Shown piece by piece: positions 1 to 61,593 of a stretch of 61,593 nucleotides of DNA; positions within the stretch are counted from its first letter, which is position 1, and each line of letters opens with the position of its first letter. The position numbers and the translations under genes were made by a program. Source of the DNA: Gemmatimonadota bacterium (GTDB lineage: Bacteria; Gemmatimonadota; Gemmatimonadetes; Gemmatimonadales; GWC2-71-9); NCBI GenBank assembly GCA_003221035.1, contig QHUB01000021.1, forward strand, positions 1 to 61,593. Reading direction: 5' to 3'. Under the pieces are notes generated by a model. It made no database searches, was not told the origin of the DNA, and was given only the letters and a program-made list of their open reading frames with translations.

Positions 1-911
1 GGGCTGTACGCGCTCAGGGTGCCGACGAGCCGGCTCGCGTCCGCGGGGACGCGGGCGAGATGCTGACTCATGATGACCTGGGCCATCGCCAGCGCGAGCA
101 GGCCTTCGGTGCCGGGCTTTGCGGCGACCCATTCGTCTGCGTTCATGCCCGTGAGCGAGAGCCGCGGCCCCACGTAGACATACTTGGCCATCCCGGCCGG
201 GCGGCTGCCGTCGAACGCGTGCGACTGCGCAAAGCCGTTCTGGAACTCGACCGGCGACAGCCACGTGTCGAGGAAGTCGGCGCCGAAGGAAAGCACATAC
301 TTCGCGTTGGCAAAATCGTACGTCGGAACGGCGGCCGTACCGAACGTCATCCGGTTGCCGGCGCGCAGCGCCTCGAACCCGAACGGCTCGTAGCTGAGCC
401 GCCGGCCGCCGACCTGCTTCATCCATTCATCGATCAGATCGCCGAACGACGACCGCTCGGCGCCGGTGAGGAACACGATGCCCTTGCCTGCCGCCTCGCG
501 GACTCTGCCCTCGAGCCGCTGGATCGCGCCGTCCCAGTCGATCTCTTCGAAGGTGCCATTGGCGTTGCGCACCATCGGATGGGGCACGCGATCGGGATTG
601 TAGAGCCCCTGCAGCGCCGCCTGTCCGCGCGCACAGAGCCTGCCCCGATTGATCGGCGAGTCGGGATTCCCCTCGAGCTTGACGGCCCGACCCTCGCGGA
701 CGCGCACGCGGACGCCGCAGCCCGCCGCACATTCGCGGCAGGTGGTCGCATAGTAGGTCGCGACGCCGGGAACCTGGTCTTCGGGCTGGACCAGATACGG
801 AATCAAGCGCTCCGTCGGCTCGGGACCGATGCCACACGATGCCGCGGCTGCCCCGGCGCCGGTCACGCCGAGCACTTTCAAGAACCGTCTACGATCGAGA
901 GCGTCGGTCAT
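1..911 (-). CDS. actB: Alternative complex III subunit ActB, N-terminal part (3' end outside window)
   Basis: Molybdopterin-oxidoreductase-like subunit of alternative complex III, the membrane quinol:electron-acceptor oxidoreductase that replaces the bc1 complex in many aerobic phyla. The ATG at 911 opens a Tat-like leader (RRRFLKVLGVTG, residues 7-18) followed by AAAASC, a possible lipobox. Next comes a CxxCxxxC cluster (Cys58, Cys61, Cys65), and further on an LCARG cysteine, as in the [4Fe-4S]-binding N-terminus of the molybdopterin oxidoreductase family. ActB proteins keep this fold but normally lack the Mo cofactor. The start lies one base after the stop of the pentaheme gene upstream (TGA-C-ATG), so the two are almost certainly cotranslated. 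The reading frame is open to the left edge of the window. Identification rests on the pairing with a five-heme ActA-type protein plus the Fe-S pattern. Confidence 0.9.
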   Translation of the reverse strand, partial: MTDALDRRRFLKVLGVTGAGAAAASCGIGPEPTERLIPYLVQPEDQVPGVATYYATTCRECAAGCGVRVRVREGRAVKLEGNPDSPINRGRLCARGQAALQGLYNPDRVPHPMVRNANGTFEEIDWDGAIQRLEGRVREAAGKGIVFLTGAERSSFGDLIDEWMKQVGGRRLSYEPFGFEALRAGNRMTFGTAAVPTYDFANAKYVLSFGADFLDTWLSPVEFQNGFAQSHAFDGSRPAGMAKYVYVGPRLSLTGMNADEWVAAKPGTEGLLALAMAQVIMSQHLARVPADASRLVGTLSAYS

Positions 912-912
912 G

Positions 913-1461
913 TCAGTAGTGGCACACGCTGCAATCGCGTGTCACGTTGTTCTGCATGTGACAGCGCACGCACCAGCCCATGCGCAGCGTCGAGACCTGT
1001 TGCACCTGCGGCATCTTCTGGACGTCGCCATGGCACGTCGCGCACGCGCCCGTGCCGAGCCGCTTGATGTGCCGCATATGCGGAAAGCGCGCGAAGCCGG
1101 GAAGCGCGTAGACGCGCACCCATTCCGGTGGTTTCCGGTCACGCCACGCCGCGCGGACCTTCTGGATCTCGGCCTGATGGGTCGGCGTCGAGCCGCCGAT
1201 CAGCTGATGACATCCCATGCACGTCTGCAACGACGGAATCCCCGGCTCGCTCGAGATCGCGGCCGAGTAGTGGCAATACATGCACGGGATCTGATCCTGA
1301 CCGGCGTGGATGTCGTGACGGAAGAAGATCGGCTGGCGCGGGCCTTTGAGATTGCCCGTGTCGCTGATGACGGGCGCGCGGTATCGGTCAGGTTGTGAAG
1401 AAGTCGTTTGGACCTGCTGGCTGGTAAGCACCGCAGGCGGGAGGGTGAGAATCAACACCAC
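913..1461 (-). CDS. actA: Alternative complex III subunit ActA, pentaheme cytochrome c
   Basis: Periplasmic multiheme cytochrome of alternative complex III that passes electrons from the quinol-oxidising core toward cytochrome c or a cytochrome oxidase. Five CxxCH motifs are visible (residues 60-64, 81-85, 140-144, 164-168 and 177-181 from the GTG start), and additional His residues (e.g. His49, His52, His128, His131) could be distal ligands. About 182 residues matches a compact ActA. The first GTG (1461) gives a hydrophobic but uncharged N-terminus. In the same frame an ATT at 1491, just after an in-frame TAA, would add ten residues carrying Arg, His and Arg, i.e. a proper signal-peptide n-region, so the true start is uncertain. 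It is the first gene of the operon that continues into actB; the 93-bp gap to the next gene should hold the promoter. Confidence 0.9.
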   Translation of the reverse strand: MVLILTLPPAVLTSQQVQTTSSQPDRYRAPVISDTGNLKGPRQPIFFRHDIHAGQDQIPCMYCHYSAAISSEPGIPSLQTCMGCHQLIGGSTPTHQAEIQKVRAAWRDRKPPEWVRVYALPGFARFPHMRHIKRLGTGACATCHGDVQKMPQVQQVSTLRMGWCVRCHMQNNVTRDCSVCHY

Positions 1462-1554
1462 GACCGCAGCTGAACGCAGATGGCCTCTAATGGAGAATTA
1501 GGGGTGCTCCGCTGGCCCCCGAATGTATTGCCCCGGGGGAATTCGACACAAGGG

Positions 1555-2016
1555 CTATTCGGGACGCGCCAATAACTGGTATTTCAATCGGACGACGTCG
1601 ACAAATGCATGGACCGCGTCGAGATCCGCGAACTCCATCCAGCAATGGCGTACGCCGTCGAACACTGTGCCGTCGCGCACCGCCTGTTTGATCACCCGCG
1701 GCAATCCGTTGGTGGCGCTGATTTCCTGCTCTTCCGGGCCCGACAAGACGAAGGTGCCGCTGACGCCCGACTGCATCGGGTGCAGATAGCCAAGCTTGCG
1801 GCCGCCGACTTCGTACATCCACACCCATTTCCAAGTGGTGCCGAGGTAGACGACTTGCTCGGTTACGTGGCGGAGGGTCCGCAGCTCTTCGCGGGCTTTC
1901 TTGAAGCGTTGGGCTGCGCGCGGGGACAAATCCCGAACAGGTTGGTCGGGCTTGGGCCGCTGGCGCGGGCTCAAGTAGAGATGGGTGGCCCAATAATCAT
2001 TGTTTGGCTTGTTCAT
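1555..2016 (-). CDS. Conserved small protein, possibly DUF3788-like
   Basis: A 153-residue soluble protein without signal peptide or membrane segment. It has a charged N-terminal third (residues 1-55) and a central WKWVWMYEVGGRKLGYLHP stretch. The C-terminal half has alternating hydrophobic strands and ends in FVDVVRLKYQLLA. The pattern of a Trp-rich segment, a short strand reporting 'LGYL.P', and a late 'F.D...V..L..IK' helix resembles DUF3788/DUF1801-type small domains, but I cannot name the family firmly. The start overlaps the stop of the upstream enolase-superfamily gene by 20 bp, so it sits at the end of the long minus-strand catabolic run. No catalytic residues can be assigned. Confidence 0.6.
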   Translation of the reverse strand: MNKPNNDYWATHLYLSPRQRPKPDQPVRDLSPRAAQRFKKAREELRTLRHVTEQVVYLGTTWKWVWMYEVGGRKLGYLHPMQSGVSGTFVLSGPEEQEISATNGLPRVIKQAVRDGTVFDGVRHCWMEFADLDAVHAFVDVVRLKYQLLARPE

Positions 2017-3154
2017 CGCGCCCCAAAAGTACAGGTACGGTCAAGAGGCGAAATCGGCCGGGATCGAGCAGCCGGCCACACGACTGTTGCGGCACCGCCA
2101 TACGTCCGTCCCGCCCCATCGTGAGCTTGATGACGTCGCCGTTGCGGCCGAACCAGCGGGCGGAGGGCTCGAGGTCGGACGCGTAGACGAACAGGGGCAA
2201 GGAGGCCGCGGCGAGCGCGCATTGGGACCCGATGCCGGACTCGGGCATCGTCCCGGCCCAGAGCTTGGCGCCATACCCGGCGGCCAGGCGATAGATCCGG
2301 CAGACCTCGGTCAGGCCGCCGACCCGGTGGACTTTGATGTTCCAGACCTTGGGCCCATTCAGCGCGATGACCTGTTTTGCCGCGCGCGCATCGCGCAGCG
2401 TCTCGTCCAGACAAACCGGCGTGCGCAGCGCCTCGCCGAGCCGGGCGTGCCCGACCAGCTCGTCGGGATGGAGTGGCTGCTCGATATAGAGGAGCCCGGC
2501 GTCGTCGAGCGCGCGCAGCGCGTGCTCATCGCGCGGCCACTCGTAGGCGCCGTTCGCATCCACCGTGAGCGGCAGGTTGCTGCCCTCGAGCCCTTTGCGT
2601 GCGGCCTGGACGGCCACGGCGTCCCAGCCCGGCGCGACTTTGATCTTCACGCGCGTGTATCCGTGCTTCACCGCGTCGTAGACCGCGCGCGTCAGCGCAG
2701 CGGGATCGCGGTTCGGGGGAATGCCAATCGCGACGCCGCAGGGGACACTCGCCGCCGGTGGCACACCCAGGCGCTCCGCGAGCACCGCGGCGAGCCCTGT
2801 GCCGCGACTGTGGGCTTCGAGATCCCACGCGGCCGTCTCGACTCCGGCGCGCGCAAACCAGTTGCCCCGCACCCCGTCGCGAAGCGTGGCATCGACCGCC
2901 TCAGGGCTCGCGAACTCGCGGCCGACCACACGCGGCAGCAGGACACGCGCGATCATGTCGCGCGCGCTCGCGAGCGTCTCTTCCGAGTAAAACGGAAACT
3001 GAAACGGCGGCGACTCCCCGTAGCCGGCGTGCCCGGCGTCGTCATGGAGCACGACGACAATCGATCGCCGCTCGGTCATCGTGCCGCCCGAGATCACAAA
3101 GGGCTCGAGCAGCGGCAGCGACAGATCGAACAGCTCAGCGCGCGCGATGCGCAT
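1997..3154 (-). CDS. Enolase-superfamily enzyme of the o-succinylbenzoate synthase / N-succinylamino acid racemase group
   Basis: A TIM-barrel enzyme with the muconate-lactonising-enzyme subgroup residues in order: the VKIKVAPGWD strand with the KxK pair, Asp in VDANGAYEW, Glu in YIEQPL, a second acidic ligand in CLDETL, and the opposite-face Lys in VWNIKVHRVGG. The PGWD signature after KxK is typical of the OSBS/NSAR group, which either dehydrates SHCHC in menaquinone synthesis or racemises N-succinyl amino acids. Length (385 aa) is normal. No other men gene is nearby. The neighbours are an FAD amine-oxidase-like protein, a DapA-type lyase and amidohydrolases, so an amino-acid racemase role is at least as likely as menaquinone synthesis. 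It overlaps both neighbouring genes by about 20 bp. Confidence 0.85.
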   Translation of the reverse strand: MRIARAELFDLSLPLLEPFVISGGTMTERRSIVVVLHDDAGHAGYGESPPFQFPFYSEETLASARDMIARVLLPRVVGREFASPEAVDATLRDGVRGNWFARAGVETAAWDLEAHSRGTGLAAVLAERLGVPPAASVPCGVAIGIPPNRDPAALTRAVYDAVKHGYTRVKIKVAPGWDAVAVQAARKGLEGSNLPLTVDANGAYEWPRDEHALRALDDAGLLYIEQPLHPDELVGHARLGEALRTPVCLDETLRDARAAKQVIALNGPKVWNIKVHRVGGLTEVCRIYRLAAGYGAKLWAGTMPESGIGSQCALAAASLPLFVYASDLEPSARWFGRNGDVIKLTMGRDGRMAVPQQSCGRLLDPGRFRLLTVPVLLGRDEQAKQ

Positions 3155-4289
3155 CGGGCAGAAGGTCGAGGAAATGCAGCTCGCCGCCGCGGCGTGCCAG
3201 GTGATCGTTGGCCTCCCGCTCCAGCACGACCGCGAGCAAGCCGTCGTGCGGATCGAAGATCAAGAAGTGCAGTGCCCGCTGTGTGCGGGAGCCGTCTGTG
3301 GCGGGATATTCCTCGAGCGGAAGTTGGAAGAAGGTGTGGAGCTGCACCGATGAGCAGCCTCGGAGCGCATACTCGACGATCATTCGGCCCGAATTGATGT
3401 TGCCGGTGCCTGAAAAAGGACGGTACGGGACGGTACGGGACGATAAGGGACGGTAAGAGTCCAAGACTCGCAGGTTTCTGTCGCTCAGATCCTGGCCGCC
3501 GTACGCGATCCCATGCTCCACGTCGTACAGCCGATTAAACACCGTAAGCGCGTCAGCGCCGCTCGCGGCATCCAGCATCGCGCGCTGAAAACCATCGTCG
3601 AAGCGCGCGTTCATCAGCTTCATCGCGAGCTTCACGGGCGCGTGCGCGCGGATGCGCCCCGGCACTTCGCGCAGCCAGCGGAGAATCTGCGCCTGTTCCG
3701 CGGCCAGCTCGTCACCGGCCAGGGTCGGCGAGAAATCCTTCTCGAGCAGGAGCGGTGTCTCGCCCCAGGCATCGGCCAGCGCACGCGTGGTAAACGCGTA
3801 CTCGGCGTCGCGAAACGGCTCATCCAAATGCGGGAGGTGATACTTCACCGACGGCACTGCCAGCAACCGGCCCGCGCGCGTGAGATCGCGACCCGCGCGC
3901 ACGAGCGCGAGATAATCGTCGAGCGAGCGGTCCCAGCCCCTGCCCTTCCAGGTCACGGTCCAGCCGTCCCCGCGACGCTCGACTTTCATTTTTGACTCGT
4001 GAATCGCCCACGCCGCCATCGACTGCTCGCCCGCGGCGTCCTGCGCGATGACAGTCTTGAGTACGACGAACGCGAGACCGGCTTCGGCATCTGTTTCGAG
4101 TTGTCCCGCGTTCAGCGAGAGCTGGCCGGAGCCCTTGCCGATCGGATGCGGCAGGGGCTGACCGAGAAACTGCGCGGACAGATTGATGCGATACGCATCG
4201 CGCACGTATTCCGGAAAGTCGCGCGGGAGCGCGCGCTTGAAGCGCTCGAAGTCGTTACTGAGCGAAGCGCGAGAGCCGGAACTGCTCAT
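3135..4289 (-). CDS. Dihydroorotate dehydrogenase-like FMN TIM-barrel protein
   Basis: A 384-residue protein with the order of motifs expected of a dihydroorotate/dihydropyrimidine dehydrogenase barrel: an N-terminal PIGKGSGQL segment, the GLAFVVLKTV strand, a VKLAMKL strand with Lys, GADALTVFNR, and a C-terminal FSGTGNINSG...EYALRGCSSVQLHTFF phosphate-binding end. These match the family's FMN-binding strands. Conservation is too loose to claim pyrimidine synthesis, and the context (racemase, FAD oxidoreductase, DapA-like enzyme) points to a catabolic oxidoreductase. Just before the FSGTGNI strand the gene carries a tandem decamer array (3417-3456) that encodes the odd peptide YRPLSSRTVPYRP. 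It starts inside the end of the FAD-oxidoreductase gene (35-bp overlap) and overlaps the next gene by 20 bp. Confidence 0.7.
   Translation of the reverse strand: MSSSGSRASLSNDFERFKRALPRDFPEYVRDAYRINLSAQFLGQPLPHPIGKGSGQLSLNAGQLETDAEAGLAFVVLKTVIAQDAAGEQSMAAWAIHESKMKVERRGDGWTVTWKGRGWDRSLDDYLALVRAGRDLTRAGRLLAVPSVKYHLPHLDEPFRDAEYAFTTRALADAWGETPLLLEKDFSPTLAGDELAAEQAQILRWLREVPGRIRAHAPVKLAMKLMNARFDDGFQRAMLDAASGADALTVFNRLYDVEHGIAYGGQDLSDRNLRVLDSYRPLSSRTVPYRPFSGTGNINSGRMIVEYALRGCSSVQLHTFFQLPLEEYPATDGSRTQRALHFLIFDPHDGLLAVVLEREANDHLARRGGELHFLDLLPDAHRAR
3417..3456. repeat. Four decamer repeats (GGGACGGTAC type) inside a coding sequence
   Basis: Four consecutive 10-bp units: AGGACGGTAC, GGGACGGTAC, GGGACGATAA, GGGACGGTAA. 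The array lies in frame inside the dihydroorotate-dehydrogenase-like gene, immediately before its conserved FSGTGNI strand. The core GGACGGT recurs in arrays at 43767, 50306 and, as GACGGTCG, at 6317. Confidence 0.9.
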
Positions 4290-5424
4290 TCGGCGCTTCT
4301 CCCGTCAGTACGAGCCGAGCCACCAGCTCGCCGACCGCCGGACCGTGCTTGAACCCGTGACCCGAGCCGCCGCCGAGCAGCCAGGTGTTCTGCGCGCGCG
4401 GATGGCGGTCGATGATGAAATGCTCGTCGGGCGACTGCTCGTACTGGCACACGCGCGACTCGAGCAGCGGCGCGTCCTTCAGGCCGGGGAAGCGGTAGGC
4501 GAGGTATTCGCGCGCGATCTGCAGGGCGGCGTCGCTCGGCTTCCGCTCGCCGGTGGTCGGATCGAACAGCGGGCCGCGCGTGTCGTCCGCGACCTTGAAG
4601 CCGCGCCACTCGTTGCCGGGAATGCCGTACATGAAGCGGGTCCCGTGGTCCGCCCAGACGGGCAGCGCTTCTTCCGTGAAGCGCCGGTCGCCTGCCGGCG
4701 TGCCGAAGAAGAACACCTCCTGACGCGTGGGGCGCACCCGCTCGCCGATCACGTCTGGAAACAACGCGCCGAGCCAGGGGCCGCAGGCAAAGACGAAAGC
4801 ATCAGCGGTCAGCCGGCTGCCATCAGTTAACTGGACACTGGACAGCTCGCCCGCGCGAGCGTCGATCGGTCCCTGCACACCGAGCTGCGTGTACTCGCCG
4901 CCCTCGGCGAGGAACGCCTCGAGCACCGCGGCGCAGGCGCGGCGCGCCGTGAGATAACCGGCATCGTGTTCGAGAATGGCCCACCGCACCTGCTCGCAGT
5001 TGATTTGCGGATACCGGCGCGCGACGTCGGCGCCTTGTAGCTCCTCGAAGTCGACGCGCGCGTCACGCAGGATCGGCAGCGCGGCCTTTTCGTACTGCTC
5101 GTCGCTCTCCACCAGCCAGAGCACACCGATCCTGTGAAGGAGCTGGCGATGCCAGCGCGTCTCGTGCTCCTTCCACAGCGCCAGCGCGCGCGCGGCCATG
5201 TGCGTGTAGACGGCACGCGTGCCATACGTGGCGCGAATCACGCGCGTCTCGCCCCCGGAGCTGGCGCGGGAGTTGCCGGGTCCCCAGGCATCGACCAGTG
5301 TGACGCGCGCGCCCCCCCCGCGGCGGCGCAGAAAGAGCGCCGTCCACCCGCCGAACGCACCCGCGCCGACGACTACGATGTGCCGCTGCTTGGCCTGTGG
5401 CATCAGGACGCCCCCAAGCGCCAC
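4255..5424 (-). CDS. FAD-dependent oxidoreductase, monomeric sarcosine oxidase type (DAO family), with Tat-like leader
   Basis: Amine/imino-acid oxidase-type flavoprotein. The Rossmann motif VVVGAGAFGG follows the N-terminus, and TLVDAWGPGNSRASSGGETR matches the sarcosine-oxidase family. RVCQYEQSPDEHFIID (Cys about 326) aligns with the cysteine that carries covalent FAD in monomeric sarcosine oxidase, and the C-terminal GGGSGHGFKHGPAVG closes the FAD site. From the first GTG (5424) the protein lacks a leader. In the same frame upstream the codons read ERRSFIKTSAAVALGGVLM, a near-perfect twin-arginine signal, beginning at 5463 with ACG where ATG would be expected. Either an ACG start is used and the enzyme is exported, or the leader has been lost. 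It directly follows the DapA-like gene and overlaps the next gene by 35 bp. Confidence 0.88.
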   Translation of the reverse strand: MALGGVLMPQAKQRHIVVVGAGAFGGWTALFLRRRGGGARVTLVDAWGPGNSRASSGGETRVIRATYGTRAVYTHMAARALALWKEHETRWHRQLLHRIGVLWLVESDEQYEKAALPILRDARVDFEELQGADVARRYPQINCEQVRWAILEHDAGYLTARRACAAVLEAFLAEGGEYTQLGVQGPIDARAGELSSVQLTDGSRLTADAFVFACGPWLGALFPDVIGERVRPTRQEVFFFGTPAGDRRFTEEALPVWADHGTRFMYGIPGNEWRGFKVADDTRGPLFDPTTGERKPSDAALQIAREYLAYRFPGLKDAPLLESRVCQYEQSPDEHFIIDRHPRAQNTWLLGGGSGHGFKHGPAVGELVARLVLTGEAPNEQFRLSRFAQ

Positions 5425-5456
5425 CGCGGCGCTGGTTTTGATGAATGACCGTCGCT

Positions 5457-6311
5457 CTACCGTACGCGAGCCTCACGCACCGCGCGTCGCACCGCCTCGC
5501 GCTCGGCGGCCGGCAACGCCGGGCCCCATGGATCGTCGCAGGCGTCGTCTGGAATCACGCCCTCTGCAGCGACAGCCCAGAGCATCCGACGGATATAGCC
5601 TTCCATCGGTTCTCGGAAGGTCAGTTGTGCGAAGCCGTCGAGCTGCGCGGAGAGGCGTGTAAAGGCGTGATCGTCGCCACGCTGCCGCGCGCTTAGCAGC
5701 GCCGCCTGCACATCCGTCAGCGCCGCGCCCATCCCGATCAACGCCGCGCGCGCGCCGAGCATCAGAGAGTAGCCGAGAAATCGATCTTCACCCGAGATGA
5801 GCAGCTGGTCGGGATGCTCGCGCATCAGCGCGGCGATCCGCTGGAACGTCATGACCGAATCCAGCGTCGCGACCTTGATGCCGATCACGGCCGGCACCGC
5901 CAGAATGTGGTGCAACGTGTCATCGTCGTAATCCACGCCGCCGGCCGCTTCATAGAGATAGAACGCGATGACGGGCAGCTCGCGCCCGAGCTCCGCATGG
6001 TACTCGGCGGCACGCGCGCGGCGCGGAAACGCGAGCAAGGCATCAGCGCCCCCGCGCTTCGCATCGCGCGCCATTTCCTGAGAGTTCGCTCCCGCCACGA
6101 TGACCTTGTCGGGCAGCTCGGCACGCCAGGTTTCGAGGACGCCCTGCCGCTGGCGGGTCGCCAGGTGGGGTCCGCGGCCGGTGTGTGCCCAGACCGCCAC
6201 GCCGGCCACGGCCTGTTTCGCCATCCAGCGAGCGTAGTCACGCTGTGCGCGCTCGTCGATCGTCGAGCCGCTGAACGGTACGGGAACGGCGGGAATGAGT
6301 CCCCACTCCAA
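5457..6311 (-). CDS. DapA / N-acetylneuraminate lyase-superfamily aldolase
   Basis: A 284-residue TIM-barrel lyase that forms a Schiff base with a 2-keto acid. Lys146 in VIGIKVATLDS is the Schiff-base lysine and Tyr118 or Tyr120 in AFYLYEA is the catalytic tyrosine. The GxxGE-type substrate carboxylate loop near residue 44 is replaced by HTGRG, so it is unlikely to be true dihydrodipicolinate synthase. Related proteins act on sugar acids, hydroxyproline derivatives or hydroxy-oxo acids. The start is TTG (6311), with no upstream ATG or GTG in frame. It lies between an amidohydrolase gene and the FAD oxidoreductase, in one coupled run. Confidence 0.85.
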   Translation of the reverse strand: MEWGLIPAVPVPFSGSTIDERAQRDYARWMAKQAVAGVAVWAHTGRGPHLATRQRQGVLETWRAELPDKVIVAGANSQEMARDAKRGGADALLAFPRRARAAEYHAELGRELPVIAFYLYEAAGGVDYDDDTLHHILAVPAVIGIKVATLDSVMTFQRIAALMREHPDQLLISGEDRFLGYSLMLGARAALIGMGAALTDVQAALLSARQRGDDHAFTRLSAQLDGFAQLTFREPMEGYIRRMLWAVAAEGVIPDDACDDPWGPALPAAEREAVRRAVREARVR

Positions 6312-6316
6312 GCGCT

Positions 6317-6345
6317 GTCGGACGGTCGGACGGTCGGACAGTCGG
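6317..6345. repeat. Octamer tandem repeat (GTCGGACG)
   Basis: GTCGGACG, GTCGGACG, GTCGGACA and a partial fourth unit fill most of the 39-bp gap between the amidohydrolase and DapA-like genes. On the minus strand this reads as repeated ACCGTCCG directly upstream of the TTG start at 6311. It shares the ACCGTCC core with arrays at 3417, 43767 and 50306. Confidence 0.85.
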
Positions 6346-6350
6346 TCCGC

Positions 6351-7127
6351 CTATGCCACCGCGAGGGCTTGCAGGTTGTCGCACTCTATCGCACGCCGCC
6401 GCTCCGGCGACAGATCGAGCAAATCGAGCTTGGCGACGCTGGTTTCCGGCAACCGCAGCGGCTGTCCGGTGCCGAACACGAACCGGTCGGTGCCGATCGT
6501 GTCGAGCAGCCGCGCGAGGTGATCCTCCGGCGGCCCCCAGATCCACGAAATGTCCCACCAGATGCGGCGCGCTTCATCGGGAGTCGAACCGAAGTGCACT
6601 TCTTCGATGAACGAATGATCCGCGTGCGTGACGAGCAGTCGCACGGCTCTGTCGCTCCGGATCAACGCGCGTACCGCCGCCGCGGGAAGCTCAGCCACGC
6701 GATCGTTGGGATGGCGCTGACGTCCGTCCTCGAGCCGCACCGCGAGCATCAGGGGCATGCGGGCGGCACCGCAGGCGGTTGCGAGCGCGCGCATCTCACC
6801 GCCCGCCGGATCGAGTCCCAGATACAGCGGATCGCAGCGCACCGCGGGCGCCTTGGCTGTAACCGCATCGGCAAGCACCCGCTCCCAGGAGGGCAGCGCG
6901 GGATGAAGCGTCGGCACGGGTTTGAAGCGCTTTTCCTTGCGCGCCGTCTCGTACAGCCACGCGTTGCCTTCCGTCGGATCCCGCCAAAACAGGCCGGGCA
7001 GGTGCGTGACCCAGGCGACGTCGATCTTCGTGCGCCCGAGCGCCTGCAACAGCCCATCGGGCGAAGTCCCCGGGACCTTGCGCCACGGATAGGCGCCGAG
7101 AAACGCATTGCAATCGATGCGCGGCAT
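6351..7127 (-). CDS. Amidohydrolase-2 family protein (divergent)
   Basis: A 258-residue amidohydrolase-2-like TIM barrel with MPRIDCNAFLG at the N-terminus, LLVTHADHSF in the middle, and DRFVFGTGQPLR where family members have the GSD/GTD metal ligand. The N-terminal HxH is replaced by DCN and the terminal Asp by GTGQ, so the usual metal site is eroded; the protein may be a non-catalytic partner or act with a different metal set. Its ATG overlaps the stop of the second amidohydrolase gene (TGATG), which argues that the pair acts together. Confidence 0.75.
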   Translation of the reverse strand: MPRIDCNAFLGAYPWRKVPGTSPDGLLQALGRTKIDVAWVTHLPGLFWRDPTEGNAWLYETARKEKRFKPVPTLHPALPSWERVLADAVTAKAPAVRCDPLYLGLDPAGGEMRALATACGAARMPLMLAVRLEDGRQRHPNDRVAELPAAAVRALIRSDRAVRLLVTHADHSFIEEVHFGSTPDEARRIWWDISWIWGPPEDHLARLLDTIGTDRFVFGTGQPLRLPETSVAKLDLLDLSPERRRAIECDNLQALAVA

Positions 7128-7933
7128 CAGTCTGCCTGGAAGGCGTCAGGAGGAAAAACTCGCGCCGCGTTCTTCCACCGGACCAGCTCGGCATCCTGCG
7201 GTGACAACAACGCCTCGAGGTAGCGCAGCTTGGCCCAGCCGGTGTCCATCGTAATGTCGCTGCCCCAGAGCAGTCGATCGACGCCGACGCTCGCGAGGCA
7301 CGCCTCCAGCATGCCGCCGTCCACGCCACTCCCGGACAAGTCCACGTAGATGTTCGCGACATCCCGCACGGCATGCAGCGAATGCTGCCAGTCTCCGCCG
7401 CCGCCGATATGCGCCAGGATGAAGGCGACATCCGGATGACGCCATGCGAGCGCGCAGAGCTCGACGGCGTCCGAGGCTTCCTGCCCCGGCCAATCGCGGC
7501 GACGATGCTGCCAGATGTGCTGGAGCACGGGAACACGGCGGTCGCGCGCGAGCACGGCGATCGGATCGAGCAGCGGGTCATCCGCGCGGCGGCTCGCCGC
7601 GAGCTTGATCCCGATCATTCCTGCGTCGAGACAGCGCACGATCTCGGCGCGCGCATGGGCCGTGTAATTGGGATTCACGCAGACATAGCCTCGAATCCGA
7701 TCCGGGTGCGCGCGTTGCAGCGCGAGCAGGGCGTCGTTGCCGGCAGTGACGTCGCGAGGCGAAGGGAAATACGTCGGTGAGGTGAAGCCGAAACTGCCCA
7801 GAATCGAGGCGACATGCGCTGTGATGCCGATCTTCTCGCCCGCGGTCAGACGGCTGGCGTTGCGCTCGCGCCAGTCGGCGCGCGGCGTCCGGGCATGGAA
7901 GAAGTGGGCGTGGACGTCGATCAGCATTGCCAC
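7127..7933 (-). CDS. Amidohydrolase-2 family metal-dependent hydrolase
   Basis: A 268-residue TIM-barrel hydrolase or decarboxylase of the aminocarboxymuconate-semialdehyde-decarboxylase-like group. The N-terminal HAHFF holds the HxH metal ligands, MIGIKLAASR the barrel lysine, LQHIWQH and FILAHIGGGG the two His strands, and LLWGSDITMD the terminal Asp. All expected ligands are present, in contrast to its coupled neighbour. It is the first gene of the left catabolic run, and the 49-bp gap to the divergent Yip1-type gene should contain promoters for both. The natural substrate cannot be read from sequence. Confidence 0.85.
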   Translation of the reverse strand: MAMLIDVHAHFFHARTPRADWRERNASRLTAGEKIGITAHVASILGSFGFTSPTYFPSPRDVTAGNDALLALQRAHPDRIRGYVCVNPNYTAHARAEIVRCLDAGMIGIKLAASRRADDPLLDPIAVLARDRRVPVLQHIWQHRRRDWPGQEASDAVELCALAWRHPDVAFILAHIGGGGDWQHSLHAVRDVANIYVDLSGSGVDGGMLEACLASVGVDRLLWGSDITMDTGWAKLRYLEALLSPQDAELVRWKNAARVFPPDAFQAD

Positions 7934-7982
7934 AATCTACGACGCTCTTATCTTGTGGGGTCCTTCGCAAGGGTAAATCTCG

Positions 7983-8555
7983 ATGGAATCGCTGGCGAGC
8001 CGCGCGAAAGGCGTCATGTTCGAGCCGCGTGCCACCTTCAAGGAAGTCGAATCCGAATTCACCAAGCCGGGGGAGATCTGGGGGAAGTACGTGATCCCGC
8101 TCGCCTTGATCGGTCCGGTGGCGGGCGCCCTCAGCCGGCTGGTCTTCGGGCGGCGGCTGGGCGGGGCGACGTTGGGCGAGCCGGTGACGCTGGCGGGCGC
8201 GCTCATGTGGGGCGCGGTCGCATTCGTCATCGCCCTTGTAGCGATTTTCCTTCTCACCCAGATCATCACGCAGCTCGCGCCACAATTCGGCGGGCAGAAG
8301 AACGATGTGCAGGCGCTGAAGGTCGCCGCCTACGCCAGTACGCCGGCCCTCGTTGCCGGCATCTTCAACATTCACGGCGTGTTCTACATCGTCACGATTC
8401 TCGTCTCGATCTACAGCCTCTATCTTCTGTACCTGGGACTGCCAATCCTCATGAAGGTCCCTAAGGATCGGGCGATGGGATATACGGCGGTGGTGATCAT
8501 CGGCGCGATCGTGCTCTTCCTGCTCCAGAGCGTCCGCGACTACATCACCTTCTAG
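7983..8555 (+). CDS. Yip1-family integral membrane protein
   Basis: A 190-residue membrane protein starting MESLASRAKGVMFEPRATFKEVESE, the N-terminal signature of bacterial Yip1-domain proteins, followed by about five hydrophobic segments (near residues 37-58, 72-92, 115-133, 137-155 and 166-182). These proteins have no established biochemical activity. It is the only plus-strand gene between 1 and 15.7 kb. Its stop TAG shares the tetranucleotide CTAG with the stop of the convergent aminotransferase gene. Confidence 0.9.
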   Translation: MESLASRAKGVMFEPRATFKEVESEFTKPGEIWGKYVIPLALIGPVAGALSRLVFGRRLGGATLGEPVTLAGALMWGAVAFVIALVAIFLLTQIITQLAPQFGGQKNDVQALKVAAYASTPALVAGIFNIHGVFYIVTILVSIYSLYLLYLGLPILMKVPKDRAMGYTAVVIIGAIVLFLLQSVRDYITF

Positions 8556-9706
8556 CGGTCCTTCAAGGCGTCGGACAACTGCGCGAGGGCACGGTCCACC
8601 GTGCCCTCGTCGTGCGCCAGGGACACGAAATTGTACGCCGTCCGCTTGAACAGGAGTCCGCGTGACGCCGCCTGATGCGCGATCGTGCGCGAGACTTCCT
8701 CACTGGCGTAGTGCAGAAAGCACATCTCCGCGATTCCGGCGACTCCCGTGACCACGTGTGGGAACGCGCGCTGGACTTCATGCAACCCGTGCAGCAATCG
8801 CGTCCCAGTGCGATGGAGATGTCCGCACACATCTTCCCGCTCGAACACCTCGAGTGTGGCGCGCGCGGCGGCGAGCGCGACGCCCTCGGTGGCGAGTGTC
8901 GACGAAATCCAGGTGCGGCTCGCAGCCGCCATGAGATCGGCCCGGCCGCCCACGACCGCGAGCGGAAAGCCGTTGGCCAGCGCTTTGCCGAGGACGACGA
9001 GGTCGGGAGGCGTTGTTTGGAGCTCATAGCGCGCGACCGCGCCGCCGATCGCCAGTCGAAACCCCGTCTTGATTTCGTCGAAGATCAGAATCGCGCCGCT
9101 GCGCTGCGTCTCCGCACGGAGCATGTGGAGCCATTCGCGCGACGGCTCGGTCACGACGACGGGTTCGACGACGACGGCCGCCAGGCGGGACGCGCGCTCC
9201 CGAATCATTTCGCGGCCTTTGGCGACATCGTTGAAAGGCAGCTCCGCGAAGAGACGGCGCACCGCCGCTGGCACGCCCTCCGTCGCACCCTGGCACCAGT
9301 CGAGCCAACCGTGATACCCGCAGCCGAGCACCTCGTCGCGGCGCGTGGCGACGCGCGCGAGCCGCACGGCCGCCGCTACGGCTTCCGCCCCGGTTTTGAG
9401 AAACCGGACGCGCTCGAGCCACGGGATCTGGCGGGCCAGCGCCTCGGCCAACTCTTCTTCGGCAACGGGAGGTAACGGGCCTACGACACCGGCCGCGATC
9501 GCCGTCTCGGCGGCGCGATTGACCGCGGGATGGCCGTAGCCCAACGCCACGGCGCCGAGCGCCATGACGAAGTCCACGTACTCGCGCCCGGATTCATCCC
9601 ACACGCGGCACCCGGACGCGCGCGTCATGCGCGCGGGAGTCCCGAACAGAGCGTCGGGGCGCTTGCTACCGGTCGACGTGAATCCCGGAACGCGCCAGTC
9701 GTTCAC
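8552..9706 (-). CDS. Class-III PLP aminotransferase / glutamate-1-semialdehyde aminomutase-like
   Basis: A 384-residue fold-type-I PLP enzyme. The N-terminal RVWDESGREYVDFVMALGAVALGYGHPAV matches class-III aminotransferases. AAVVVEPVVV and ILIFDEIKTGFR give the Asp that binds the PLP nitrogen, and LVVLGKALANGFPLAVVGG gives the Schiff-base Lys. Similarity is to the glutamate-1-semialdehyde 2,1-aminomutase branch, but the setting next to heparinase-type and sugar-kinase genes suggests transamination of a sugar or amino acid rather than heme synthesis. The GTG start (9706) lies 41 bp inside the end of trmJ. Its stop overlaps the stop of the convergent Yip1-type gene. Confidence 0.85.
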   Translation of the reverse strand: MNDWRVPGFTSTGSKRPDALFGTPARMTRASGCRVWDESGREYVDFVMALGAVALGYGHPAVNRAAETAIAAGVVGPLPPVAEEELAEALARQIPWLERVRFLKTGAEAVAAAVRLARVATRRDEVLGCGYHGWLDWCQGATEGVPAAVRRLFAELPFNDVAKGREMIRERASRLAAVVVEPVVVTEPSREWLHMLRAETQRSGAILIFDEIKTGFRLAIGGAVARYELQTTPPDLVVLGKALANGFPLAVVGGRADLMAAASRTWISSTLATEGVALAAARATLEVFEREDVCGHLHRTGTRLLHGLHEVQRAFPHVVTGVAGIAEMCFLHYASEEVSRTIAHQAASRGLLFKRTAYNFVSLAHDEGTVDRALAQLSDALKDR

Positions 9707-10412
9707 CGTATTTCGTCACCTCGATGGCCATCGCACGCAGCAGTTTGACTTCGCGGGCGTCGAGCGGCGTCCGGTGCGCCACCTCCCGGAGGGTACGCAT
9801 GACGGCGTCGGCGTTGCGGGTCTTGAAAAATTCGATCGTCTGCAGTGCACCGGCGATGTCAGCGAACAATCGCTCGATCTCCGCCGCGTCCGCCGGCTCG
9901 GATGTGCGCCGCGGCGTTTTGAAGGGGAGCGCCTCGGCACCGCGCGCCAGGGCGAGCTCGTACAGCATGACGACGACGGCGTGCGCGAGGTTGAGCGAGG
10001 CATAAGCCGGATCGCTGGGAATCGTGACGACGCGATGACACCGATCGAGCGCCTCGTTGGATAGTCCTTTATCCTCGCGGCCAAACAGGAGCGCGACGGG
10101 ACCGGCGTCCGCGAGACCCGACACTTCGGCCGCCGCCTCCCGGGGCCTCTGCACGTTGCGCTTGGCCGTCCGACCCCGCGCGGTGAACCCGACGATGTGC
10201 ACACAATCGGCGAGGGCCTGTTCCAGCGAGGGCAGCACGTGGACGCGCGCCAACACATCTTGAGTCTGATGCGCGATCCCTTCGACGCGGTAGGCCTCGT
10301 ACTCGCGCGGATTCACCAGCCTCAGGTCACGAAGGCCGAAATTCTTCATGGCGCGCACGACATGCGCAATATTGACGAGATCCTGCGGCTCGTGGAGCAC
10401 GACGACAATCAT
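9666..10412 (-). CDS. trmJ: tRNA (cytidine/uridine-2'-O-)-methyltransferase TrmJ
   Basis: A SPOUT methyltransferase that 2'-O-methylates position 32 of tRNA. The trefoil-knot motifs are clear: VVVLHEPQDLVNIAHVVRAM at the N-terminus, ALLFGREDKGLSNEAL, and VTIPSDPAYASLNLAHAV. The roughly 80-residue C-terminal extension is typical of TrmJ rather than TrmL. Its ATG overlaps the stop of the heparinase-type gene (ATGA), so a housekeeping tRNA-modification gene is translationally embedded in a catabolic operon. Confidence 0.92.
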   Translation of the reverse strand: MIVVVLHEPQDLVNIAHVVRAMKNFGLRDLRLVNPREYEAYRVEGIAHQTQDVLARVHVLPSLEQALADCVHIVGFTARGRTAKRNVQRPREAAAEVSGLADAGPVALLFGREDKGLSNEALDRCHRVVTIPSDPAYASLNLAHAVVVMLYELALARGAEALPFKTPRRTSEPADAAEIERLFADIAGALQTIEFFKTRNADAVMRTLREVAHRTPLDAREVKLLRAMAIEVTKYGERLARSGIHVDR

Positions 10413-13222
10413 CCCACGAGCTCCAGCATGCCGAACCTGCCGGGATCCTGCCTATCCCCGCGCAGCCACACCCAGCCGCCTCCCCCGCTCCAGACGAGCT
10501 GGCCGACCCGGCGCAACCGGCCCGGCAGCATTTCGTTGACGATGAGGTCGAAGCGCACGCGGCTCCCGGCGTGGGCGTACACGCCGGTCGGCCACGGAAT
10601 GGCGACAGCCACGCGGTACCCGCTATCGGTGCGACTCCAGGCGCCTCGCACCGTGCTCTGATTGCCCGCGCCACCGGTATCGCTCGTGGTGCTGACGTGC
10701 ACCGAATGCCCGCTTGGATCGGGCACGATGAGATAGCCGACCGGTGCGGCGCCGTTCGCGCCTGACGGGCCGGCGGAGACGGGAGCGACATAGACCTGGA
10801 GACCGTCGGAATGTATCTCGTCCGGCTCGTTGTCGAGATTGAGCGGCGCAGCGCCGACCGGACGCAGCACCAACTCCGGCTTCGTGACATCCACCGCCAG
10901 ATACAGCATCGTTTCGTCCCATGCCGCGAATGCAACGGCGGACAGATCGGCGGGCCCAGGATAGGGGTCTTCGCTACGGCGATACTGATCCTCGAGGCTG
11001 AGCTCGAGCGGCTCCGACACATCGAAGCCTTCGAGCGTTCCGTCGAGTGGCGGCGGATTCCCGACCCGGAACGCGGCGGCGGCGACAGGCGTGGGCGGAT
11101 CGATCGTCACGAGGGGCACGAAGGGCGGTGTTTCCTCGCGCTGGCCACGCAAGGCGATCGCCCGCTGCCCATCGCATTCGACGATCCACTCGGCCGTGCC
11201 GAACCGATGGTGATGCACGCCGGCCCGGGTCTCGATCTCGATCGTATCGCCTCGCGCGCGCACGGCGCGAATCGCCGGCTGATCGGCTGGCGTCTCGATC
11301 ACGGTGATCATACGAACGGTGCGCCCCTTGCCACGCGCGACGTAGAACGGCGCACGCTCGCCCGCGTCACCACGCTCGCCGGGCAGTCCCGGCGCCTCCA
11401 TCTGCAGCAAATCACCGTCGAACAGGAGATGGGCGAAGAGCTGAGCACCGTCCTGGACATGCGCCAGCACCATGGGCATCCCCTTTGCAGCCGGGACGAA
11501 TCGCTGCACGTGGGAGACGAATTCATCCGGCAGCGTGTCGTCCACCCAGCGCCCGCCCCCGGGCGTCTCGACCGATCCGCGGCCCTCGAAATGCCATGGG
11601 AGCTCGAGCTGCTGCTCCTCGCCGCCCGAGAACTCCACGATATCGATGAGATAATCCGGTCCACTCACGACCGTGCGCGACAGGCCCTCGAATCGACCCT
11701 TCACCCACGCCCACGGCGACTGCTCGTCGAACGATGTGACGGTTGCGTTGCCGCGCGGCTGCGACTCGCCATTCAAGCGGGGCGCATTGTGCGCGAGTGT
11801 GGAACGATACCAGAACAGGTCGGGCGTGACGTACTGCCCCGTCCCCGGATCGGGCAGCCAGTAGGCCCCGCCGGCAAACAACGTCAGTTGCAGCCGGTCC
11901 TGATGGCCATGCCCGCCGCCCAGGGGTCCGCACTCGAGACTCGCGTACCGCCCATTGTTACGCAGGACCGCGAGGCCCTGACTCTCGAGGAGGACCGTGG
12001 GGGGGGTCCAGGGCTCTTGCACCGCGGGCAACTCCGGCAGCATCTCGAGCAGCGCCCACCAGGAAAGCGAGACGCGAGATGCGGGATGCGGGGTGGGGTC
12101 GAGTGGAGCGTCGTGTAAATACGATTCCGACTGTTCCCGCGCCGCCGCCGGCGTTTCATACAGCGCCCGAAGCCACGCCGTAAGACCACGCATCTCGCTT
12201 CCCGCATCCTTCATCGCGAGTCGTGCGAGACCGATCTCCCACAGCTCGAGGTATGCCGGCTGGGCCAGCGAGACGCCGAACCGCGAGTCTTTGCGAGCAG
12301 GGAATGTGAAGTCCGGAAGCGCGGTTAACGCGGTGGCCTGCAACGCATCGTGGAGACGGCCGGCCAATCGCGGATCCTCGCGAAAGTCAACGCCGGCGAG
12401 CCGCGCCCAGCCGGCTCCCGTCAACATGCCGCGCAGCGCGAAGAGGTGATAGTTCTCGCCTTCATACCACAGGCCATCGCGACCAAAGCCACGGCGCAAA
12501 TGAGCAATGAGTCCTGTGTCACTCTCAATGGCGCGCTGCGCCAGCTCTTCGTCCTCAAACCAGACCGCGACCGCCGCGAGCGCCGCGTTATTCCACGTTT
12601 GGCGATTGGAGAAACCTTCATCGTAGTCGCCGATCAGCGTGGCAGCCTCTTCGGCGACCTGATTCACGCCGCGCGCCGTCGCGTCGTCGAGCTGACTGCT
12701 CGCGCGCAACAGCGTGGCGGCGGCGACGTAGTTGCAGGTCCAAATCGACTCGAGATAGGTGGAGAAGAAGAGCCGGCTCGGCCCCAGCACGTTATCGCGG
12801 TTCGGGTAACGCCAATACGCGCGCGCGTACGCGTTCAGGATGTCGCGCGCGCGCGCGGCCGCGGCGCGGTCACCCTTTTCATGCTTTCCCAACGCCGCGA
12901 CGGCCGCGAGGTGGGCAGCGCGCTCGGCCAGCCAGAGGTGCTGGAACCGGGCCCAACTCCAGTTGTGGCGCTCGCCGGTCCACGTTTTGCCGCAGCGGGG
13001 GCAGCGATGCTCGGTCGGACTCCAGGGATCGAACGCCAACGCGATACCGTCGTCGGGACAGAAGCCGCCGTCCTTGGTCAGCAGTGATTTGTAGTCGGGA
13101 ACCATCGGCATGCGCTCGAGCACGGGCCGCGCGCGCTCGCGCAGGTGCGTAAGCAGGCCGCGCAGATCGTCGGACTCACCAACCACCGCGGCGCGTGCTA
13201 CGAGCTCTTCCGCGGTCACCAC
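10409..13222 (-). CDS. Heparinase II/III-type protein with zinc-ribbon-like insert and C-terminal CBM9-like domain
   Basis: A roughly 937-residue protein. An alpha/alpha-barrel region with many Trp/Tyr helices (residues about 70-390) leads into the heparinase II/III-like beta-sandwich, marked by GGGHGHQDRLQLTLF and LAHNAPRLNG. A C-terminal domain (last about 220 residues) has FAAWDETMLYLAVDV and RFDLIVNEMLPG, as in CBM9/DOMON-like sugar-binding domains. Near residues 45-75 CPDDG...CPRCGKTW resembles a zinc ribbon. There is no signal peptide, so it seems cytoplasmic, unlike most lyases. I prefer the GTG at 13222 because GGAAGGAG lies 7 nt upstream; this overlaps the stop of the sugar-kinase gene. 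The substrate is presumably a uronate-containing or acidic oligosaccharide, but lyase activity is inferred only. Confidence 0.85.
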   Translation of the reverse strand: MVTAEELVARAAVVGESDDLRGLLTHLRERARPVLERMPMVPDYKSLLTKDGGFCPDDGIALAFDPWSPTEHRCPRCGKTWTGERHNWSWARFQHLWLAERAAHLAAVAALGKHEKGDRAAAARARDILNAYARAYWRYPNRDNVLGPSRLFFSTYLESIWTCNYVAAATLLRASSQLDDATARGVNQVAEEAATLIGDYDEGFSNRQTWNNAALAAVAVWFEDEELAQRAIESDTGLIAHLRRGFGRDGLWYEGENYHLFALRGMLTGAGWARLAGVDFREDPRLAGRLHDALQATALTALPDFTFPARKDSRFGVSLAQPAYLELWEIGLARLAMKDAGSEMRGLTAWLRALYETPAAAREQSESYLHDAPLDPTPHPASRVSLSWWALLEMLPELPAVQEPWTPPTVLLESQGLAVLRNNGRYASLECGPLGGGHGHQDRLQLTLFAGGAYWLPDPGTGQYVTPDLFWYRSTLAHNAPRLNGESQPRGNATVTSFDEQSPWAWVKGRFEGLSRTVVSGPDYLIDIVEFSGGEEQQLELPWHFEGRGSVETPGGGRWVDDTLPDEFVSHVQRFVPAAKGMPMVLAHVQDGAQLFAHLLFDGDLLQMEAPGLPGERGDAGERAPFYVARGKGRTVRMITVIETPADQPAIRAVRARGDTIEIETRAGVHHHRFGTAEWIVECDGQRAIALRGQREETPPFVPLVTIDPPTPVAAAAFRVGNPPPLDGTLEGFDVSEPLELSLEDQYRRSEDPYPGPADLSAVAFAAWDETMLYLAVDVTKPELVLRPVGAAPLNLDNEPDEIHSDGLQVYVAPVSAGPSGANGAAPVGYLIVPDPSGHSVHVSTTSDTGGAGNQSTVRGAWSRTDSGYRVAVAIPWPTGVYAHAGSRVRFDLIVNEMLPGRLRRVGQLVWSGGGGWVWLRGDRQDPGRFGMLELVG
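12071..12098. repeat. Heptamer repeat (GATGCGG) inside heparinase-type gene
   Basis: Four consecutive 7-bp units (GACGCGA, GATGCGG, GATGCGG, GGTGGGG) inside the heparinase-type coding sequence, encoding part of the loop PTPHPASRV on the minus strand. Confidence 0.7.
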
Positions 13223-14235
13223 GTTCGCACTCCTTCCCCCGACCACGCCAAGGGAAGCACACGCGCACCATTGCCCGCTGCCGCGATGCTGGCAGCAGCC
13301 GCGCGCGCATCGCCACGCATCACGAAAAACATGCAGCCGCCGGCGCCGGCGCCCGCCGCCTTGCCACCGAGCGCGCCGGCCTCCGCCGCCGCAGCCTCGA
13401 GTTTCGCCATCTCGGGAGTCCGCATGCCGGGATCGAGCGCCTGCTGATGTGTCCAGTTGGTACTGAGGAGTGCAGCGACGCGCGCCAGGTCGGCCGCGCG
13501 GAGCGCGTCGGTCATCGCTTCTCCAGTTTCCTTGAGGCCGCGTAACGCGCCGGTGACCTGTGAATCACCGCGCTCGTACGCGCCCATGACGCGCGCGATC
13601 GTTTCACCCGACACGCGCGACTTGTTGGTGTAGCAGATCAACGTGTGCCGCTCCAACGCAGCCGCAAACGCGCCGTCGAGTGTGATCGGCTCGATGCCGA
13701 CATCGGGATCGCGAAATGTGAGGCGATGAAATCCGCCGAGCGCGGCGGCGTACTGGTCCTGTTTGCCGCCGGGGAGCTGCGCCTCGATCGTTTCGACGTG
13801 CCAGGCATCGTCCGCCACATCGTGTTGACTCCGCGTCTCCTGGCGCGCGCGCGACAACGCACCGACAATCGCGACGCCGAGCGCGCCGGAGCTGCCCAGT
13901 CCCGAGCCGGGCGGCGCGTCACAGCGCGTGGTGAGCGTGAAGCCACCCAGCACGGGGAACATGCGCAGGGCGGCCATGAGCAACGGCAGCTTGCCATGCC
14001 CCGTCAGCCCGCCTGCGTTCGCGCACTCGAACCTCTCTCCGATATCTTCCGCCACGAACCGCAACAGGTTCCCGCCGAGCTGCAGCTCGACATGGGCGCG
14101 CAACCCGATCGCGCCATTGACCACGACTCCACCCTCGCGTGTCGAGAACGGCGACACGTCCGTCCATCCGCCCGCAAAGTCGAGCCGCATCGGGGCGCTG
14201 GCGTGAAACGACGTCGGAAGATCCCGCCGCTTCAT
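13216..14235 (-). CDS. GHMP-family sugar kinase (HddA / heptose-7-phosphate kinase-like)
   Basis: A roughly 339-residue GHMP kinase that phosphorylates a sugar. SAPMRLDFAGGWTDVSPFSTREGG is the N-terminal substrate loop of the D-glycero-D-manno-heptose-7-phosphate kinase / fucokinase branch. PPGSGLGSSGALGVAIVGAL is the GHMP phosphate-binding loop, and AGALGGKAAGAGAGGCMFFV the third motif. The ATG at 14235 overlaps the stop of the solute-binding lipoprotein gene (ATGA); an earlier in-frame start would run deep into that gene. With the neighbouring importer, mannosidase and isomerase it probably activates an imported sugar. A role in heptose synthesis for LPS is possible but lacks partner genes here. 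Confidence 0.88.
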   Translation of the reverse strand: MKRRDLPTSFHASAPMRLDFAGGWTDVSPFSTREGGVVVNGAIGLRAHVELQLGGNLLRFVAEDIGERFECANAGGLTGHGKLPLLMAALRMFPVLGGFTLTTRCDAPPGSGLGSSGALGVAIVGALSRARQETRSQHDVADDAWHVETIEAQLPGGKQDQYAAALGGFHRLTFRDPDVGIEPITLDGAFAAALERHTLICYTNKSRVSGETIARVMGAYERGDSQVTGALRGLKETGEAMTDALRAADLARVAALLSTNWTHQQALDPGMRTPEMAKLEAAAAEAGALGGKAAGAGAGGCMFFVMRGDARAAAASIAAAGNGARVLPLAWSGEGVRTW

Positions 14236-15710
14236 TGTGCCACGCGCCACGACGCGACGGTGGGCAGCTCGCCGCGCATGTCCATGTGGACGCCCTGGAT
14301 CCGCTGGCTCATCGCCTGAACCCCGCGTGCGTGGTACAACCACACCACCGGCAGCTCGTCAGCAAATACCCGCTGCGCGGCCACCGGATCGTTGGGGATG
14401 GCAATGCCCGTGACGTCCCCGAGCGGCTGGAGATACGCGAGGCCGGGATCGCCCGCGATTCCCGTCACCGCCGCGGTGAAGTCGTGCCGGGGCCCGAACA
14501 CGCGGCTCAAGAACGTGGAGTTCTCGAGCTGCCGGATCGTCACCTTGAACCCCACCGCGGTGAGTCGCGCCTGCAGCATCTGCTCCAGCGCCCCTTCCCC
14601 GCTCCCGACCGTCAGCAGCTCGAAACTCGGCGCCGAGTCGGGGCTCGAAGCTTTTACCAGTCGACGCGCCGAGTCGGGCGCGAGCGGGAGATGCGGCGGC
14701 GCGACGTACTGCGGCAGCCCCGCTGGCACCGGACCGTCGGCCACGTCCGCGAGGCCGAACAAATAGCCGTCGACAATTTCCTGCCGATCGATCGCCAACG
14801 CCGCGGCGAGCCGAGCACGCCGGTCATTGAACGGCGGCCGTCGCGTGTTGAAGAGCAGACCGTAGGGGAAGATCAGCGGATACTCGCAAATGCCGAGCGT
14901 CGGATGACGGCGCACGAAGGCCACGTGTTGCGGGCTGATTCCCGCGAAGTCAAGCTCACCGGACACGAGGGCCGACAGCTTGACCATCGGCTCGTCTACG
15001 ACCACGACGATCAGCCGCTCGACGGTGGGCGCGCCGCCCAGCGCCGCGGGAAAATCGGCGTTGCGCGCGAAGACCCAACGTCGATTGGGTTCGTGAGTCA
15101 CGAAGCGAAAGGGACCGTTGCCGACGGGATGCAGGTTCCAGGACGCCTCGCGCAGACGATCGTGCGGCACGGTGTCCAATAAATGCGCGGGAAGAATCGC
15201 CAGGTCGGTGAACACAAACGCGAGATCGCCGGGCGCGTGCGGGTGCGATGCGCCGGTTGCAAAGTGCAGCTCGACCGTGGAATCGTCGGATGCGTCGATG
15301 CTCGTGATGGCCTGCAGCTCGTTGAGCCGCGGGTAGCCGGTTGCCGGATCTCGCGCCGCCTGCAGTGTCCACACCACGTCGCGCGCCGTCGTCGGCGTAC
15401 CGTCGTGCCAACGCACGTCGGTACGAAGCCGGAATGTGAGCCTGAGTCCATCCGGTGACCAACGCCAGCTCCGCGCGAGATAGGCTCGAGGCACGAGCGC
15501 CGAATCGTAGCGCGCGAGCGTGGTAAGCAGCACATAGCGCTGCACCTGCCGCGCGAGCGGGTGAACGGTAAGCAGAGGATTGATGCTCTGGAGATCGGCG
15601 CCGGACGCGAACAGCACGGTCGCGCGGCGGCGCGCGGCGTCGCCTCCCCCGCACCCGTACGTGAGGAGCAGCGTCACACCGAGAATCCGGGGAATCGTCA
15701 CGCGCGTCAC
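14232..15710 (-). CDS. Periplasmic oligopeptide/oligosaccharide ABC transporter solute-binding lipoprotein (SBP_bac_5 family)
   Basis: A 492-residue family-5 substrate-binding protein. The N-terminus has a short hydrophobic signal ending LLLTYGC with the lipid-attachment cysteine followed by GGGD. SINPLLTVHP and SWRWSPDGLRLTFRLRTDVRWHDGTPTTARDVVWTL are hallmark family-5 blocks. The family binds peptides, but several members bind oligosaccharides. The gene is divergent from two permease genes only 22 bp away and heads the operon with the sugar kinase and heparinase-type protein, so a glycan-derived ligand is likely. Confidence 0.92.
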   Translation of the reverse strand: MTRVTIPRILGVTLLLTYGCGGGDAARRRATVLFASGADLQSINPLLTVHPLARQVQRYVLLTTLARYDSALVPRAYLARSWRWSPDGLRLTFRLRTDVRWHDGTPTTARDVVWTLQAARDPATGYPRLNELQAITSIDASDDSTVELHFATGASHPHAPGDLAFVFTDLAILPAHLLDTVPHDRLREASWNLHPVGNGPFRFVTHEPNRRWVFARNADFPAALGGAPTVERLIVVVVDEPMVKLSALVSGELDFAGISPQHVAFVRRHPTLGICEYPLIFPYGLLFNTRRPPFNDRRARLAAALAIDRQEIVDGYLFGLADVADGPVPAGLPQYVAPPHLPLAPDSARRLVKASSPDSAPSFELLTVGSGEGALEQMLQARLTAVGFKVTIRQLENSTFLSRVFGPRHDFTAAVTGIAGDPGLAYLQPLGDVTGIAIPNDPVAAQRVFADELPVVWLYHARGVQAMSQRIQGVHMDMRGELPTVASWRVAQ

Positions 15711-15732
15711 GCACGGATTCTAGCGGGGCGGG

Positions 15733-16725
15733 TTGAGCGGCGCGAGATTCTCGGGCGTGCTTTCCAGATTAGGACATCGCCTGCTCGCCGGTATCGCCGT
15801 CGTGCTCGGCGTCGTCACGCTCACCTTTCTTCTGTTACATCTCGCACCCGGCGATCCTGTCGACATAATGCTGGGTCCGAGCGCCACCGCGGCGCAGGTG
15901 TCGGCGCAGCGGCGCGCGCTAGGGCTCGACCGGCCGGTGCCCGCACAATTCGCGACATGGGTGGGGCGTTTCGTGCGGGGCGACTGGGGCACCAGCATCA
16001 CCAAAGGCCGTCCCGTGCGCGCGATCCTCGGCGACGCGTGGCCGGCTACCGTACGCCTCGTCGTTCTCTCCTTGATCCTCAGCTACGTGATCGGTCTCGC
16101 CGTCGGCGTGGTGCAGGCGGCGCGCGGCGGGACCCGCACCGACACGGCGCTCTCCGTCGTCACCGTCACGCTCTTCGCGATCCCCGGCTACTGGCTCGGT
16201 CTGATGCTGATTCTGGTGTTCACGTACTGGACGCAAGTGTTGCCGGCGTTCGGCGCCGCGGGTCTCGACGCCGATTACTTGACCGGTGGACGCTGGCTGC
16301 TGGATCGGCTGCGGCACCTCATCCTGCCGCTCACGGCGCTGACGTTGATCGGTATTGGCGGCGCCGCGCGATTCGTGCGCGGTGCGATGCTCGAGACGCT
16401 CACCCAGCCGTTCATCACGACCGCGCGCGCGAAAGGGCTGACGACGCGCCGAGTCCTGGGACACCATGCGCTGCGCAATGCGCTCACGCCCGTCGTCATC
16501 CTGCTCGGCCTGTCGTTGCCGGCGTTGTTTTCGGGCGCCGTATTCATCGAGGCGGTCTTCGCGTGGCCCGGGGTGGGACGCGTGCTCGTCGAAGCCGTGC
16601 AGGCACGCGACTACCCCGTCGTGATGGCGGCGACGGCGATCAGCGCGGCACTCGTGGTCGCCGGCAACATGCTCGCGGACATTCTGGCGGCATGGGTCGA
16701 TCCGCGCCTCAGAGCGAGCGCATGA
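15733..16725 (+). CDS. ABC transporter permease, DppB/OppB type
   Basis: Inner-membrane permease of a family-5 importer. It has about six transmembrane segments, LLHLAPGDPVDIMLG in the first periplasmic loop, and a C-terminal EAA loop (FITTARAKGLTTRRVLGHHALRNALTPV) that contacts the ATPase. A TTG at 15733 or a GTG at 15757 could start it; both keep the first membrane helix. It overlaps the second permease by ATGA and is divergent from the binding-protein gene. No cognate ATPase gene is in the window. Confidence 0.93.
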   Translation: MSGARFSGVLSRLGHRLLAGIAVVLGVVTLTFLLLHLAPGDPVDIMLGPSATAAQVSAQRRALGLDRPVPAQFATWVGRFVRGDWGTSITKGRPVRAILGDAWPATVRLVVLSLILSYVIGLAVGVVQAARGGTRTDTALSVVTVTLFAIPGYWLGLMLILVFTYWTQVLPAFGAAGLDADYLTGGRWLLDRLRHLILPLTALTLIGIGGAARFVRGAMLETLTQPFITTARAKGLTTRRVLGHHALRNALTPVVILLGLSLPALFSGAVFIEAVFAWPGVGRVLVEAVQARDYPVVMAATAISAALVVAGNMLADILAAWVDPRLRASA

Positions 16726-17567
16726 GCCGGCTCCTTCGCGACCGGCGCGCCGCATTCGGCGCCTCCGTCCTGCTGATCGTGCTGATCTGCGCCCTCCTGG
16801 CGCCGCTCGTGACGAGCGGTGATCCCGCATCGCAGCGCGACATCGTCGCGACGCGGTTCGTGGCACCGCTTTCCTCCGACGTGCACGGCGTGTTTCATCC
16901 GCTGGGCACGGATCGCTTCGGCCGTGACGTCTGGACCCGACTCGTGTACGGGGCGCGGATCTCGCTGGGCATCGGAGTGCTCGCCGTACTCGTGTCGCTC
17001 GTGATGGGAATCGTGATCGGGGCGCTGGCCGGGTACTGGCGCGGCCCGGTGTCGCTGGCGCTGCTGGGCCTGACCGACTTCGCACTCGCGGTGCCGCGAG
17101 TCGTGTTGCTCTTGCTGCTGGCGGCGCTGTGGCAGCCGAGTACAGCGCTGGTGATCGCGGTACTCGGACTGACCGGCTGGATGGGCATCGCGCGGCTCGT
17201 GCACGGCGAAGTGCGCTCGCTCGCCGCCCGGGCCTTTGTCGAAGGCGCGGTCGCCCTCGGCGCGCGGCGGCTGCGCGTCCTCGCCCGTCACATTCTGCCG
17301 AACGCGCTCACCCCGGTGATCATCGCTGCCGCGCTCGGCGTCGGGAACGCCATCACGCTCGAAGCCGGCCTTTCCTACCTCGGCCTCGGCGTCCAGCCTC
17401 CGACGCCGTCGTGGGGCAACATGATTCAGTCGGGACGCGACACACTGGTGAATGCGCCGTGGGTCGCGGCCGCGCCCGGAGTCGCGCTTGTGCTCGTCGT
17501 TGTCGCGTGCACCCTGCTGGGAGATGCGCTGCGCGACGTGTTAGACCCGCGAACCCGCCAGTCGTAA
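16722..17567 (+). CDS. ABC transporter permease, DppC/OppC type
   Basis: Partner permease (281 aa) starting MSRLLRDRRAAFGASVLLIV. GTDRFGRDVWTRLVYGARISL is a diagnostic DppC block, and the EAA loop FVEGAVALGARRLRVLARHILPNALTPVI is present. The ATG overlaps the DppB-type stop. The 3' end overlaps the convergent hydrolase gene by 27 bp, so the two transcripts are antisense at their ends. Confidence 0.93.
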   Translation: MSRLLRDRRAAFGASVLLIVLICALLAPLVTSGDPASQRDIVATRFVAPLSSDVHGVFHPLGTDRFGRDVWTRLVYGARISLGIGVLAVLVSLVMGIVIGALAGYWRGPVSLALLGLTDFALAVPRVVLLLLLAALWQPSTALVIAVLGLTGWMGIARLVHGEVRSLAARAFVEGAVALGARRLRVLARHILPNALTPVIIAAALGVGNAITLEAGLSYLGLGVQPPTPSWGNMIQSGRDTLVNAPWVAAAPGVALVLVVVACTLLGDALRDVLDPRTRQS

Positions 17568-18173
17568 CAGCGTGGGAGCGTCGATCTCGTGGCCGCCCTC
17601 AAACGAGATCAGCTCGTAGCGGATTCCGTGCTCGCGCAAACGGAGCTCGTTGGCGGCAACGACTTTCGGCGTGAAGTACTGATCCCGCGTTCCGTATACC
17701 AGCAGCAGCTCGGGCACGCGCAGACGCTGCAAGTCCAAATCGGGCGGGACTTCTCCACCCCACAGGATCAGCCGGTCCACGCGCCCCGCACCGAGCGCCG
17801 CCCAACGAGCCACGGTCGCGGTGCCTTGCGAGAAGCCGAGTGCCGTGACCTTCGCCTTCCGGGGCGCGATCGCGGCATAGACCGCGTCGAGATAGCGCAG
17901 GTAATCGTCGATCTCGTGCAACCGGTCTTCGCTCGTCATCCAGGTCGCGCCGACGCGCCGCTCTACCGGACTCTCGGTCAGGTAGAAGCGCGACAGCCCT
18001 TCGGGCGCCACGACACATCGTCCGTGGGCTTCGATCGCCCGAAAGCGCTCGAGAAACCGCGAGGCGAGCTGCGCATAGCCGTGACAGACCAGCCAGATGT
18101 CGTCCGCGTCTTCGGATGGTCCCAGCGTGAAGTAACGCGCCGTTCGCGATGTGGTGAGGAAATGCTCACGCAT
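17541..18173 (-). CDS. Small alpha/beta hydrolase (phospholipase/carboxylesterase-like)
   Basis: A 210-residue serine hydrolase. ALGFSQGTATVARWA is the GxSxG nucleophile elbow; Asp in LVYGTRDQYFTP and His in SFEGGHEIDA complete the triad. Size and layout match the phospholipase/carboxylesterase (YpfH-type) family acting on small acyl esters. The ATG at 18173 is chosen because it overlaps the mannosidase stop (TGATG). It may remove acetyl esters from imported glycan fragments, which is inference from context only. Confidence 0.87.
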   Translation of the reverse strand: MREHFLTTSRTARYFTLGPSEDADDIWLVCHGYAQLASRFLERFRAIEAHGRCVVAPEGLSRFYLTESPVERRVGATWMTSEDRLHEIDDYLRYLDAVYAAIAPRKAKVTALGFSQGTATVARWAALGAGRVDRLILWGGEVPPDLDLQRLRVPELLLVYGTRDQYFTPKVVAANELRLREHGIRYELISFEGGHEIDAPTLLRLAGSRV

Positions 18174-20809
18174 CAGGTCACCAGAATCGAAACAATCTCG
18201 TGCGGTTCGGCGACGAAGCGCACGACATTGCCGCGTTGCTCGAGCACCAGGGCGACCGCTTCGTGCTCGTCGGCGCGAACGCGGTGAGCGGTCTTCACGC
18301 CCTGCCCGAAACGCCACGCCCCCGCCGTCTTGCGGTCCGTCGTGTTGTAGCAGCGCAGCACTATCGGCGACCCCGCATGCGCGGGCTTTAGTGACGAGAA
18401 CACGAGGCCCGCGCCCTCCAGCCGGATATCGTGCCGCGCCTCTATCAGTGCCGCCGCATCGCGCAGCCAGAGTGGCTGCAACGGAAGAAACGCATCCTCC
18501 CACAACCCGGGCAAGACATCACCGCGTTCGAGGTCAGCCGAGGTCACGGGGGCGAGCGCGAGATCGATTCGGGTGAGGCCCAGGCATTGAGCGCCGGGAA
18601 TCGCAGTCGGCCAACCGGCGTGGCCTGGACGCGTCGGCAAGTCGCTGCGCGAGAGCTCGCCGATCGCACGCAATAGGGTGAGCAGCAAGTCGCCACCTGA
18701 CGTCCACTCATACTCAAAGAACGCCGGCGCGAACAGCGCCAGACCTCGACCGCCGCGCGCCGCCGCCACGAAGCGCTGCGCCGGGGCCGTTGGCACCGGC
18801 GTTTCACGCGGGTAGGCCGCCCGATCGCACTTCACCGCGGGGCGCTCGACGGCACCGAATGCCGTCCCGGCGACGGCCGGCACACCGGCGAGACCCGTCG
18901 AGCAGCGCGCGCGCAGGCGGTGATAGCGATTGCGATTGTCGATCTCGAACGTCACACGGACGATCGGACTGTCGGCAAACAGCTGGACGACCAGGCGCGC
19001 ATCGATTCCTCGAACCAACTCCCAGCGCGCCTCGAGCGCCGCCACGAGAGGACCGGCCGCGAGCCGGCGCACGGCGACCCGTCCCTTGTTGCGCGTCAGG
19101 CGATTGCGAGCCGCTGAGCAGTAGGTGTACGCGTCTCCGGCATCGCCGGCATCTTCGAGGACCAAGAGCGCACCGTAGCGCTCCTTGTGACGCCGGTCCA
19201 GTAACGTCAGTGCGCCACTCGACTCGAGCGTCACCTCGACGAATCGATTGACGAGCGTGCGACCGCGCACGCGGGCGTCCTCTGCGCGCGAGGACGGCAC
19301 AGGACTCGCGAGAGTCAACGCGCCGAGGCCGAGGCCCGGCAACACCGGTGCGCGGAACGCAATGCGGACCTGATCGACTTCGTCCTGGTCGGGATAATGT
19401 CGCATCGCGTCGCGCCGCTCTTGCTGCGCGCGCACCGCGAGGACTTGCACGGGAATGGCCCTGCCGTCCGGGCCTGCGAGTGAGAAGGGACGATATCCGG
19501 GACCCTGCCGCGGCATGCGTCCGGGCGCCGGCGGGCCCACGAGTACGTCGCTGCGAAAGAAAGTGACGTCGGCGACCGCGACGCCGCCGCGCGGCCGCGC
19601 GGCGGGATTCCACAGAACGAGCGTGGGCTCTGACCCCTCGCGTCGCTCGCGCGCGACGTCGGGATCGTAACCGACGAGGTCCTGCAGCGCAGCGCGCGTC
19701 AGCTCGGCGGCATATGCCGCGACGGCGGTGAGCCGCTGCTCCGCCGCATGCGCGACCGCGTCGGCAGTCGTCCCCGCGATCGTGTCGTGGAATTGCGTTC
19801 GCAGCAGCGTGCGCCAGGCTGTTTCGAGAATCGGCCGGCGGTCGCGCACACCTCCGGCAGCGTCCGTGTAGCGCGACAGCGCGACCAGCGGCTCGGCGAT
19901 CCGCTCGAGCCCGAGCTCCACCACCCCGTGGCGGCGCTTCAGGGGCGCACGCGTGCCGTGTACTCCCTGCAGCGTCCACGTGTAGCCGTACGACCAGCGC
20001 AGCTCACCGGCTATCTGCTCCGCAGGCGTACTCTCGGCAGCCTGGAAGAACTCGTCCAGACGCGAGACGCGGAACGCGCTCTCCGGCTCGAGCTCGGCCA
20101 GCAGGTCGCGGAGCCGCGGCAGCGCGGGATGCGGCGCGTGATGATCGGCGCCGATGAACACCGGGATGTGCTTGCCGGCGGCGCGCTGCGTCAGTGTCGC
20201 GCGAACCTGCGCCCAGACGTCCGGCAGGCGCGCCCCCGAGCCCGGCAGTGCGGCGCCGATCTCGTAGCCCTCGGGCGAGAGATGCCACAGCAGGATCTCG
20301 CGATTACCCGCACCGCGCCAGCGAAAGAAATCGAGGTCCTGTCCCGGCTCACCCCCCAGCCCTCGCCACACCACCCCGTACTTCATGCCGAACTCCCGGC
20401 CCAGCATGGGCAAGATGCCGGGGTGGCCGAAGGCATCAGGTGAATACACAACGTCGAGCCGTCCGCCGAGCCGGTCCGCATCGGCCGCGCCGAGCAGGAG
20501 ATTTCGAATCAACGATTCTCCCGACGGAATGAGCTCATCCGCCAGCACGTACCACGGCCCGACCTGCAACCGGCCGGTCTTCACGAGCGCCTTGATGTCG
20601 TTCTCGCGCTCGGGGCGCACGCGCAGATAATCCTCGACGAGCACGGTCTGCCCGTCGAGCAGGAACGTGCGCACGGCAGGATCATTCTGAAGCCGCTCGA
20701 TCAACTCATCGAGGGTCGCGACCAGACGCGCATGAAACGCCGCGCGCGGCAGGAACCACTCCCGATCCCAATGCGTGTGCGGTATGAGATGAAAGATGTA
20801 AGCCGTCAC
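18173..20809 (-). CDS. GH38 alpha-mannosidase-type glycoside hydrolase
   Basis: An 878-residue protein with the GH38 zinc motif HTHWDREW (residues 11-18) and the nucleophile Asp125 in VVYSPDAFGHPG. GPWYVLADELIPSGESLIRNLL and FRWRGAGNREILLWHLSPEGY are further GH38 blocks, followed by the beta-rich C-terminal region. No signal peptide is seen, so it should act in the cytoplasm on short imported mannosides. The GTG at 20809 is preferred because it overlaps the isomerase stop (GTGA). It is coupled to the hydrolase gene downstream. Confidence 0.92.
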   Translation of the reverse strand: MTAYIFHLIPHTHWDREWFLPRAAFHARLVATLDELIERLQNDPAVRTFLLDGQTVLVEDYLRVRPERENDIKALVKTGRLQVGPWYVLADELIPSGESLIRNLLLGAADADRLGGRLDVVYSPDAFGHPGILPMLGREFGMKYGVVWRGLGGEPGQDLDFFRWRGAGNREILLWHLSPEGYEIGAALPGSGARLPDVWAQVRATLTQRAAGKHIPVFIGADHHAPHPALPRLRDLLAELEPESAFRVSRLDEFFQAAESTPAEQIAGELRWSYGYTWTLQGVHGTRAPLKRRHGVVELGLERIAEPLVALSRYTDAAGGVRDRRPILETAWRTLLRTQFHDTIAGTTADAVAHAAEQRLTAVAAYAAELTRAALQDLVGYDPDVARERREGSEPTLVLWNPAARPRGGVAVADVTFFRSDVLVGPPAPGRMPRQGPGYRPFSLAGPDGRAIPVQVLAVRAQQERRDAMRHYPDQDEVDQVRIAFRAPVLPGLGLGALTLASPVPSSRAEDARVRGRTLVNRFVEVTLESSGALTLLDRRHKERYGALLVLEDAGDAGDAYTYCSAARNRLTRNKGRVAVRRLAAGPLVAALEARWELVRGIDARLVVQLFADSPIVRVTFEIDNRNRYHRLRARCSTGLAGVPAVAGTAFGAVERPAVKCDRAAYPRETPVPTAPAQRFVAAARGGRGLALFAPAFFEYEWTSGGDLLLTLLRAIGELSRSDLPTRPGHAGWPTAIPGAQCLGLTRIDLALAPVTSADLERGDVLPGLWEDAFLPLQPLWLRDAAALIEARHDIRLEGAGLVFSSLKPAHAGSPIVLRCYNTTDRKTAGAWRFGQGVKTAHRVRADEHEAVALVLEQRGNVVRFVAEPHEIVSILVT

Positions 20810-22125
20810 GGGTTGAGCCGTGAGATCTCCGCGGTACTCGCAAGGTGCACGTGCGCGACGCGGCGGTTGCGCGCCAGCAACGCGCGGATGTCGCCGCGTG
20901 CCTGGGCGCGGTGCAGCTGGCCAAACGTCCACCCCATCTCCGGAATCTCGAAGTCCTCCACAGGGTCGGCCGTGACGACGAGGAACAGACCGCTCGAAGG
21001 TCCGCCTTTGTGCAGCTGACCGGTCGAGTGCAGGTAGCGCGGCCCGATGCCGAGCGTGGTCGCGCATCCAAGCGTCCGGCCCCATGCCGCGCGGACTTGT
21101 TGCAGTGTCTTGAAAACCGCCGGAGTGGGCGGCACGTAGGCCAGGATCGCGCAGTAATCTCCGGGTCGATAGGCCGCCCGGAGTTGCGCTGCCGTCAGTG
21201 TCTGCAGGGGACCGGCATCCTTCGGTCCACCCTGACCGGTCAGCTCCGCACGCGCGAGCCGCTTTGCTTGCTCGACGTCGGGCTGATCGAATGCGTTCAC
21301 CCCGAGGCGCTCGCATAGCGCCGCCGTCGCGTATTCCCAGCGGAGAAACTCGAGACCCAGGTCGAGCGGATCGGCCCCGAAAGCTTCGGGGCCGGCAGTC
21401 TGCGAATCCGGCAACGCGCCGCCACTCGGGTCCTGCACGACCGGCACGACGCCGCGGCCATCCTTGCCGGAGCTCTCGGCAATCAGCTGCTCGATCCAGT
21501 ACGCCAGCGAAGCAATCGCCTCTGGTGGATTCACACACAGCTTGTCGCGGCCTTGTTGCGCACGCTCGGCGATCGCGACGCCCATGGCACGCGCGGCCGG
21601 GATGTCCACACGACGGGTGCGTTCGAGCAAGGTGCGTCCGTCGAGCCCCGCGAGGGCAGCGGGAACCATGCCAATCGCGGTGAGCGCCGAGTAGCGGCCT
21701 CCCACACCAGGCGGATGCGGAATTGCGGCGCGAAATCCGCGTTGACTCGCGATTTGATCCAGCGGGCTCCCGACTTCAGTGATGGCGATGAACTGCTCGG
21801 GGCGCGCGTGCGCGAGGAAGTAGTGACAGAAGGCGAGGGTCTCGACCGTGTTGCCCGATTTGCTCGAAATGACGAACAGCGTGCGCGCGAGGTCGGCCGG
21901 ACTGCCCGCCGCGCGAACGGCTTCGGGATTCGTGCTGTCCAGCACGTGCAGGTCGCGGGCGCCGAACGTTTCCGCCAGCACATCGGCGACGAGACTCGAC
22001 CCGCCCATTCCGCAGACCAGCGTGCGGGTGAAGCGGTCCGCGCGGATGGCGGCGGCCAGCGCGACGTACTCATCCCACTGTTCGAGCGATTCCTTCGGCG
22101 CGCGCATCCACGGGAGCAGATTCAT
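20806..22125 (-). CDS. pgi: Phosphoglucose isomerase-type SIS-domain enzyme
   Basis: A 439-residue sugar-phosphate isomerase with two SIS domains. LVCGMGGSSLVADVL, FVISSKSGNTVETL, GVGGRYSALTAIGMVP and AFDQPDVEQAK are family signatures, and EQLIAESSGKDGRG carries the catalytic glutamate. The form resembles the PGI half of transaldolase/PGI fusions. As first gene of the run with a mannosidase and sugar kinase, it may channel phosphorylated mannose or glucose units into glycolysis. No clear Shine-Dalgarno sequence precedes the ATG. Confidence 0.88.
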   Translation of the reverse strand: MNLLPWMRAPKESLEQWDEYVALAAAIRADRFTRTLVCGMGGSSLVADVLAETFGARDLHVLDSTNPEAVRAAGSPADLARTLFVISSKSGNTVETLAFCHYFLAHARPEQFIAITEVGSPLDQIASQRGFRAAIPHPPGVGGRYSALTAIGMVPAALAGLDGRTLLERTRRVDIPAARAMGVAIAERAQQGRDKLCVNPPEAIASLAYWIEQLIAESSGKDGRGVVPVVQDPSGGALPDSQTAGPEAFGADPLDLGLEFLRWEYATAALCERLGVNAFDQPDVEQAKRLARAELTGQGGPKDAGPLQTLTAAQLRAAYRPGDYCAILAYVPPTPAVFKTLQQVRAAWGRTLGCATTLGIGPRYLHSTGQLHKGGPSSGLFLVVTADPVEDFEIPEMGWTFGQLHRAQARGDIRALLARNRRVAHVHLASTAEISRLNP

Positions 22126-22151
22126 GAGCGAGCAAACATAATGCGGATAAT

Positions 22152-22433
22152 CTAAAACCTCGGCTTGAGTCGGAGCTCAAGATCGGAGCGTCCGAGTCCA
22201 TTCGATGTTGGCGTCAAACGAAAGCGCAGCGGCTCCGCATCTGCGGCGAGTGCGTCCAGCACCTGCGGCGCGACGGTCAGCTCGTCGTCTCCAGGCCTCA
22301 CACCCATGAGATAAAAACCGCCGTCGTTGAACGTGACGAAGGTTCGGCGCATACCCGTGCGCCGCTCGGTGAGCGCGATGGTGACGCCGCCGATCCTATG
22401 GTCGTTCCGCACCACGCGCGAGCGCGCGCCCAA
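22152..22433 (-). pseudogene. Remnant of a carboxypeptidase-regulatory-like beta-sandwich domain
   Basis: A 93-codon reading frame that starts only with a TTG next to an in-frame TGA. From about residue 14 it reads RIGGVTIALTERRTG...TFNDGGFYLMGVRPGDDELTV and ends RSDLELRLKPRF. This is the pattern of the terminal carboxypeptidase-regulatory-like (CarboxypepD_reg) module of large outer-membrane or surface proteins. No signal peptide or preceding domain exists, so it is probably the 3' stump of a deleted gene. It could instead be a small expressed protein. Confidence 0.5.
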
Positions 22434-22553
22434 TCAGCTCGGTGGATCGCCCGGTCATTGCTAGGATAGCCGGCGACGGCCGCACAGGCGACGCAGTCGC
22501 GACGGTGGCTTTGGCTCTGGACGTCGCGCGAAGACGGTGCGCATGCTCTTCAC

Positions 22554-23588
22554 ATGGACAACCTCGCCCACACGCTCGTCGGCGCGGCGCTCGGTCGCGC
22601 GATTGCCGACCGCCACGTTCCCCGCGCCGCACTCATTGGCGCGGTCGCCGCCAACGTCCCGGATCTTGCCGAAGTGTTCACCGGGTACCTCGGCTGGTCG
22701 CGTGCCGATTTTCTGCTCAATCATCGCGGCATCACGCACTCACTCGTGGGTGCGGCCGTCGAAATCATCGTGCTCGTGCTCATCGTAGGATTCATCGTCA
22801 GGGCGGCGCCCTGGCGCCGGGTCGCGCTCCTCGTCGCGGTCACCGTGCTCAGTCATCTGTTCATGGACTGGCAGGGCTCCTACGGCTGGCGACCATTTCT
22901 TCCGTGGAACGCGACCTGGTACTACCTCGACTGGGTCGCGATCGCAGATCCGTTCTTCTGGCTGTTACCGCTGGTCGCCCTGGCGTGGGGCGCAAATCGG
23001 CACTGGAAACCGCTGCTGCCGATTCTCTGCGGCGGGGGTTTGATCGCGCTCGTGATCGCGCGCTACATCGCGAGCGGCGGCACCGTCTCCTCCTGGGTGC
23101 TCCCGCTCTGCGCCGTGATCGTCCTGCTCGCAGCCGTCGGCTGGATCCAATTCTGGTTTGGACCGGTCCGGCGGCAGCAAGCCGCGACGAGCGCAGTCCT
23201 GCTGCTCGCGGTCTATGCGCTTGCGCAGGGCATCGTGGCGCAGGAGCGAAAGAGTGTGATCCGGCAGGAGGCGCTCCAGCGTTTTGGACCCGCTGCGCGA
23301 TGGGCCATACTCACCAATATCGGCGAGCCGTTCAACTGGGAGCCCATGTATGCGAGCGGCGATACGGTAGTCGGCGATGGCTGGCAACTCCCGCGCAACC
23401 TGCGCGTCCAACCGGTCATGCAGGCGCTGGGCACTCCCGACGGACGGGCGATCGCGCAGTTCGCCCGCTTCCTCACCGCGCGGATCGACACGAGCGGGCG
23501 AGCAGTCTACTTGTGGGATTCGCGCTTCTCACAGGGCGGCCGCGGGAGCTGGGCCGCGGTGCGGATCAGGATCGAATCGGCTCGCTGA
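22554..23588 (+). CDS. Membrane-bound metal-dependent hydrolase, YdjM/DUF457 type
   Basis: A 344-residue inner-membrane protein. MDNLAHTLVGAALGRA, VAANVPDLAEVF, LNHRGITHSLVGA and LSHLFMDWQGSYGWRPFLPW provide the conserved His/Asp pattern of the YdjM/YfhO-like group, between and within about eight hydrophobic segments. A C-terminal soluble portion (about residues 230-344) extends beyond the typical core. The function of the family is poorly defined, though it is often called a metal-dependent hydrolase. It is alone on the plus strand, and its end overlaps the Arg-rich minus-strand ORF by 23 bp. Confidence 0.9.
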   Translation: MDNLAHTLVGAALGRAIADRHVPRAALIGAVAANVPDLAEVFTGYLGWSRADFLLNHRGITHSLVGAAVEIIVLVLIVGFIVRAAPWRRVALLVAVTVLSHLFMDWQGSYGWRPFLPWNATWYYLDWVAIADPFFWLLPLVALAWGANRHWKPLLPILCGGGLIALVIARYIASGGTVSSWVLPLCAVIVLLAAVGWIQFWFGPVRRQQAATSAVLLLAVYALAQGIVAQERKSVIRQEALQRFGPAARWAILTNIGEPFNWEPMYASGDTVVGDGWQLPRNLRVQPVMQALGTPDGRAIAQFARFLTARIDTSGRAVYLWDSRFSQGGRGSWAAVRIRIESAR

Positions 23589-23814
23589 AGCTGAGGCCCG
23601 AGCCGCGGCGGTCACGCAGCCTGCGGCGGGGCGTCAACGAGCGGCGCTCGACGCGGCCGCGCCGATCCATCAGGCCTCGCCGATCCACCAGGACGTTCAA
23701 CTCACGCTGACGTCGCTCGGCAATGCGGCGATCGAGCCCGGTGCGCCGGTCCGGTCGCACGCGGCGCTCTACGTGGTGGCGAACCGGCTGGTGCTCGACG
23801 TCCATCCCGATCAA
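23566..23814 (-). CDS. Arg-rich DRR-repeat small protein (hypothetical)
   Basis: An 82-codon ORF (TTG at 23814 or ATG at 23805) dominated by D/E-R-R repeats: VERRVRPDRRTGLDRR, VDRRGLMDRRGRVERR, LRDRRGSG. Such repeats occur in small uncharacterised proteins and N-terminal tails of several high-GC phyla, which favours a real gene over chance. It is divergent from the kinase gene (56 bp away), whose own N-terminus contains PDRRSP. The opposite strand is also open, so coding strand is not certain. No function can be assigned. Confidence 0.45.
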   Translation of the reverse strand: MIGMDVEHQPVRHHVERRVRPDRRTGLDRRIAERRQRELNVLVDRRGLMDRRGRVERRSLTPRRRLRDRRGSGLSFSEPIRS

Positions 23815-23870
23815 TCTGCGCCGCGCCGGGTATTCGTGCCAGCCGAAATGAGCGACTACATTTCTCCGCC

Positions 23871-25637
23871 GTGACCACGCCCGACCGGCGCTCTCCCACC
23901 ACTGTGACGGCCGTCACCAGCGCCGTTTCGCAAACGCCGCCGGCGGGCCTGCTTGACGACGCCCTCCGGGCGCTCGAGCCCACGTTCCGGCTGGAGAACC
24001 TCGTGGCGCTGTCGTCGGAGCGCGCGCTGTATCACGGGTGGGATCGCGTGCTGAAGCGCCCCGTCACGATTCGCGTGCACCTCGCCGCCGCCGCGCCCGG
24101 TCGCGCCTGGTTCATGCGCGAGACCGAGACGTTGGCGCAGCTCGATCACCCGGCGATTCGGCACGTGTATGCCGCGGGTGAAATCGCCTCGTTCGCCTAT
24201 CGCACCGCGAACTGGATCGAGGGTGAGAGCCTGGCGGACGCGCTGCGGCGCGGGCCGCGCCCCATCCCCCAATGCATGTCGCTCATCCGCGATCTCCTCG
24301 CGGCGCTCGAGCACGCGCACGCGCGCGGCATCATCATGCGTCGCATTGTGCCGTCCACGCTGATGATCAACACCAGTGGCCAGGGGGTCATCACCGACCT
24401 GCGGTACTCCAACTGGTGCCTTCCCTACCTGCCTCCGTTGGCCGCCGACGACCCGGGCGCGGCGTACATGGCACCTGAGGTCCGCGCGGGGGACGCCGGT
24501 GACCCCGCCAGCGACGTGTACACGGTGACGGCGAACATCTACGTGGCGCTCACGGGCACGGCGCCGCACCTGGATGCCGCGCAGCTCGTGCTCCCGCGCC
24601 AGCTGCGCCCGGCCGTGCCGGCAGCGGTCGAGCGGGTGATCGTGCGCGCGCTGTCGCGCGTGCCCAAGGATCGCTACTACACGGCGACGGAGATGCTCGA
24701 GGACTTCGTCAGCGACGCGGGAACGTTCCAGGTGCTGGCGGCGGCGCCGGCCATCACCGAGTCGGGATTCGAGCGGCGGCTCAGGCGCGCGCTCGGCGAC
24801 GATTACGAGCTGCTCGAGGAAATCGGCGCGGGAGGGTTCGGTCGCGTGTATCGCGCGCGCGACCTCGCGCTCGAGCGCGACGTGGCGATCAAGGTCCTGC
24901 ATCCGGCGCTCACCGCGGATCCGGGTGTGGTGGAACGGTTCCGTCGCGAGGCCCAGCTCGCCGCGCGACTGCGCCATCCGAACATCGTGAGCATTTACGA
25001 CATTATGGCCCGTGCCGGGCTGACCTGGTACGCGATGGAGTTCGTGCCCGGCTCGAGCCTGGCGCAGGTCATTCAACGACACGGAACATTTTCGCTCGAC
25101 CAGACGGAGCGGCTCCTCAACGAAGCACTGTCCGCACTCGAGCACGCGCACGGCCTGGGACTGGTTCACCGCGACATCAAGCCCGAGAACATGCTGATCG
25201 AGCCCGACGGCCGGCTGCGCATCACTGACTTCGGGCTCGCGCTGGCGCTGCGCGGCGGGGCGCGCTTTGGGGGCGCGACCTCGCGCAGCGGCACGCCACA
25301 GTTCGCCGCGCCCGAGCAGCTGCTGGGCGAGCGCGTCGATCAGCGCGCCGACCTCTACTCGCTCGCGGCCGTCGCCTACTTCGCGCTGCTCGGCCGGCCG
25401 CCGTTCAGCGGCAAGACTCCGGAACAGATTCTCGCGCGGCAGACGACCGACGACGTGCCGTCCCTCGCGCCCGAGCGTCGCGACGTTCCGCGCGAGCTCG
25501 AGGACGCGCTGAAGCGCGCGCTGCGCAGCGATCCCAGCGAACGGTTTCACTCGGCGGGAGCATTTCAGGCTGCGGTGCGCGGGGCGTTCGGCGGATTCTT
25601 GCGACGACTGGCGGCGCTGTTTCGGCCGGAGAGTTGA
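23871..25637 (+). CDS. Tandem pseudokinase - serine/threonine protein kinase
   Basis: A 588-residue protein with two protein-kinase folds. The C-terminal one (about residues 311-575) is intact: Gly loop EIGAGGFGRVY, VAIK (Lys341), HRDIKPEN (Asp435), DFG (453-455) and APEQ. The N-terminal one (about 40-285) keeps the fold, with APEVRAG and DVYTVTANIYVALTG, but has lost every catalytic residue: VTIR replaces VAIK (Arg68), MRRIVPSTLM replaces HRDxKxxN, and DLR replaces DFG. It is therefore a pseudokinase. No transmembrane or sensor domain follows; the C-terminus is a short amphipathic LRRLAALFRPES. The GTG start begins 56 bp from the divergent DRR-repeat ORF. The pseudokinase probably regulates or scaffolds the active domain. 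Confidence 0.93.
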   Translation: MTTPDRRSPTTVTAVTSAVSQTPPAGLLDDALRALEPTFRLENLVALSSERALYHGWDRVLKRPVTIRVHLAAAAPGRAWFMRETETLAQLDHPAIRHVYAAGEIASFAYRTANWIEGESLADALRRGPRPIPQCMSLIRDLLAALEHAHARGIIMRRIVPSTLMINTSGQGVITDLRYSNWCLPYLPPLAADDPGAAYMAPEVRAGDAGDPASDVYTVTANIYVALTGTAPHLDAAQLVLPRQLRPAVPAAVERVIVRALSRVPKDRYYTATEMLEDFVSDAGTFQVLAAAPAITESGFERRLRRALGDDYELLEEIGAGGFGRVYRARDLALERDVAIKVLHPALTADPGVVERFRREAQLAARLRHPNIVSIYDIMARAGLTWYAMEFVPGSSLAQVIQRHGTFSLDQTERLLNEALSALEHAHGLGLVHRDIKPENMLIEPDGRLRITDFGLALALRGGARFGGATSRSGTPQFAAPEQLLGERVDQRADLYSLAAVAYFALLGRPPFSGKTPEQILARQTTDDVPSLAPERRDVPRELEDALKRALRSDPSERFHSAGAFQAAVRGAFGGFLRRLAALFRPES

Positions 25638-25640
25638 AGG

Positions 25641-26675
25641 CTACCGCCACCGGAAGATCTGCAGCGCAATCACGAAGCTCACTGCTCCCCAGGCCACGAC
25701 GACCGCAAGCGGCGCGCCCACGGTCGTGACCGACGCGCCGTCGATCATCACCGCGCGCAGCGCGTCGTTGAGCGCCGTGAGCGGCAGCGCTTTCACGAAC
25801 GGGATCATGGCATCCGGGAAGCGCGAGTAGGAGAAGAACGTCCCCGACAGGATCCACATCGGCAGCATCACGAGATTCATCAGCCCCGAGACGCCTTCGA
25901 TTGTCTTCGCGCGACTGGCGACGAGCAGTCCCAGTCCCGCGAACGAGAATGAGCCGAGCACCGTGATCCCGGCGAGCGAGGCGAAGGAGCCGCGGACCGC
26001 GACGCCAAACAGCAGCCAGCCGAACCCTACCAGCGCCACAACTTCCACGATCAGGAATACGAGTCGCGACAGGATGAAGCTCAGCAGATAGTGACTCTTG
26101 CGCATCGGCGTGGCCATGTAGCGCTTGAGCAGCTTGCGCTGGCGCGCCTGCACCACCGAGAACCCGACGCCCCAGATTCCACTGCCGAGCAGATTCATGC
26201 CGAGCAGGCCGGGAATGAGAAAGTCGATATAGCGCGAGCCCGGCGCGGCGGCGCGCTCATCGCGCACCGCGACCTGGTCCTTCCTGCCGCGGGCGCGCTG
26301 CACCACGTCATCCACGGCCAGGCGCGCCAGGCCGCTCTCGGTCCGTGTGGAATCGTAGCGATAGATGACCGGATCGCCGGGGATCGCAAGCAGCGCAATC
26401 CGGCCGGTCCTCAATCGCAGGCGCGCGGTCGCGGTATCGAGCACCGTCGCGACCAGGCGTGGCGACGCATCGAGCGTTGCGGCCAGCGCGCTGTCGCCCG
26501 GCCCACGCGCGACCCCGATCTGCAACTTGCCGGGGCCCGTGTTTCGGAATGCCAGTCCCAGCGCGAATGCCAGTACGATCGGAAATCCGAACACCCAGAA
26601 CACCGCCTCGGGCTCGCGATAGAACTCGCGCATGCGCGAGAGCGCCAGCTGGTACAGCGGATGCTCACGTATCAC
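25641..26675 (-). CDS. ABC-2 type transporter permease
   Basis: A 344-residue export permease with an N-terminal membrane helix (FWVFGFPIVLAFALGLAF), a roughly 130-residue extracytoplasmic domain, and five C-terminal helices including FSFAGLGLLVAS and MLPMWILSGTFFSYSRFP, the usual ABC-2/NodJ-like layout. The GTG start overlaps the ATPase stop by 11 bp. With the ATPase it forms an exporter of unknown substrate. Its stop is only 3 bp from the convergent kinase stop. Confidence 0.92.
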   Translation of the reverse strand: MIREHPLYQLALSRMREFYREPEAVFWVFGFPIVLAFALGLAFRNTGPGKLQIGVARGPGDSALAATLDASPRLVATVLDTATARLRLRTGRIALLAIPGDPVIYRYDSTRTESGLARLAVDDVVQRARGRKDQVAVRDERAAAPGSRYIDFLIPGLLGMNLLGSGIWGVGFSVVQARQRKLLKRYMATPMRKSHYLLSFILSRLVFLIVEVVALVGFGWLLFGVAVRGSFASLAGITVLGSFSFAGLGLLVASRAKTIEGVSGLMNLVMLPMWILSGTFFSYSRFPDAMIPFVKALPLTALNDALRAVMIDGASVTTVGAPLAVVVAWGAVSFVIALQIFRWR

Positions 26676-27615
26676 GGAGCTGCCGTCCGGTGAGCGCGAC
26701 GAAGACGTCGTCGAGCGTGGCGTGATGCGTGGTGAGCGAGGCCAGCTCGACCTGCCGCTGCTGCAGCAGCGTGAGCAGCGCCGGCAACGTGCGATGGAGC
26801 TCCTTCACCGTCAGCGAGATCGCGCCGCCCGCGCCGCCCGCGGGCGCGGGACGCACGGCGGTGACGCCGTTCAAGCCGCGCACTGCATCGGTCACCACCT
26901 CCGATGCCGCTCCGTCCGCGAGCGTGAACTCGATCACATGCTCGGCGCCGAGTGACGCGATCAGCTCGCGCGGCGTACCGAGCGCGATGACCTTGCCGTG
27001 ATCCATGATCGCGACCCGGTCACACAGCCGCTCGGCCTCTTCCATGTAATGCGTTGTCAGCAGGACGGTGCCCCCCGCCGCCCGGAAGCGCCGGATGATG
27101 TCCCAGAGCTGCCGGCGCGACTGTGGATCGAGTCCGGTCGTCGGCTCGTCGAGAAACAACAGATCGGGTTTGCTGACGAGTGCGCACGCGACCGCGAGAC
27201 GCTGTTTCTGGCCGCCCGACAAGGTTACCACGCGTGCCTTGCGCTTCTCCTCGAGCTCGACGAGCGCGAGGACTTCATCCACACCGTGCGCCTGGCGATA
27301 AAACGAGCGGAACAGCGCGAGCACTTCGCCCACCCGCAGCTTGTCGGCAAGCTGTGTCTCCTGGAGCTGGATTCCCAGCCGCTCACGCAAGGCGCGGCCG
27401 GCCGCTCCGTCCCGCCAACGCGCGCCGAGAATCTCGACATCGCCGGAATCGGGCAGCGTCAGCCCTTCCAGGACCTCGATCGTCGTCGTCTTTCCGGCGC
27501 CGTTGGGGCCGAGCAGTCCGAAGCACTCGCCGGCAGCGACGACGAGATCGAGACCCGCGACCGCGACGACGTCCCCGAAACTCTTCCTGAGGGCGCGGCA
27601 GTTGATCGCTACGAT
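26665..27615 (-). CDS. ABC transporter ATP-binding protein (apparent ATC start)
   Basis: ATPase of the ABC-2 exporter. The first ATG/GTG/TTG in frame (TTG at 27390) would delete the Walker A motif. The upstream frame encodes an intact N-terminus, INCRALRKSFGDVVAVAGLD then LLGPNGAGKTTT, and reaches ATC at 27615 in the position where family members begin with Met. Q-loop ERLGIQLQE, signature TLSGGQKQRLA, Walker B LLFLDEPTTGLD and H-loop TTHYME are all present. ATC is therefore the proposed start, 7 bp inside the upstream coiled-coil gene. A sequencing error (ATG read as ATC) is the alternative. Confidence 0.9.
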   Translation of the reverse strand: MVAINCRALRKSFGDVVAVAGLDLVVAAGECFGLLGPNGAGKTTTIEVLEGLTLPDSGDVEILGARWRDGAAGRALRERLGIQLQETQLADKLRVGEVLALFRSFYRQAHGVDEVLALVELEEKRKARVVTLSGGQKQRLAVACALVSKPDLLFLDEPTTGLDPQSRRQLWDIIRRFRAAGGTVLLTTHYMEEAERLCDRVAIMDHGKVIALGTPRELIASLGAEHVIEFTLADGAASEVVTDAVRGLNGVTAVRPAPAGGAGGAISLTVKELHRTLPALLTLLQQRQVELASLTTHHATLDDVFVALTGRQLRDT

Positions 27616-28007
27616 TGGCGCTTCTCGTTCTTGTCGTTTTGGTTTTTGTCGGTGGACATCTCGTGCGCCTGCTTGAGCGACTGCTCGAGCTGCATCATCA
27701 GGCTGTTGATGCCGTCCTGAAGGGCGCGCAGCTTCACGCTGATGCCGGTCCCTTGACGCGCCGCCACCACGGCGAGCGACCCTGCGACGTCGGGCAGCGT
27801 TCCGAGGTTGGCGGTCAGCGCACGCTGGCGCATGTGGGACAGATCGCGCGCGATGTTGTCGGAGATTCCTTTGATGATCTTGGCGTTCCCGGCGCGACTC
27901 GATTCGAGCTCGGCGACCAGCTTCTTCACGTGATCCACGGTGCGCACGTAGCCCTGCAGCTCTTCGATGCGGCGAACCTGATTCGCCGATTGCTTCTGTA
28001 CCGCCAC
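27609..28007 (-). CDS. Small helical/coiled-coil protein of unknown function
   Basis: A 132-residue, probably all-helical protein without signal or membrane segment. It has heptad-like stretches (IEELQGYVRTVDHVKKLVAELESS, residues about 14-37, and KLRALQDGINSLMMQLEQSLKQA) and a hydrophilic tail rich in Asn, Lys and Asp. It starts with GTG overlapping the phosphatase stop (TAGTG) and overlaps the ABC ATPase start, so it is fully embedded in the operon. I do not recognise the family. Confidence 0.75.
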   Translation of the reverse strand: MAVQKQSANQVRRIEELQGYVRTVDHVKKLVAELESSRAGNAKIIKGISDNIARDLSHMRQRALTANLGTLPDVAGSLAVVAARQGTGISVKLRALQDGINSLMMQLEQSLKQAHEMSTDKNQNDKNEKRQS

Positions 28008-29593
28008 TAGTTCCCGGGCCCCAGGGCGTCAGTGCGGGCGTGCCCGTCCACCAGCGATAGCGGCGAGACGCCGAGCAGTGCGCCGAGCGTCGGCGCGATG
28101 TCGACGGTGTTCATGCGGCCGGCGTACGATCCGCGCTTGATGCCGTGTCCCCAGAAGATGATCGGCACGTGGGCGTCGTCGTCGGACGGCTGGCCGTGCA
28201 TGGCGTAGGGGAAGCTGGGGATGTCCCAGACCGATCCGGTCTGGAGCGTCACCGTCAGCACGACGCCGGCATCGGGCGTGAGATGATGCAGCCAGCGGCG
28301 CGCGACCGGGTCGGACGCCGTGTCGGCGCGCGCCAGGTCGGCCGGTCTGATCACGCGCGCAACACCCGGCACGCGCAGGATACGGGCGGCGAGCGCATCG
28401 AGGATGCTGTCGGTCTTGAGACCCAGCGCCGCGAAGCGGCCGTTGTCATGCAGCATCAGCATGCCGGTGTTGAGCTCGAGCCACTCGCGTGGCGCGGCAC
28501 CGGCGCCGCCGGCCACGCGGTCCAGGTCGTGATTGACGGCGGTGATCACCGTGTCGAGATACACGCGATACGCCGCGGCGCCGGTCTTCGCCCGCGTGCG
28601 CTCCGGATACGACGTCACGCCGTGATCGGCCGTGAGCACCACGACGAGATTGTCGCGGCCTACGCGGTCGGTGAGACGTTTCAGGAACCAGCCGAGATAG
28701 TGATCGAGCCGCAGCACCTGATCATGGATCTCGCGCGAGTCCGGCCCGTACGCGTGCCCGACGGCGTCGGTGGTCGACAGACTCACGGCAAGCACATCGG
28801 TGCCCTTCCGACCGAGCTTCAGCGCCTCGAACCCCTCGAGCGCGAACAGGAGTGTGAGCGAGTCCATCGCGGGCATTCTGGCGATTGCGAGTGACGCGAC
28901 CACGCTGTCGGGCGGGAGCCGGTGCGGAAAGACGAGATCCACACCGCCGTTCTCGTAGGGCTCGTTGTCCGCTTCTTTGTACGCACTGTCGGGCAGGAGC
29001 AGCGACCATGTCATTCCGGCCGCGCGGAACGGCAGGCGTCGCGCGTTGAAGCCTTGAACCCAGGACGGCAGTGAATCGGCGTAGTAACGGCTGGTCGTGA
29101 ACAGGCCCGACTGATACCAGTAGACCTGCTCCTTGGCCTGCCCGATCGGAAGAATGGCGCCGCGGTCCTTGCGGCTGACCGAGAGCGCCCGTGCCGTCGG
29201 ATCGACGGCCTTGAGCCAATCGAAGAACGTGGTCCCGCGAAAGCGGCGCGGAGACGCGCCGGTTCCGCTCATGCCGATCAGCGGCGCCAGCGAATCCTGG
29301 ACCCCCGCCTCATTGGTGATGATCCCGGTGTGCGCCGGCCAGCGGCCGGACAAGATCGTCGAGTGTCCGGGCGCGGTCTCCGTGATGGCGTGATCCTGAT
29401 ATCCGTCGGTGAAGAACGCCCCCTCCGTCGCGAGCTGCCCCAGCCCGCCCGTCAATTGGGACTTCCAGCGCGTGAAGTAATCGGCGCGCAGCTGATCGAC
29501 TGTGATCACGACGATGAGCTTGGGCCGGGGCGGCGGAGGAGCCGGTGCATCCCCGAGCCGGCCGAGCAGCGCGAGATAGACGGCGAGGTTCAT
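28007..29593 (-). CDS. PafA-like alkaline phosphatase superfamily hydrolase
   Basis: A 528-residue member of the nucleotide-pyrophosphatase/phosphodiesterase branch of alkaline phosphatases. LIVVITVDQLRADYF carries the first metal Asp, AITETAPGHSTILSG the nucleophile Thr73, SRKDRGAILP the Lys/Arg pair diagnostic of calcium-activated PafA-type monoesterases, and LSTTDAVGHAYGP and VLTADHGV the remaining metal ligands. The N-terminus (MNLAVYLALLGRLGDAPAP) is a weak signal peptide, so export is likely but not certain. Its GTG-starting neighbour overlaps its stop. Release of inorganic phosphate from periplasmic monoesters is the expected role. Confidence 0.9.
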   Translation of the reverse strand: MNLAVYLALLGRLGDAPAPPPPRPKLIVVITVDQLRADYFTRWKSQLTGGLGQLATEGAFFTDGYQDHAITETAPGHSTILSGRWPAHTGIITNEAGVQDSLAPLIGMSGTGASPRRFRGTTFFDWLKAVDPTARALSVSRKDRGAILPIGQAKEQVYWYQSGLFTTSRYYADSLPSWVQGFNARRLPFRAAGMTWSLLLPDSAYKEADNEPYENGGVDLVFPHRLPPDSVVASLAIARMPAMDSLTLLFALEGFEALKLGRKGTDVLAVSLSTTDAVGHAYGPDSREIHDQVLRLDHYLGWFLKRLTDRVGRDNLVVVLTADHGVTSYPERTRAKTGAAAYRVYLDTVITAVNHDLDRVAGGAGAAPREWLELNTGMLMLHDNGRFAALGLKTDSILDALAARILRVPGVARVIRPADLARADTASDPVARRWLHHLTPDAGVVLTVTLQTGSVWDIPSFPYAMHGQPSDDDAHVPIIFWGHGIKRGSYAGRMNTVDIAPTLGALLGVSPLSLVDGHARTDALGPGN

Positions 29594-29614
29594 GGAGACA
29601 CAAACTAGCGTTCG

Positions 29615-30829
29615 TCAGGCCGTTGCCGCCACCGCGGGCTCGTGTGGGCGCTCGCGGAACGCCAGGACTGCGGCCAGCGACACGATGGCCGCGGCGATCA
29701 GGAATGGCACACCGTGGCCGAACTGATCGAACGCGAAGGTGGCGCCCACCGGGCCCACGATGCTGGCGATTCCCCGCAACGTCTGTTGCGCTCCCATGAC
29801 CAGCCCCAGCTCGTGACGCGGCACGCGCTGGCTCACGAGCGATGTGGAGGCGGGAAACAGCAGCGCCGTCCCGACCGGGACGAGCGTCAGACACAGAATA
29901 AAGACGACGATCGCCGTCGGAGGCGCGAGCAGCGCCGCGGGGAGCGGCATCAGCGCGAGGCCCAGGAACAGCGAGATCGTCCCCATTTGCATGGTGCGGA
30001 TTTCACCGAAGCGCTGGTTGAACCATCCCACGAGACCGAAGCGCATGAGCACGCCGACGACCCCGAACACGGTGAAGAAGTACCCGATCGTTTCTTCGGT
30101 CACGCCGTACACTTCCTTGAAATACAGCGCCATCACGCCGATCACGACGTTGAGCGCGAGCATTCCCACGACATAGATCCAGATCACGCGATGCGCCGGA
30201 GCGGACGGACGCTCCACGATTTCCATGAGCGCCTGCTTGATCGTGCGATCCGGTGGGAGCTGCTGGCCACTCAGCGTATGTGTGTGATGTACGCGCGATT
30301 CGGGCAGCCACCTCCAGGCGAACACGACGCACAGCAGCATCAAGCCTGCGGCGACGAGTCCCGGCACCTCGGTCCCAAACCGCCGCGCGATGGAGCCGAT
30401 CACGGGACCGATGAGCACGCCCGCGCTTGTGGCTGCCGAGATCCACCCGAGCGCCTTGGCCCGCTCGGCGGGTGCCATCGTGTCGGCGACGTAGGCCTGC
30501 GCGACTCCGGTCGTCCCGCCACCGAGTCCCTGCACCAGCCGCGACGCAAACAGCATCGAGAGGCTCGTGGCGAACCCGAACACGACGTACGCGAGCGCCG
30601 AGCCGAAGAGCCCGATCAGCATCGCCGGGCGACGGCCATAGCGGTCCGAGAACTTGCCCCAGATCGGCGAGGACACGAGCTGCGCGATGGCGAAGGCGGA
30701 GATGAGCCAGCCTACCATCCAGTCGGGCGCGTGCATGCGCTTCGCGTAAAACGGCATGAGTGGCGCGACGAGCATCAGGCCGAGCATGTCGACGAAGCAG
30801 ACAGCCATGAGCACAGAGAGGCGCTTCAT
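29615..30829 (-). CDS. MFS transporter (TetA/drug-exporter type)
   Basis: A 404-residue major facilitator with 12 predicted helices. GKFSDRYGRRPAMLIG is the loop 2-3 signature, and RLVQGLGGGTTGVAQAYVADTMAPAERAKALG with GPVIGS in helix 5 is the antiporter motif C pattern of 12-TMS drug/proton antiporters. The ATG at 30829 is chosen because it overlaps the permease stop (ATGA). It sits between an Fbp/ThiP-type importer and the phosphatase in one operon; the substrate is unknown. Confidence 0.92.
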   Translation of the reverse strand: MKRLSVLMAVCFVDMLGLMLVAPLMPFYAKRMHAPDWMVGWLISAFAIAQLVSSPIWGKFSDRYGRRPAMLIGLFGSALAYVVFGFATSLSMLFASRLVQGLGGGTTGVAQAYVADTMAPAERAKALGWISAATSAGVLIGPVIGSIARRFGTEVPGLVAAGLMLLCVVFAWRWLPESRVHHTHTLSGQQLPPDRTIKQALMEIVERPSAPAHRVIWIYVVGMLALNVVIGVMALYFKEVYGVTEETIGYFFTVFGVVGVLMRFGLVGWFNQRFGEIRTMQMGTISLFLGLALMPLPAALLAPPTAIVVFILCLTLVPVGTALLFPASTSLVSQRVPRHELGLVMGAQQTLRGIASIVGPVGATFAFDQFGHGVPFLIAAAIVSLAAVLAFRERPHEPAVAATA

Positions 30830-32451
30830 CGCCGCGCTCCCACGCTCAGCACGATGGCACTCACCAGCATTAGCACGACGCCGAATGCCGCGGCGACGCC
30901 GGTCTCGTCGAGACGCAGGCTCGAGAGAATCTCGATCGACACGGGACGTGTCTCGAAGGTGTAGAGGACGATCGATGCGACGATGTCGCCCAGGCCCGCG
31001 ACGAACGCCAGACTCGCGCCCGCCGCGAGTCCGGGCCGGAGTTGCGGCAACGTGACGCGCGCGAATGTGCGCCAGCGGCCGGCGCCGAGGCTCGCCGCGG
31101 CCTCTTCGAGCGCCGGATCGAGTTGGCGATACGAAGCCAGAATGCCCCGGCCGGTCAGGGGCAGCGCCCGCACGAGATAGGCGAGCGGCAACAACACGAC
31201 CGTTCCTACCAGCACGAAGCGCAGCGCGAGCGGCGCGCGCACACTGAACGTCGTCGCCAGCGCGATGGCGAAGACGGTGCCCGGCAGCGCCCACGGCAAG
31301 GCCAGCAGGCCTTCGATCGCGCGCCGCCATGCGACGCGCCGCCGGACGACGAGCCATCCGCCGACGATGGCCAGCGCGACCGCGAGCAGCGTGCTCACCC
31401 CGGCCATCCAGAACGAATTCCACATCGGCCGCAGTCGCTCGGCTTCCGAGAACAGGCGGCGATAGTTCTCGAGATTGATCACCGGCGGCAGGATCTCGGT
31501 CGTCCACGCGCCATAGGGGACGAGCGACACGAGGATCAAGGTCAGATGCGGCAGGAGCAACAGCACCGCGAGCCCCCATCCCGCCCCCGTGGCCAGCCAG
31601 CGGACGCCGGTGCGGCGGATCGGACGTGGCCGCGGCGCGATCCCCTTCCCCAACGCCACGAGGATGTCATCGCCCTCGGTCCGCCGCAGGATCAACAGGC
31701 CGGCGATCGCCACCACCGCGAGCGCGACCGTCTCGACCATCGCGAGCGGCCGATCCCCGTTCAGTTTGGTCGCGACGATTTGCGTGGTCATCACGCGGAA
31801 TCCGCCGCCAAAGATGTAGGGTGCGCTGAAGGACCCCAGCGCCGTCATGAACGTGAGGATCGCCGCGCCGATCAGCGAGGGGCGCAGCAGCGGCACGATG
31901 ACGCGCCACAGCGTCGTCCTGCGATCCGCGCCAAGCGCCTGCGCCGCCTCGAGCATCGAGACGTCGAGCTTGGCGAGCCCGGCGCGCATGAACAGGTAGA
32001 AGTAGACGTACATCGAGTACGCGTGGACGAGAAGGATCGCCGCGGCCCCCTGCAGCCGCCACGGGGCGTTGTCGAGATGCAGCGCGGCCTGGATCGCGCG
32101 GGCGATGAATCCCGACTCACCGTACAAGAAGAGAAACGCGATGACGCCGACCAGTGGCGGCAGGACGACCGGCAGCGCGATCAGCGCGCCGAGGGTTTTG
32201 CGTCCCGGGAAATCGAACCACTCGAACAGGAAGGCGAGCGGGATGCCGATGGCCGCAGCCAGGATCACGCTGACCAGCGAAATCCAGACGCTCGCCCACA
32301 GCGCGGCCCATTCCCCGGGGCGCGAGAGAAACGCGTGGATCGCCGCGCCGTTGCTCGCCTCGCCGGCGACGATCAGGATCGGATAAACCACGAGCCACGC
32401 GAGCAACAGCGTCACCAGCGCCGCCACGAGATCGACTCGTCGCAACCGCAT
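30826..32451 (-). CDS. ABC importer permease with two fused permease domains (FbpB/ThiP type)
   Basis: A roughly 541-residue membrane protein made of two homologous permease halves, each with about six helices and an EAA loop (LEAAQALGADRRTTLWRVIVPLLRPS; LEEAAASLGAGRWRTFARVTLPQLRPG). This fused form is typical of ferric-iron (FbpB), thiamine (ThiP) and 2-aminoethylphosphonate importers. The ATG at 32451 overlaps the ATPase stop as TGATG, which is preferred over the GTG six bases earlier. Confidence 0.92.
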   Translation of the reverse strand: MRLRRVDLVAALVTLLLAWLVVYPILIVAGEASNGAAIHAFLSRPGEWAALWASVWISLVSVILAAAIGIPLAFLFEWFDFPGRKTLGALIALPVVLPPLVGVIAFLFLYGESGFIARAIQAALHLDNAPWRLQGAAAILLVHAYSMYVYFYLFMRAGLAKLDVSMLEAAQALGADRRTTLWRVIVPLLRPSLIGAAILTFMTALGSFSAPYIFGGGFRVMTTQIVATKLNGDRPLAMVETVALAVVAIAGLLILRRTEGDDILVALGKGIAPRPRPIRRTGVRWLATGAGWGLAVLLLLPHLTLILVSLVPYGAWTTEILPPVINLENYRRLFSEAERLRPMWNSFWMAGVSTLLAVALAIVGGWLVVRRRVAWRRAIEGLLALPWALPGTVFAIALATTFSVRAPLALRFVLVGTVVLLPLAYLVRALPLTGRGILASYRQLDPALEEAAASLGAGRWRTFARVTLPQLRPGLAAGASLAFVAGLGDIVASIVLYTFETRPVSIEILSSLRLDETGVAAAFGVVLMLVSAIVLSVGARR

Positions 32452-33434
32452 CACCACGCGATCACCCGCGTCGCCTCCACGTACACCCGCTCCCCGACCT
32501 GGGCCGCATCGGGCTCGGCCAACACCTCGAAGCGCTCATGATCGTCGCCTTCGACCACGAAGAACGCCGCGGCGCCGGTGTAGCGGCGCTCGCGCACGAT
32601 GCCCGGAACACCAGCGTGGCCAAATCGAAGCCGCTCGGGCCGAACCACCACCACGCCGTTGCGGGTCGCCGCGCCACCGAGGGCTTTCGCCGCGGCGCCG
32701 TGAAACACATTGGCTCGACCCACGAACGTCGCGACGAACAGGTTCGCGGGTCGTTCGTAGAGCTCATCCGGTGTCCCGGCCTGCTCGAGCCGTCCCTGAT
32801 TGAGCACCGCGATGCGATCGCCGAGGTCGAACGCTTCCTCCTGTTCGTGCGTGACGAAGACGGTCGTGATATCCACGCGCTTGATCACCGCCCGCAGCTC
32901 GTGCCGTGTGCGCTCCCGCAGCGCGGGATCGAGATTCGAGAGCGGCTCGTCGAGCAGCAGGACGCGCGGCTCGGGGGCGAGCGCGCGCGCGAGCGCTACG
33001 CGCTGCTGCTGGCCACCCGACAGCTCGTGCACTTTGCGCCGCTCGAACCCAGCCAAATCGACAAGGGTGAGCGCCTGAGCGATCTTCGTCGCGACGGCTC
33101 CGCGCTCCCGGCTCCCGGCCAATCCAAAGCCCACGTTGTCGCCGACGTCCAGATGAGGAAACAGCGCATAGTGCTGAAATACCATTCCGAAGCGGCGCCG
33201 GGCCGGGGGGACGCTCGTCACGTCCTCGTCCGCGACGGCGATGCGGCCGCCATCCGCGCCCTCGAAGCCGGCGAGCAGTCTCAGCATCGTCGTCTTCCCG
33301 CTGCCGGACGGGCCCAGCAAGGCGAGGATCTCGCCGCGCGCGATGTCGAGCGTGATCGGGCCGATGACGACACCGTCGGACCAGCGCTTCTCGATGGCCT
33401 GGACTTGCAGGAACGCGGTGGAGGGCGGAGTCAA
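32451..33434 (-). CDS. ABC importer ATPase (Fbp/Pot type)
   Basis: ATPase of the importer, about 327 residues: Walker A LLGPSGSGKTTM, Q-loop FQHYALFPHL, signature HELSGGQQQRVALARAL, Walker B LLLDEPLSNLD, and a C-terminal OB/TOBE-like regulatory region (VVVRPERLRFG). The TTG at 33434 is chosen: it overlaps the binding-protein stop (TTGA) and GGAGG lies 6 nt upstream. The loop after DNVGFGLA contains the peptide GSRERG encoded by a two-unit TCCCGGC repeat (33106-33119). Confidence 0.93.
   Translation of the reverse strand: MTPPSTAFLQVQAIEKRWSDGVVIGPITLDIARGEILALLGPSGSGKTTMLRLLAGFEGADGGRIAVADEDVTSVPPARRRFGMVFQHYALFPHLDVGDNVGFGLAGSRERGAVATKIAQALTLVDLAGFERRKVHELSGGQQQRVALARALAPEPRVLLLDEPLSNLDPALRERTRHELRAVIKRVDITTVFVTHEQEEAFDLGDRIAVLNQGRLEQAGTPDELYERPANLFVATFVGRANVFHGAAAKALGGAATRNGVVVVRPERLRFGHAGVPGIVRERRYTGAAAFFVVEGDDHERFEVLAEPDAAQVGERVYVEATRVIAW
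33106..33119. repeat. Two TCCCGGC heptamers inside ABC ATPase gene
   Basis: TCCCGGC repeated twice (GCCGGGA on the minus strand), in frame in a variable surface loop of the ATPase. The same heptamer forms a longer array at 36224-36251. Confidence 0.6.
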
Positions 33435-34441
33435 CGCTTTCCTCCAGTGCCGCGCACATGCTGATCCCACCACCGCATCCATCCGGGCCCACTCTGCGCC
33501 AGCAGGTTCCAGTCGACGTCGGCCACCACCATTTGCCGGCGAACCTCGCGCACCCAGGCGGGCAGCGAATCGTTCGCGAGATCCTGCCGAGCGGGCACGC
33601 GGAAGACCTCGCGCGCCGCGGCGAGCTGCATCTCCGGGCTCCCGACGAAGTCCACATAGGCGCGCGCGGCCGCCGGATGTTTGGCCCCGCGCACGACGGC
33701 GATGTCGTCTTCGATCACGACGGTCCCGCTCTTCGGGAAGACGTAACCAACCGGCATGCCGCGACGCCGGCTGATCAGCACGTCCGGAAGATCCCAGACC
33801 GTCACCAGCCCTTCCTGGCGCGCGATCTTTTCACTCACCAGCGCGGGGTTCTGCTCGTAGACCTTCGTCTGTCCGTCGAGCCGGCGCAGCCACTGTACGC
33901 CGCTCGTCGTGTCGCCGGTCTGCGCGAGACTGCGCGCGATGATGAAGCCGAAGACCGCGCGCATCGTGCCGCTCGCGAGCGGATCGCGGATGATGATCTT
34001 GCCCTTCCATTTGGGATCGAGCAGGTCGTTCCAGTCGCTCGGCGCTTGCGCCGCGGCAATCACCCGCTCGGCATACAAAAACACCACGGGCGTTTCGTAC
34101 GCCGCAAAGAAGCAATCCCCCGGCCCGCGCCCGCGCGCGGGGATCGCGTCCGCCCACCCCGGTCGATGACAGTCGAGCAGCGAATCGCCCGCGGCCTGCG
34201 CGAGGATCAATGACGGGCCGCCGAACCAGACGTCCGCCTGCGGGTTGGCCTGCTCCGAACGCAGCCGGTCGTAGACGTCCTGAGAGCCCATGTCGAGCCA
34301 GCGGACGTCGATGTCCGGGTGGAGGGCTTCGAAACGCTTTTCGAACAGGGTGAGCAGGTCGCGCCCGTGGGGACTGTAGACGACTAAGGGAGTGCGGTGG
34401 TCCCGCGAGCATCCGGCGACTATGAGTAATCCAAAGATCAT
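33431..34441 (-). CDS. Fbp/Pot-type extracellular solute-binding lipoprotein
   Basis: A roughly 336-residue periplasmic binding protein. The ATG at 34441 gives a compact lipoprotein signal, MIFGLLIVAGCSRD, with Cys10 or Cys11 as lipid site; longer starts would place this signal internally. PLVVYSPHGRDLLTLFEKRFEALHP is the first binding-fold strand of the family that includes iron (FbpA), thiamine and 2-aminoethylphosphonate binders, and ISRRRGMPVGYVFPKSGTVV is a later family block. The iron-ligand Tyr pair cannot be confirmed. No Shine-Dalgarno sequence is seen; the leader is pyrimidine-rich and part of an inverted repeat. Confidence 0.9.
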   Translation of the reverse strand: MIFGLLIVAGCSRDHRTPLVVYSPHGRDLLTLFEKRFEALHPDIDVRWLDMGSQDVYDRLRSEQANPQADVWFGGPSLILAQAAGDSLLDCHRPGWADAIPARGRGPGDCFFAAYETPVVFLYAERVIAAAQAPSDWNDLLDPKWKGKIIIRDPLASGTMRAVFGFIIARSLAQTGDTTSGVQWLRRLDGQTKVYEQNPALVSEKIARQEGLVTVWDLPDVLISRRRGMPVGYVFPKSGTVVIEDDIAVVRGAKHPAAARAYVDFVGSPEMQLAAAREVFRVPARQDLANDSLPAWVREVRRQMVVADVDWNLLAQSGPGWMRWWDQHVRGTGGKR

Positions 34442-34443
34442 GA

Positions 34444-34515
34444 GGGAGAAGGGAGACGGGAGAGGTACGTGACGGCGCGTTTGCTGCGCACCGGATCGAA
34501 CATCTCCCTTCTCCC
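34444..34515. repeat. 13-bp perfect inverted repeat of GGGAGAA units
   Basis: GGGAGAAGGGAGA (34444-34456) and its exact complement TCTCCCTTCTCCC (34503-34515) are separated by 46 nt and fill the gap between the PIG-L stop and the binding-protein start at 34441. On the minus strand the 3' arm ends 3 bases before the ATG, so the structure could end the upstream message or mask the start. Confidence 0.8.
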
Positions 34516-34526
34516 CTCTCCTTGTC

Positions 34527-37031
34527 TTACGGAACATTCTTCCTCTTCAACCCAAGGAGATTCATAAAGAGCCGGTACGGTCCGGGTATACCGGCCGGCA
34601 GTTGTCGAAAGAAGCTCAGCCCCGTGTACACATAGGTGCCTCGACCGAGCGGCGCGATGAGCAGGCCGCCTTTCAGCTCCGGTGAGGGACTGGGCGGCCC
34701 GGGATCATGCGTCTCGAGCACCGGCGCGTAGGTGGTGTCCCACGTGTGGGCGAAGTAGAGCCCACGCTCCTGGATCCAGCCGCGCCAATCCGCCGCGCCG
34801 ATCTCGTTGGGATAGTGAAATACCGCGCGCGCCGAATCGAGCAGCGTCACCGGCGCGTTCTCGTCGGTCACGCGGTCGTGCGGGCGCGCGATGGTCAACG
34901 GGTAGGGCGCGAAGCCGCCGTCCACGAACGGATACTGCTGATACTGGACGATCACGAGGCCGCCGTTCTTGGCGTAGTCGAGCAGGCGGCCGTTGTTCGC
35001 GACCAGCGCCGGCTCGGTCTCATACGCTCGACTGCCGATGACGATGGCGTCGTAGCGCGAGAGATCGCCCCGCGCGAGCGAATCGGCGCTGATGAGCTCG
35101 ACCGGCACGCCGACCGCGAGCAGCGCCTCAGGCACGCGATCGGCCGCGCCGCGCACGTACCCCACGTGGGAGAGCGCCGGCAGCGCGACGCGCGCCGCGC
35201 GAATCTGCGCGACCGAGGGCTTCGTCAGCGCACGGGGACGGATGTGCGGATAGTCGATGAGCTCGAGCCACCCTGTCCCGCCGCCGGCACGGACGTCGTA
35301 GGTCCCCGGCTTGAGACTGTCCGTGGCGGGCGCTGCCAGACTCACGACCACGCTCCGCGTTTCGTCTTCGCGCGCGAACGCCACGCTGTCGGACGAAACA
35401 GAGGGCCAGCCGGCCGGCGCCGTCACCACCGTGCGGACGTTCGCCGGGCCGCGCGCGCGATTCGTGACCGACATCATGAAGTGGCGTGACTCGTGTGCGT
35501 CGCTCCCCCCGTCGATGGGCCAGAGCAGCTCCTCAGGCGTGATCGCGACCTCGACGTCGCGCGTCACGAACAGCGGCCGCCGGATTTCACCGATCGCCTG
35601 GTCGCGATACCGGTAGACGACCTCGCGTGTTACCGTCACCGGCTCGCCGCCGACGATGAGCCGGACGCGCGCCGTCACGGGCGGCGGCTCAAACGGCAAG
35701 CCACGAACATCGGACGGTGCCCCCGACCAGTCATAGAGGCCGCCGCGATTGGTCAATGGCCGGCGGAGAAAATACGGCTGCGTCCGTTCCGCGTCCTTGG
35801 CGACGGTCAGGGCGAAGCGGCGCGTCTGCAGCGTGCCCGCAGCGACGGTCGGCGCACCGAAATCGATGCGCTCGAGCGCCCATCCCGCCGGCGCCTGGAC
35901 GGACACGCTGTCCACGCGGACCGCGCTGTCTCCCGCATTCCAGATCGTGACTTCGACCTGGAGTCGCTCGCCCGGGACCAGGATACCGTCGTCCGCCGTG
36001 CCGTCGACGGTGAGACCGGCGGCGGTGGCGATCGCGCGCTCGAGCAAACTGCGCTGCACCGAGTCGGCCGCGCCCAGCAGATGGAGCGCGCGCAGGAGAT
36101 AGGGCAGCGAGCCGGCGGGATGCCATGGCGTCAGCGCGCCCCGCGCCGAATCGATGAGTGCGGCGTATCCGGTGACGTGAATCGTGGTGTCGACCCCCGT
36201 AAACATCGAGGACTCACCGTTATTCCCGGCTCCCGGCTCCCGGCTCCCCGTTCCAGGTTTTGTCGCCAGCAACGCAACGCCCGACGTCGCGGGACCGAGT
36301 CGCTGCAACTGGCCCATATCCTGCGAGCGATGCCGGCTCCGGCTCGCCATGGCAATCTGGAAATAGGACTGGCCGAGGATCGGATCGAGCGTGCCGACCG
36401 GGAGGGTGAGTGTGGTGGCGGAGGGATCGCCGCGCGTCGAGCGGTAGAACTTCTGCGGACCGCCCGCGGAGTCGCGCAGCAGATCGAACGCCTGACGCGC
36501 GAGGAGCGCCGACACCTGGTGGTGGCCATGCCCGTCGGCCGGCGTGCCCGAGAACACGGCAATGATGATCTGCGGCTTGAACCGCCGGATCACGTCGAGC
36601 ACGTCCCTGAGGATCGAATCGCGCGGCCAGAAGCGGAACGTCTCGTCCGCGGACTTGGAGAAGCCGAAGTCGTATGCGCGCGTGAAGAACTGCTGCGCGC
36701 CGTCGAGCTGCCGCGCGGCGAGCAACTCTTCGGTGCGGATGATGCCGAGCTCGGGGCCGAGCTCGGGACCGATCAGGTTTTGGCCACCTTCGCCACGCGT
36801 CAGCGACAGGTATGCCGCCTGCGCCCCCATGCCGCGCGACAGCAGCACGAGCAGCTGAGTGTCCTCATCGTCGGGATGGGCGCCGATCATCAGGACCCGC
36901 TTGTTGCTGCCGAGCTGACGCAGGGTCGCGGCCAAAGCCGCGACGCCGCCGGTGCCGGCGGGGGCCAACTGGGCCATCCCGGCAGCGGCGGCGCCTGCAG
37001 TAAGAAGGAGAGCTACGCCAAGCGATCGCAC
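34527..37031 (-). CDS. PIG-L/LmbE-family deacetylase with long C-terminal extension
   Basis: An 834-residue secreted protein. A signal peptide (MRSLGVALLLTAGAAAAGMAQ) precedes a PIG-L domain at residues about 35-260 with the zinc motif GAHPDDEDT and the later DGHGHHQVSA His pair; the family removes acyl groups from N-acetylglucosamine-type substrates. The middle section contains NEW3/NPCBM-like beta-sandwiches (LQVEVTIWNAGDSAVRV). The C-terminal part (YVRGAADRVPEAL...DAIVIGSRAYE) resembles a ThuA/GATase-like fold without the catalytic Cys. The GTG start directly follows the stop of the upstream amidohydrolase. The loop KPGTGSREPGAGNNG is encoded by a heptamer repeat. Confidence 0.88.
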   Translation of the reverse strand: MRSLGVALLLTAGAAAAGMAQLAPAGTGGVAALAATLRQLGSNKRVLMIGAHPDDEDTQLLVLLSRGMGAQAAYLSLTRGEGGQNLIGPELGPELGIIRTEELLAARQLDGAQQFFTRAYDFGFSKSADETFRFWPRDSILRDVLDVIRRFKPQIIIAVFSGTPADGHGHHQVSALLARQAFDLLRDSAGGPQKFYRSTRGDPSATTLTLPVGTLDPILGQSYFQIAMASRSRHRSQDMGQLQRLGPATSGVALLATKPGTGSREPGAGNNGESSMFTGVDTTIHVTGYAALIDSARGALTPWHPAGSLPYLLRALHLLGAADSVQRSLLERAIATAAGLTVDGTADDGILVPGERLQVEVTIWNAGDSAVRVDSVSVQAPAGWALERIDFGAPTVAAGTLQTRRFALTVAKDAERTQPYFLRRPLTNRGGLYDWSGAPSDVRGLPFEPPPVTARVRLIVGGEPVTVTREVVYRYRDQAIGEIRRPLFVTRDVEVAITPEELLWPIDGGSDAHESRHFMMSVTNRARGPANVRTVVTAPAGWPSVSSDSVAFAREDETRSVVVSLAAPATDSLKPGTYDVRAGGGTGWLELIDYPHIRPRALTKPSVAQIRAARVALPALSHVGYVRGAADRVPEALLAVGVPVELISADSLARGDLSRYDAIVIGSRAYETEPALVANNGRLLDYAKNGGLVIVQYQQYPFVDGGFAPYPLTIARPHDRVTDENAPVTLLDSARAVFHYPNEIGAADWRGWIQERGLYFAHTWDTTYAPVLETHDPGPPSPSPELKGGLLIAPLGRGTYVYTGLSFFRQLPAGIPGPYRLFMNLLGLKRKNVP
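36224..36251. repeat. TCCCGGC heptamer array inside PIG-L gene
   Basis: Three perfect TCCCGGC units plus a degenerate fourth (TCCCCGT), in frame within the PIG-L gene just after its catalytic domain. They encode the Gly/Ser/Arg/Pro loop GSREPGAG. Confidence 0.8.
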
Positions 37032-38303
37032 TTATGGGGAAAGATAGACGGCGCCACCCTTCATAACGAACCTGACCCGTTGCAGTTCCGTGATATCCCG
37101 CGTCGGATCGCCCGCAACGGCGATGATGTCAGCATATAGTCCGGGCGCGATCGATCCGAAGTTCTGGTCCTGGCCCAGCAGCGCCGCCGCCACCGACGTC
37201 CCCGACTGAATCGCCTGCATCGGCGTCATGCCGTACTGCACGTAATACTCGAATTCTCTGGCTTCATTGATCTCCGTCCAGGGGAAACCGCCGGCGTCCG
37301 TGCCCATGACGATCTTGACGCCCTTCTTGAGCGCCCGGCCGAACGCCTTGCGCTCGAGATTGACGAGCGCGACCCACACCCCGCCGCGCGCGACCACATG
37401 TGCGCCGACGGTCACGGTGGGCACCCAGTAGACGTTGTTGCGCACCATCACGTCCATCAGCGAGTCGGTCAGTCCGTCGCCGTGCTCGATGGAATTGACG
37501 CCCGCGCGCAGCGCGGCGGCAATGCCGTCGGACCCGATCGCGTGCGCCGCAACCGGACGTCCGATCCGGTGCGCCTCGTCCACGATCGCCTTCGCTTCCG
37601 CATCGGTGAAGTTGACCCAGCTGTGCAGCACGCTGTCCGGCGTGAAGTAGTAGCGGCGGTCGCTGTAGTACTTGAGCCAGTCCGCGCCGTGCTGCACCTG
37701 CTGCCGCACCGCGAGCCGGGCGTTATCCACGCCGTCGACCGGCTGCACACCGTGCGGCAGCTCGAGCTCCCAGTTGTCGGTGGTGATCGGATACATCCCG
37801 GTCGGCGCCATCGCCCGCGTCGCGGCGAACACGCGGGGGCCGGGGATCTCGCCGCGATCGATCGCGTGCTTCACATCCACGTCGGCATACATCGCGCCCT
37901 CGGTCTCGAGATCGCGGATCGCGGTAAAGCCGTGCTCCAGCGCGATCCGCGCATTGCGCGCCGCCAGGATCGCGCGATACGCCGTCGATTCGGTGAGGAG
38001 CTGATCGTTGTAGTCCTGTGAGGTGACGTCGCCCTGCAGAAGCAGATGGGTGTGGGCGTCGATCATTCCCGGAAGCACCGTCATCTGGCCGAGATCGATC
38101 ACGCGAGCGGTGGCCGCCTGCGCCTGGATCTGGGCGACCGGCCCCACGGCCTTGATGCGTTCCCCTTCTATCAGAATGCCCACGTTGTTCTGGACCTGCT
38201 GCGAACGGCCGTCGATCAAACGGCCGGCTTTGATCAGGACCTGCTGGGGCGGTGACACCGCCGCCTGTACCACGAGCGCGAGCGAGAGCGCGAACACGAG
38301 CAT
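37032..38303 (-). CDS. Secreted amidohydrolase (imidazolonepropionase/prolidase-like)
   Basis: A roughly 420-residue amidohydrolase with a signal peptide (FALSLALVVQAAVS). Ligands are visible in order: LPGMIDAHTHLLL, GADWLKYYSDRRYY with the probable carboxylated Lys, VAAHAIGSDG, SIEHGDGL and MGTDAGGFPW. The C-terminal LGSIAPGLYADIIAVAGDP is the usual beta-sandwich return. These proteins often hydrolyse cyclic imides or N-acyl/dipeptide substrates. The ATG at 38303 sits only 1 nt after GGAG, whereas a GTG at 38297 has ideal 7-nt spacing, so the start may be six bases later. A strong hairpin lies immediately upstream. Confidence 0.9.
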   Translation of the reverse strand: MLVFALSLALVVQAAVSPPQQVLIKAGRLIDGRSQQVQNNVGILIEGERIKAVGPVAQIQAQAATARVIDLGQMTVLPGMIDAHTHLLLQGDVTSQDYNDQLLTESTAYRAILAARNARIALEHGFTAIRDLETEGAMYADVDVKHAIDRGEIPGPRVFAATRAMAPTGMYPITTDNWELELPHGVQPVDGVDNARLAVRQQVQHGADWLKYYSDRRYYFTPDSVLHSWVNFTDAEAKAIVDEAHRIGRPVAAHAIGSDGIAAALRAGVNSIEHGDGLTDSLMDVMVRNNVYWVPTVTVGAHVVARGGVWVALVNLERKAFGRALKKGVKIVMGTDAGGFPWTEINEAREFEYYVQYGMTPMQAIQSGTSVAAALLGQDQNFGSIAPGLYADIIAVAGDPTRDITELQRVRFVMKGGAVYLSP

Positions 38304-38314
38304 GCTCCAAAAGA

Positions 38315-38348
38315 AAACGGGACGGGAGAACTTAGCCCCGTCCCGTTT
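38315..38348 (-). terminator. Intrinsic-terminator-like hairpin between M16 peptidase and amidohydrolase genes
   Basis: A perfect 12-bp stem (AAACGGGACGGG / CCCGTCCCGTTT) with a 10-nt loop, followed on the minus strand by TCTTTT. It lies 15 bp after the M16 stop but only 11 bp before the amidohydrolase ATG. Confidence 0.85.
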
Positions 38349-38363
38349 CCCCGACCACCCGCG

Positions 38364-41147
38364 TCAGTCTCGGGACGCCAGCGGTTTGCCGTCCGCATCC
38401 AGGAACCGGATCTCTCCAAAATTCAGCTCCCGAATCCCGGCCTCGATCTTGGCCCGGTCGCCCACGATCACCCACACGAGGTGATCGGGCCGGATTGTCT
38501 CCTGCGCCGCGCCGGTGGCGTCTGCGAGCGTCAGCGCGCGAATGCGCTGCGCGTACGTGTCGAAGTAGCGGTCGTCGAGACCGTACGTCACCATCTGCTC
38601 GAGCGACCCCTGCACCGCATCCATCGTCTCCCAGTTGCCCGGCAGGGTGAGTGTGAGGTTCGCCTGTGCCTTGCTGAGCTCGTCCTGCGTGACCGGCTTC
38701 GGCCCAAGGATCCCGCGCAGCTCCTTATCCAGTTCGATCATCGACTCCTTCGTCTTGTCGGTCTGCACCGGCGCGTACGCGATGAACGGACGCTGGCCCC
38801 GCGCGTCCCAGACCAGCGTGAACGCGCCGTAGGACCAGTGCTTGTCCTCGCGCAGGTTCATGTTGACGCGCGACGTGAACTGCCCGCCGAGCAGCGACGT
38901 CATCGCCTCGATCGCGTACTCGTGCGGATTCGCTTTCGGCGCCGCCAGATTGCCGGCGAAGATGATCGACTGCTCCGAACCCGGACGATCGAGGATGTAG
39001 ACGAGCGGGCGCGGCTGATCAGGAACCGTGCTCACGTTCTTCTGCGGCACGTCGCCGGCCTGCCAGCCGCTGAACAGTCGGGCGAGCTTCGGCTGTATCT
39101 CTTTGAGGGAGATGTCGCCGACGATGACCAGCGTTGCGTGATTCGGCTTGAACCAGGTCCGATGGAAGCGCACGAGATCGTCCCGGATCATGCGCGAGAC
39201 GGCGTCCGCGGTGCCCGATCCCGTCAATGGATTGCCGTACGCGTGATTGGCCCCATACAGGAGCTGCGGGAAGACGCGCAGCGCCATCTGTACCGGCTGC
39301 ACCTTCTCGCGCTGAATGCGCGCGAGACGCTGGCGTTGCTGGCGCTGGAAGTCGGCCTGCGGGAACGACGGATGGAGGATCACGTCGGCGAAAATGTCGA
39401 GCGAGGCGTCCAGCTTGTCTTTCAGCGCCGACAGCGACACGCTCGACACGTCGAGCTGCGACCCCGTGAACAGCTCGGCGCCGAGCTGCGACAGGGTGTC
39501 ACTGATTTGAAGGGCCGTGCGCCTTGTCGTGCCTTCGTCCAGCATATCGAGCGTCATACTCGCCGTCCCCGGCGTGGCGAACTGATCGGCCGCGTAGCCG
39601 GCGTCCACGAGCAGCGTCATGTTCACCTGCGGGATCGCATGGCGCTCCGCGAGCACGATCTTGAGGCCGTTGGGCAACGTCGCCCGCGCGACTTCCGGGA
39701 AGCGCGCGTCGGGCGGCGTACCGGCTGCCGGCAGCTTCGAGCGGTCGGCGCCGCCCGCCACGACGTCATAGGTCGGATAGGGATGAACCTCGACGACCAG
39801 GTCGCCGTCGCTCAGCCAGCGCGCGGCCGCCGAGCGGAGATTCTCCGCCGTCGCGGAGGCGATACGCTGCCGCGTCACCTGATAGTGATCGGCGTTGCCG
39901 GCGTACGCTTCGTTCATCGCCAGCACATCCGACTTGCCGCCGAACCCGCCGATCCGCTCGATCCCGCGAATGAAGTTGGCGCGACTCTGCGTCTTCACGC
40001 GCCGCAGCTCGCTCGCCGTCGGCCCGGTGCGGATGAAGCGCGCGACCTCTTCGTCGATGGCGCGCTCGACCCGGACCAGGTCGCCGCCCGGTTTTGCCGT
40101 CGCGCGAATCACCACCTGACCGCCGATCTCGCGCAGGTCCACATAGGCGGCGACATCGGTGGCGATCTGCTCGTCATAGACGAGCCGCTTGTACAATCGC
40201 GACGTCTTGCCCGCGGAGAGGACGTCGGTCACGAGGTCGAGATAGTCGCCGTCCGCGGATCCGAACTGCGGAACGTTCCACTCCTTATAGATGCGCGCTT
40301 GCGGGACGCGGTCCTGCATCACTTCCCGATGCGTGCCTGTGCGCTTCGCGATCCACACGTCCTGCTTCGCAATCGGCGGTGTCGCAGGGATGTCGCCGAA
40401 GTACTGCTCGACTTTCTGCCGGGCGACTTCGGGTGTGATGTCGCCCGCCAGCACGATGACCGCGTTGTTCGGGCCGTAGTAGGTGCGGAACCAGTTCTTG
40501 ACGTCCTCCACGGAAGCGGCGTTCAGGTCTTCCATCGACCCGATCACGGTCCACGAGTACGGATGCCCGGGCGGATACGCGCCCTCGGCCATGAGCAGGT
40601 TCACTTTCCCGTACGGCTGATTCTCGCCCTGGCGTTTTTCATTCTGTACGACGCCGCGCTGCTCATTGACTCTCGCGGAGTCGATCACGCCGAGCAGGTG
40701 CCCCATGCGGTCCGATTCCATCCAGAGCGCGACGTCGAGGGCCGTCGTCGGGACGTTCTCGAAGTAATTGGTGCGGTCGTTGTTGGTGGTGCCATTCTGA
40801 TCGGTCGCGCCGATGCGCTCGAACGGCTGGAAGTAGTCGTCGTTGAAGTGCTCGCTGCCGTTGAACATCAGGTGCTCGAACAGGTGGGCGAACCCGGTCC
40901 GGCCCGGCTTTTCATTTTTCGAGCCGACGTGGTACCAGATGTTGACGGCCACGATCGGCGCCTTGTGGTCTTCATGGACCAGCAGCGTCAGGCCGTTCTT
41001 CAGCACGAACCGCTGGTACGGTATGGTGATCGCCGGGGCCGGCGGCGCCGCCGGCGGGGCTTTCCGGGTAGGAGCGGGACGCTGCGCAGGTGCCGCTGTG
41101 GCAGACACGATGCCTAGCGCCAATAAGGCGAACCCTATACGGGGCAT
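38364..41147 (-). CDS. M16-family zinc metallopeptidase, two-module
   Basis: A 927-residue pitrilysin-type peptidase. A signal peptide (MPRIGFALLALGIVSATAAPAQ) precedes an active N-terminal M16 module whose inverted zinc motif HLFEH (residues 88-92) is followed by ERGVVQNEKRQ with the third ligand Glu. A C-terminal half (about 490-900) has the M16C fold (GGQFTSRVNMNLREDKHWSYGAF) but no zinc motif. This is the usual periplasmic architecture with one catalytic and one binding module. A good ribosome-binding site (GAAGGAG, 7 nt) precedes the ATG. It is divergent from the acyl-CoA dehydrogenase gene. Confidence 0.95.
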   Translation of the reverse strand: MPRIGFALLALGIVSATAAPAQRPAPTRKAPPAAPPAPAITIPYQRFVLKNGLTLLVHEDHKAPIVAVNIWYHVGSKNEKPGRTGFAHLFEHLMFNGSEHFNDDYFQPFERIGATDQNGTTNNDRTNYFENVPTTALDVALWMESDRMGHLLGVIDSARVNEQRGVVQNEKRQGENQPYGKVNLLMAEGAYPPGHPYSWTVIGSMEDLNAASVEDVKNWFRTYYGPNNAVIVLAGDITPEVARQKVEQYFGDIPATPPIAKQDVWIAKRTGTHREVMQDRVPQARIYKEWNVPQFGSADGDYLDLVTDVLSAGKTSRLYKRLVYDEQIATDVAAYVDLREIGGQVVIRATAKPGGDLVRVERAIDEEVARFIRTGPTASELRRVKTQSRANFIRGIERIGGFGGKSDVLAMNEAYAGNADHYQVTRQRIASATAENLRSAAARWLSDGDLVVEVHPYPTYDVVAGGADRSKLPAAGTPPDARFPEVARATLPNGLKIVLAERHAIPQVNMTLLVDAGYAADQFATPGTASMTLDMLDEGTTRRTALQISDTLSQLGAELFTGSQLDVSSVSLSALKDKLDASLDIFADVILHPSFPQADFQRQQRQRLARIQREKVQPVQMALRVFPQLLYGANHAYGNPLTGSGTADAVSRMIRDDLVRFHRTWFKPNHATLVIVGDISLKEIQPKLARLFSGWQAGDVPQKNVSTVPDQPRPLVYILDRPGSEQSIIFAGNLAAPKANPHEYAIEAMTSLLGGQFTSRVNMNLREDKHWSYGAFTLVWDARGQRPFIAYAPVQTDKTKESMIELDKELRGILGPKPVTQDELSKAQANLTLTLPGNWETMDAVQGSLEQMVTYGLDDRYFDTYAQRIRALTLADATGAAQETIRPDHLVWVIVGDRAKIEAGIRELNFGEIRFLDADGKPLASRD

Positions 41148-41214
41148 GGGGAAGCTCCTTCATGAAAAAGCTGACGGCGGGCTGAACGACGTGAAGATAT
41201 TACATTTAGACACG

Positions 41215-43080
41215 ATGGCTACCCTGGCCGAACCCAAACGGAAAATCAGCGCCGAAGAGGCGCGGGAAGTCGCCGAGGCGGCGCGCGAGGAGCAGTGGCA
41301 AGCGCCCAGCTTTGTCCGGGAGCTCTTCCTGGGCAACCTGCGGATGGACCTGATCCATCCCTACCCCGAGCAGGATCCCGACGAGATCGCCCGCGCCAAA
41401 CCGTTCCTCGACAAACTCGCCCGCTTTCTGCGTGAAGACGTAGACTCCGACAAAATCGACCGCGAAGGCGAGATCCCTCAGGACGTCATCGACGGGCTGC
41501 GCAAGCTCGGCGCGTTCGGCATCAAGATTCCGCGCGAGTACGGCGGCCTCGGGCTGTCGCAGCTCTCGTACATGAAGGCGATCGAGCTCGTGTCGTCGGT
41601 GGACGGCTCGCTCACGGCGCTGCTCTCGGCGCACCAATCGATCGGGTTGCCGCAGCCGCTGAAGCTATTCGGCAGCGAGGAGCAGAAAAAGAGATTCTTT
41701 CCGCGGCTTGCGAAGGGCGCCATTTCGGCGTTCGCGCTGACGGAGGAAAATGTCGGATCGGATCCCGCGGCGATGGAGACCACCGCAATCCGCGACGATG
41801 ATGAGTGGGTTCTGAACGGCGAGAAGCTGTGGTGCACCAACGGGACCAAGGCCGAGCTGCTCGTCGTGATGGCGCGGACGCCGTCGACGATGGTCAAGGG
41901 CCGCGAGAAGAAGCAGATCACCGCGTTCATCGTCGAGACGGACTGGCCGGGCGTCGAAGTGGTGTACCGCTGCCACTTCATGGGCCTGAAGGCGCTCTAC
42001 AACGGCGTGATCCGCTTCACCAACGTGCGCGTCCCGAAGGAGAACGTGCTCTGGGGTGAGGGCAAGGGTCTCAAGCTCGCGTTGGTGACGCTCAACACCG
42101 GCCGGTTGACGCTCCCGATTTCCGCCGTTGCGGCCGGCAAGCGTTGCCTGGAAATCTCGCGGCGCTGGGCGGCCGAGCGCGTGCAGTGGGGGCGGCCGAT
42201 CGGCCAGCACGACGCGATCGCGCAGAAGATCGGCTCCATGGCCGCGAACACGCTGGCGATGGAGGCGGTCGCCGAGCTGTGCGGCGCCATGGCGGAGCGC
42301 GGCGGCTACGACATCCGGCTCGAAGCGGCCATCGCCAAGCTGTACAACTCCGAGGCCGGCTGGCAGATCATCGATGACACCCTGCAGATTCGCGGCGGGC
42401 GCGGGTACGAGACGGCGGATTCCCTGCGCGCGCGCGGGGAAGCGCCCGTGCCGGTCGAGCGCATCATGCGCGACTTCCGCATCAACCTGATCTTCGAAGG
42501 ATCATCGGAGATCATGCATCTATTCATCGCGCGCGAAGCCGTGGACAAACATCTGCAGGTCGCGGGGGACGTCGTGATGCCCGGCAAGACGACGCAGGAG
42601 CGCCTTGCCGGCCTCGCGCGCTCGGCGGGCTTCTACGGCTGGTGGTACCCGACGCGCTGGCTCGGCTGGAGTTTGTGGCCGCGCTATTCCGAGTTCGGCA
42701 AGCTCGCGAAGCACGTGCGCTTTGTGGAGCGCAGCTGCCGGCGCCTGGCGCGCAGCGTGTTCCATTCGATGATCCGGTTCGGGCCGAAGCTCGAGCTGCG
42801 CCAGTCGGTGTTGTTCCGGCTCGTGGACGTCGCGGCCGAGCTATTCGCCATGGCGGCGACCTGCTCGCGCGCGCAGAAGCTCTACGAGCGCGATCGCACG
42901 ACGGGCGCGCGGGCGGTGAAGCTGGCAGACTTGTTCTGCCGCCAAGCCAGACGCCGTGTGCGCTCCAAGTTCAACGGTCTACGGCGGAATGAGGATGTGC
43001 CGACGTACCGGTTTGCGCAGGAGATTCTGGCTGGCGAACACCGCTGGCTGGAAAAGGACATCGTCGAGCTGGAATCCTGA
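41215..43080 (+). CDS. Acyl-CoA dehydrogenase, long (ACAD9/VLCAD-like) form
   Basis: A 621-residue FAD acyl-CoA dehydrogenase for fatty-acid beta-oxidation. FALTEENVGSDPAAMETTA, LNGEKLWCTNG, QIRGGRGYETADSL and LIFEGSSEIMHLFIAREA (the Glu aligns with the catalytic base) are present. A further roughly 180 residues follow the normal core, as in VLCAD/ACAD9-type enzymes whose C-terminus binds membranes; the segment contains basic and aromatic stretches (GFYGWWYPTRWLGWSLWPRY). The ATG at 41215 is the start best supported by alignment to the family N-terminus. Confidence 0.94.
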   Translation: MATLAEPKRKISAEEAREVAEAAREEQWQAPSFVRELFLGNLRMDLIHPYPEQDPDEIARAKPFLDKLARFLREDVDSDKIDREGEIPQDVIDGLRKLGAFGIKIPREYGGLGLSQLSYMKAIELVSSVDGSLTALLSAHQSIGLPQPLKLFGSEEQKKRFFPRLAKGAISAFALTEENVGSDPAAMETTAIRDDDEWVLNGEKLWCTNGTKAELLVVMARTPSTMVKGREKKQITAFIVETDWPGVEVVYRCHFMGLKALYNGVIRFTNVRVPKENVLWGEGKGLKLALVTLNTGRLTLPISAVAAGKRCLEISRRWAAERVQWGRPIGQHDAIAQKIGSMAANTLAMEAVAELCGAMAERGGYDIRLEAAIAKLYNSEAGWQIIDDTLQIRGGRGYETADSLRARGEAPVPVERIMRDFRINLIFEGSSEIMHLFIAREAVDKHLQVAGDVVMPGKTTQERLAGLARSAGFYGWWYPTRWLGWSLWPRYSEFGKLAKHVRFVERSCRRLARSVFHSMIRFGPKLELRQSVLFRLVDVAAELFAMAATCSRAQKLYERDRTTGARAVKLADLFCRQARRRVRSKFNGLRRNEDVPTYRFAQEILAGEHRWLEKDIVELES

Positions 43081-43098
43081 ACGCCGGCACGAGGCGCG

Positions 43099-43833
43099 CT
43101 ACGCGGCCTCGTGGGCGATCATGATACTCCGCAAGCGGTCAGCGCCATCGGCGCCGGCATCACCATACGGCGACGGGTGGCCTTCCTGCTCCATCACCAC
43201 ACTCGGACACACGAGCGGATACTGCCGCGCCCGGATGCGATCGGCCGCCGGCTGAGCAGCCACCGGTGTCGCAATCACGACCTCGCGAGCGCCGAGTCCT
43301 TGAGCGGCCTTGGCCGCGGCGAGCGCCTTCCACGGCCACACGATCTGCCCGTCCACGACCACCGCGGTGCGGCCCTCGAGCTTTTTGACGGGACGCTGCG
43401 TGCGATACAGCACGAGATCCTGCTTGACCCGTGCGCGTGACTCGTCGATCGCCGCCTGCAGCTTCTCGAGCAGGTTCATCCCCGGCTGGAAGTCGGGATC
43501 CATCTCCGCGGGTGCCGTCTCGGCCATGGCGCCGATGGGGGCGAGATTGGCGCCAAGTTTGATGAAGGACGCAACGATGACGTCGAATTGCGCGCCCATG
43601 GCGCGGGCCGCGTGCGCCGCGATTTCAACGCCTTCCGGGGTAATGCCAAGAAGAATGCAGGATTGGTAACCGCGGGACGCGAGCTGTTGGCCCAGCAGGG
43701 CGCCGGCGCTCGAACGCGTTGGGTAGAGACTGGGTCTTGGTTGCGCCACAATGGCCAAGATAGGATGACGGGACGGGACGGTAAAGGACGTCTCTTCCCA
43801 TCCGATTCGCGTTATCTTTTCCCGCTCAAACAT
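43099..43833 (-). CDS. Phosphoribosyltransferase-like protein with degenerate PRPP loop
   Basis: A 244-residue protein resembling bacterial PRTase-fold proteins: SSAGALLGQQLASRGYQSCILLGITPEGVEIAAHAARAMGAQFDVIVA corresponds to the N-terminal block, with SFIKLGA where a KLG motif is expected. AVVVDGQIVWPWKALAAAKAAQGLGAREVVIATPVA corresponds to the PRPP-binding strand. The PRPP loop, normally VDDGIATGAT, here reads VDGQIVWPWKA, so catalysis is doubtful. The first about 30 codons include a GACGG repeat and may be leader; a TTG further in is an alternative start. It is divergent from citrate synthase, 13 bp away. Confidence 0.7.
   Translation of the reverse strand: MFEREKITRIGWEETSFTVPSRHPILAIVAQPRPSLYPTRSSAGALLGQQLASRGYQSCILLGITPEGVEIAAHAARAMGAQFDVIVASFIKLGANLAPIGAMAETAPAEMDPDFQPGMNLLEKLQAAIDESRARVKQDLVLYRTQRPVKKLEGRTAVVVDGQIVWPWKALAAAKAAQGLGAREVVIATPVAAQPAADRIRARQYPLVCPSVVMEQEGHPSPYGDAGADGADRLRSIMIAHEAA
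43767..43790. repeat. GACGG pentamer repeat near the phosphoribosyltransferase-like start
   Basis: GACGG three times in tandem, then TAAAGGACG, at the 5' end of the phosphoribosyltransferase-like gene and 60-80 bp upstream of the citrate synthase start. It has the same GGACGGTA core as the arrays at 3417 and 50306. Confidence 0.65.
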
Positions 43834-43846
43834 TCAGGACACCGTA

Positions 43847-45133
43847 GTGCCGAAGGACACACTTTCCGTCGTCGACAACCGCACCGGCAAGAGTTACGAG
43901 ATTCCGATTCAGGAGGGGACGATCCGCGCCGCCGATCTGCGGCAGATCAAGGCGTCGGCCGACGACTTCGGCCTGATGAGCTACGACCCCGCCTTCATGA
44001 ACACGGCGGCCTGCCGCAGCGCCATCACCTACATCGACGGCGACAAGGGGATTCTGCGCTACCGCGGGTATCCCATCGAGCAGCTCGCGGAAAAGAGCAC
44101 GTTTCTGGAGACCGCCTATCTGCTGCTGAACGGCGAGCTGCCGTCCGCCGCCGAGCTCGATGCGTGGGTCTATCAGATCACGCATCACACGATCATTCAC
44201 GAGAACATCAAGAAGTTCATCGACGGCTTCCACCACGACGCCCATCCGATGGGCGTGTTCGTGAGCGCCGTCGCCGCCTTGTCGACGTTCTATCCCGAAG
44301 CCAAGCGCATTTTCGATGAGCAGTCGCGCTACGCCCAGATCGTCCGGCTCATCGCCAAGACTCCGACGCTGGCCGCGTTCGCGCACCGGCACTCCGTGGG
44401 GATGCCGTACGCCTATCCGGACAACGATCTGAGCTACACCGGCAACTTCCTGAACATGATGTTCAAGACGACCGCGGTGAAATACAGCCCGCACCCCGTC
44501 CTCGAGCGCGCGCTCGACGTCTTGTTCATCCTGCACGCGGACCACGAGCAGAACTGCTCCACCAGCGCCATGCGGGGCATCGGGTCATCGCACCCCGATC
44601 CCTATTCCGGCATGGCCGGGGCGGCTGCCGCGCTCTACGGACCGCTGCACGGCGGCGCAAACGAGGAAGTGCTGCGGATGCTCCGGGAGATCGGATCGAT
44701 CGATGCGATCCCCGCGTACATCCAGCGCGTCAAGAAAGGCGAGGTGCGGCTGATGGGGTTCGGCCACCGCGTGTACAAGAACTTCGACCCCCGAGCCAAG
44801 ATCATCAAACAGATCGCGGAGCAGGTGTTCGACGTCACGGGCAAGAATCCGTTGATCGACATCGCCGTCGAGCTCGAGCGCATCGCGCTGCAGGAAGAGT
44901 ACTTCGTCACACGCAAGCTGTATCCGAACGTCGACTTCTACTCCGGGATCATTTACGAGGCGATGAAATTCCCGGTCGACATTTACCCCGTGCTGTTCGC
45001 GATCGGGCGGACGCCGGGATGGCTGGCCCAATGGCAGGAGATGCTGCTCGACAAGGAACAGAAAATCGCCCGCCCGCGGCAGGTCTATACCGGCGCGGGC
45101 AAACGGGATTACGTGACGATTGAGAAGCGATAA
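43847..45133 (+). CDS. gltA: Citrate synthase
   Basis: Type II citrate synthase, 428 residues, condensing acetyl-CoA and oxaloacetate in the TCA cycle. ILHADHEQN and GPLHGGANEEVLRML provide the two catalytic histidines, MGFGHRVYKNFDPRA the CoA/oxaloacetate Arg segment, and PNVDFYSGIIY the catalytic Asp. The N-terminal beta-domain (SVVDNRTGKSYEIPIQEGTIRAADLRQI) marks the Gram-negative hexameric type. It starts at GTG 43847 with only a weak ribosome-binding site. Confidence 0.97.
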   Translation: MPKDTLSVVDNRTGKSYEIPIQEGTIRAADLRQIKASADDFGLMSYDPAFMNTAACRSAITYIDGDKGILRYRGYPIEQLAEKSTFLETAYLLLNGELPSAAELDAWVYQITHHTIIHENIKKFIDGFHHDAHPMGVFVSAVAALSTFYPEAKRIFDEQSRYAQIVRLIAKTPTLAAFAHRHSVGMPYAYPDNDLSYTGNFLNMMFKTTAVKYSPHPVLERALDVLFILHADHEQNCSTSAMRGIGSSHPDPYSGMAGAAAALYGPLHGGANEEVLRMLREIGSIDAIPAYIQRVKKGEVRLMGFGHRVYKNFDPRAKIIKQIAEQVFDVTGKNPLIDIAVELERIALQEEYFVTRKLYPNVDFYSGIIYEAMKFPVDIYPVLFAIGRTPGWLAQWQEMLLDKEQKIARPRQVYTGAGKRDYVTIEKR

Positions 45134-45178
45134 AGACGGTCTTGCTCGACGACTTTTCTCGACGATTTCGAGGGACCC

Positions 45179-45472
45179 ATGCCTACCTATGTGCTGCTGT
45201 CCAACCTGACCGACGAAGGCGCCAAGGCGCTCAAGAACAATCCCAAGCGGCTGCAGGAAGTGAACAAGGAGATCGAGAAGTTCGGGGCCAAGGTCACGGC
45301 GCAGTACGCCGTGCTCGGCCCCTATGACTTCGTGAGCATCGTGGATTGCCCGGACAACGAGACGATCGCGCGCGTGTCGGTGGAGCTGGGCTCGCGCGGG
45401 AGCATTCGGCTGATGACGCTTGCCGCAACTCCCGTCGCGAACTTCATTCGAACGCTGAAAACAAAAGACTGA
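45179..45472 (+). CDS. GYD-domain protein
   Basis: A 97-residue alpha/beta ferredoxin-like protein. MPTYVLLSNLTDEGAKALKNNPKRLQEV and YAVLGPYDFVSIVDCPDNETIARVSVELGSRGSIRLMTLAA match the GYD family (here GPYD). Function is unknown. It follows citrate synthase by 45 bp with GAGGGA before the ATG, so probably shares its transcript. It ends 3 bp from the convergent helicase stop. Confidence 0.93.
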   Translation: MPTYVLLSNLTDEGAKALKNNPKRLQEVNKEIEKFGAKVTAQYAVLGPYDFVSIVDCPDNETIARVSVELGSRGSIRLMTLAATPVANFIRTLKTKD

Positions 45473-45475
45473 CGA

Positions 45476-46687
45476 CTAGCGCCGTTTACCGCCCCGTCTC
45501 GGTCTCAACGACCGCTCCGGCTTCGGCGCTTCCGCGATCGCCAGCTTGGGCTGAAACGGCGCCACCGACGGCTCGAATCCCGGAATCACTTCCCGCGGGA
45601 AGTTCTGCCCGATCAGCCGCTCGACATCCGCCATCAACAGCCATTCGTCCGGCGAGATGAGCGTCAGCGCGAGGCCGCGCGCGCCCGCGCGCGCCGTGCG
45701 GCCGACGCGGTGCACGTACACTTCGGCATCCTGCGGCACGTCGAAGTTCACGACCATGCGGATTCCCTCGACGTCGATGCCGCGCGCCGCGATGTCCGTC
45801 GCCACCAGGATCTCGGCGGCGCCGCTGCGGAACTGATCGAGCGTGCGCGTGCGATGGCTCTGCGCCTTGTCGCCGTGCAGCGCGTTCGCCGCGATGCCCT
45901 CGCGCTTGAGGAAGGTGACGAGCTTGTCCGCCCCGTATTTCGTCCGCGTGAAGATCAGCGTTTGGCCGGCGGGCTTTGCCTTGAGAATCGCGCCGAGCGC
46001 GCCGCGCTTCTGCAGCTTGTCGACCGCGACGATCACGTGCTCGATGCCCTCGGCGGTCTGCGCCCGGCGGCCGATCTCGACCGACGCGTGCCCGTTCAGC
46101 GCGCGCCGCGCCAGCGCGTCGACTTCGGGTGAAATCGTCGCCGAGAACAGCATCGTCTGCCGCTCGTCCGGCAGCGTGTTGAGGATGCGCCGCACGTCGG
46201 GGGCGAATCCCATGTCCAGCATGCGGTCGGCTTCATCGAGCACCAGCACTTCGAGCTGCGAGAAGTCGACGTGGCCCCGCTCCATGTGATCGAGCAAGCG
46301 GCCCGGCGTGGCGACGATCATGTCTACGCCGTGCTTCAGGGCGCGCGTCTGCGGCTCCATCCCGACGCCGCCGTACACGGCCGCGCCCTTGAGATGGGTG
46401 TGGCGGCCGTACGTCTTGATGCTGGTGGCAACCTGCTCCGCCAGCTCACGGGTCGGGACGAGGATCAGCGCGCGCAGCGTGCCGCGCGGTCCGGGGGAGA
46501 GGCGCTGGAGAATGGGGAGCACAAACGCGGCCGTCTTGCCGGTGCCGGTCTGTGCGGAGCCGATGAGATCTCGGCCCGCGAGTGCCAGGGGAATCGCTTC
46601 CGCCTGGATGGGGGTTGGCTGCGCGTAGCCTTCATCGGCGACGGCGCGAACCAGTTCGGGCGCTAGGCCCAATGCTGCAAATGGCAT
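45476..46687 (-). CDS. rhlE: DEAD-box RNA helicase, RhlE type
   Basis: A 403-residue ATP-dependent RNA helicase: Q motif (YAQPTPIQAEAIP), Walker A AQTGTGKT (45-52), PTRELAEQ, VLDEADRMLDMGF, SAT in LFSATISPEVDALA, and HRVGRTARAG near the end. The C-terminus is short and basic (SLRPRRGGKRR), giving an RhlE-like size. The ATG is preceded by AAGGAG. A long structured leader suggests autoregulation or temperature response, as in other helicase genes. Confidence 0.95.
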   Translation of the reverse strand: MPFAALGLAPELVRAVADEGYAQPTPIQAEAIPLALAGRDLIGSAQTGTGKTAAFVLPILQRLSPGPRGTLRALILVPTRELAEQVATSIKTYGRHTHLKGAAVYGGVGMEPQTRALKHGVDMIVATPGRLLDHMERGHVDFSQLEVLVLDEADRMLDMGFAPDVRRILNTLPDERQTMLFSATISPEVDALARRALNGHASVEIGRRAQTAEGIEHVIVAVDKLQKRGALGAILKAKPAGQTLIFTRTKYGADKLVTFLKREGIAANALHGDKAQSHRTRTLDQFRSGAAEILVATDIAARGIDVEGIRMVVNFDVPQDAEVYVHRVGRTARAGARGLALTLISPDEWLLMADVERLIGQNFPREVIPGFEPSVAPFQPKLAIAEAPKPERSLRPRRGGKRR

Positions 46688-46830
46688 AGTACTCCTTGCC
46701 TACACACGCGCGCCGTCAGGCGACCCAATGTCGTCTGAATCATCGGCGCTGCCTCAGTTTTTGAACCTAGGGGATGAAACCGTGCGTGTGTACAGCGACG
46801 GAGTCCCTGAGCGGGACTTCCGGAAGGAGC
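46688..46830 (-). promoter_or_regulatory. Candidate structured 5' leader of the RhlE-type helicase
   Basis: On the minus strand the leader is closed by a 9-bp perfect stem, TACACACGC (46792-46784) with GCGTGTGTA (46709-46701), 14 nt before the ATG. Inside it CAGACGAC...GTCGCCTG forms an 8-bp arm with one mismatch. Upstream of the closing stem, GGGACT-type arms around 46801-46820 form another hairpin. AAGGAG lies between the closing stem and the start codon. No promoter was identified with confidence. This is inferred from base pairing read by eye. Confidence 0.55.
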
Positions 46831-46894
46831 CAGCTCGCGGTTCTTTGCACCAACAACATAACTACCTAGACGCCTAGATCAAAGCCTCGAGGGA

Positions 46895-46938
46895 GACGCC
46901 GAGCGGCTGAGAGGCCGAGGGGCCGGCCTCTCAGCGTC
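46895..46938 (-). terminator. Strong GC-rich hairpin after the TolB-amidohydrolase gene
   Basis: A perfect 12-bp stem (GCTGAGAGGCCG 46906-46917 with CGGCCTCTCAGC 46924-46935), loop of 6, and an outer GACGC/GCGTC pair. It lies 7-50 bp downstream of the stop at 46945. No T-run follows, so termination would not be classical. Confidence 0.65.
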
Positions 46939-46944
46939 TTCCTG

Positions 46945-49900
46945 CTACCTCACCGTCTCGGCGGCTTTGGCAGGTTCGGTGCCCCACCACCACAGCTTGG
47001 GGAGCGGCCGCTGCCGAGGATAGATCTCGTTCAGCGTCTCCCCTTCGTAGAGACGCCCGTTTTTCATGACATAGCGCACCGTGTTCGTGTTATGGATGTC
47101 TTCCAGAGGATTGGCGTCCAGCACGATCAAGTCCGCCAGCTTGCCCGGCTCCAGCGAGCCGAGGTCCTGCTCCATGCCGATGGCGTGCGCGCCGTTGATG
47201 GTCGCGACCTTGAGCACATCGTGCGACTTCATGCCGCCCGCCGCCATGGCCCACAGCTCCCAGTGGTCGCCCAAGCCGTCCATTTGGCCGTGGCCCCCCA
47301 GTCCGATGAAACCGCCGGCCTGGAGAATCGCGTTCGCTGATGCCGCGATGCGCGGGAACACATATTCGCTCTCGCGGAACCACGGCCGCCGCTCGGCACG
47401 CTGATCGATTTCATCGTGCGGCATGAACCGCCGCACCTTCGGGTTGTCGTGAATGTCGTAGCGCTCGTAGAAAAAATTCTCGCTCCAGGGACCGCCGTAC
47501 GAGACGAGCAATGTGGGCGTGTATGTGATGCCCGACTGCGCGATCAACTGCACGGCATCCTTGTACAGCGGCATGATCGGATAGCTGTGCTCCGATCCGG
47601 GATAGCCGTCGAGCACGGCGGTCAAATTCATCTTGAAGTCGAGCCCGCCCTCGAGCGTGGGCATAAGCCCCAGCTCTTTGGCGGCCATGATGACCCACTG
47701 CCGCTGCTTGCGATTGCCCGTCATGTACATCTTGATCGTGTTGATCCGGTAGAACTCGCTGTAGCGCCGCAGCGCTTGCCGCGTGTCTTCCAGACTCTTG
47801 AAGTCCTCGGACCAGAAGACGCCGGGACCGGTATGGTAGATGCGCGGGCCCAGGATTTCGCCCGTCTCCACCAGGTCCGAATACGTCAGCACGTCGGTGG
47901 TGGAGGTCTGGGGATCGCGCGTGGTCGTGACGCCCCACGCGAGATTGGCGAGATACTTCCAGACCTGGGTCTCGTGAATGCCCCACGTCGGCCAGGGGTG
48001 CGCGTGCACGTCCACGAAGCCGGGAATGATCGTCTTCCCGCTGACGTCGATGACTTTTGCACCCGCCGGCGCCGCTCCTCCCTGCGGGCCCACCGAGACG
48101 ATGCGATTGTCCTTGACCACGACGTCACCGTTCTCGATGACTTCGTCTCCCTTCATGGTGATGATGCGCGCGCCCCGCAGCACCACGGTGCCCCGCGGGA
48201 TGTCGCGCGGGACATGGATGGCGACATCGACGCGCGGCGGCTCGTAGGCCGGCAACTTGGCGAGCGAATCGGCGCGTGCCCGCATCTTCTTCGTCACGGA
48301 ATCGGGCAACGCCTTGAACGCGTCACCTTTGAGCGAGTCCGAGCGAATCGAGTCCGTCCGCTGTTTCAGCTTGTCCATCGAGTCGGCGACGACCGGATCC
48401 CACTTCAAGAACGAGCGACCGGCCGACCAGAACGCCTGCTTCCCGTCGTTCGTCCAGCCGATGAACTCGCCGCCGATCATCGTGAGCCGCTTGACCGGGA
48501 ATGCCGCGGACGACGGATCGGAGATGCTGACGACCGGCGTCTGCCCGCCGATCAGAGGTAACGTGACCAGGTAGACGTAATTGTCGACCGCCGCGAGCAC
48601 GCGATCGGAATCGGGACTGATCAGGATCTCATCGGCGATGTTGGGCTCGGACCCGGGGCCCGGATACGTGTAGCCCGTCACCCGGATGTGCTGGCGTCGA
48701 TCGGTGCCGTCATAGCGCATCGACACGAGGCCTTCCGGGCCCTCATAGATGTAGATGCGGTTCGGGTCGCGGCTGAAATGCGGCCGGCCCCAGTTGTTGA
48801 TGGGCGAGATCTTGGTCAGGGTGCCGCCCGCCGCGGGCACCCAGTCGATCTCGTAGCCGGGTGCGAAGTGCTCCTCGGTCCGCGGCGCCCGTGGGCCTCG
48901 CACGACCACGATGCGGGCCCCATCCGGAGACCAGACGGGTGTGTCGTAAAACGCGCTGTCGCTTGTGAGGCGCACCGGGCGGCTGCCCGGCGTCGCCTTG
49001 ATCTTGTCGAGCGTCCCGCCCTGATCGGTCCAGGTCACATACGCGAGCCACTGACCATCCGGGGACCACGCGGGCACCTGCTCCTTGATGGAGTCGTTCG
49101 TCAGTCGCCGCGGGGTGCCGTTCGGCAGGTCCATCACGTAGAGCCGGTCGAGCGCGCTGAAGGCGAGCCGTTTGCCGTCGGGAGATGGCGACGCGTTCCG
49201 AATCTGCCGGACCAGCACGGCGGCCGTGTCCACGCGCATCGGGATATGGACCATGGGACCGAGCTGTTGCTCGACCGCGGCCGTAAACGGAATGTCGGTC
49301 ACCTGCCCCGATGGCACGGCGACGCGATGCACTTTGCCGCCGTAGGAGACGATGATGGCCTGGTTGTCGGGCGTGAACGAGTAGCCGGGATACAGGTCGC
49401 GGGTGAAGCGGGATTCCTGATCGTCGCGCGTCACCGGGTACACGAGCCACCGTTCGTCACCCGACGCCATGTTCCGGAGCCGCAGGCCGGTCTCTGCATC
49501 GTAGCGCGTCGCATAGACCAGCCATTTGCCGTCCGACGACAGCGCGGGCCGCATCGCGCTGCCATACGTGTCGGTCTGCGGAAACAGCCGTCCGGTCTGG
49601 CGATCGTAAATCGCGAGCTCCCACAGCGGATACTGAAGGTTGTAGCCGAAGCCGCCGCGATGCCGCGAGACCCAGATGTAGCGCGGATCCTTGCCGAAGG
49701 CGGCGCCGAGCGTGTTCATGGGCGGGGGAGCGTTGGGGCCGGCCTGGACGCGCAACATCGCCGCACCCGTGCCGCCGTCCTTGTGAATCAGCCACAGCTC
49801 GTACACGCTGCCGAGCACGCCACTCGTCCGCGAGACGACGATGTAGTTGCCTTCGGGCGTCCACTCCGGCGAAGCGAAGAGATTGTTCGTGCCTTTGGTC

Positions 49901-50289
49901 AGCGCCTTCTTGTGCGAGCCGTCGGGGTCGCACAGCCAGACATTTTCCGCACCGCTCAGGTCCGACAAAAAGACGATCCGCTTGCCGTCGGGCGACCAGC
50001 GCGGCTGCGAGTCGAACGCCGGGCCTGAGGTAATGCGCGTCGCCGTGCCGCCCGCGACCGGCATCGTGTACAGATCACCGAGGAGCTCGAACACGATGGT
50101 CTTGCCGTCGGGCGAAACATCGAGCGACATCCACGTCGCTTCCGATGTCTCGAAGCTCACGGTGCGCGCCGTTTTCAGCGGTAAGGAGTCGAGCTTGACC
50201 TTGGTGGTATCGCGTTTCGTCGTGTCTTGTGGGGGAGGAGGCGGTGGTTGTTGAACAGCGAGGCCGACCGCTAGAAGCAAGGACAGCAT
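46945..50289 (-). CDS. Secreted TolB-like beta-propeller / amidohydrolase fusion protein
   Basis: A 1114-residue protein. A signal peptide (MLSLLLAVGLAVQQ) and a Pro run lead into PD40/TolB-type propeller repeats (residues about 45-620) with repeated WSPDGKRIVF-type blades. An amidohydrolase domain (about 690-1090) follows: IPGFVDVHAHPWP (HxH), a TTTRDPQTST segment, an EGGLDF region, GLGGHGQMDG and LGSLEPGKLADLIVLDANPLED. This fusion is common in Gemmatimonadota and Bacteroidota and is thought to act on peptides or cyclic amides in the periplasm. AGGAG lies before the ATG. Its 67-bp leader is made almost entirely of TACCGTC repeats. Confidence 0.93.
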   Translation of the reverse strand: MLSLLLAVGLAVQQPPPPPPQDTTKRDTTKVKLDSLPLKTARTVSFETSEATWMSLDVSPDGKTIVFELLGDLYTMPVAGGTATRITSGPAFDSQPRWSPDGKRIVFLSDLSGAENVWLCDPDGSHKKALTKGTNNLFASPEWTPEGNYIVVSRTSGVLGSVYELWLIHKDGGTGAAMLRVQAGPNAPPPMNTLGAAFGKDPRYIWVSRHRGGFGYNLQYPLWELAIYDRQTGRLFPQTDTYGSAMRPALSSDGKWLVYATRYDAETGLRLRNMASGDERWLVYPVTRDDQESRFTRDLYPGYSFTPDNQAIIVSYGGKVHRVAVPSGQVTDIPFTAAVEQQLGPMVHIPMRVDTAAVLVRQIRNASPSPDGKRLAFSALDRLYVMDLPNGTPRRLTNDSIKEQVPAWSPDGQWLAYVTWTDQGGTLDKIKATPGSRPVRLTSDSAFYDTPVWSPDGARIVVVRGPRAPRTEEHFAPGYEIDWVPAAGGTLTKISPINNWGRPHFSRDPNRIYIYEGPEGLVSMRYDGTDRRQHIRVTGYTYPGPGSEPNIADEILISPDSDRVLAAVDNYVYLVTLPLIGGQTPVVSISDPSSAAFPVKRLTMIGGEFIGWTNDGKQAFWSAGRSFLKWDPVVADSMDKLKQRTDSIRSDSLKGDAFKALPDSVTKKMRARADSLAKLPAYEPPRVDVAIHVPRDIPRGTVVLRGARIITMKGDEVIENGDVVVKDNRIVSVGPQGGAAPAGAKVIDVSGKTIIPGFVDVHAHPWPTWGIHETQVWKYLANLAWGVTTTRDPQTSTTDVLTYSDLVETGEILGPRIYHTGPGVFWSEDFKSLEDTRQALRRYSEFYRINTIKMYMTGNRKQRQWVIMAAKELGLMPTLEGGLDFKMNLTAVLDGYPGSEHSYPIMPLYKDAVQLIAQSGITYTPTLLVSYGGPWSENFFYERYDIHDNPKVRRFMPHDEIDQRAERRPWFRESEYVFPRIAASANAILQAGGFIGLGGHGQMDGLGDHWELWAMAAGGMKSHDVLKVATINGAHAIGMEQDLGSLEPGKLADLIVLDANPLEDIHNTNTVRYVMKNGRLYEGETLNEIYPRQRPLPKLWWWGTEPAKAAETVR

Positions 50290-50305
50290 GGACGCTCCTG
50301 TAAAC

Positions 50306-50431
50306 GACGGTAGATATGGCGACGGTAGAAACTGCGACGGTAGAAAATGCGACGGTAAAAAAACGACGGTAAGGGTCAGGCCCCGACCGTCGTTTCACCT
50401 ACAGCCCTCTACCGTCGATTTATCTACCGTC
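50306..50431. repeat. 15-bp-period GACGGTA array with inverted TACCGTC copies
   Basis: GACGGTA begins at 50306, 50321, 50336, 50351 and 50365 (spacing 15, 15, 15, 14), with spacers resembling GAAAATGC. Inverted copies follow: GACCGTC at 50385, and TACCGTC at 50410 and 50425 (again 15 apart). The array fills the gap between the XRE regulator and the TolB-amidohydrolase gene. Confidence 0.9.
50357..50395 (-). terminator. Intrinsic terminator of the XRE regulator gene
   Basis: On the minus strand AAACGACGGT pairs perfectly with ACCGTCGTTT across a 15-nt loop and runs into TTTT, giving seven consecutive T. It lies 40 bp after the regulator stop. It is formed from one forward and one inverted unit of the GACGGTA array. 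Confidence 0.85.
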
Positions 50432-50434
50432 TAG

Positions 50435-51112
50435 TTAGATACTCAACGCCCTAACTTGACGGGGAGCAGGATCTTGTGAGCGCAGGACAATCCGCATCGC
50501 GTGCGTATCAAGATCGATGTCCCACCCGGCAATGCGCGGCCTGACAAATTCCTCACCATCCTCGGGGGTCAGACCCTCGGGTGTGGCGTCGAGGAATTCC
50601 ATCAGCTTCATCCGCATCTCGAGATAGGTGCAGCCGTCCCGGCTCGCCGCGATCCGGATCCCGACATCGTCATCGAGCTGGCGCCGCACAAACCCTTGCG
50701 CCACTTCGAGCAAGCGCCCCACGACGACCCGCTCCAGCATCACGCCGTCTTTGCGGGCGAGCCGGCGCGCCAGGAGGCGCGCGCGCGCCTGGTCGAGGTG
50801 AAGTGCGAGGAACTGGTCTCGGATCTCCGGATGCGGCCGGCGCTTGCTCTTCGTCTCGCCATCCCGCTCCGCCTTCGCGCAGGTCGGGAGGTCGTTCCGG
50901 TGCAACTTCAGGAACTTGGTCATCGGCGCGTAGACGTCCATACGACCCGGAGCGGGGGGACGCCGACGGCCCGCAACTAGATCAGCGATATAGACTTCAG
51001 ACACCTGAACCGCATCCGCCAGTTCGCGCGGGGTGCGCTTCAATTCACGCAACCGGCGCCGTACCAATTCTCCAACCTTGACGGGGCGCTTCAGGGGGAG
51101 GGCAGCCGCCAT
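50435..51112 (-). CDS. XRE-type helix-turn-helix regulator with C-terminal domain
   Basis: A 225-residue protein. The N-terminal helix-turn-helix is KVGELVRRRLRELKRTPRELADAVQVSEVYIADLVAGRRRPP (residues about 12-53), an XRE/Cro-type fold. The remaining about 165 residues are helical and charged (RARLLARRLARKDGVMLERVVVGRLLEVAQGFVRR), then a DDDVGIRIAASRD and AGWDIDLDTHAMRIVL beta region, probably for sensing or dimerisation. The ATG at 51112 has an ideal AAAGGAG 5 nt upstream; earlier starts would run through the operator. It is divergent from the AhpD-like/chrB pair and is the natural candidate to bind the palindrome at 51227-51244. Confidence 0.82.
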   Translation of the reverse strand: MAAALPLKRPVKVGELVRRRLRELKRTPRELADAVQVSEVYIADLVAGRRRPPAPGRMDVYAPMTKFLKLHRNDLPTCAKAERDGETKSKRRPHPEIRDQFLALHLDQARARLLARRLARKDGVMLERVVVGRLLEVAQGFVRRQLDDDVGIRIAASRDGCTYLEMRMKLMEFLDATPEGLTPEDGEEFVRPRIAGWDIDLDTHAMRIVLRSQDPAPRQVRALSI

Positions 51113-51206
51113 GTAGGCTCCTTTGTTAGCCGTGTTTGTGGGGTCGGGGAATATCGCTAAATGCAGGCAAAAACGGTAGTTCTGCCGCCCGAACCGACAG
51201 CGTCCC

Positions 51207-51236
51207 TTGTCTTGGTCGTGATAGACGTGATACAAT
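51207..51236 (+). promoter_or_regulatory. Candidate promoter of the AhpD-like/chrB operon
   Basis: TTGTCT (51207-51212) and TACAAT (51231-51236) with an 18-bp spacer resemble a sigma-70 promoter. The predicted start would fall at or just before the ATG at 51248, giving a leaderless or nearly leaderless message, consistent with the lack of a Shine-Dalgarno sequence. The -10 lies inside the palindrome. Confidence 0.45.
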
Positions 51237-51244
51237 TGTATCAC
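51218..51244. promoter_or_regulatory. Palindromic operator GTGATACAATTGTATCAC with extra half-site
   Basis: An 18-bp perfect palindrome at 51227-51244, preceded by a further GTGATA half-site at 51218-51223 (9-bp spacing). It ends 3 bp before the ATG at 51248 and lies between the divergent XRE regulator and AhpD-like gene. The TACAATTGTA core also fits the TACANNTGTA consensus of CopY/BlaI-type repressors, none of which is encoded here. Confidence 0.8.
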
Positions 51245-51247
51245 GCT

Positions 51248-51778
51248 ATGGCTTCACTTGTTATGACTCTTTTTAAGTCTCTGACGAGCCGACGTGCATC
51301 CAGGCCCAACTCGCCCGGCCCGAGCGTCCTTCCTGCCTACGCAGCCCTCGCGCGCTACCAACTACATCGCGCCGACCTCGAGCCGCGGTTACGCGTGCTC
51401 GTCACACAACTCGCTGCCGAGCGCAGCCGCTGCCGCTGGTGCATCGAGCGCGGACGCCACGAGTGGCGCGAAGCCCAGCTCTCGCTCGACGCTTTGCGAG
51501 CGCTGTCCCGTTACGAAACCAGCCCACTGTTCTCTGATCGCGAACGCGCGGGTCTGCGCTTCACCGACGCGGTCACCCGCTACAGCGAAGCGCAGGGTGG
51601 TATGCCGCTCGAGCCGCTGCTGCGAGCCCGGCAGCACCTCAGCGAACCGGAAATTGCCGCGGTCACCGCCGCCGCCGCCGCACAGCACTTTTTCAACCCG
51701 ATCACCGGCGCGCTCGGTGCCGACGCGACGCCCTGGGGAGCACCAGTCGGCTCGCAGCTTCGGGCTTTCTGGTTATGA
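51248..51778 (+). CDS. AhpD-like / carboxymuconolactone decarboxylase-family protein
   Basis: A 176-residue helical protein. RCRWCIERGRHEWREAQLSLDALRALSRYETSPLFSDRERAGLRFTDAVT matches the AhpD/CMD family, with the redox CxxC (CRWC) and a following His in place. The role is presumably peroxidase or thiol-disulfide chemistry. The ATG at 51248 directly follows the operator; a second ATG five codons later is possible. It overlaps chrB by ATGA, so the two are coexpressed. Confidence 0.82.
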   Translation: MASLVMTLFKSLTSRRASRPNSPGPSVLPAYAALARYQLHRADLEPRLRVLVTQLAAERSRCRWCIERGRHEWREAQLSLDALRALSRYETSPLFSDRERAGLRFTDAVTRYSEAQGGMPLEPLLRARQHLSEPEIAAVTAAAAAQHFFNPITGALGADATPWGAPVGSQLRAFWL

Positions 51779-52668
51779 AGGAAGCCCGCTGGCTGCTGCT
51801 GATTCATCAACTGCCGCCAAAGCCGGACTATTTCCGCGTGAAGATCTGGCGCCGGCTCCAGACGCTCGGCGCCGTCGCGATCAAGAATTCGGTCTATGCC
51901 CTGCCCTTCAGCGCTCAGGCGACCGAAGACTTCCAGTGGCTGCGCAAGGAAATCACGGCCGGGGGAGGAGAAGCGTCCGTATGCCGAGCGACGTTCGTGG
52001 ACGGGCTTTCGGATCCGGAAATCGAAGCCCTGTTTCGCGCGGCGCGCGATGCCGAATACGCCGAATTGACGAGCGCCGCGGAGCAGACCGGCTCGTCGAC
52101 CGACATCGCGCGGCTGGAGCGGAGGCTTCGGGATATCACCGCACTCGATCATTTCGGTGCTGAGGGACGCAAAGCCGCGGAGGCAGCGATGGCCAAACGC
52201 AAGACGCAAGCGACCAGCCGCCGGAAGGAAACGCGATCGACCCATCGGCGCGGTGTCACCTGGCTGACACGTCCCGACGTTCATGTCGACCGCATCGCCA
52301 GCGCATGGCTCATCAAACGGTTCATTGACCCGAAGGCCCGCTTCGTTTTTGGAGAGTCACGAGAAGGGGCGGTGACCTTCGACATGTTCGAAGGCGACTA
52401 TACGCACGAGGGCGATCGCTGCACGTTCGAGGTCCTGATGCAGCGCTTCACTCTGGACCAGGATCCGGCGCTTCGCGCCATCGGGGAAATGGTGCACGAC
52501 GTGGACTTGAAAGACGGCAAGTTCGGGCGTGAAGAGACACCCGGGTTCGCGCGTCTCATCTCGGGAATCGTGCACCGTCATGCTCGCGATGCCGCGCGCA
52601 TCGAGCGCGGCGCGGAACTGCTCAACGACCTTTACGAATCAGTACGGCAGTCCCCACCAGCGCGATGA
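51775..52668 (+). CDS. chrB: Chromate resistance protein ChrB family
   Basis: A 297-residue protein with both ChrB halves. The N-terminal domain is RWLLLIHQLPPKPDYFRVKIWRRLQTLGAVAIKNSVYALPF. The C-terminal domain contains TRPDVHVDRIASAWLIKRFIDPKARFVF, FDMFEGDYTHEGDRCTFEVLM and MVHDVDLKDGKFGREETPG. ChrB is reported as a chromate-responsive regulator or accessory factor. No chrA transporter lies in the window. It is coupled by ATGA to the AhpD-like gene and overlaps the convergent SURF1 gene by 47 bp. Confidence 0.9.
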   Translation: MKEARWLLLIHQLPPKPDYFRVKIWRRLQTLGAVAIKNSVYALPFSAQATEDFQWLRKEITAGGGEASVCRATFVDGLSDPEIEALFRAARDAEYAELTSAAEQTGSSTDIARLERRLRDITALDHFGAEGRKAAEAAMAKRKTQATSRRKETRSTHRRGVTWLTRPDVHVDRIASAWLIKRFIDPKARFVFGESREGAVTFDMFEGDYTHEGDRCTFEVLMQRFTLDQDPALRAIGEMVHDVDLKDGKFGREETPGFARLISGIVHRHARDAARIERGAELLNDLYESVRQSPPAR

Positions 52669-53254
52669 CCGCAAAGCTGAACCACTGAATCGCGTAGGAC
52701 AGGTGCGGGCCGTTGTCGAGCACGGGCGGCGGCCAGCGGCGCGGCAGGCCGGTCGTGGCCGGCGGATCGGGTTTCTCGAGCTCGATGACGAAGGGCAAGA
52801 AGCCGGTCGCAGTCACGTCGCCGCGACCCCGCGGTGGGATGAACGCGATCCCCGCTACCGTCACGGTGTCGGGCTCTCGATAGGCGCCGTGATCGACGTG
52901 AAACGCGTCGGGTGAGTAGACCCAGCCCCGGTCCACCAACACACGCGCTCCGTCCGCCAAGCGCAGCGGAGTGATCAATGCCACGCCCGGGGTGCCCTCG
53001 AAGCTGCGTCCCGGCCAGGTCAGTTCCGCCCCGAAATCGTAGACACCGCGGGCCGTGATGCGCCGCAGCCGAACGGAGTCCGGTGACACGCCGCCGTCGT
53101 GTATCTCGAGCGGCGGCAACGCGAGCCGAGCCGCCACGACCGCATTGCGTGCGCGCCGCTGCCGCAGCCGACTCAGCTGCCAGAACCCCAAGGACACACA
53201 TCCGCCCGCGATCAGCACCGCGGCGACGGCGAGCGTTACGTCGCGGCGCTGCAC
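52622..53254 (-). CDS. SURF1-family cytochrome oxidase assembly protein
   Basis: A 210-residue SURF1 protein: an N-terminal membrane helix followed by LGFWQLSRLRQRRARN, a periplasmic domain with GVYDFGAELTWPGRSFEGTPGVALITPLRLADGARVLVDRGWV, and a C-terminal HLSYAIQWFSFAVIALVGTAVLI helix. It helps heme insertion into heme-copper oxidases, consistent with an aerobic chain containing alternative complex III. It overlaps the GIY-YIG gene by 19 bp. Confidence 0.93.
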   Translation of the reverse strand: MQRRDVTLAVAAVLIAGGCVSLGFWQLSRLRQRRARNAVVAARLALPPLEIHDGGVSPDSVRLRRITARGVYDFGAELTWPGRSFEGTPGVALITPLRLADGARVLVDRGWVYSPDAFHVDHGAYREPDTVTVAGIAFIPPRGRGDVTATGFLPFVIELEKPDPPATTGLPRRWPPPVLDNGPHLSYAIQWFSFAVIALVGTAVLIRKGR

Positions 53255-53490
53255 AACGCGAGTTTCTCGACCCGCGACAGCCGGCGAATCGCCGCTTCCC
53301 GCTTCAATGCGCTGCCGTGGTCACGAACCACCTCTTGATAGGCGAGAGCCACGGGACGGCGCGAGCGTGTATACGCACTCGCCTTGCCGCATTGATGCGA
53401 TGCGAGACGCCGCGGCAAGTCGTTGGTGATACCGGTGTAGAGGGAGCCATCGCGGCAACGCAGCAGATAGACCATCCAGGGGAGGGGCAC
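53236..53490 (-). CDS. GIY-YIG domain protein (UPF0213/YhbQ-type)
   Basis: An 84-residue single-domain GIY-YIG protein. MVYLLRCRDGSLYTGITNDLPRRLASHQCGKASAYTRSRRPVALAYQEV contains VYLLRC/YTG as the GIY-YIG strands, a catalytic Arg in DLPRRLASH, and Glu in REAAIRRLS. Members have nuclease-like folds with uncertain cellular roles. It is the first gene of a two-gene minus unit with SURF1. Confidence 0.93.
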   Translation of the reverse strand: MPLPWMVYLLRCRDGSLYTGITNDLPRRLASHQCGKASAYTRSRRPVALAYQEVVRDHGSALKREAAIRRLSRVEKLALCSAAT

Positions 53491-53511
53491 GGCTCAAACT
53501 AGCGGGGCGAT

Positions 53512-54720
53512 TTGCGGCGCGCCATTTTGCCGCGCGTGAGACGCATCCTCGCCTGGTGCCTGTTCGATTTCGCCAACTCGGCCTACTCCGCAGTCATCGT
53601 CGTCAGCGTCTTCAGCGTGTATTACGTCACACACATCGTGGGCAACGAGCACGGCCTCGGCGACCTGTGGTGGGGTCGTGCCATTTCGATGTCGCTGCTG
53701 CTCGTGGTACTGACGGGTCCCGTGCTGGGAGCCCTCGCCGACCGCGCCGGCCTTCGGATGCGCTTCTTCGTCGCGTTCACGGCACTGTGCATCGCCTGCA
53801 TCGCGCTGTTCACGACGCTCGGGCCGGGCATGATCCTGCGTGGCTTCGCGCTGATCGCGCTGGCGAACTTCGGATTCGAAAGCTCCCAGATCTACTACAA
53901 CTCGTACCTGCCGGACATCGCCCCACCGGGCAAGCTCGGCTGGGTGTCGGGGCTTGGGTTTGCCATCGGATATCTGGGGTCCATTGTGGGGCTGGTCGTT
54001 GCGCTACCGCTCGTCAACGCGCACCGGTTCAACCTGCTGTGGCTGCTCGTCGCGGCCTTCTTTGCCGTGTTCGCCATCCCTTCGTTCCTCGCGATGCCGC
54101 CCGACCGGCCGCAGCCCGACAAGCACGTCGATCTGCGTCGCATCGTCCGCGACGTGCTCGCCAATCAGCCGCTCCGCCGATTCCTGCTCGCGTTCTTTCT
54201 CTACTTCGACGGCGTCGAGACGACGATCGTGTTCTCGGGGATTTACGCGGCGACGACGCTGAAATTCACGACGCCGGAGGTGATCAAGCTCTTCCTCGCG
54301 GTACAGTTCTCCGCCCTGCTGGGCGCGCTCGCGTTGGCGAAGCCGACCGATCGGTGGGGCGCCAAAAAGGTGATCACGGTGACGCTGCTGCTCTGGATCG
54401 GCGTCTCGCTGAGCGCCTACTTTGCCGAGGCGAAGTCCACGTTCTTTGCGGTGGCGGTCACGGCGGGACTTGGACTGGGCTCGATCCAGGCGGCGAGTCG
54501 AGCGTTGATGGCATCGCTGATTCCGGCAGGCAAAGAATCCGAGCTCTTTGGATTCTACGCGCTGTGCGGAAAGTCGTCCTCGATCCTGGGGCCGCTGGTC
54601 TTCGGCGCCGTGTCGTATCTCGCCGGAAACCAGCGCGCGGCGGTCGCCGCGGTGGGCGTGTTCTTTGTGGCGGGGCTGCTGCTGTTGCAGCGCGTCAGAC
54701 CAGCTTTGCCACCATCGTAA
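53512..54720 (+). CDS. UMF1/ATG22-type MFS transporter
   Basis: A roughly 400-residue major facilitator of the UMF1 group. LAWCLFDFANSAYSAVIVVSVFSVYY is the diagnostic first helix, LADRAGLRMRFF the loop 2-3, and FESSQIYYNSYLPDIAPPGKLGWVSGLGFAIGYLGSIVGL the central signature. Start is TTG 53512 or GTG 53536; the first family motif begins just after the latter. Substrate is unknown, and amino-acid export is proposed for some relatives. It converges on osmC with a 26-bp overlap. Confidence 0.92.
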   Translation: MRRAILPRVRRILAWCLFDFANSAYSAVIVVSVFSVYYVTHIVGNEHGLGDLWWGRAISMSLLLVVLTGPVLGALADRAGLRMRFFVAFTALCIACIALFTTLGPGMILRGFALIALANFGFESSQIYYNSYLPDIAPPGKLGWVSGLGFAIGYLGSIVGLVVALPLVNAHRFNLLWLLVAAFFAVFAIPSFLAMPPDRPQPDKHVDLRRIVRDVLANQPLRRFLLAFFLYFDGVETTIVFSGIYAATTLKFTTPEVIKLFLAVQFSALLGALALAKPTDRWGAKKVITVTLLLWIGVSLSAYFAEAKSTFFAVAVTAGLGLGSIQAASRALMASLIPAGKESELFGFYALCGKSSSILGPLVFGAVSYLAGNQRAAVAAVGVFFVAGLLLLQRVRPALPPS

Positions 54721-55123
54721 TCTCGACGTTCCCCTGCAGCGCCTTGGAGACCGGGCAGTTCTTCTTGGCGCCCTCGGCCGCCTTCTCGAATGCCGCCTGA
54801 TCGATGCCTTCGACTTTGCCGCGCACGTCGAGCGCGCTGCGCGTGACTTTGGGCGCGCCGTCCACAGTTTCGATGGTGACCGCGGCGCGGGTTTCGATGC
54901 GGGTCACGGGATGGCCGGCCTTCTCGAGTGCCGCCGACAACGCCATGCTGAAACAGCCGGCATGGGCCGCGGCCATCAACTCCTCGGGGTTCGAGCCTTT
55001 CTTGCCTTCGAAGCGCGTGCCAAAGCTGAAGGCGCCGCTGAAGACGCCGCTCTGGGCCTTGAACGTGCCTTTTCCTTCTTTGAGCTTGCCTTCCCATATC
55101 GCTACGGCATTGCTGGTCGCCAT
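54695..55123 (-). CDS. osmC: OsmC-family peroxiredoxin
   Basis: A 142-residue OsmC/Ohr-fold hydroperoxide reductase. SNPEELMAAAHAGCFSMALSAALEKAGHP holds the peroxidatic Cys and KNCPVSKALQG the resolving Cys. The SNPEELMAAAHAGCF form marks OsmC rather than Ohr. It detoxifies organic peroxides with thiol reductants. It is divergent from the VOC gene with 96 bp between the starts. Confidence 0.93.
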   Translation of the reverse strand: MATSNAVAIWEGKLKEGKGTFKAQSGVFSGAFSFGTRFEGKKGSNPEELMAAAHAGCFSMALSAALEKAGHPVTRIETRAAVTIETVDGAPKVTRSALDVRGKVEGIDQAAFEKAAEGAKKNCPVSKALQGNVEITMVAKLV

Positions 55124-55219
55124 CGGCTCGGTCCTGGAGGAGTGAGGGAAAGGGGAATCTGGCGAGAGGCTGGTTGGTTCGCTACGCTTTTGACACCTCG
55201 AGCTTTTGGAGCTAATCCG

Positions 55220-55690
55220 ATGGCTGCCAGGAAACCGCGTTCCAAGACGTCCCGCGCGAAGAAGCCTCGCGCCGCAAAGCCCCGGCTCGGCGCGCGCCGC
55301 CAGCCGGAAACGCTCCGCCTCCGGAAGCTGACGCCGGGATTCACATCAACCGATCTGCAGCGCAGCATCACGTTCTATCGGGACGTGCTCGGCTTTGTCA
55401 TCGGCGACGAATGGCGCGAGAACGGAACGCTCACGGGATGCGAGATCCACGCCGGCGCGATCACGCTCATGCTCAACCAGGACGACTTCGCCAAGGGTCG
55501 GGACCGCCAAAAGGGTGTGGGGTCTCGGATCTGGTGTCACACGGCGCAGGACCTCGACAAGGTCGCGGCGGAAATCAAAGCGCGCGGCGGCGCCCTCGAT
55601 CAGGAACCGCAGGACATGCCGTGGGGAGATCGCGTGTTCATGATCACCGATCCCGACGGCTTCAAGTTCACGTTCGTGCAAGCGCGTTGA
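55220..55690 (+). CDS. Glyoxalase/VOC-superfamily protein with basic N-terminal tail
   Basis: A 156-residue protein whose first 35 residues are Lys/Arg/Pro/Ala-rich (KPRSKTSRAKKPRAAKPRLG), followed by a single VOC module. FTSTDLQRSITFYRDVLGFVIG opens the module, GAITLMLNQDD carries the second strand, and VFMITDPDGFKFTFVQAR the terminal Glu-position strand (here Lys/Phe). The tail resembles nucleic-acid-binding extensions. The ATG at 55220 has GGAGC upstream. The stop overlaps the next gene's TTG start (TTGA). Confidence 0.88.
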   Translation: MAARKPRSKTSRAKKPRAAKPRLGARRQPETLRLRKLTPGFTSTDLQRSITFYRDVLGFVIGDEWRENGTLTGCEIHAGAITLMLNQDDFAKGRDRQKGVGSRIWCHTAQDLDKVAAEIKARGGALDQEPQDMPWGDRVFMITDPDGFKFTFVQAR

Positions 55691-57588
55691 GTCTTTCGCC
55701 CGCCGCGCGAACCGTGCTGCGGGCGGTCGCGACGACGCTGGTCCCAGACGGCGCCGCAGATCTCGGCGACCAGGTTGCCGAGAGTATCTCGGGACTTCCC
55801 CGCCCTCGGGACCGCGCCGAGCTCGATCTGCTGCTGCGGCTGCTCGACTTCAGCGTCGTCAATCTGGTCCTCAGCGGAATCCCAAAAGCGTTCACAGCCA
55901 TGTCCGGCATCGAACGCGAGCGGTGTCTGCGCGGCTGGGCGACGAGCCGATTACCACAGCGGCGAAAAGCATTTCAGGCACTCAAGCGTCTGACTACGGT
56001 CAGACACTACACCACTGCGGCCGGCGCACACAGCATCGGCTATCCCGGGCCACTCGGCCCTCCGCCGAGCGTCCCTAAACCCATCAAGCCGCTCGTTGTC
56101 GCAACGGATACGACGCTCAGCTGCGACGTCGTGGTCATCGGCTCGGGCGCGGGCGGCGGCGTCGTCGCCGCGGAGCTCAACGCCGCGGGTAAAGACGTCA
56201 TCGTTCTGGAAAAGGGCGGCTACCAGAACGAGGGCGATTTCACCCATCGAGAGGCCGACGCGCTTCGGACGATGTATGACGCCGGCGGCCTGCTCGCGAC
56301 GAGCGATCTCGGGCTGGTCGTGCTGCAGGGCTCGACGCTGGGCGGTGGGACCGTGATCAATTACACCACGAGTTTTGCGACGCCGGATGCGGTGCGCCAT
56401 GAGTGGGCCAGCGAACATGACCTGCCACATTTCGAAACCGCCGAGTACACGCGCTCAATCGAGGCGGTCGCGAGACGACTGGGCGTCAACACGGATCAGG
56501 CAAAACCATCGGGCCGGGACCAGATCCTGATTCGCGGCCTCGAGCGGCTCGGCTGGCACCACGGTCTGTTGCCGCGCGATGTGCAAGGCTGTGCGCAGGA
56601 TGACGGCTGTGGGTACTGCGGCATGGGCTGCCGAAGGGGAGCGAAGCAGTCCACGCTGATCACGTATCTACAGGATGCGGCCGCGCGTGGCACGCGCATC
56701 GTGGTGAACTGCGACGTGCAGCGTGTGATGATCGAGGCCGGCAGAGTGACGGGCGTGACCGCGCGAGTCGAGAATCACACAGTCAGCGTGCGCGCAAAGT
56801 CGGTCGTGGTGGCGGCAGGCTCCATCCATTCGCCGGCACTGCTGCTGCGATCGGGAGTGCATCTGCACGCGCTAGGGCGAAACCTCGCATTGCATCCGGC
56901 CACGGCGGTACTCGCGCATATGAACGAAGACGTACGGCCCTGGACCGGCACAGTCCAGGCGCATTACTCCGATCAGTTCGCCGACCTTGATCGCGGCTAC
57001 GGGTTCAAATTCGAGACTGCGCCCGTGCATCCCTCGCTGCAGGCGCTCGCGGCGCCGTGGGAGTCGGCGGCGAGCCATCGCGCACGGATGACACAGTTGC
57101 GGCGCACCGCGCCCGTTGGGATCCTGTTGCGAGATCGGTTCGGCGGCCGCGTGACTGTGGATCGGCACGGGGCGGCTGTGACCCACTATCGCCTCTCGAG
57201 CTACGACCGCGCGCACCTGCGGCGCGCCATTGCGGCGGCCGCCGAGCTGCTGGAAGCCGCCGGCGCCCGGGACATCTGGCTTCCCCTGGCCCGGGCCGTC
57301 AGCTACGAGCCGAGCACCACGGCTGCCCGGGAAGGCTGGCTCCGTCGCGTGGATGCCGCAGGTTGGGGATCGAACCAGCTGCTGCTCGTCACCTTCCATC
57401 AGATGGCTTCCTGCCGCATGGGCGCAAGCGCGGCCACGTCGGTGGTGGATGCCGAACACCGGGTGTGGGGTATACGAGGCCTGTATGTTGCGGACGCGAG
57501 CACCTTCCCTAGCGCGTCCGGTGTGAACCCAATGCTCACTGTGATGGCAATCGCGCACCGCGCTGCCGGTGTGATCGCGACTCATTAG
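55687..57588 (+). CDS. GMC oxidoreductase, long-chain alcohol oxidase (FAO) type
   Basis: A 633-residue FAD oxidoreductase. An N-terminal helical domain (AARTVLRAVATTLVPDGA..., residues about 5-110) resembles the leading domain of long-chain alcohol oxidases and gluconate-dehydrogenase subunit 3. VVVIGSGAGGGVVAAEL is the FAD Rossmann motif, STLGGGTVINYTTSF the second GMC block, and CGYCGMGCRRGAKQST the cysteine-rich FAO signature. FHQMASCRMG and SGVNPMLTVMAIAHRAA close the active site. It likely oxidises fatty alcohols or sterol-like alcohols. TTG 55687 is the start, overlapping the VOC stop. Confidence 0.88.
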   Translation: MSLSPAARTVLRAVATTLVPDGAADLGDQVAESISGLPRPRDRAELDLLLRLLDFSVVNLVLSGIPKAFTAMSGIERERCLRGWATSRLPQRRKAFQALKRLTTVRHYTTAAGAHSIGYPGPLGPPPSVPKPIKPLVVATDTTLSCDVVVIGSGAGGGVVAAELNAAGKDVIVLEKGGYQNEGDFTHREADALRTMYDAGGLLATSDLGLVVLQGSTLGGGTVINYTTSFATPDAVRHEWASEHDLPHFETAEYTRSIEAVARRLGVNTDQAKPSGRDQILIRGLERLGWHHGLLPRDVQGCAQDDGCGYCGMGCRRGAKQSTLITYLQDAAARGTRIVVNCDVQRVMIEAGRVTGVTARVENHTVSVRAKSVVVAAGSIHSPALLLRSGVHLHALGRNLALHPATAVLAHMNEDVRPWTGTVQAHYSDQFADLDRGYGFKFETAPVHPSLQALAAPWESAASHRARMTQLRRTAPVGILLRDRFGGRVTVDRHGAAVTHYRLSSYDRAHLRRAIAAAAELLEAAGARDIWLPLARAVSYEPSTTAAREGWLRRVDAAGWGSNQLLLVTFHQMASCRMGASAATSVVDAEHRVWGIRGLYVADASTFPSASGVNPMLTVMAIAHRAAGVIATH

Positions 57589-57596
57589 GAGACCGC

Positions 57597-59462
57597 ATGC
57601 TCGCGTTGTTGCTCATGCTGCAACAGTCCGTCGCCGATTCCTCACCATTTCGCCCGCTCGCGTTGCCGCCACCGACGGCGGCGCGGACGGCCGTGGGCAC
57701 ACCGGGCCGCGGCTACTGGCAACAGCGCGCCGATTATACGCTGCAGGCGACGCTCGATACGGCGACCAACATGCTCCGCGGCACCGGCAAGATCTATTAC
57801 GTCAATCGCTCGCCGGAGACGCTCGACTACGTGTGGGTTCAGCTCGATCAAAACCTGTTCGCTCCCGGCTCGGTCTCGAATACCCTGAACCTGCCGCCGC
57901 TGCGCTTCGCGGGCGGCGTCGTCTTCGATTTCAGCGGCAAGGGTTTCGTCGGCGGAATCACGATCGACAAGTTCGCGGTCGCCGGGCGCGCGCTGACCAC
58001 GAAGGTTTTCGGCACCATGATGCGGGTCGAGCTGCCCCGCCCGTTGGCGCCCAATTTGAGCGTCACGTTCGACGTCGCATGGCACTTTCCGATTCCGCCC
58101 TACGGCGGCGGACGCATGGGACGCGTGGGCTCGCGGTTCTATGAGATGGGCCAGTGGTACCCACGCATGGCGGTGTACGACGACGTGCACGGCTGGAACA
58201 CGATGCCCTTCCTGGGCGCGGGGGAGTTTTACCTCGAGTACGGCGACTTCGATGTGAGTCTCACGCTGCCGGCCGGATTCACGGTCACCGCCACCGGCAT
58301 GCTCGCCAATCCCTCCATCGTGCGATCGGCGCAGGAGGGCTCCCGAATCGCGCGCGCGTTTGCGGCGCCGGGGCAGGTCGTGCAGGTCATCACGCGCCCG
58401 GAAGCCGCTGCGAACGCGACGCGGCGCGTCGCGGGCACAAAGACGTGGCGCTTCACGTCGAGCGGCGTACGCGATTTCGCCTGGGCCGCCGGGTCGGGTC
58501 TGCGCTGGGACGCGAGCGTGTTCAACGGCATTCTGGTCCAGACGTTCTATCACCCCGATGCCACGCCGTGGGAAGAATCGAACACCATGCTGCGCTTTGC
58601 GGTCCGCCATTTCTCGGGCGCGCTCGGCGAGTATCCGTGGCCGCAGATCTCGGCAATCGAAGGCCTGGTCGAGGGCATGGAATACCCGATGGTCATCTTC
58701 TGCCCCTCGCTCCAAAAGCGCGAGGACCAGTACTGGGTGCTCATGCACGAGCTCGGCCATCAATGGTTCCCGATGCAGGTGGGGTCCGACGAGCGCCGCT
58801 ATCCCTGGATGGACGAAGGCTTCAACACATTCGCAGACTACGACGCCGCGGAGGACTTCTTCAAGGGCACGGCGTACGGCGACACCGTGCGACGCGAGCT
58901 CTTGGGCGCGTATGCGGCGACGGCGCTGCCGGGCACCGAGCAGCCGCTGATCAGCAAGCCCGACGAAGTGCGTGAGCTGTACTGGACGGCGTACCAAAAG
59001 CCGGCGCTCATGCTCACGATTCTGCGCGACGCCGTGCTCGGTCGAGAGGAGTTCGACCGCGCGTTCAAGGAGTACGTGCAACGATGGAGGTTCAAACACC
59101 CACAGCCGGCGGATTTCTTTCGGCTGATGAGCAATCAGACAGGGCGGGATCTCGATTGGTTCTGGCGCGAATGGATCTACACCACTGCCCGGCTCGATCA
59201 GGCGATCGACTCGGTGCGCGCAGGGAGCGACACGACCTTCCTTTATCTCTCCAACCGCGGGCAGATGGTGCTGCCGGTCACGCTGGACCTGCGCTATGCG
59301 GATGGGTCGAGCGAATCACGGGTCTTGCCTGTCGAGATGTGGCATCTGGGTAGCCGGTTCACGTACCGGCTCGCCGGACAGAAACGTCTGAGCGGCGCGA
59401 CCATCGATCCGCGGGTTGTGTATCCGGATATTGCGCGAGACAACAACAGCTGGAAACGATGA
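57597..59462 (+). CDS. M1-family zinc metallopeptidase
   Basis: A 621-residue aminopeptidase-N-superfamily protein. HELGH (384-388) with Glu407 in WMDEGFN form the zinc site, and GMEYP takes the place of the exopeptidase GAMEN motif. The N-terminus (MLALLLMLQQSVADS) is a short signal peptide. The Ct domain (FFRLMSNQTGRDLDWFWREWIYTTARLD) is typical of secreted M1 peptidases in this lineage. GGAGA precedes the ATG. It is last in the VOC-FAO-M1 run and ends before a palindromic hairpin. Confidence 0.95.
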   Translation: MLALLLMLQQSVADSSPFRPLALPPPTAARTAVGTPGRGYWQQRADYTLQATLDTATNMLRGTGKIYYVNRSPETLDYVWVQLDQNLFAPGSVSNTLNLPPLRFAGGVVFDFSGKGFVGGITIDKFAVAGRALTTKVFGTMMRVELPRPLAPNLSVTFDVAWHFPIPPYGGGRMGRVGSRFYEMGQWYPRMAVYDDVHGWNTMPFLGAGEFYLEYGDFDVSLTLPAGFTVTATGMLANPSIVRSAQEGSRIARAFAAPGQVVQVITRPEAAANATRRVAGTKTWRFTSSGVRDFAWAAGSGLRWDASVFNGILVQTFYHPDATPWEESNTMLRFAVRHFSGALGEYPWPQISAIEGLVEGMEYPMVIFCPSLQKREDQYWVLMHELGHQWFPMQVGSDERRYPWMDEGFNTFADYDAAEDFFKGTAYGDTVRRELLGAYAATALPGTEQPLISKPDEVRELYWTAYQKPALMLTILRDAVLGREEFDRAFKEYVQRWRFKHPQPADFFRLMSNQTGRDLDWFWREWIYTTARLDQAIDSVRAGSDTTFLYLSNRGQMVLPVTLDLRYADGSSESRVLPVEMWHLGSRFTYRLAGQKRLSGATIDPRVVYPDIARDNNSWKR

Positions 59463-59472
59463 CGGGTTGGTA

Positions 59473-59500
59473 GTAGGGGCGCAGCATGCTGCGCCCCTAC
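59473..59500. terminator. 28-bp perfect palindrome, probable bidirectional terminator / dispersed repeat
   Basis: GTAGGGGCGCAGCA is followed at once by its exact complement TGCTGCGCCCCTAC. It lies between the convergent M1 peptidase and pntB stops and is followed by CTTTT on the plus strand. Palindromes of the GTAGGGGC...GCCCCTAC form are, from general knowledge, dispersed repeats in many genomes. Confidence 0.85.
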
Positions 59501-59504
59501 CTTT

Positions 59505-60911
59505 TCAATGTATCCCGCCGCTCCCGAACTGTTTGACCAGGTCCGACAGTACGGCCTTCGCGTCACCGAACAACATCCAGGTGTTGTCGAGGGTGTACAG
59601 CTCATTGTCGATGCCGGCGAAACCAGGATTCTTGCTGCGCTTCACGGCGAGCACCGTTTTCGCTTTGTCCGCATCGATGATCGGCATACCGTAGATGGGC
59701 GTGCTCTTGGCATAGCGCGCGGCTGGATTCACCACATCGTTCGCGCCGAGCACCAGCGCCACGTCGGTCTGCGGCATTTCGGGATTGATCTCATCCATCT
59801 CGACCAGCGCCGAATACGGAATGTTGGCCTCGGCGAGCAGCACGTTCATGTGGCCCGGCATGCGACCCGCGACCGGGTGAATTGCGAACTTGACGGTGAT
59901 GCCGCGCTTGCTGAGGGCGTCGTACAGCTCGGCGACTTTGTGCTGCGCTTGCGCAACCGCCATCCCGTAGCCCGGAATGATGACGACGGTACGCGCCTGC
60001 TCGAGCATCTGCGCGGCACCCTCGACGGTCTCCTGCTTCCACGCCTTCTGCTCGCCCGCGGCGAGTGCCGGCTGTGCCTTGCCGAACGCTCCGAACAACA
60101 CGTTGGTGAACGACCGGTTCATCGCTCGACACATGATGATCGAGAGAATCAAGCCGCTCGAGCCGTCGAGCGCGCCCGCCGTCACGAGGAGCTTGCTGTC
60201 GAGCACGAAGCCCATCGCCACGGCCGAAAGTCCCGCGTAGGCGTTCAGGATCGAGATCACGGTCGGCATGTCGGCGCCGCCGATTGGAATGATGAGAAAC
60301 ACACCGAAGATCAGCGCCAGGACCACGATCGCGAGAAATGCCTGCTGCGCCCACGGCGCGCCCGGGTGGAGCACCACGGCGACCGCAAGGCCAATCGCAA
60401 TCGCGAGCGCGCCGACGTTGACGACGTTTTGTCCCGGATAGGTGACCGGCCGCTGCGGGATCCATTTCACTTCCTGCAGCTTGCCCGCCGCCATGAGGCT
60501 GCCGGTGAACGTGAGAAATCCGAGGATCACTTCGGCGCACAGCGCGCCCATGCGGAAATGCGTCATCTCGACGGCCGCGTCACCGCCACGCCACAGAAAG
60601 TATTCGGCGGCGCCCACGAGTCCGGCCGCCAGGCCGCCGAACGCGTGCGAGAGCGCGGTTCGCTGCGGCACCGCCGTCAGGGGCACGCGCGACAGCGGCA
60701 CGCCGACCACAAATCCCAGCGCGATCGCGCCGATGATCCAGCGGTGGTGGATGATCCCGGGCTGGATCCAGGTCGCCAGTATGGCGACCGTCATGCCGAT
60801 GACGCCGGCGTACACGCCGCGCCGCGCCGTCTTGGGATCGTTCATCCAGTTCAGCGCGAAGATGAACAACGCCGTCGCCAGAATGGCGGACAGCTCGCTG
60901 ATGGTGCGCAT
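59505..60911 (-). CDS. pntB: NAD(P) transhydrogenase subunit beta
   Basis: A 468-residue membrane subunit of the proton-translocating transhydrogenase that couples the proton gradient to NADPH formation. It has about nine helices (residues 5-265), then the NADP-binding dIII domain with VVIIPGYGMAVAQAQHKVAELYDAL, AIHPVAGRMPGHMNVLLAEA and ANDVVNPAA...YGMPIIDADKAKTVLAVKRSKNPGFAG. The ATG at 60911 overlaps the stop of the small membrane subunit (TGATG). Confidence 0.97.
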   Translation of the reverse strand: MRTISELSAILATALFIFALNWMNDPKTARRGVYAGVIGMTVAILATWIQPGIIHHRWIIGAIALGFVVGVPLSRVPLTAVPQRTALSHAFGGLAAGLVGAAEYFLWRGGDAAVEMTHFRMGALCAEVILGFLTFTGSLMAAGKLQEVKWIPQRPVTYPGQNVVNVGALAIAIGLAVAVVLHPGAPWAQQAFLAIVVLALIFGVFLIIPIGGADMPTVISILNAYAGLSAVAMGFVLDSKLLVTAGALDGSSGLILSIIMCRAMNRSFTNVLFGAFGKAQPALAAGEQKAWKQETVEGAAQMLEQARTVVIIPGYGMAVAQAQHKVAELYDALSKRGITVKFAIHPVAGRMPGHMNVLLAEANIPYSALVEMDEINPEMPQTDVALVLGANDVVNPAARYAKSTPIYGMPIIDADKAKTVLAVKRSKNPGFAGIDNELYTLDNTWMLFGDAKAVLSDLVKQFGSGGIH

Positions 60912-61192
60912 CAGCGCTTCTTGAACATCTTGAGCATGCGGTCGGTGATGAGGAAGCCCGAGACGATGTTGGTCATCGAGGCGAACAAGGCGATCGCGCC
61001 GAGGATGCGGATCATGAGCGGATGGTCGGCGCCGGTCACGACGATCGAGCCGACGACGGCGATCGCCGAGATCGCGTTCGTGATCGACATCAGCGGCGTG
61101 TGCAGCAGGCGTGACACACGGCGGACGACGCCCAGCCCGATGAACGTCGCCAGGACGAACACGAACAGCATCGACCCGAAATCGGTCGTCAT
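60911..61192 (-). CDS. pntAB: NAD(P) transhydrogenase, small membrane subunit (PntA part 2)
   Basis: A 93-residue protein with three helices. FVFVLATFIGLGVVRRVSRLLHTPLMSITNAISAIAVVGSI matches the separate membrane anchor of three-subunit transhydrogenases, which in other bacteria forms the C-terminus of PntA. Its start overlaps the stop of the soluble NAD-binding subunit (ATGA). Confidence 0.96.
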   Translation of the reverse strand: MTTDFGSMLFVFVLATFIGLGVVRRVSRLLHTPLMSITNAISAIAVVGSIVVTGADHPLMIRILGAIALFASMTNIVSGFLITDRMLKMFKKR

Positions 61193-61593
61193 GATTTGCG
61201 CACCTCACCTCCGTGCGTGACGCAGGTATCGCGAATGATCTGATCTTCAAAATCGAGCCGGAGCTTTCCGTCCTGCACGATGTGGCCGAGGAAGGCGGCC
61301 AGGTTTTTGGCGTACATCTGGCTCGCGTTGATCGGCATGGTGCTCGGCAGATTCAGCGGTCCGAGAATGGCGACCCCGTTGCGGACGATCTCCGCTCCCG
61401 CCTGCGTCAACTCGCAGTTGCCGCCGCTCTCGGCCGCGAGGTCGACGATCACGGACCCCGGCTTCATGCGGTCCACCGCCGCCGCCGTGATCAGGATCGG
61501 CGCCTTCTTTCCGGGGATTGCCGCGGTGGTGATGATGATGTCGGCGTCCTTTGCGGCATTGGCGAGGAACGCGAGCTCCTTCTTGTGCGTCTC
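61189..61593 (-). CDS. pntAA: NAD(P) transhydrogenase alpha, soluble NAD-binding subunit (5' end outside window)
   Basis: The C-terminal 134 codons of the dI subunit. ADIIITTAAIPGKKAPILITAAAVDRMKPGSVIVDLAAESGGN is the alanine-dehydrogenase/transhydrogenase signature, and ASQMYAKNLAAFLGHIVQDGKL closes the domain. The frame is open to the right edge of the window. It heads the three-gene pnt operon. Confidence 0.96.
   Translation of the reverse strand, partial: ETHKKELAFLANAAKDADIIITTAAIPGKKAPILITAAAVDRMKPGSVIVDLAAESGGNCELTQAGAEIVRNGVAILGPLNLPSTMPINASQMYAKNLAAFLGHIVQDGKLRLDFEDQIIRDTCVTHGGEVRKS

Follow-up and report, generated by a model that had tools for sequence, protein, structure and literature searches.

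What is the array of short repeats that fills the gap between two genes of the minus strand in this Gemmatimonadota genome, and how did it come to be there? The window, the whole stretch of 61,593 nucleotides that was analysed, contains 17 occurrences of the heptamer GACGGTA where 3.4 are expected (a count reached in none of 100 shuffles), and seven of the 17 fall within the 126 bp of this array.

Layout and fold of the array

The gap, its two neighbouring genes and a second array of the window have the following features.

46945-50289, minus strand: PD40 (TolB-like) propeller/amidohydrolase fusion gene, with its ATG at 50289
50290-50356, minus strand: amidohydrolase leader, largely made of array; conserved leader at this place in array-free congeners
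50306-50371, plus strand: left arm of the array, five GACGGTA units at 50306, 50321, 50336, 50351 and 50365
50357-50395, minus strand: terminator-like hairpin, stem 50361-50375/50381-50395, then T7 at 50357-50363
50372-50409, no strand: centre of the array, a palindromic GGGTC..GGCCCC loop, GACCGTC and a degenerate spacer
50410-50431, minus strand: right arm of the array, two exact inverted units (TACCGTC) at 50410 and 50425
50435-51244, minus strand: HTH (XRE-like) gene, the upstream neighbour, with HTH_3/HTH_31 matches below the Pfam cut-off
3419-3463, plus strand: second GACGGTA array of the window, with 10-bp spacing and a forward block only

An earlier, sequence-only reading had described repeat units and inverted copies with a 15-bp period in this gap, and this description is confirmed. 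Five forward units, spaced 15, 15, 15 and 14 bp, are accompanied by two exact inverted units and an imperfect one, the GACCGTC at 50385-50391. On the minus strand, the array as a whole is predicted to fold as a long hairpin of -65 kcal/mol (z = -5.8, 0 of 200 shuffles). As for the neighbours, the same reading was right about the PD40/amidohydrolase fusion, while its XRE call is based on HTH_3/HTH_31 matches below threshold (E about 4e-4).

Dispersal of GACGGTA arrays

GACGGTA arrays are dispersed in this genome and its genus. With 10- or 15-bp spacing they lie in about a dozen places of the 3.36-Mb genome, where the array pattern has 46 matches against 0 for a reversed-pattern control, and a survey of 31 genomes found them in 13, most of which belong to the same genus. 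Among the 46 array blocks that were read, a few are unrelated units containing ACGGTA. Most follow an inverted plan, in which a short palindrome of the AGGGTC..GACCC type separates a forward from an inverted block, and some arrays are single-block. Among named relatives, the 10-bp form is found chiefly in soil and groundwater Gemmatimonadetes. The array of the window escaped a strict detector of tandem arrays, and since a looser version missed the known arrays at 34442 and 46889, we claim no genome-wide density. The longest block seen, fourteen GACGGTA units in one orientation at C82:1170-1367 of G000 (L003), may be a slippage expansion of half an element.

PF05635 genes inside the arrays

On contig C57 of this genome, a GACGGTA array encloses an intact PF05635 gene, coding for a 23S rRNA intervening-sequence protein (IVP) whose nearest solved structure is 2GSC. 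The same insertion on C101 of G006 has its PF05635 gene inverted and partly deleted, an intermediate on the way to losing the IVP. L267, in G109, is another PF05635 gene enclosed by GACGGTA arrays, and its protein groups with the C57 type; the GACGGTA unit is linked to one IVP clade. In total this genome has 11 PF05635 genes (PF05635 coordinates here are those of HMM matches, not curated starts), flanked mostly by inverted arrays with a unit that varies from element to element. Other IVP-less arrays of the genome match the units of its PF05635 elements, as with GGTGTCT on C73 and C85.

The array in the window has the inverted arms of short tandem units by which we would delimit a PF05635 class of elements, and between these arms there is no PF05635 gene, just a 38-bp centre. 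Since arrays of the same unit carry the gene at C57, at L267 and, in decayed form, at G006 C101, we place the window array as their IVP-less relative. The majority of GACGGTA arrays are without an IVP gene, and for this reason their descent from an IVP-bearing copy is deduced from unit and architecture.

Mirror-image flanks and unit period

To score the architecture, the left flank of each PF05635 gene was locally aligned with the reverse complement of its right flank. The score was at least 20 in 46 of 53 PF05635 elements from this genome, its relatives and plasmids, among which related elements are not fully independent samples, against 13 of 400 random windows and 10 of 400 ORFs of that size. 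The median score was 26-28, compared to 11-12 for swapped flanks. The threshold of 20 was picked after viewing these scores; of 27 held-out loci, 25 of them phylum-wide and two from Shewanella, 21 reached it versus 2 of 60 swapped pairs. Clear inverted arrays are missing around about 15-20% of PF05635 genes. Judged from sequence, PF05635 genes in several bacterial phyla appear to lie nearly always between mirror-image repeat arrays.

Within one element, the two arms match each other closely. The main unit length, in 47 elements, is 7 (or 14) in 31 and 8 (or 16) in 12, and this period follows the IVP tree: five changes between the states 7 and not-7 account for its distribution over the proteins, a number as low being reached in 0 of 1000 shuffles, with L047, G006 C101 and L051 (10 bp) scored as not-7 and L175 assigned by eye. 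Close IVP proteins have units in common, and unit similarity fades fast with distance. Overall it is only weakly correlated with protein distance (Mantel r 0.14, 23/2000).

The Shewanella contig L145 has seven TACCGTCCCT units at 4284-4350, a 10-bp unit shared with Gemmatimonadota. These units have no PF05635 gene close by; two such genes lie elsewhere on the contig, one with a borderline array.

Occupied and empty sites

Presence and absence at orthologous positions were read at the gap of the window array and at the first three of the following places in the window.

34442-34522, no strand: IVP-less inverted array, unit GGGAGAA; other units in the same gap of G007 and G001
43072-43100, no strand: empty IVP site; PF05635 gene here in G002, G003 and G008, in arrays of three different units
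45474-45476, no strand: empty site at the helicase stop codon; GACGGTA array here in the congener G003
46889-46943, no strand: IVP-less inverted array, its sequence similar to the arms of L045, the PF05635 element of C76

Because the G-numbered genomes are draft assemblies, an absence may in some cases reflect a gap in the assembly, although the empty sites used lie inside contigs. The window array is itself present in some species and absent from others: the gap between the XRE-like and amidohydrolase genes has the array in G001 and G003 and is without it in G002, G004 and G007, while G008 has three units on a single side of a plain terminator and G009 an array of another unit, TAGACGGT. At the helicase stop codon, a decayed array remains in G002 and G008. 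The empty IVP site consists of a few tens of bases in the window and G007, with a short remnant-like stretch in G001. In the gap at 34442-34522, three species have arrays, each of a different unit, while a fourth species has half an array and a fifth has no array. In the occupied and empty pairs, which are few and have diverged flanks, the junctions are ragged and no target-site duplication or precise excision was evident. Taken together, occupied and empty sites support mobility of the element, with the IVP as its presumed driver.

A small cupredoxin-like ORF (about 430-490 bp, described from sequence) is present in G007 and G002 at the place of 25633-25645 and is missing from the window.

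Could the arrays have arisen without moving? They might expand in place from palindromes such as terminators by hairpin-templated replication slippage, with the IVP as a passenger or merely tolerated. Such expansion would account for one gap having different units in different species, and hairpin-templated slippage would also keep the two arms of an element as alike as they are. In a few cases, some bases of the unit are already there in the empty site, namely GACG for the helicase stop and GGAAT for the IVP site, making either microhomology targeting or local seeding possible. However, one genome and its genus have GACGGTA at many sites that are not linked to each other, and close IVP proteins share units; moreover, slippage brings no PF05635 gene of about 400 bp, nor does it explain why PF05635 genes are so flanked. 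We therefore regard expansion in place as unlikely.

Mobilization by RAYT (Y1) or another ordinary transposase, as for REPINs or MITEs, would make the IVP irrelevant. The arrays are like REPINs in being short, dispersed intergenic hairpins with an inverted arrangement (PMC3116915), and 15 of the 31 surveyed genomes, most members of the genus among them, have Y1_Tnp genes. The arrays differ in that the arms are multi-unit tandem arrays with a varying unit and that PF05635 takes the place of a Y1 transposase as the associated gene. Furthermore, tandem GACGGTA units were found at 0 of 13 Y1_Tnp loci examined, and GGGGCGCAGCATGCTGCGCCCC, a palindrome of another kind, flanks the single weak Y1_Tnp gene found in this genome; PF05635 genes, by contrast, do sit inside such arrays. 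With no Y1 transposase flanked by the GACGGTA repeat among the loci examined, we do not assign the window array to REPIN/RAYT, and consider this route of mobilization for the arrays in general quite improbable.

The REP-like palindrome GGGGCGCAGCATGCTGCGCCCC is also present in the window (59472-59505). It is found on both sides of the Y1_Tnp gene (L230, 1130-1180 and 1890-1920) and, in G002, G005 and G008, within array sites.

Terminator-like hairpin and leader in the gap

The terminator-like hairpin stands downstream of the XRE-like gene, both neighbouring genes being on the minus strand, and its T7 corresponds to A7 at 50357-50363 on the plus strand. Sequence and folding give a hairpin and a T run after the upstream gene, the signature of a putative intrinsic terminator, in agreement with the earlier proposal that one pair of units forms such a terminator with a T7 run; congeners have a plain hairpin-plus-T terminator at the same position. 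A simple terminator scanner run on the window did not list the array's hairpin. The 67 bp that had been counted before the amidohydrolase ATG are correct, as the stretch from the T7 tract to the ATG at 50289 is 50290-50356. In G002, G007, G008 and G009, this ATG is preceded by a conserved leader of about 30 bp, with GCCGTCGTTCTTCCATCCGGAGA..CCATG as the common form, of which the genome of the window retains only the last bases. Given the plain terminator and conserved leader in the orthologous gaps, it appears that the array overwrote most of the amidohydrolase leader and, incidentally, made a new terminator for the XRE-like gene.

The array does occupy the leader, with five regularly spaced units, but the suggestion that it serves this one gene as a multi-site operator or as a leader controlling translation is highly improbable, as GACGGTA arrays are scattered over unrelated gaps, are missing at orthologs that keep the conserved leader, and, in the search of other genomes that had been proposed as a check, are not conserved before amidohydrolase orthologs.

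A probable mobile hairpin element and its IVP-less copies

The array in the window is probably a miniature, IVP-less member of a dispersed family of elements whose complete copies bear an IVP. A complete element consists of a PF05635 four-helix-bundle gene between two inverted arms of tandem short units. As the tandem arms are inverted, one strand could fold as a long hairpin with the gene in its loop. The IVP may bind the arms as folded RNA or single-stranded DNA, and may help a separate enzyme to copy the hairpin or to insert it near gene ends. The IVP-less copies might move in trans or might be deletion products. In the window, the inner pair of such a copy would now form the terminator-like hairpin of the XRE-like gene and its outer units would have replaced most of the ancestral amidohydrolase leader.

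A solved relative of the IVP is a ring of five four-helix bundles, a pentamer (PMC4990558, citing Lin 2006). Avd of the diversity-generating retroelements, a reported structural relative of PF05635, is essential for retrohoming with a reverse transcriptase (PMC10053308). In this genome, no RVT_1 gene was found as a reverse-transcriptase partner.

Relation to known repeats and intervening sequences

The closest known arrangement is the intervening sequence (IVS) of the Coxiella burnetii 23S rRNA, in which an S23p/IVP ORF lies in the loop of a stem of terminal inverted repeats, with variable tandem heptamers (GACAGAT) before the ORF; it has been called selfish, its mobility unexplained (PMC4990558). 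The elements described here share with it a PF05635 ORF in a stem loop and, in the case of Coxiella, tandem heptamers beside the ORF. They differ in lying between protein genes, in being in many cases without an ORF, and in having element-specific tandem arrays as arms. The window array itself was rejected as a 23S rRNA IVS: it sits between protein genes, has no PF05635 gene, and an Rfam search of the window gave no match.

Cyanobacterial STRRs and the TAACTGA repeats of Beggiatoaceae are likewise dispersed intergenic tandem heptamers, with no evident mechanism of spread (PMC4679880). The arrays here resemble them as short tandem heptamers dispersed in gaps, whereas the TAACTGA sets are mostly direct repeats ahead of start codons, with no PF05635 link reported there. 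In the open-access literature searched, which excludes subscription papers and preprints, we found no prior description of a link between the IVP and such arrays.

More tentatively, and with slightly less than even confidence, we propose that PF05635 (S23/IVP) four-helix-bundle proteins mark a widespread class of small mobile hairpins, with tandem-array arms whose element-specific unit changes along the protein lineage and with no known transposase; that the 23S rRNA IVS is the form of this class inserted in rRNA genes; and that its IVP-less relatives include many of the heptamer arrays found between genes, for instance in cyanobacteria. The function of S23/IVP, the origin of the 23S rRNA IVS and the spread of intergenic heptamers have been separate puzzles, which a common architecture would join. 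This architecture is measurable in dozens of elements, from Gemmatimonadota to cyanobacterial plasmids and an Azospirillum rRNA gene, and poses the direct question of whether the IVP recognizes its own arms.

The Azospirillum case is an unannotated PF05635 ORF in a 23S rRNA gene on plasmid AZO_p2 of Azospirillum lipoferum (L194, 13598-15485), a location read from the flanking sequence as the record is unannotated there. Around the ORF of this IVS are inverted GAGGACGGATGACA-type arrays, like those of the Gemmatimonadota elements.

The same inverted-array design is found with PF05635 copies on cyanobacterial plasmids, some inside cas operons. In L186, L187 and L189, the PF05635 genes lie in cas operons, between Cmr2/Cmr3 or cas6/cas4, and as they are flanked by short-unit arrays they look like insertions. 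Accordingly, some of the IVP genes reported in cas loci (PMC3936711, PMC10910872) may be insertions and not CRISPR components. The long AAAAGCT/AAAAGCC arrays beside the PF05635 gene of L187 are direct, not inverted. One heptamer, GGAGTCA, is present in IVP elements of both cyanobacterial plasmids and Gemmatimonadota (L180-L185, L111, L112, L254 and L256).
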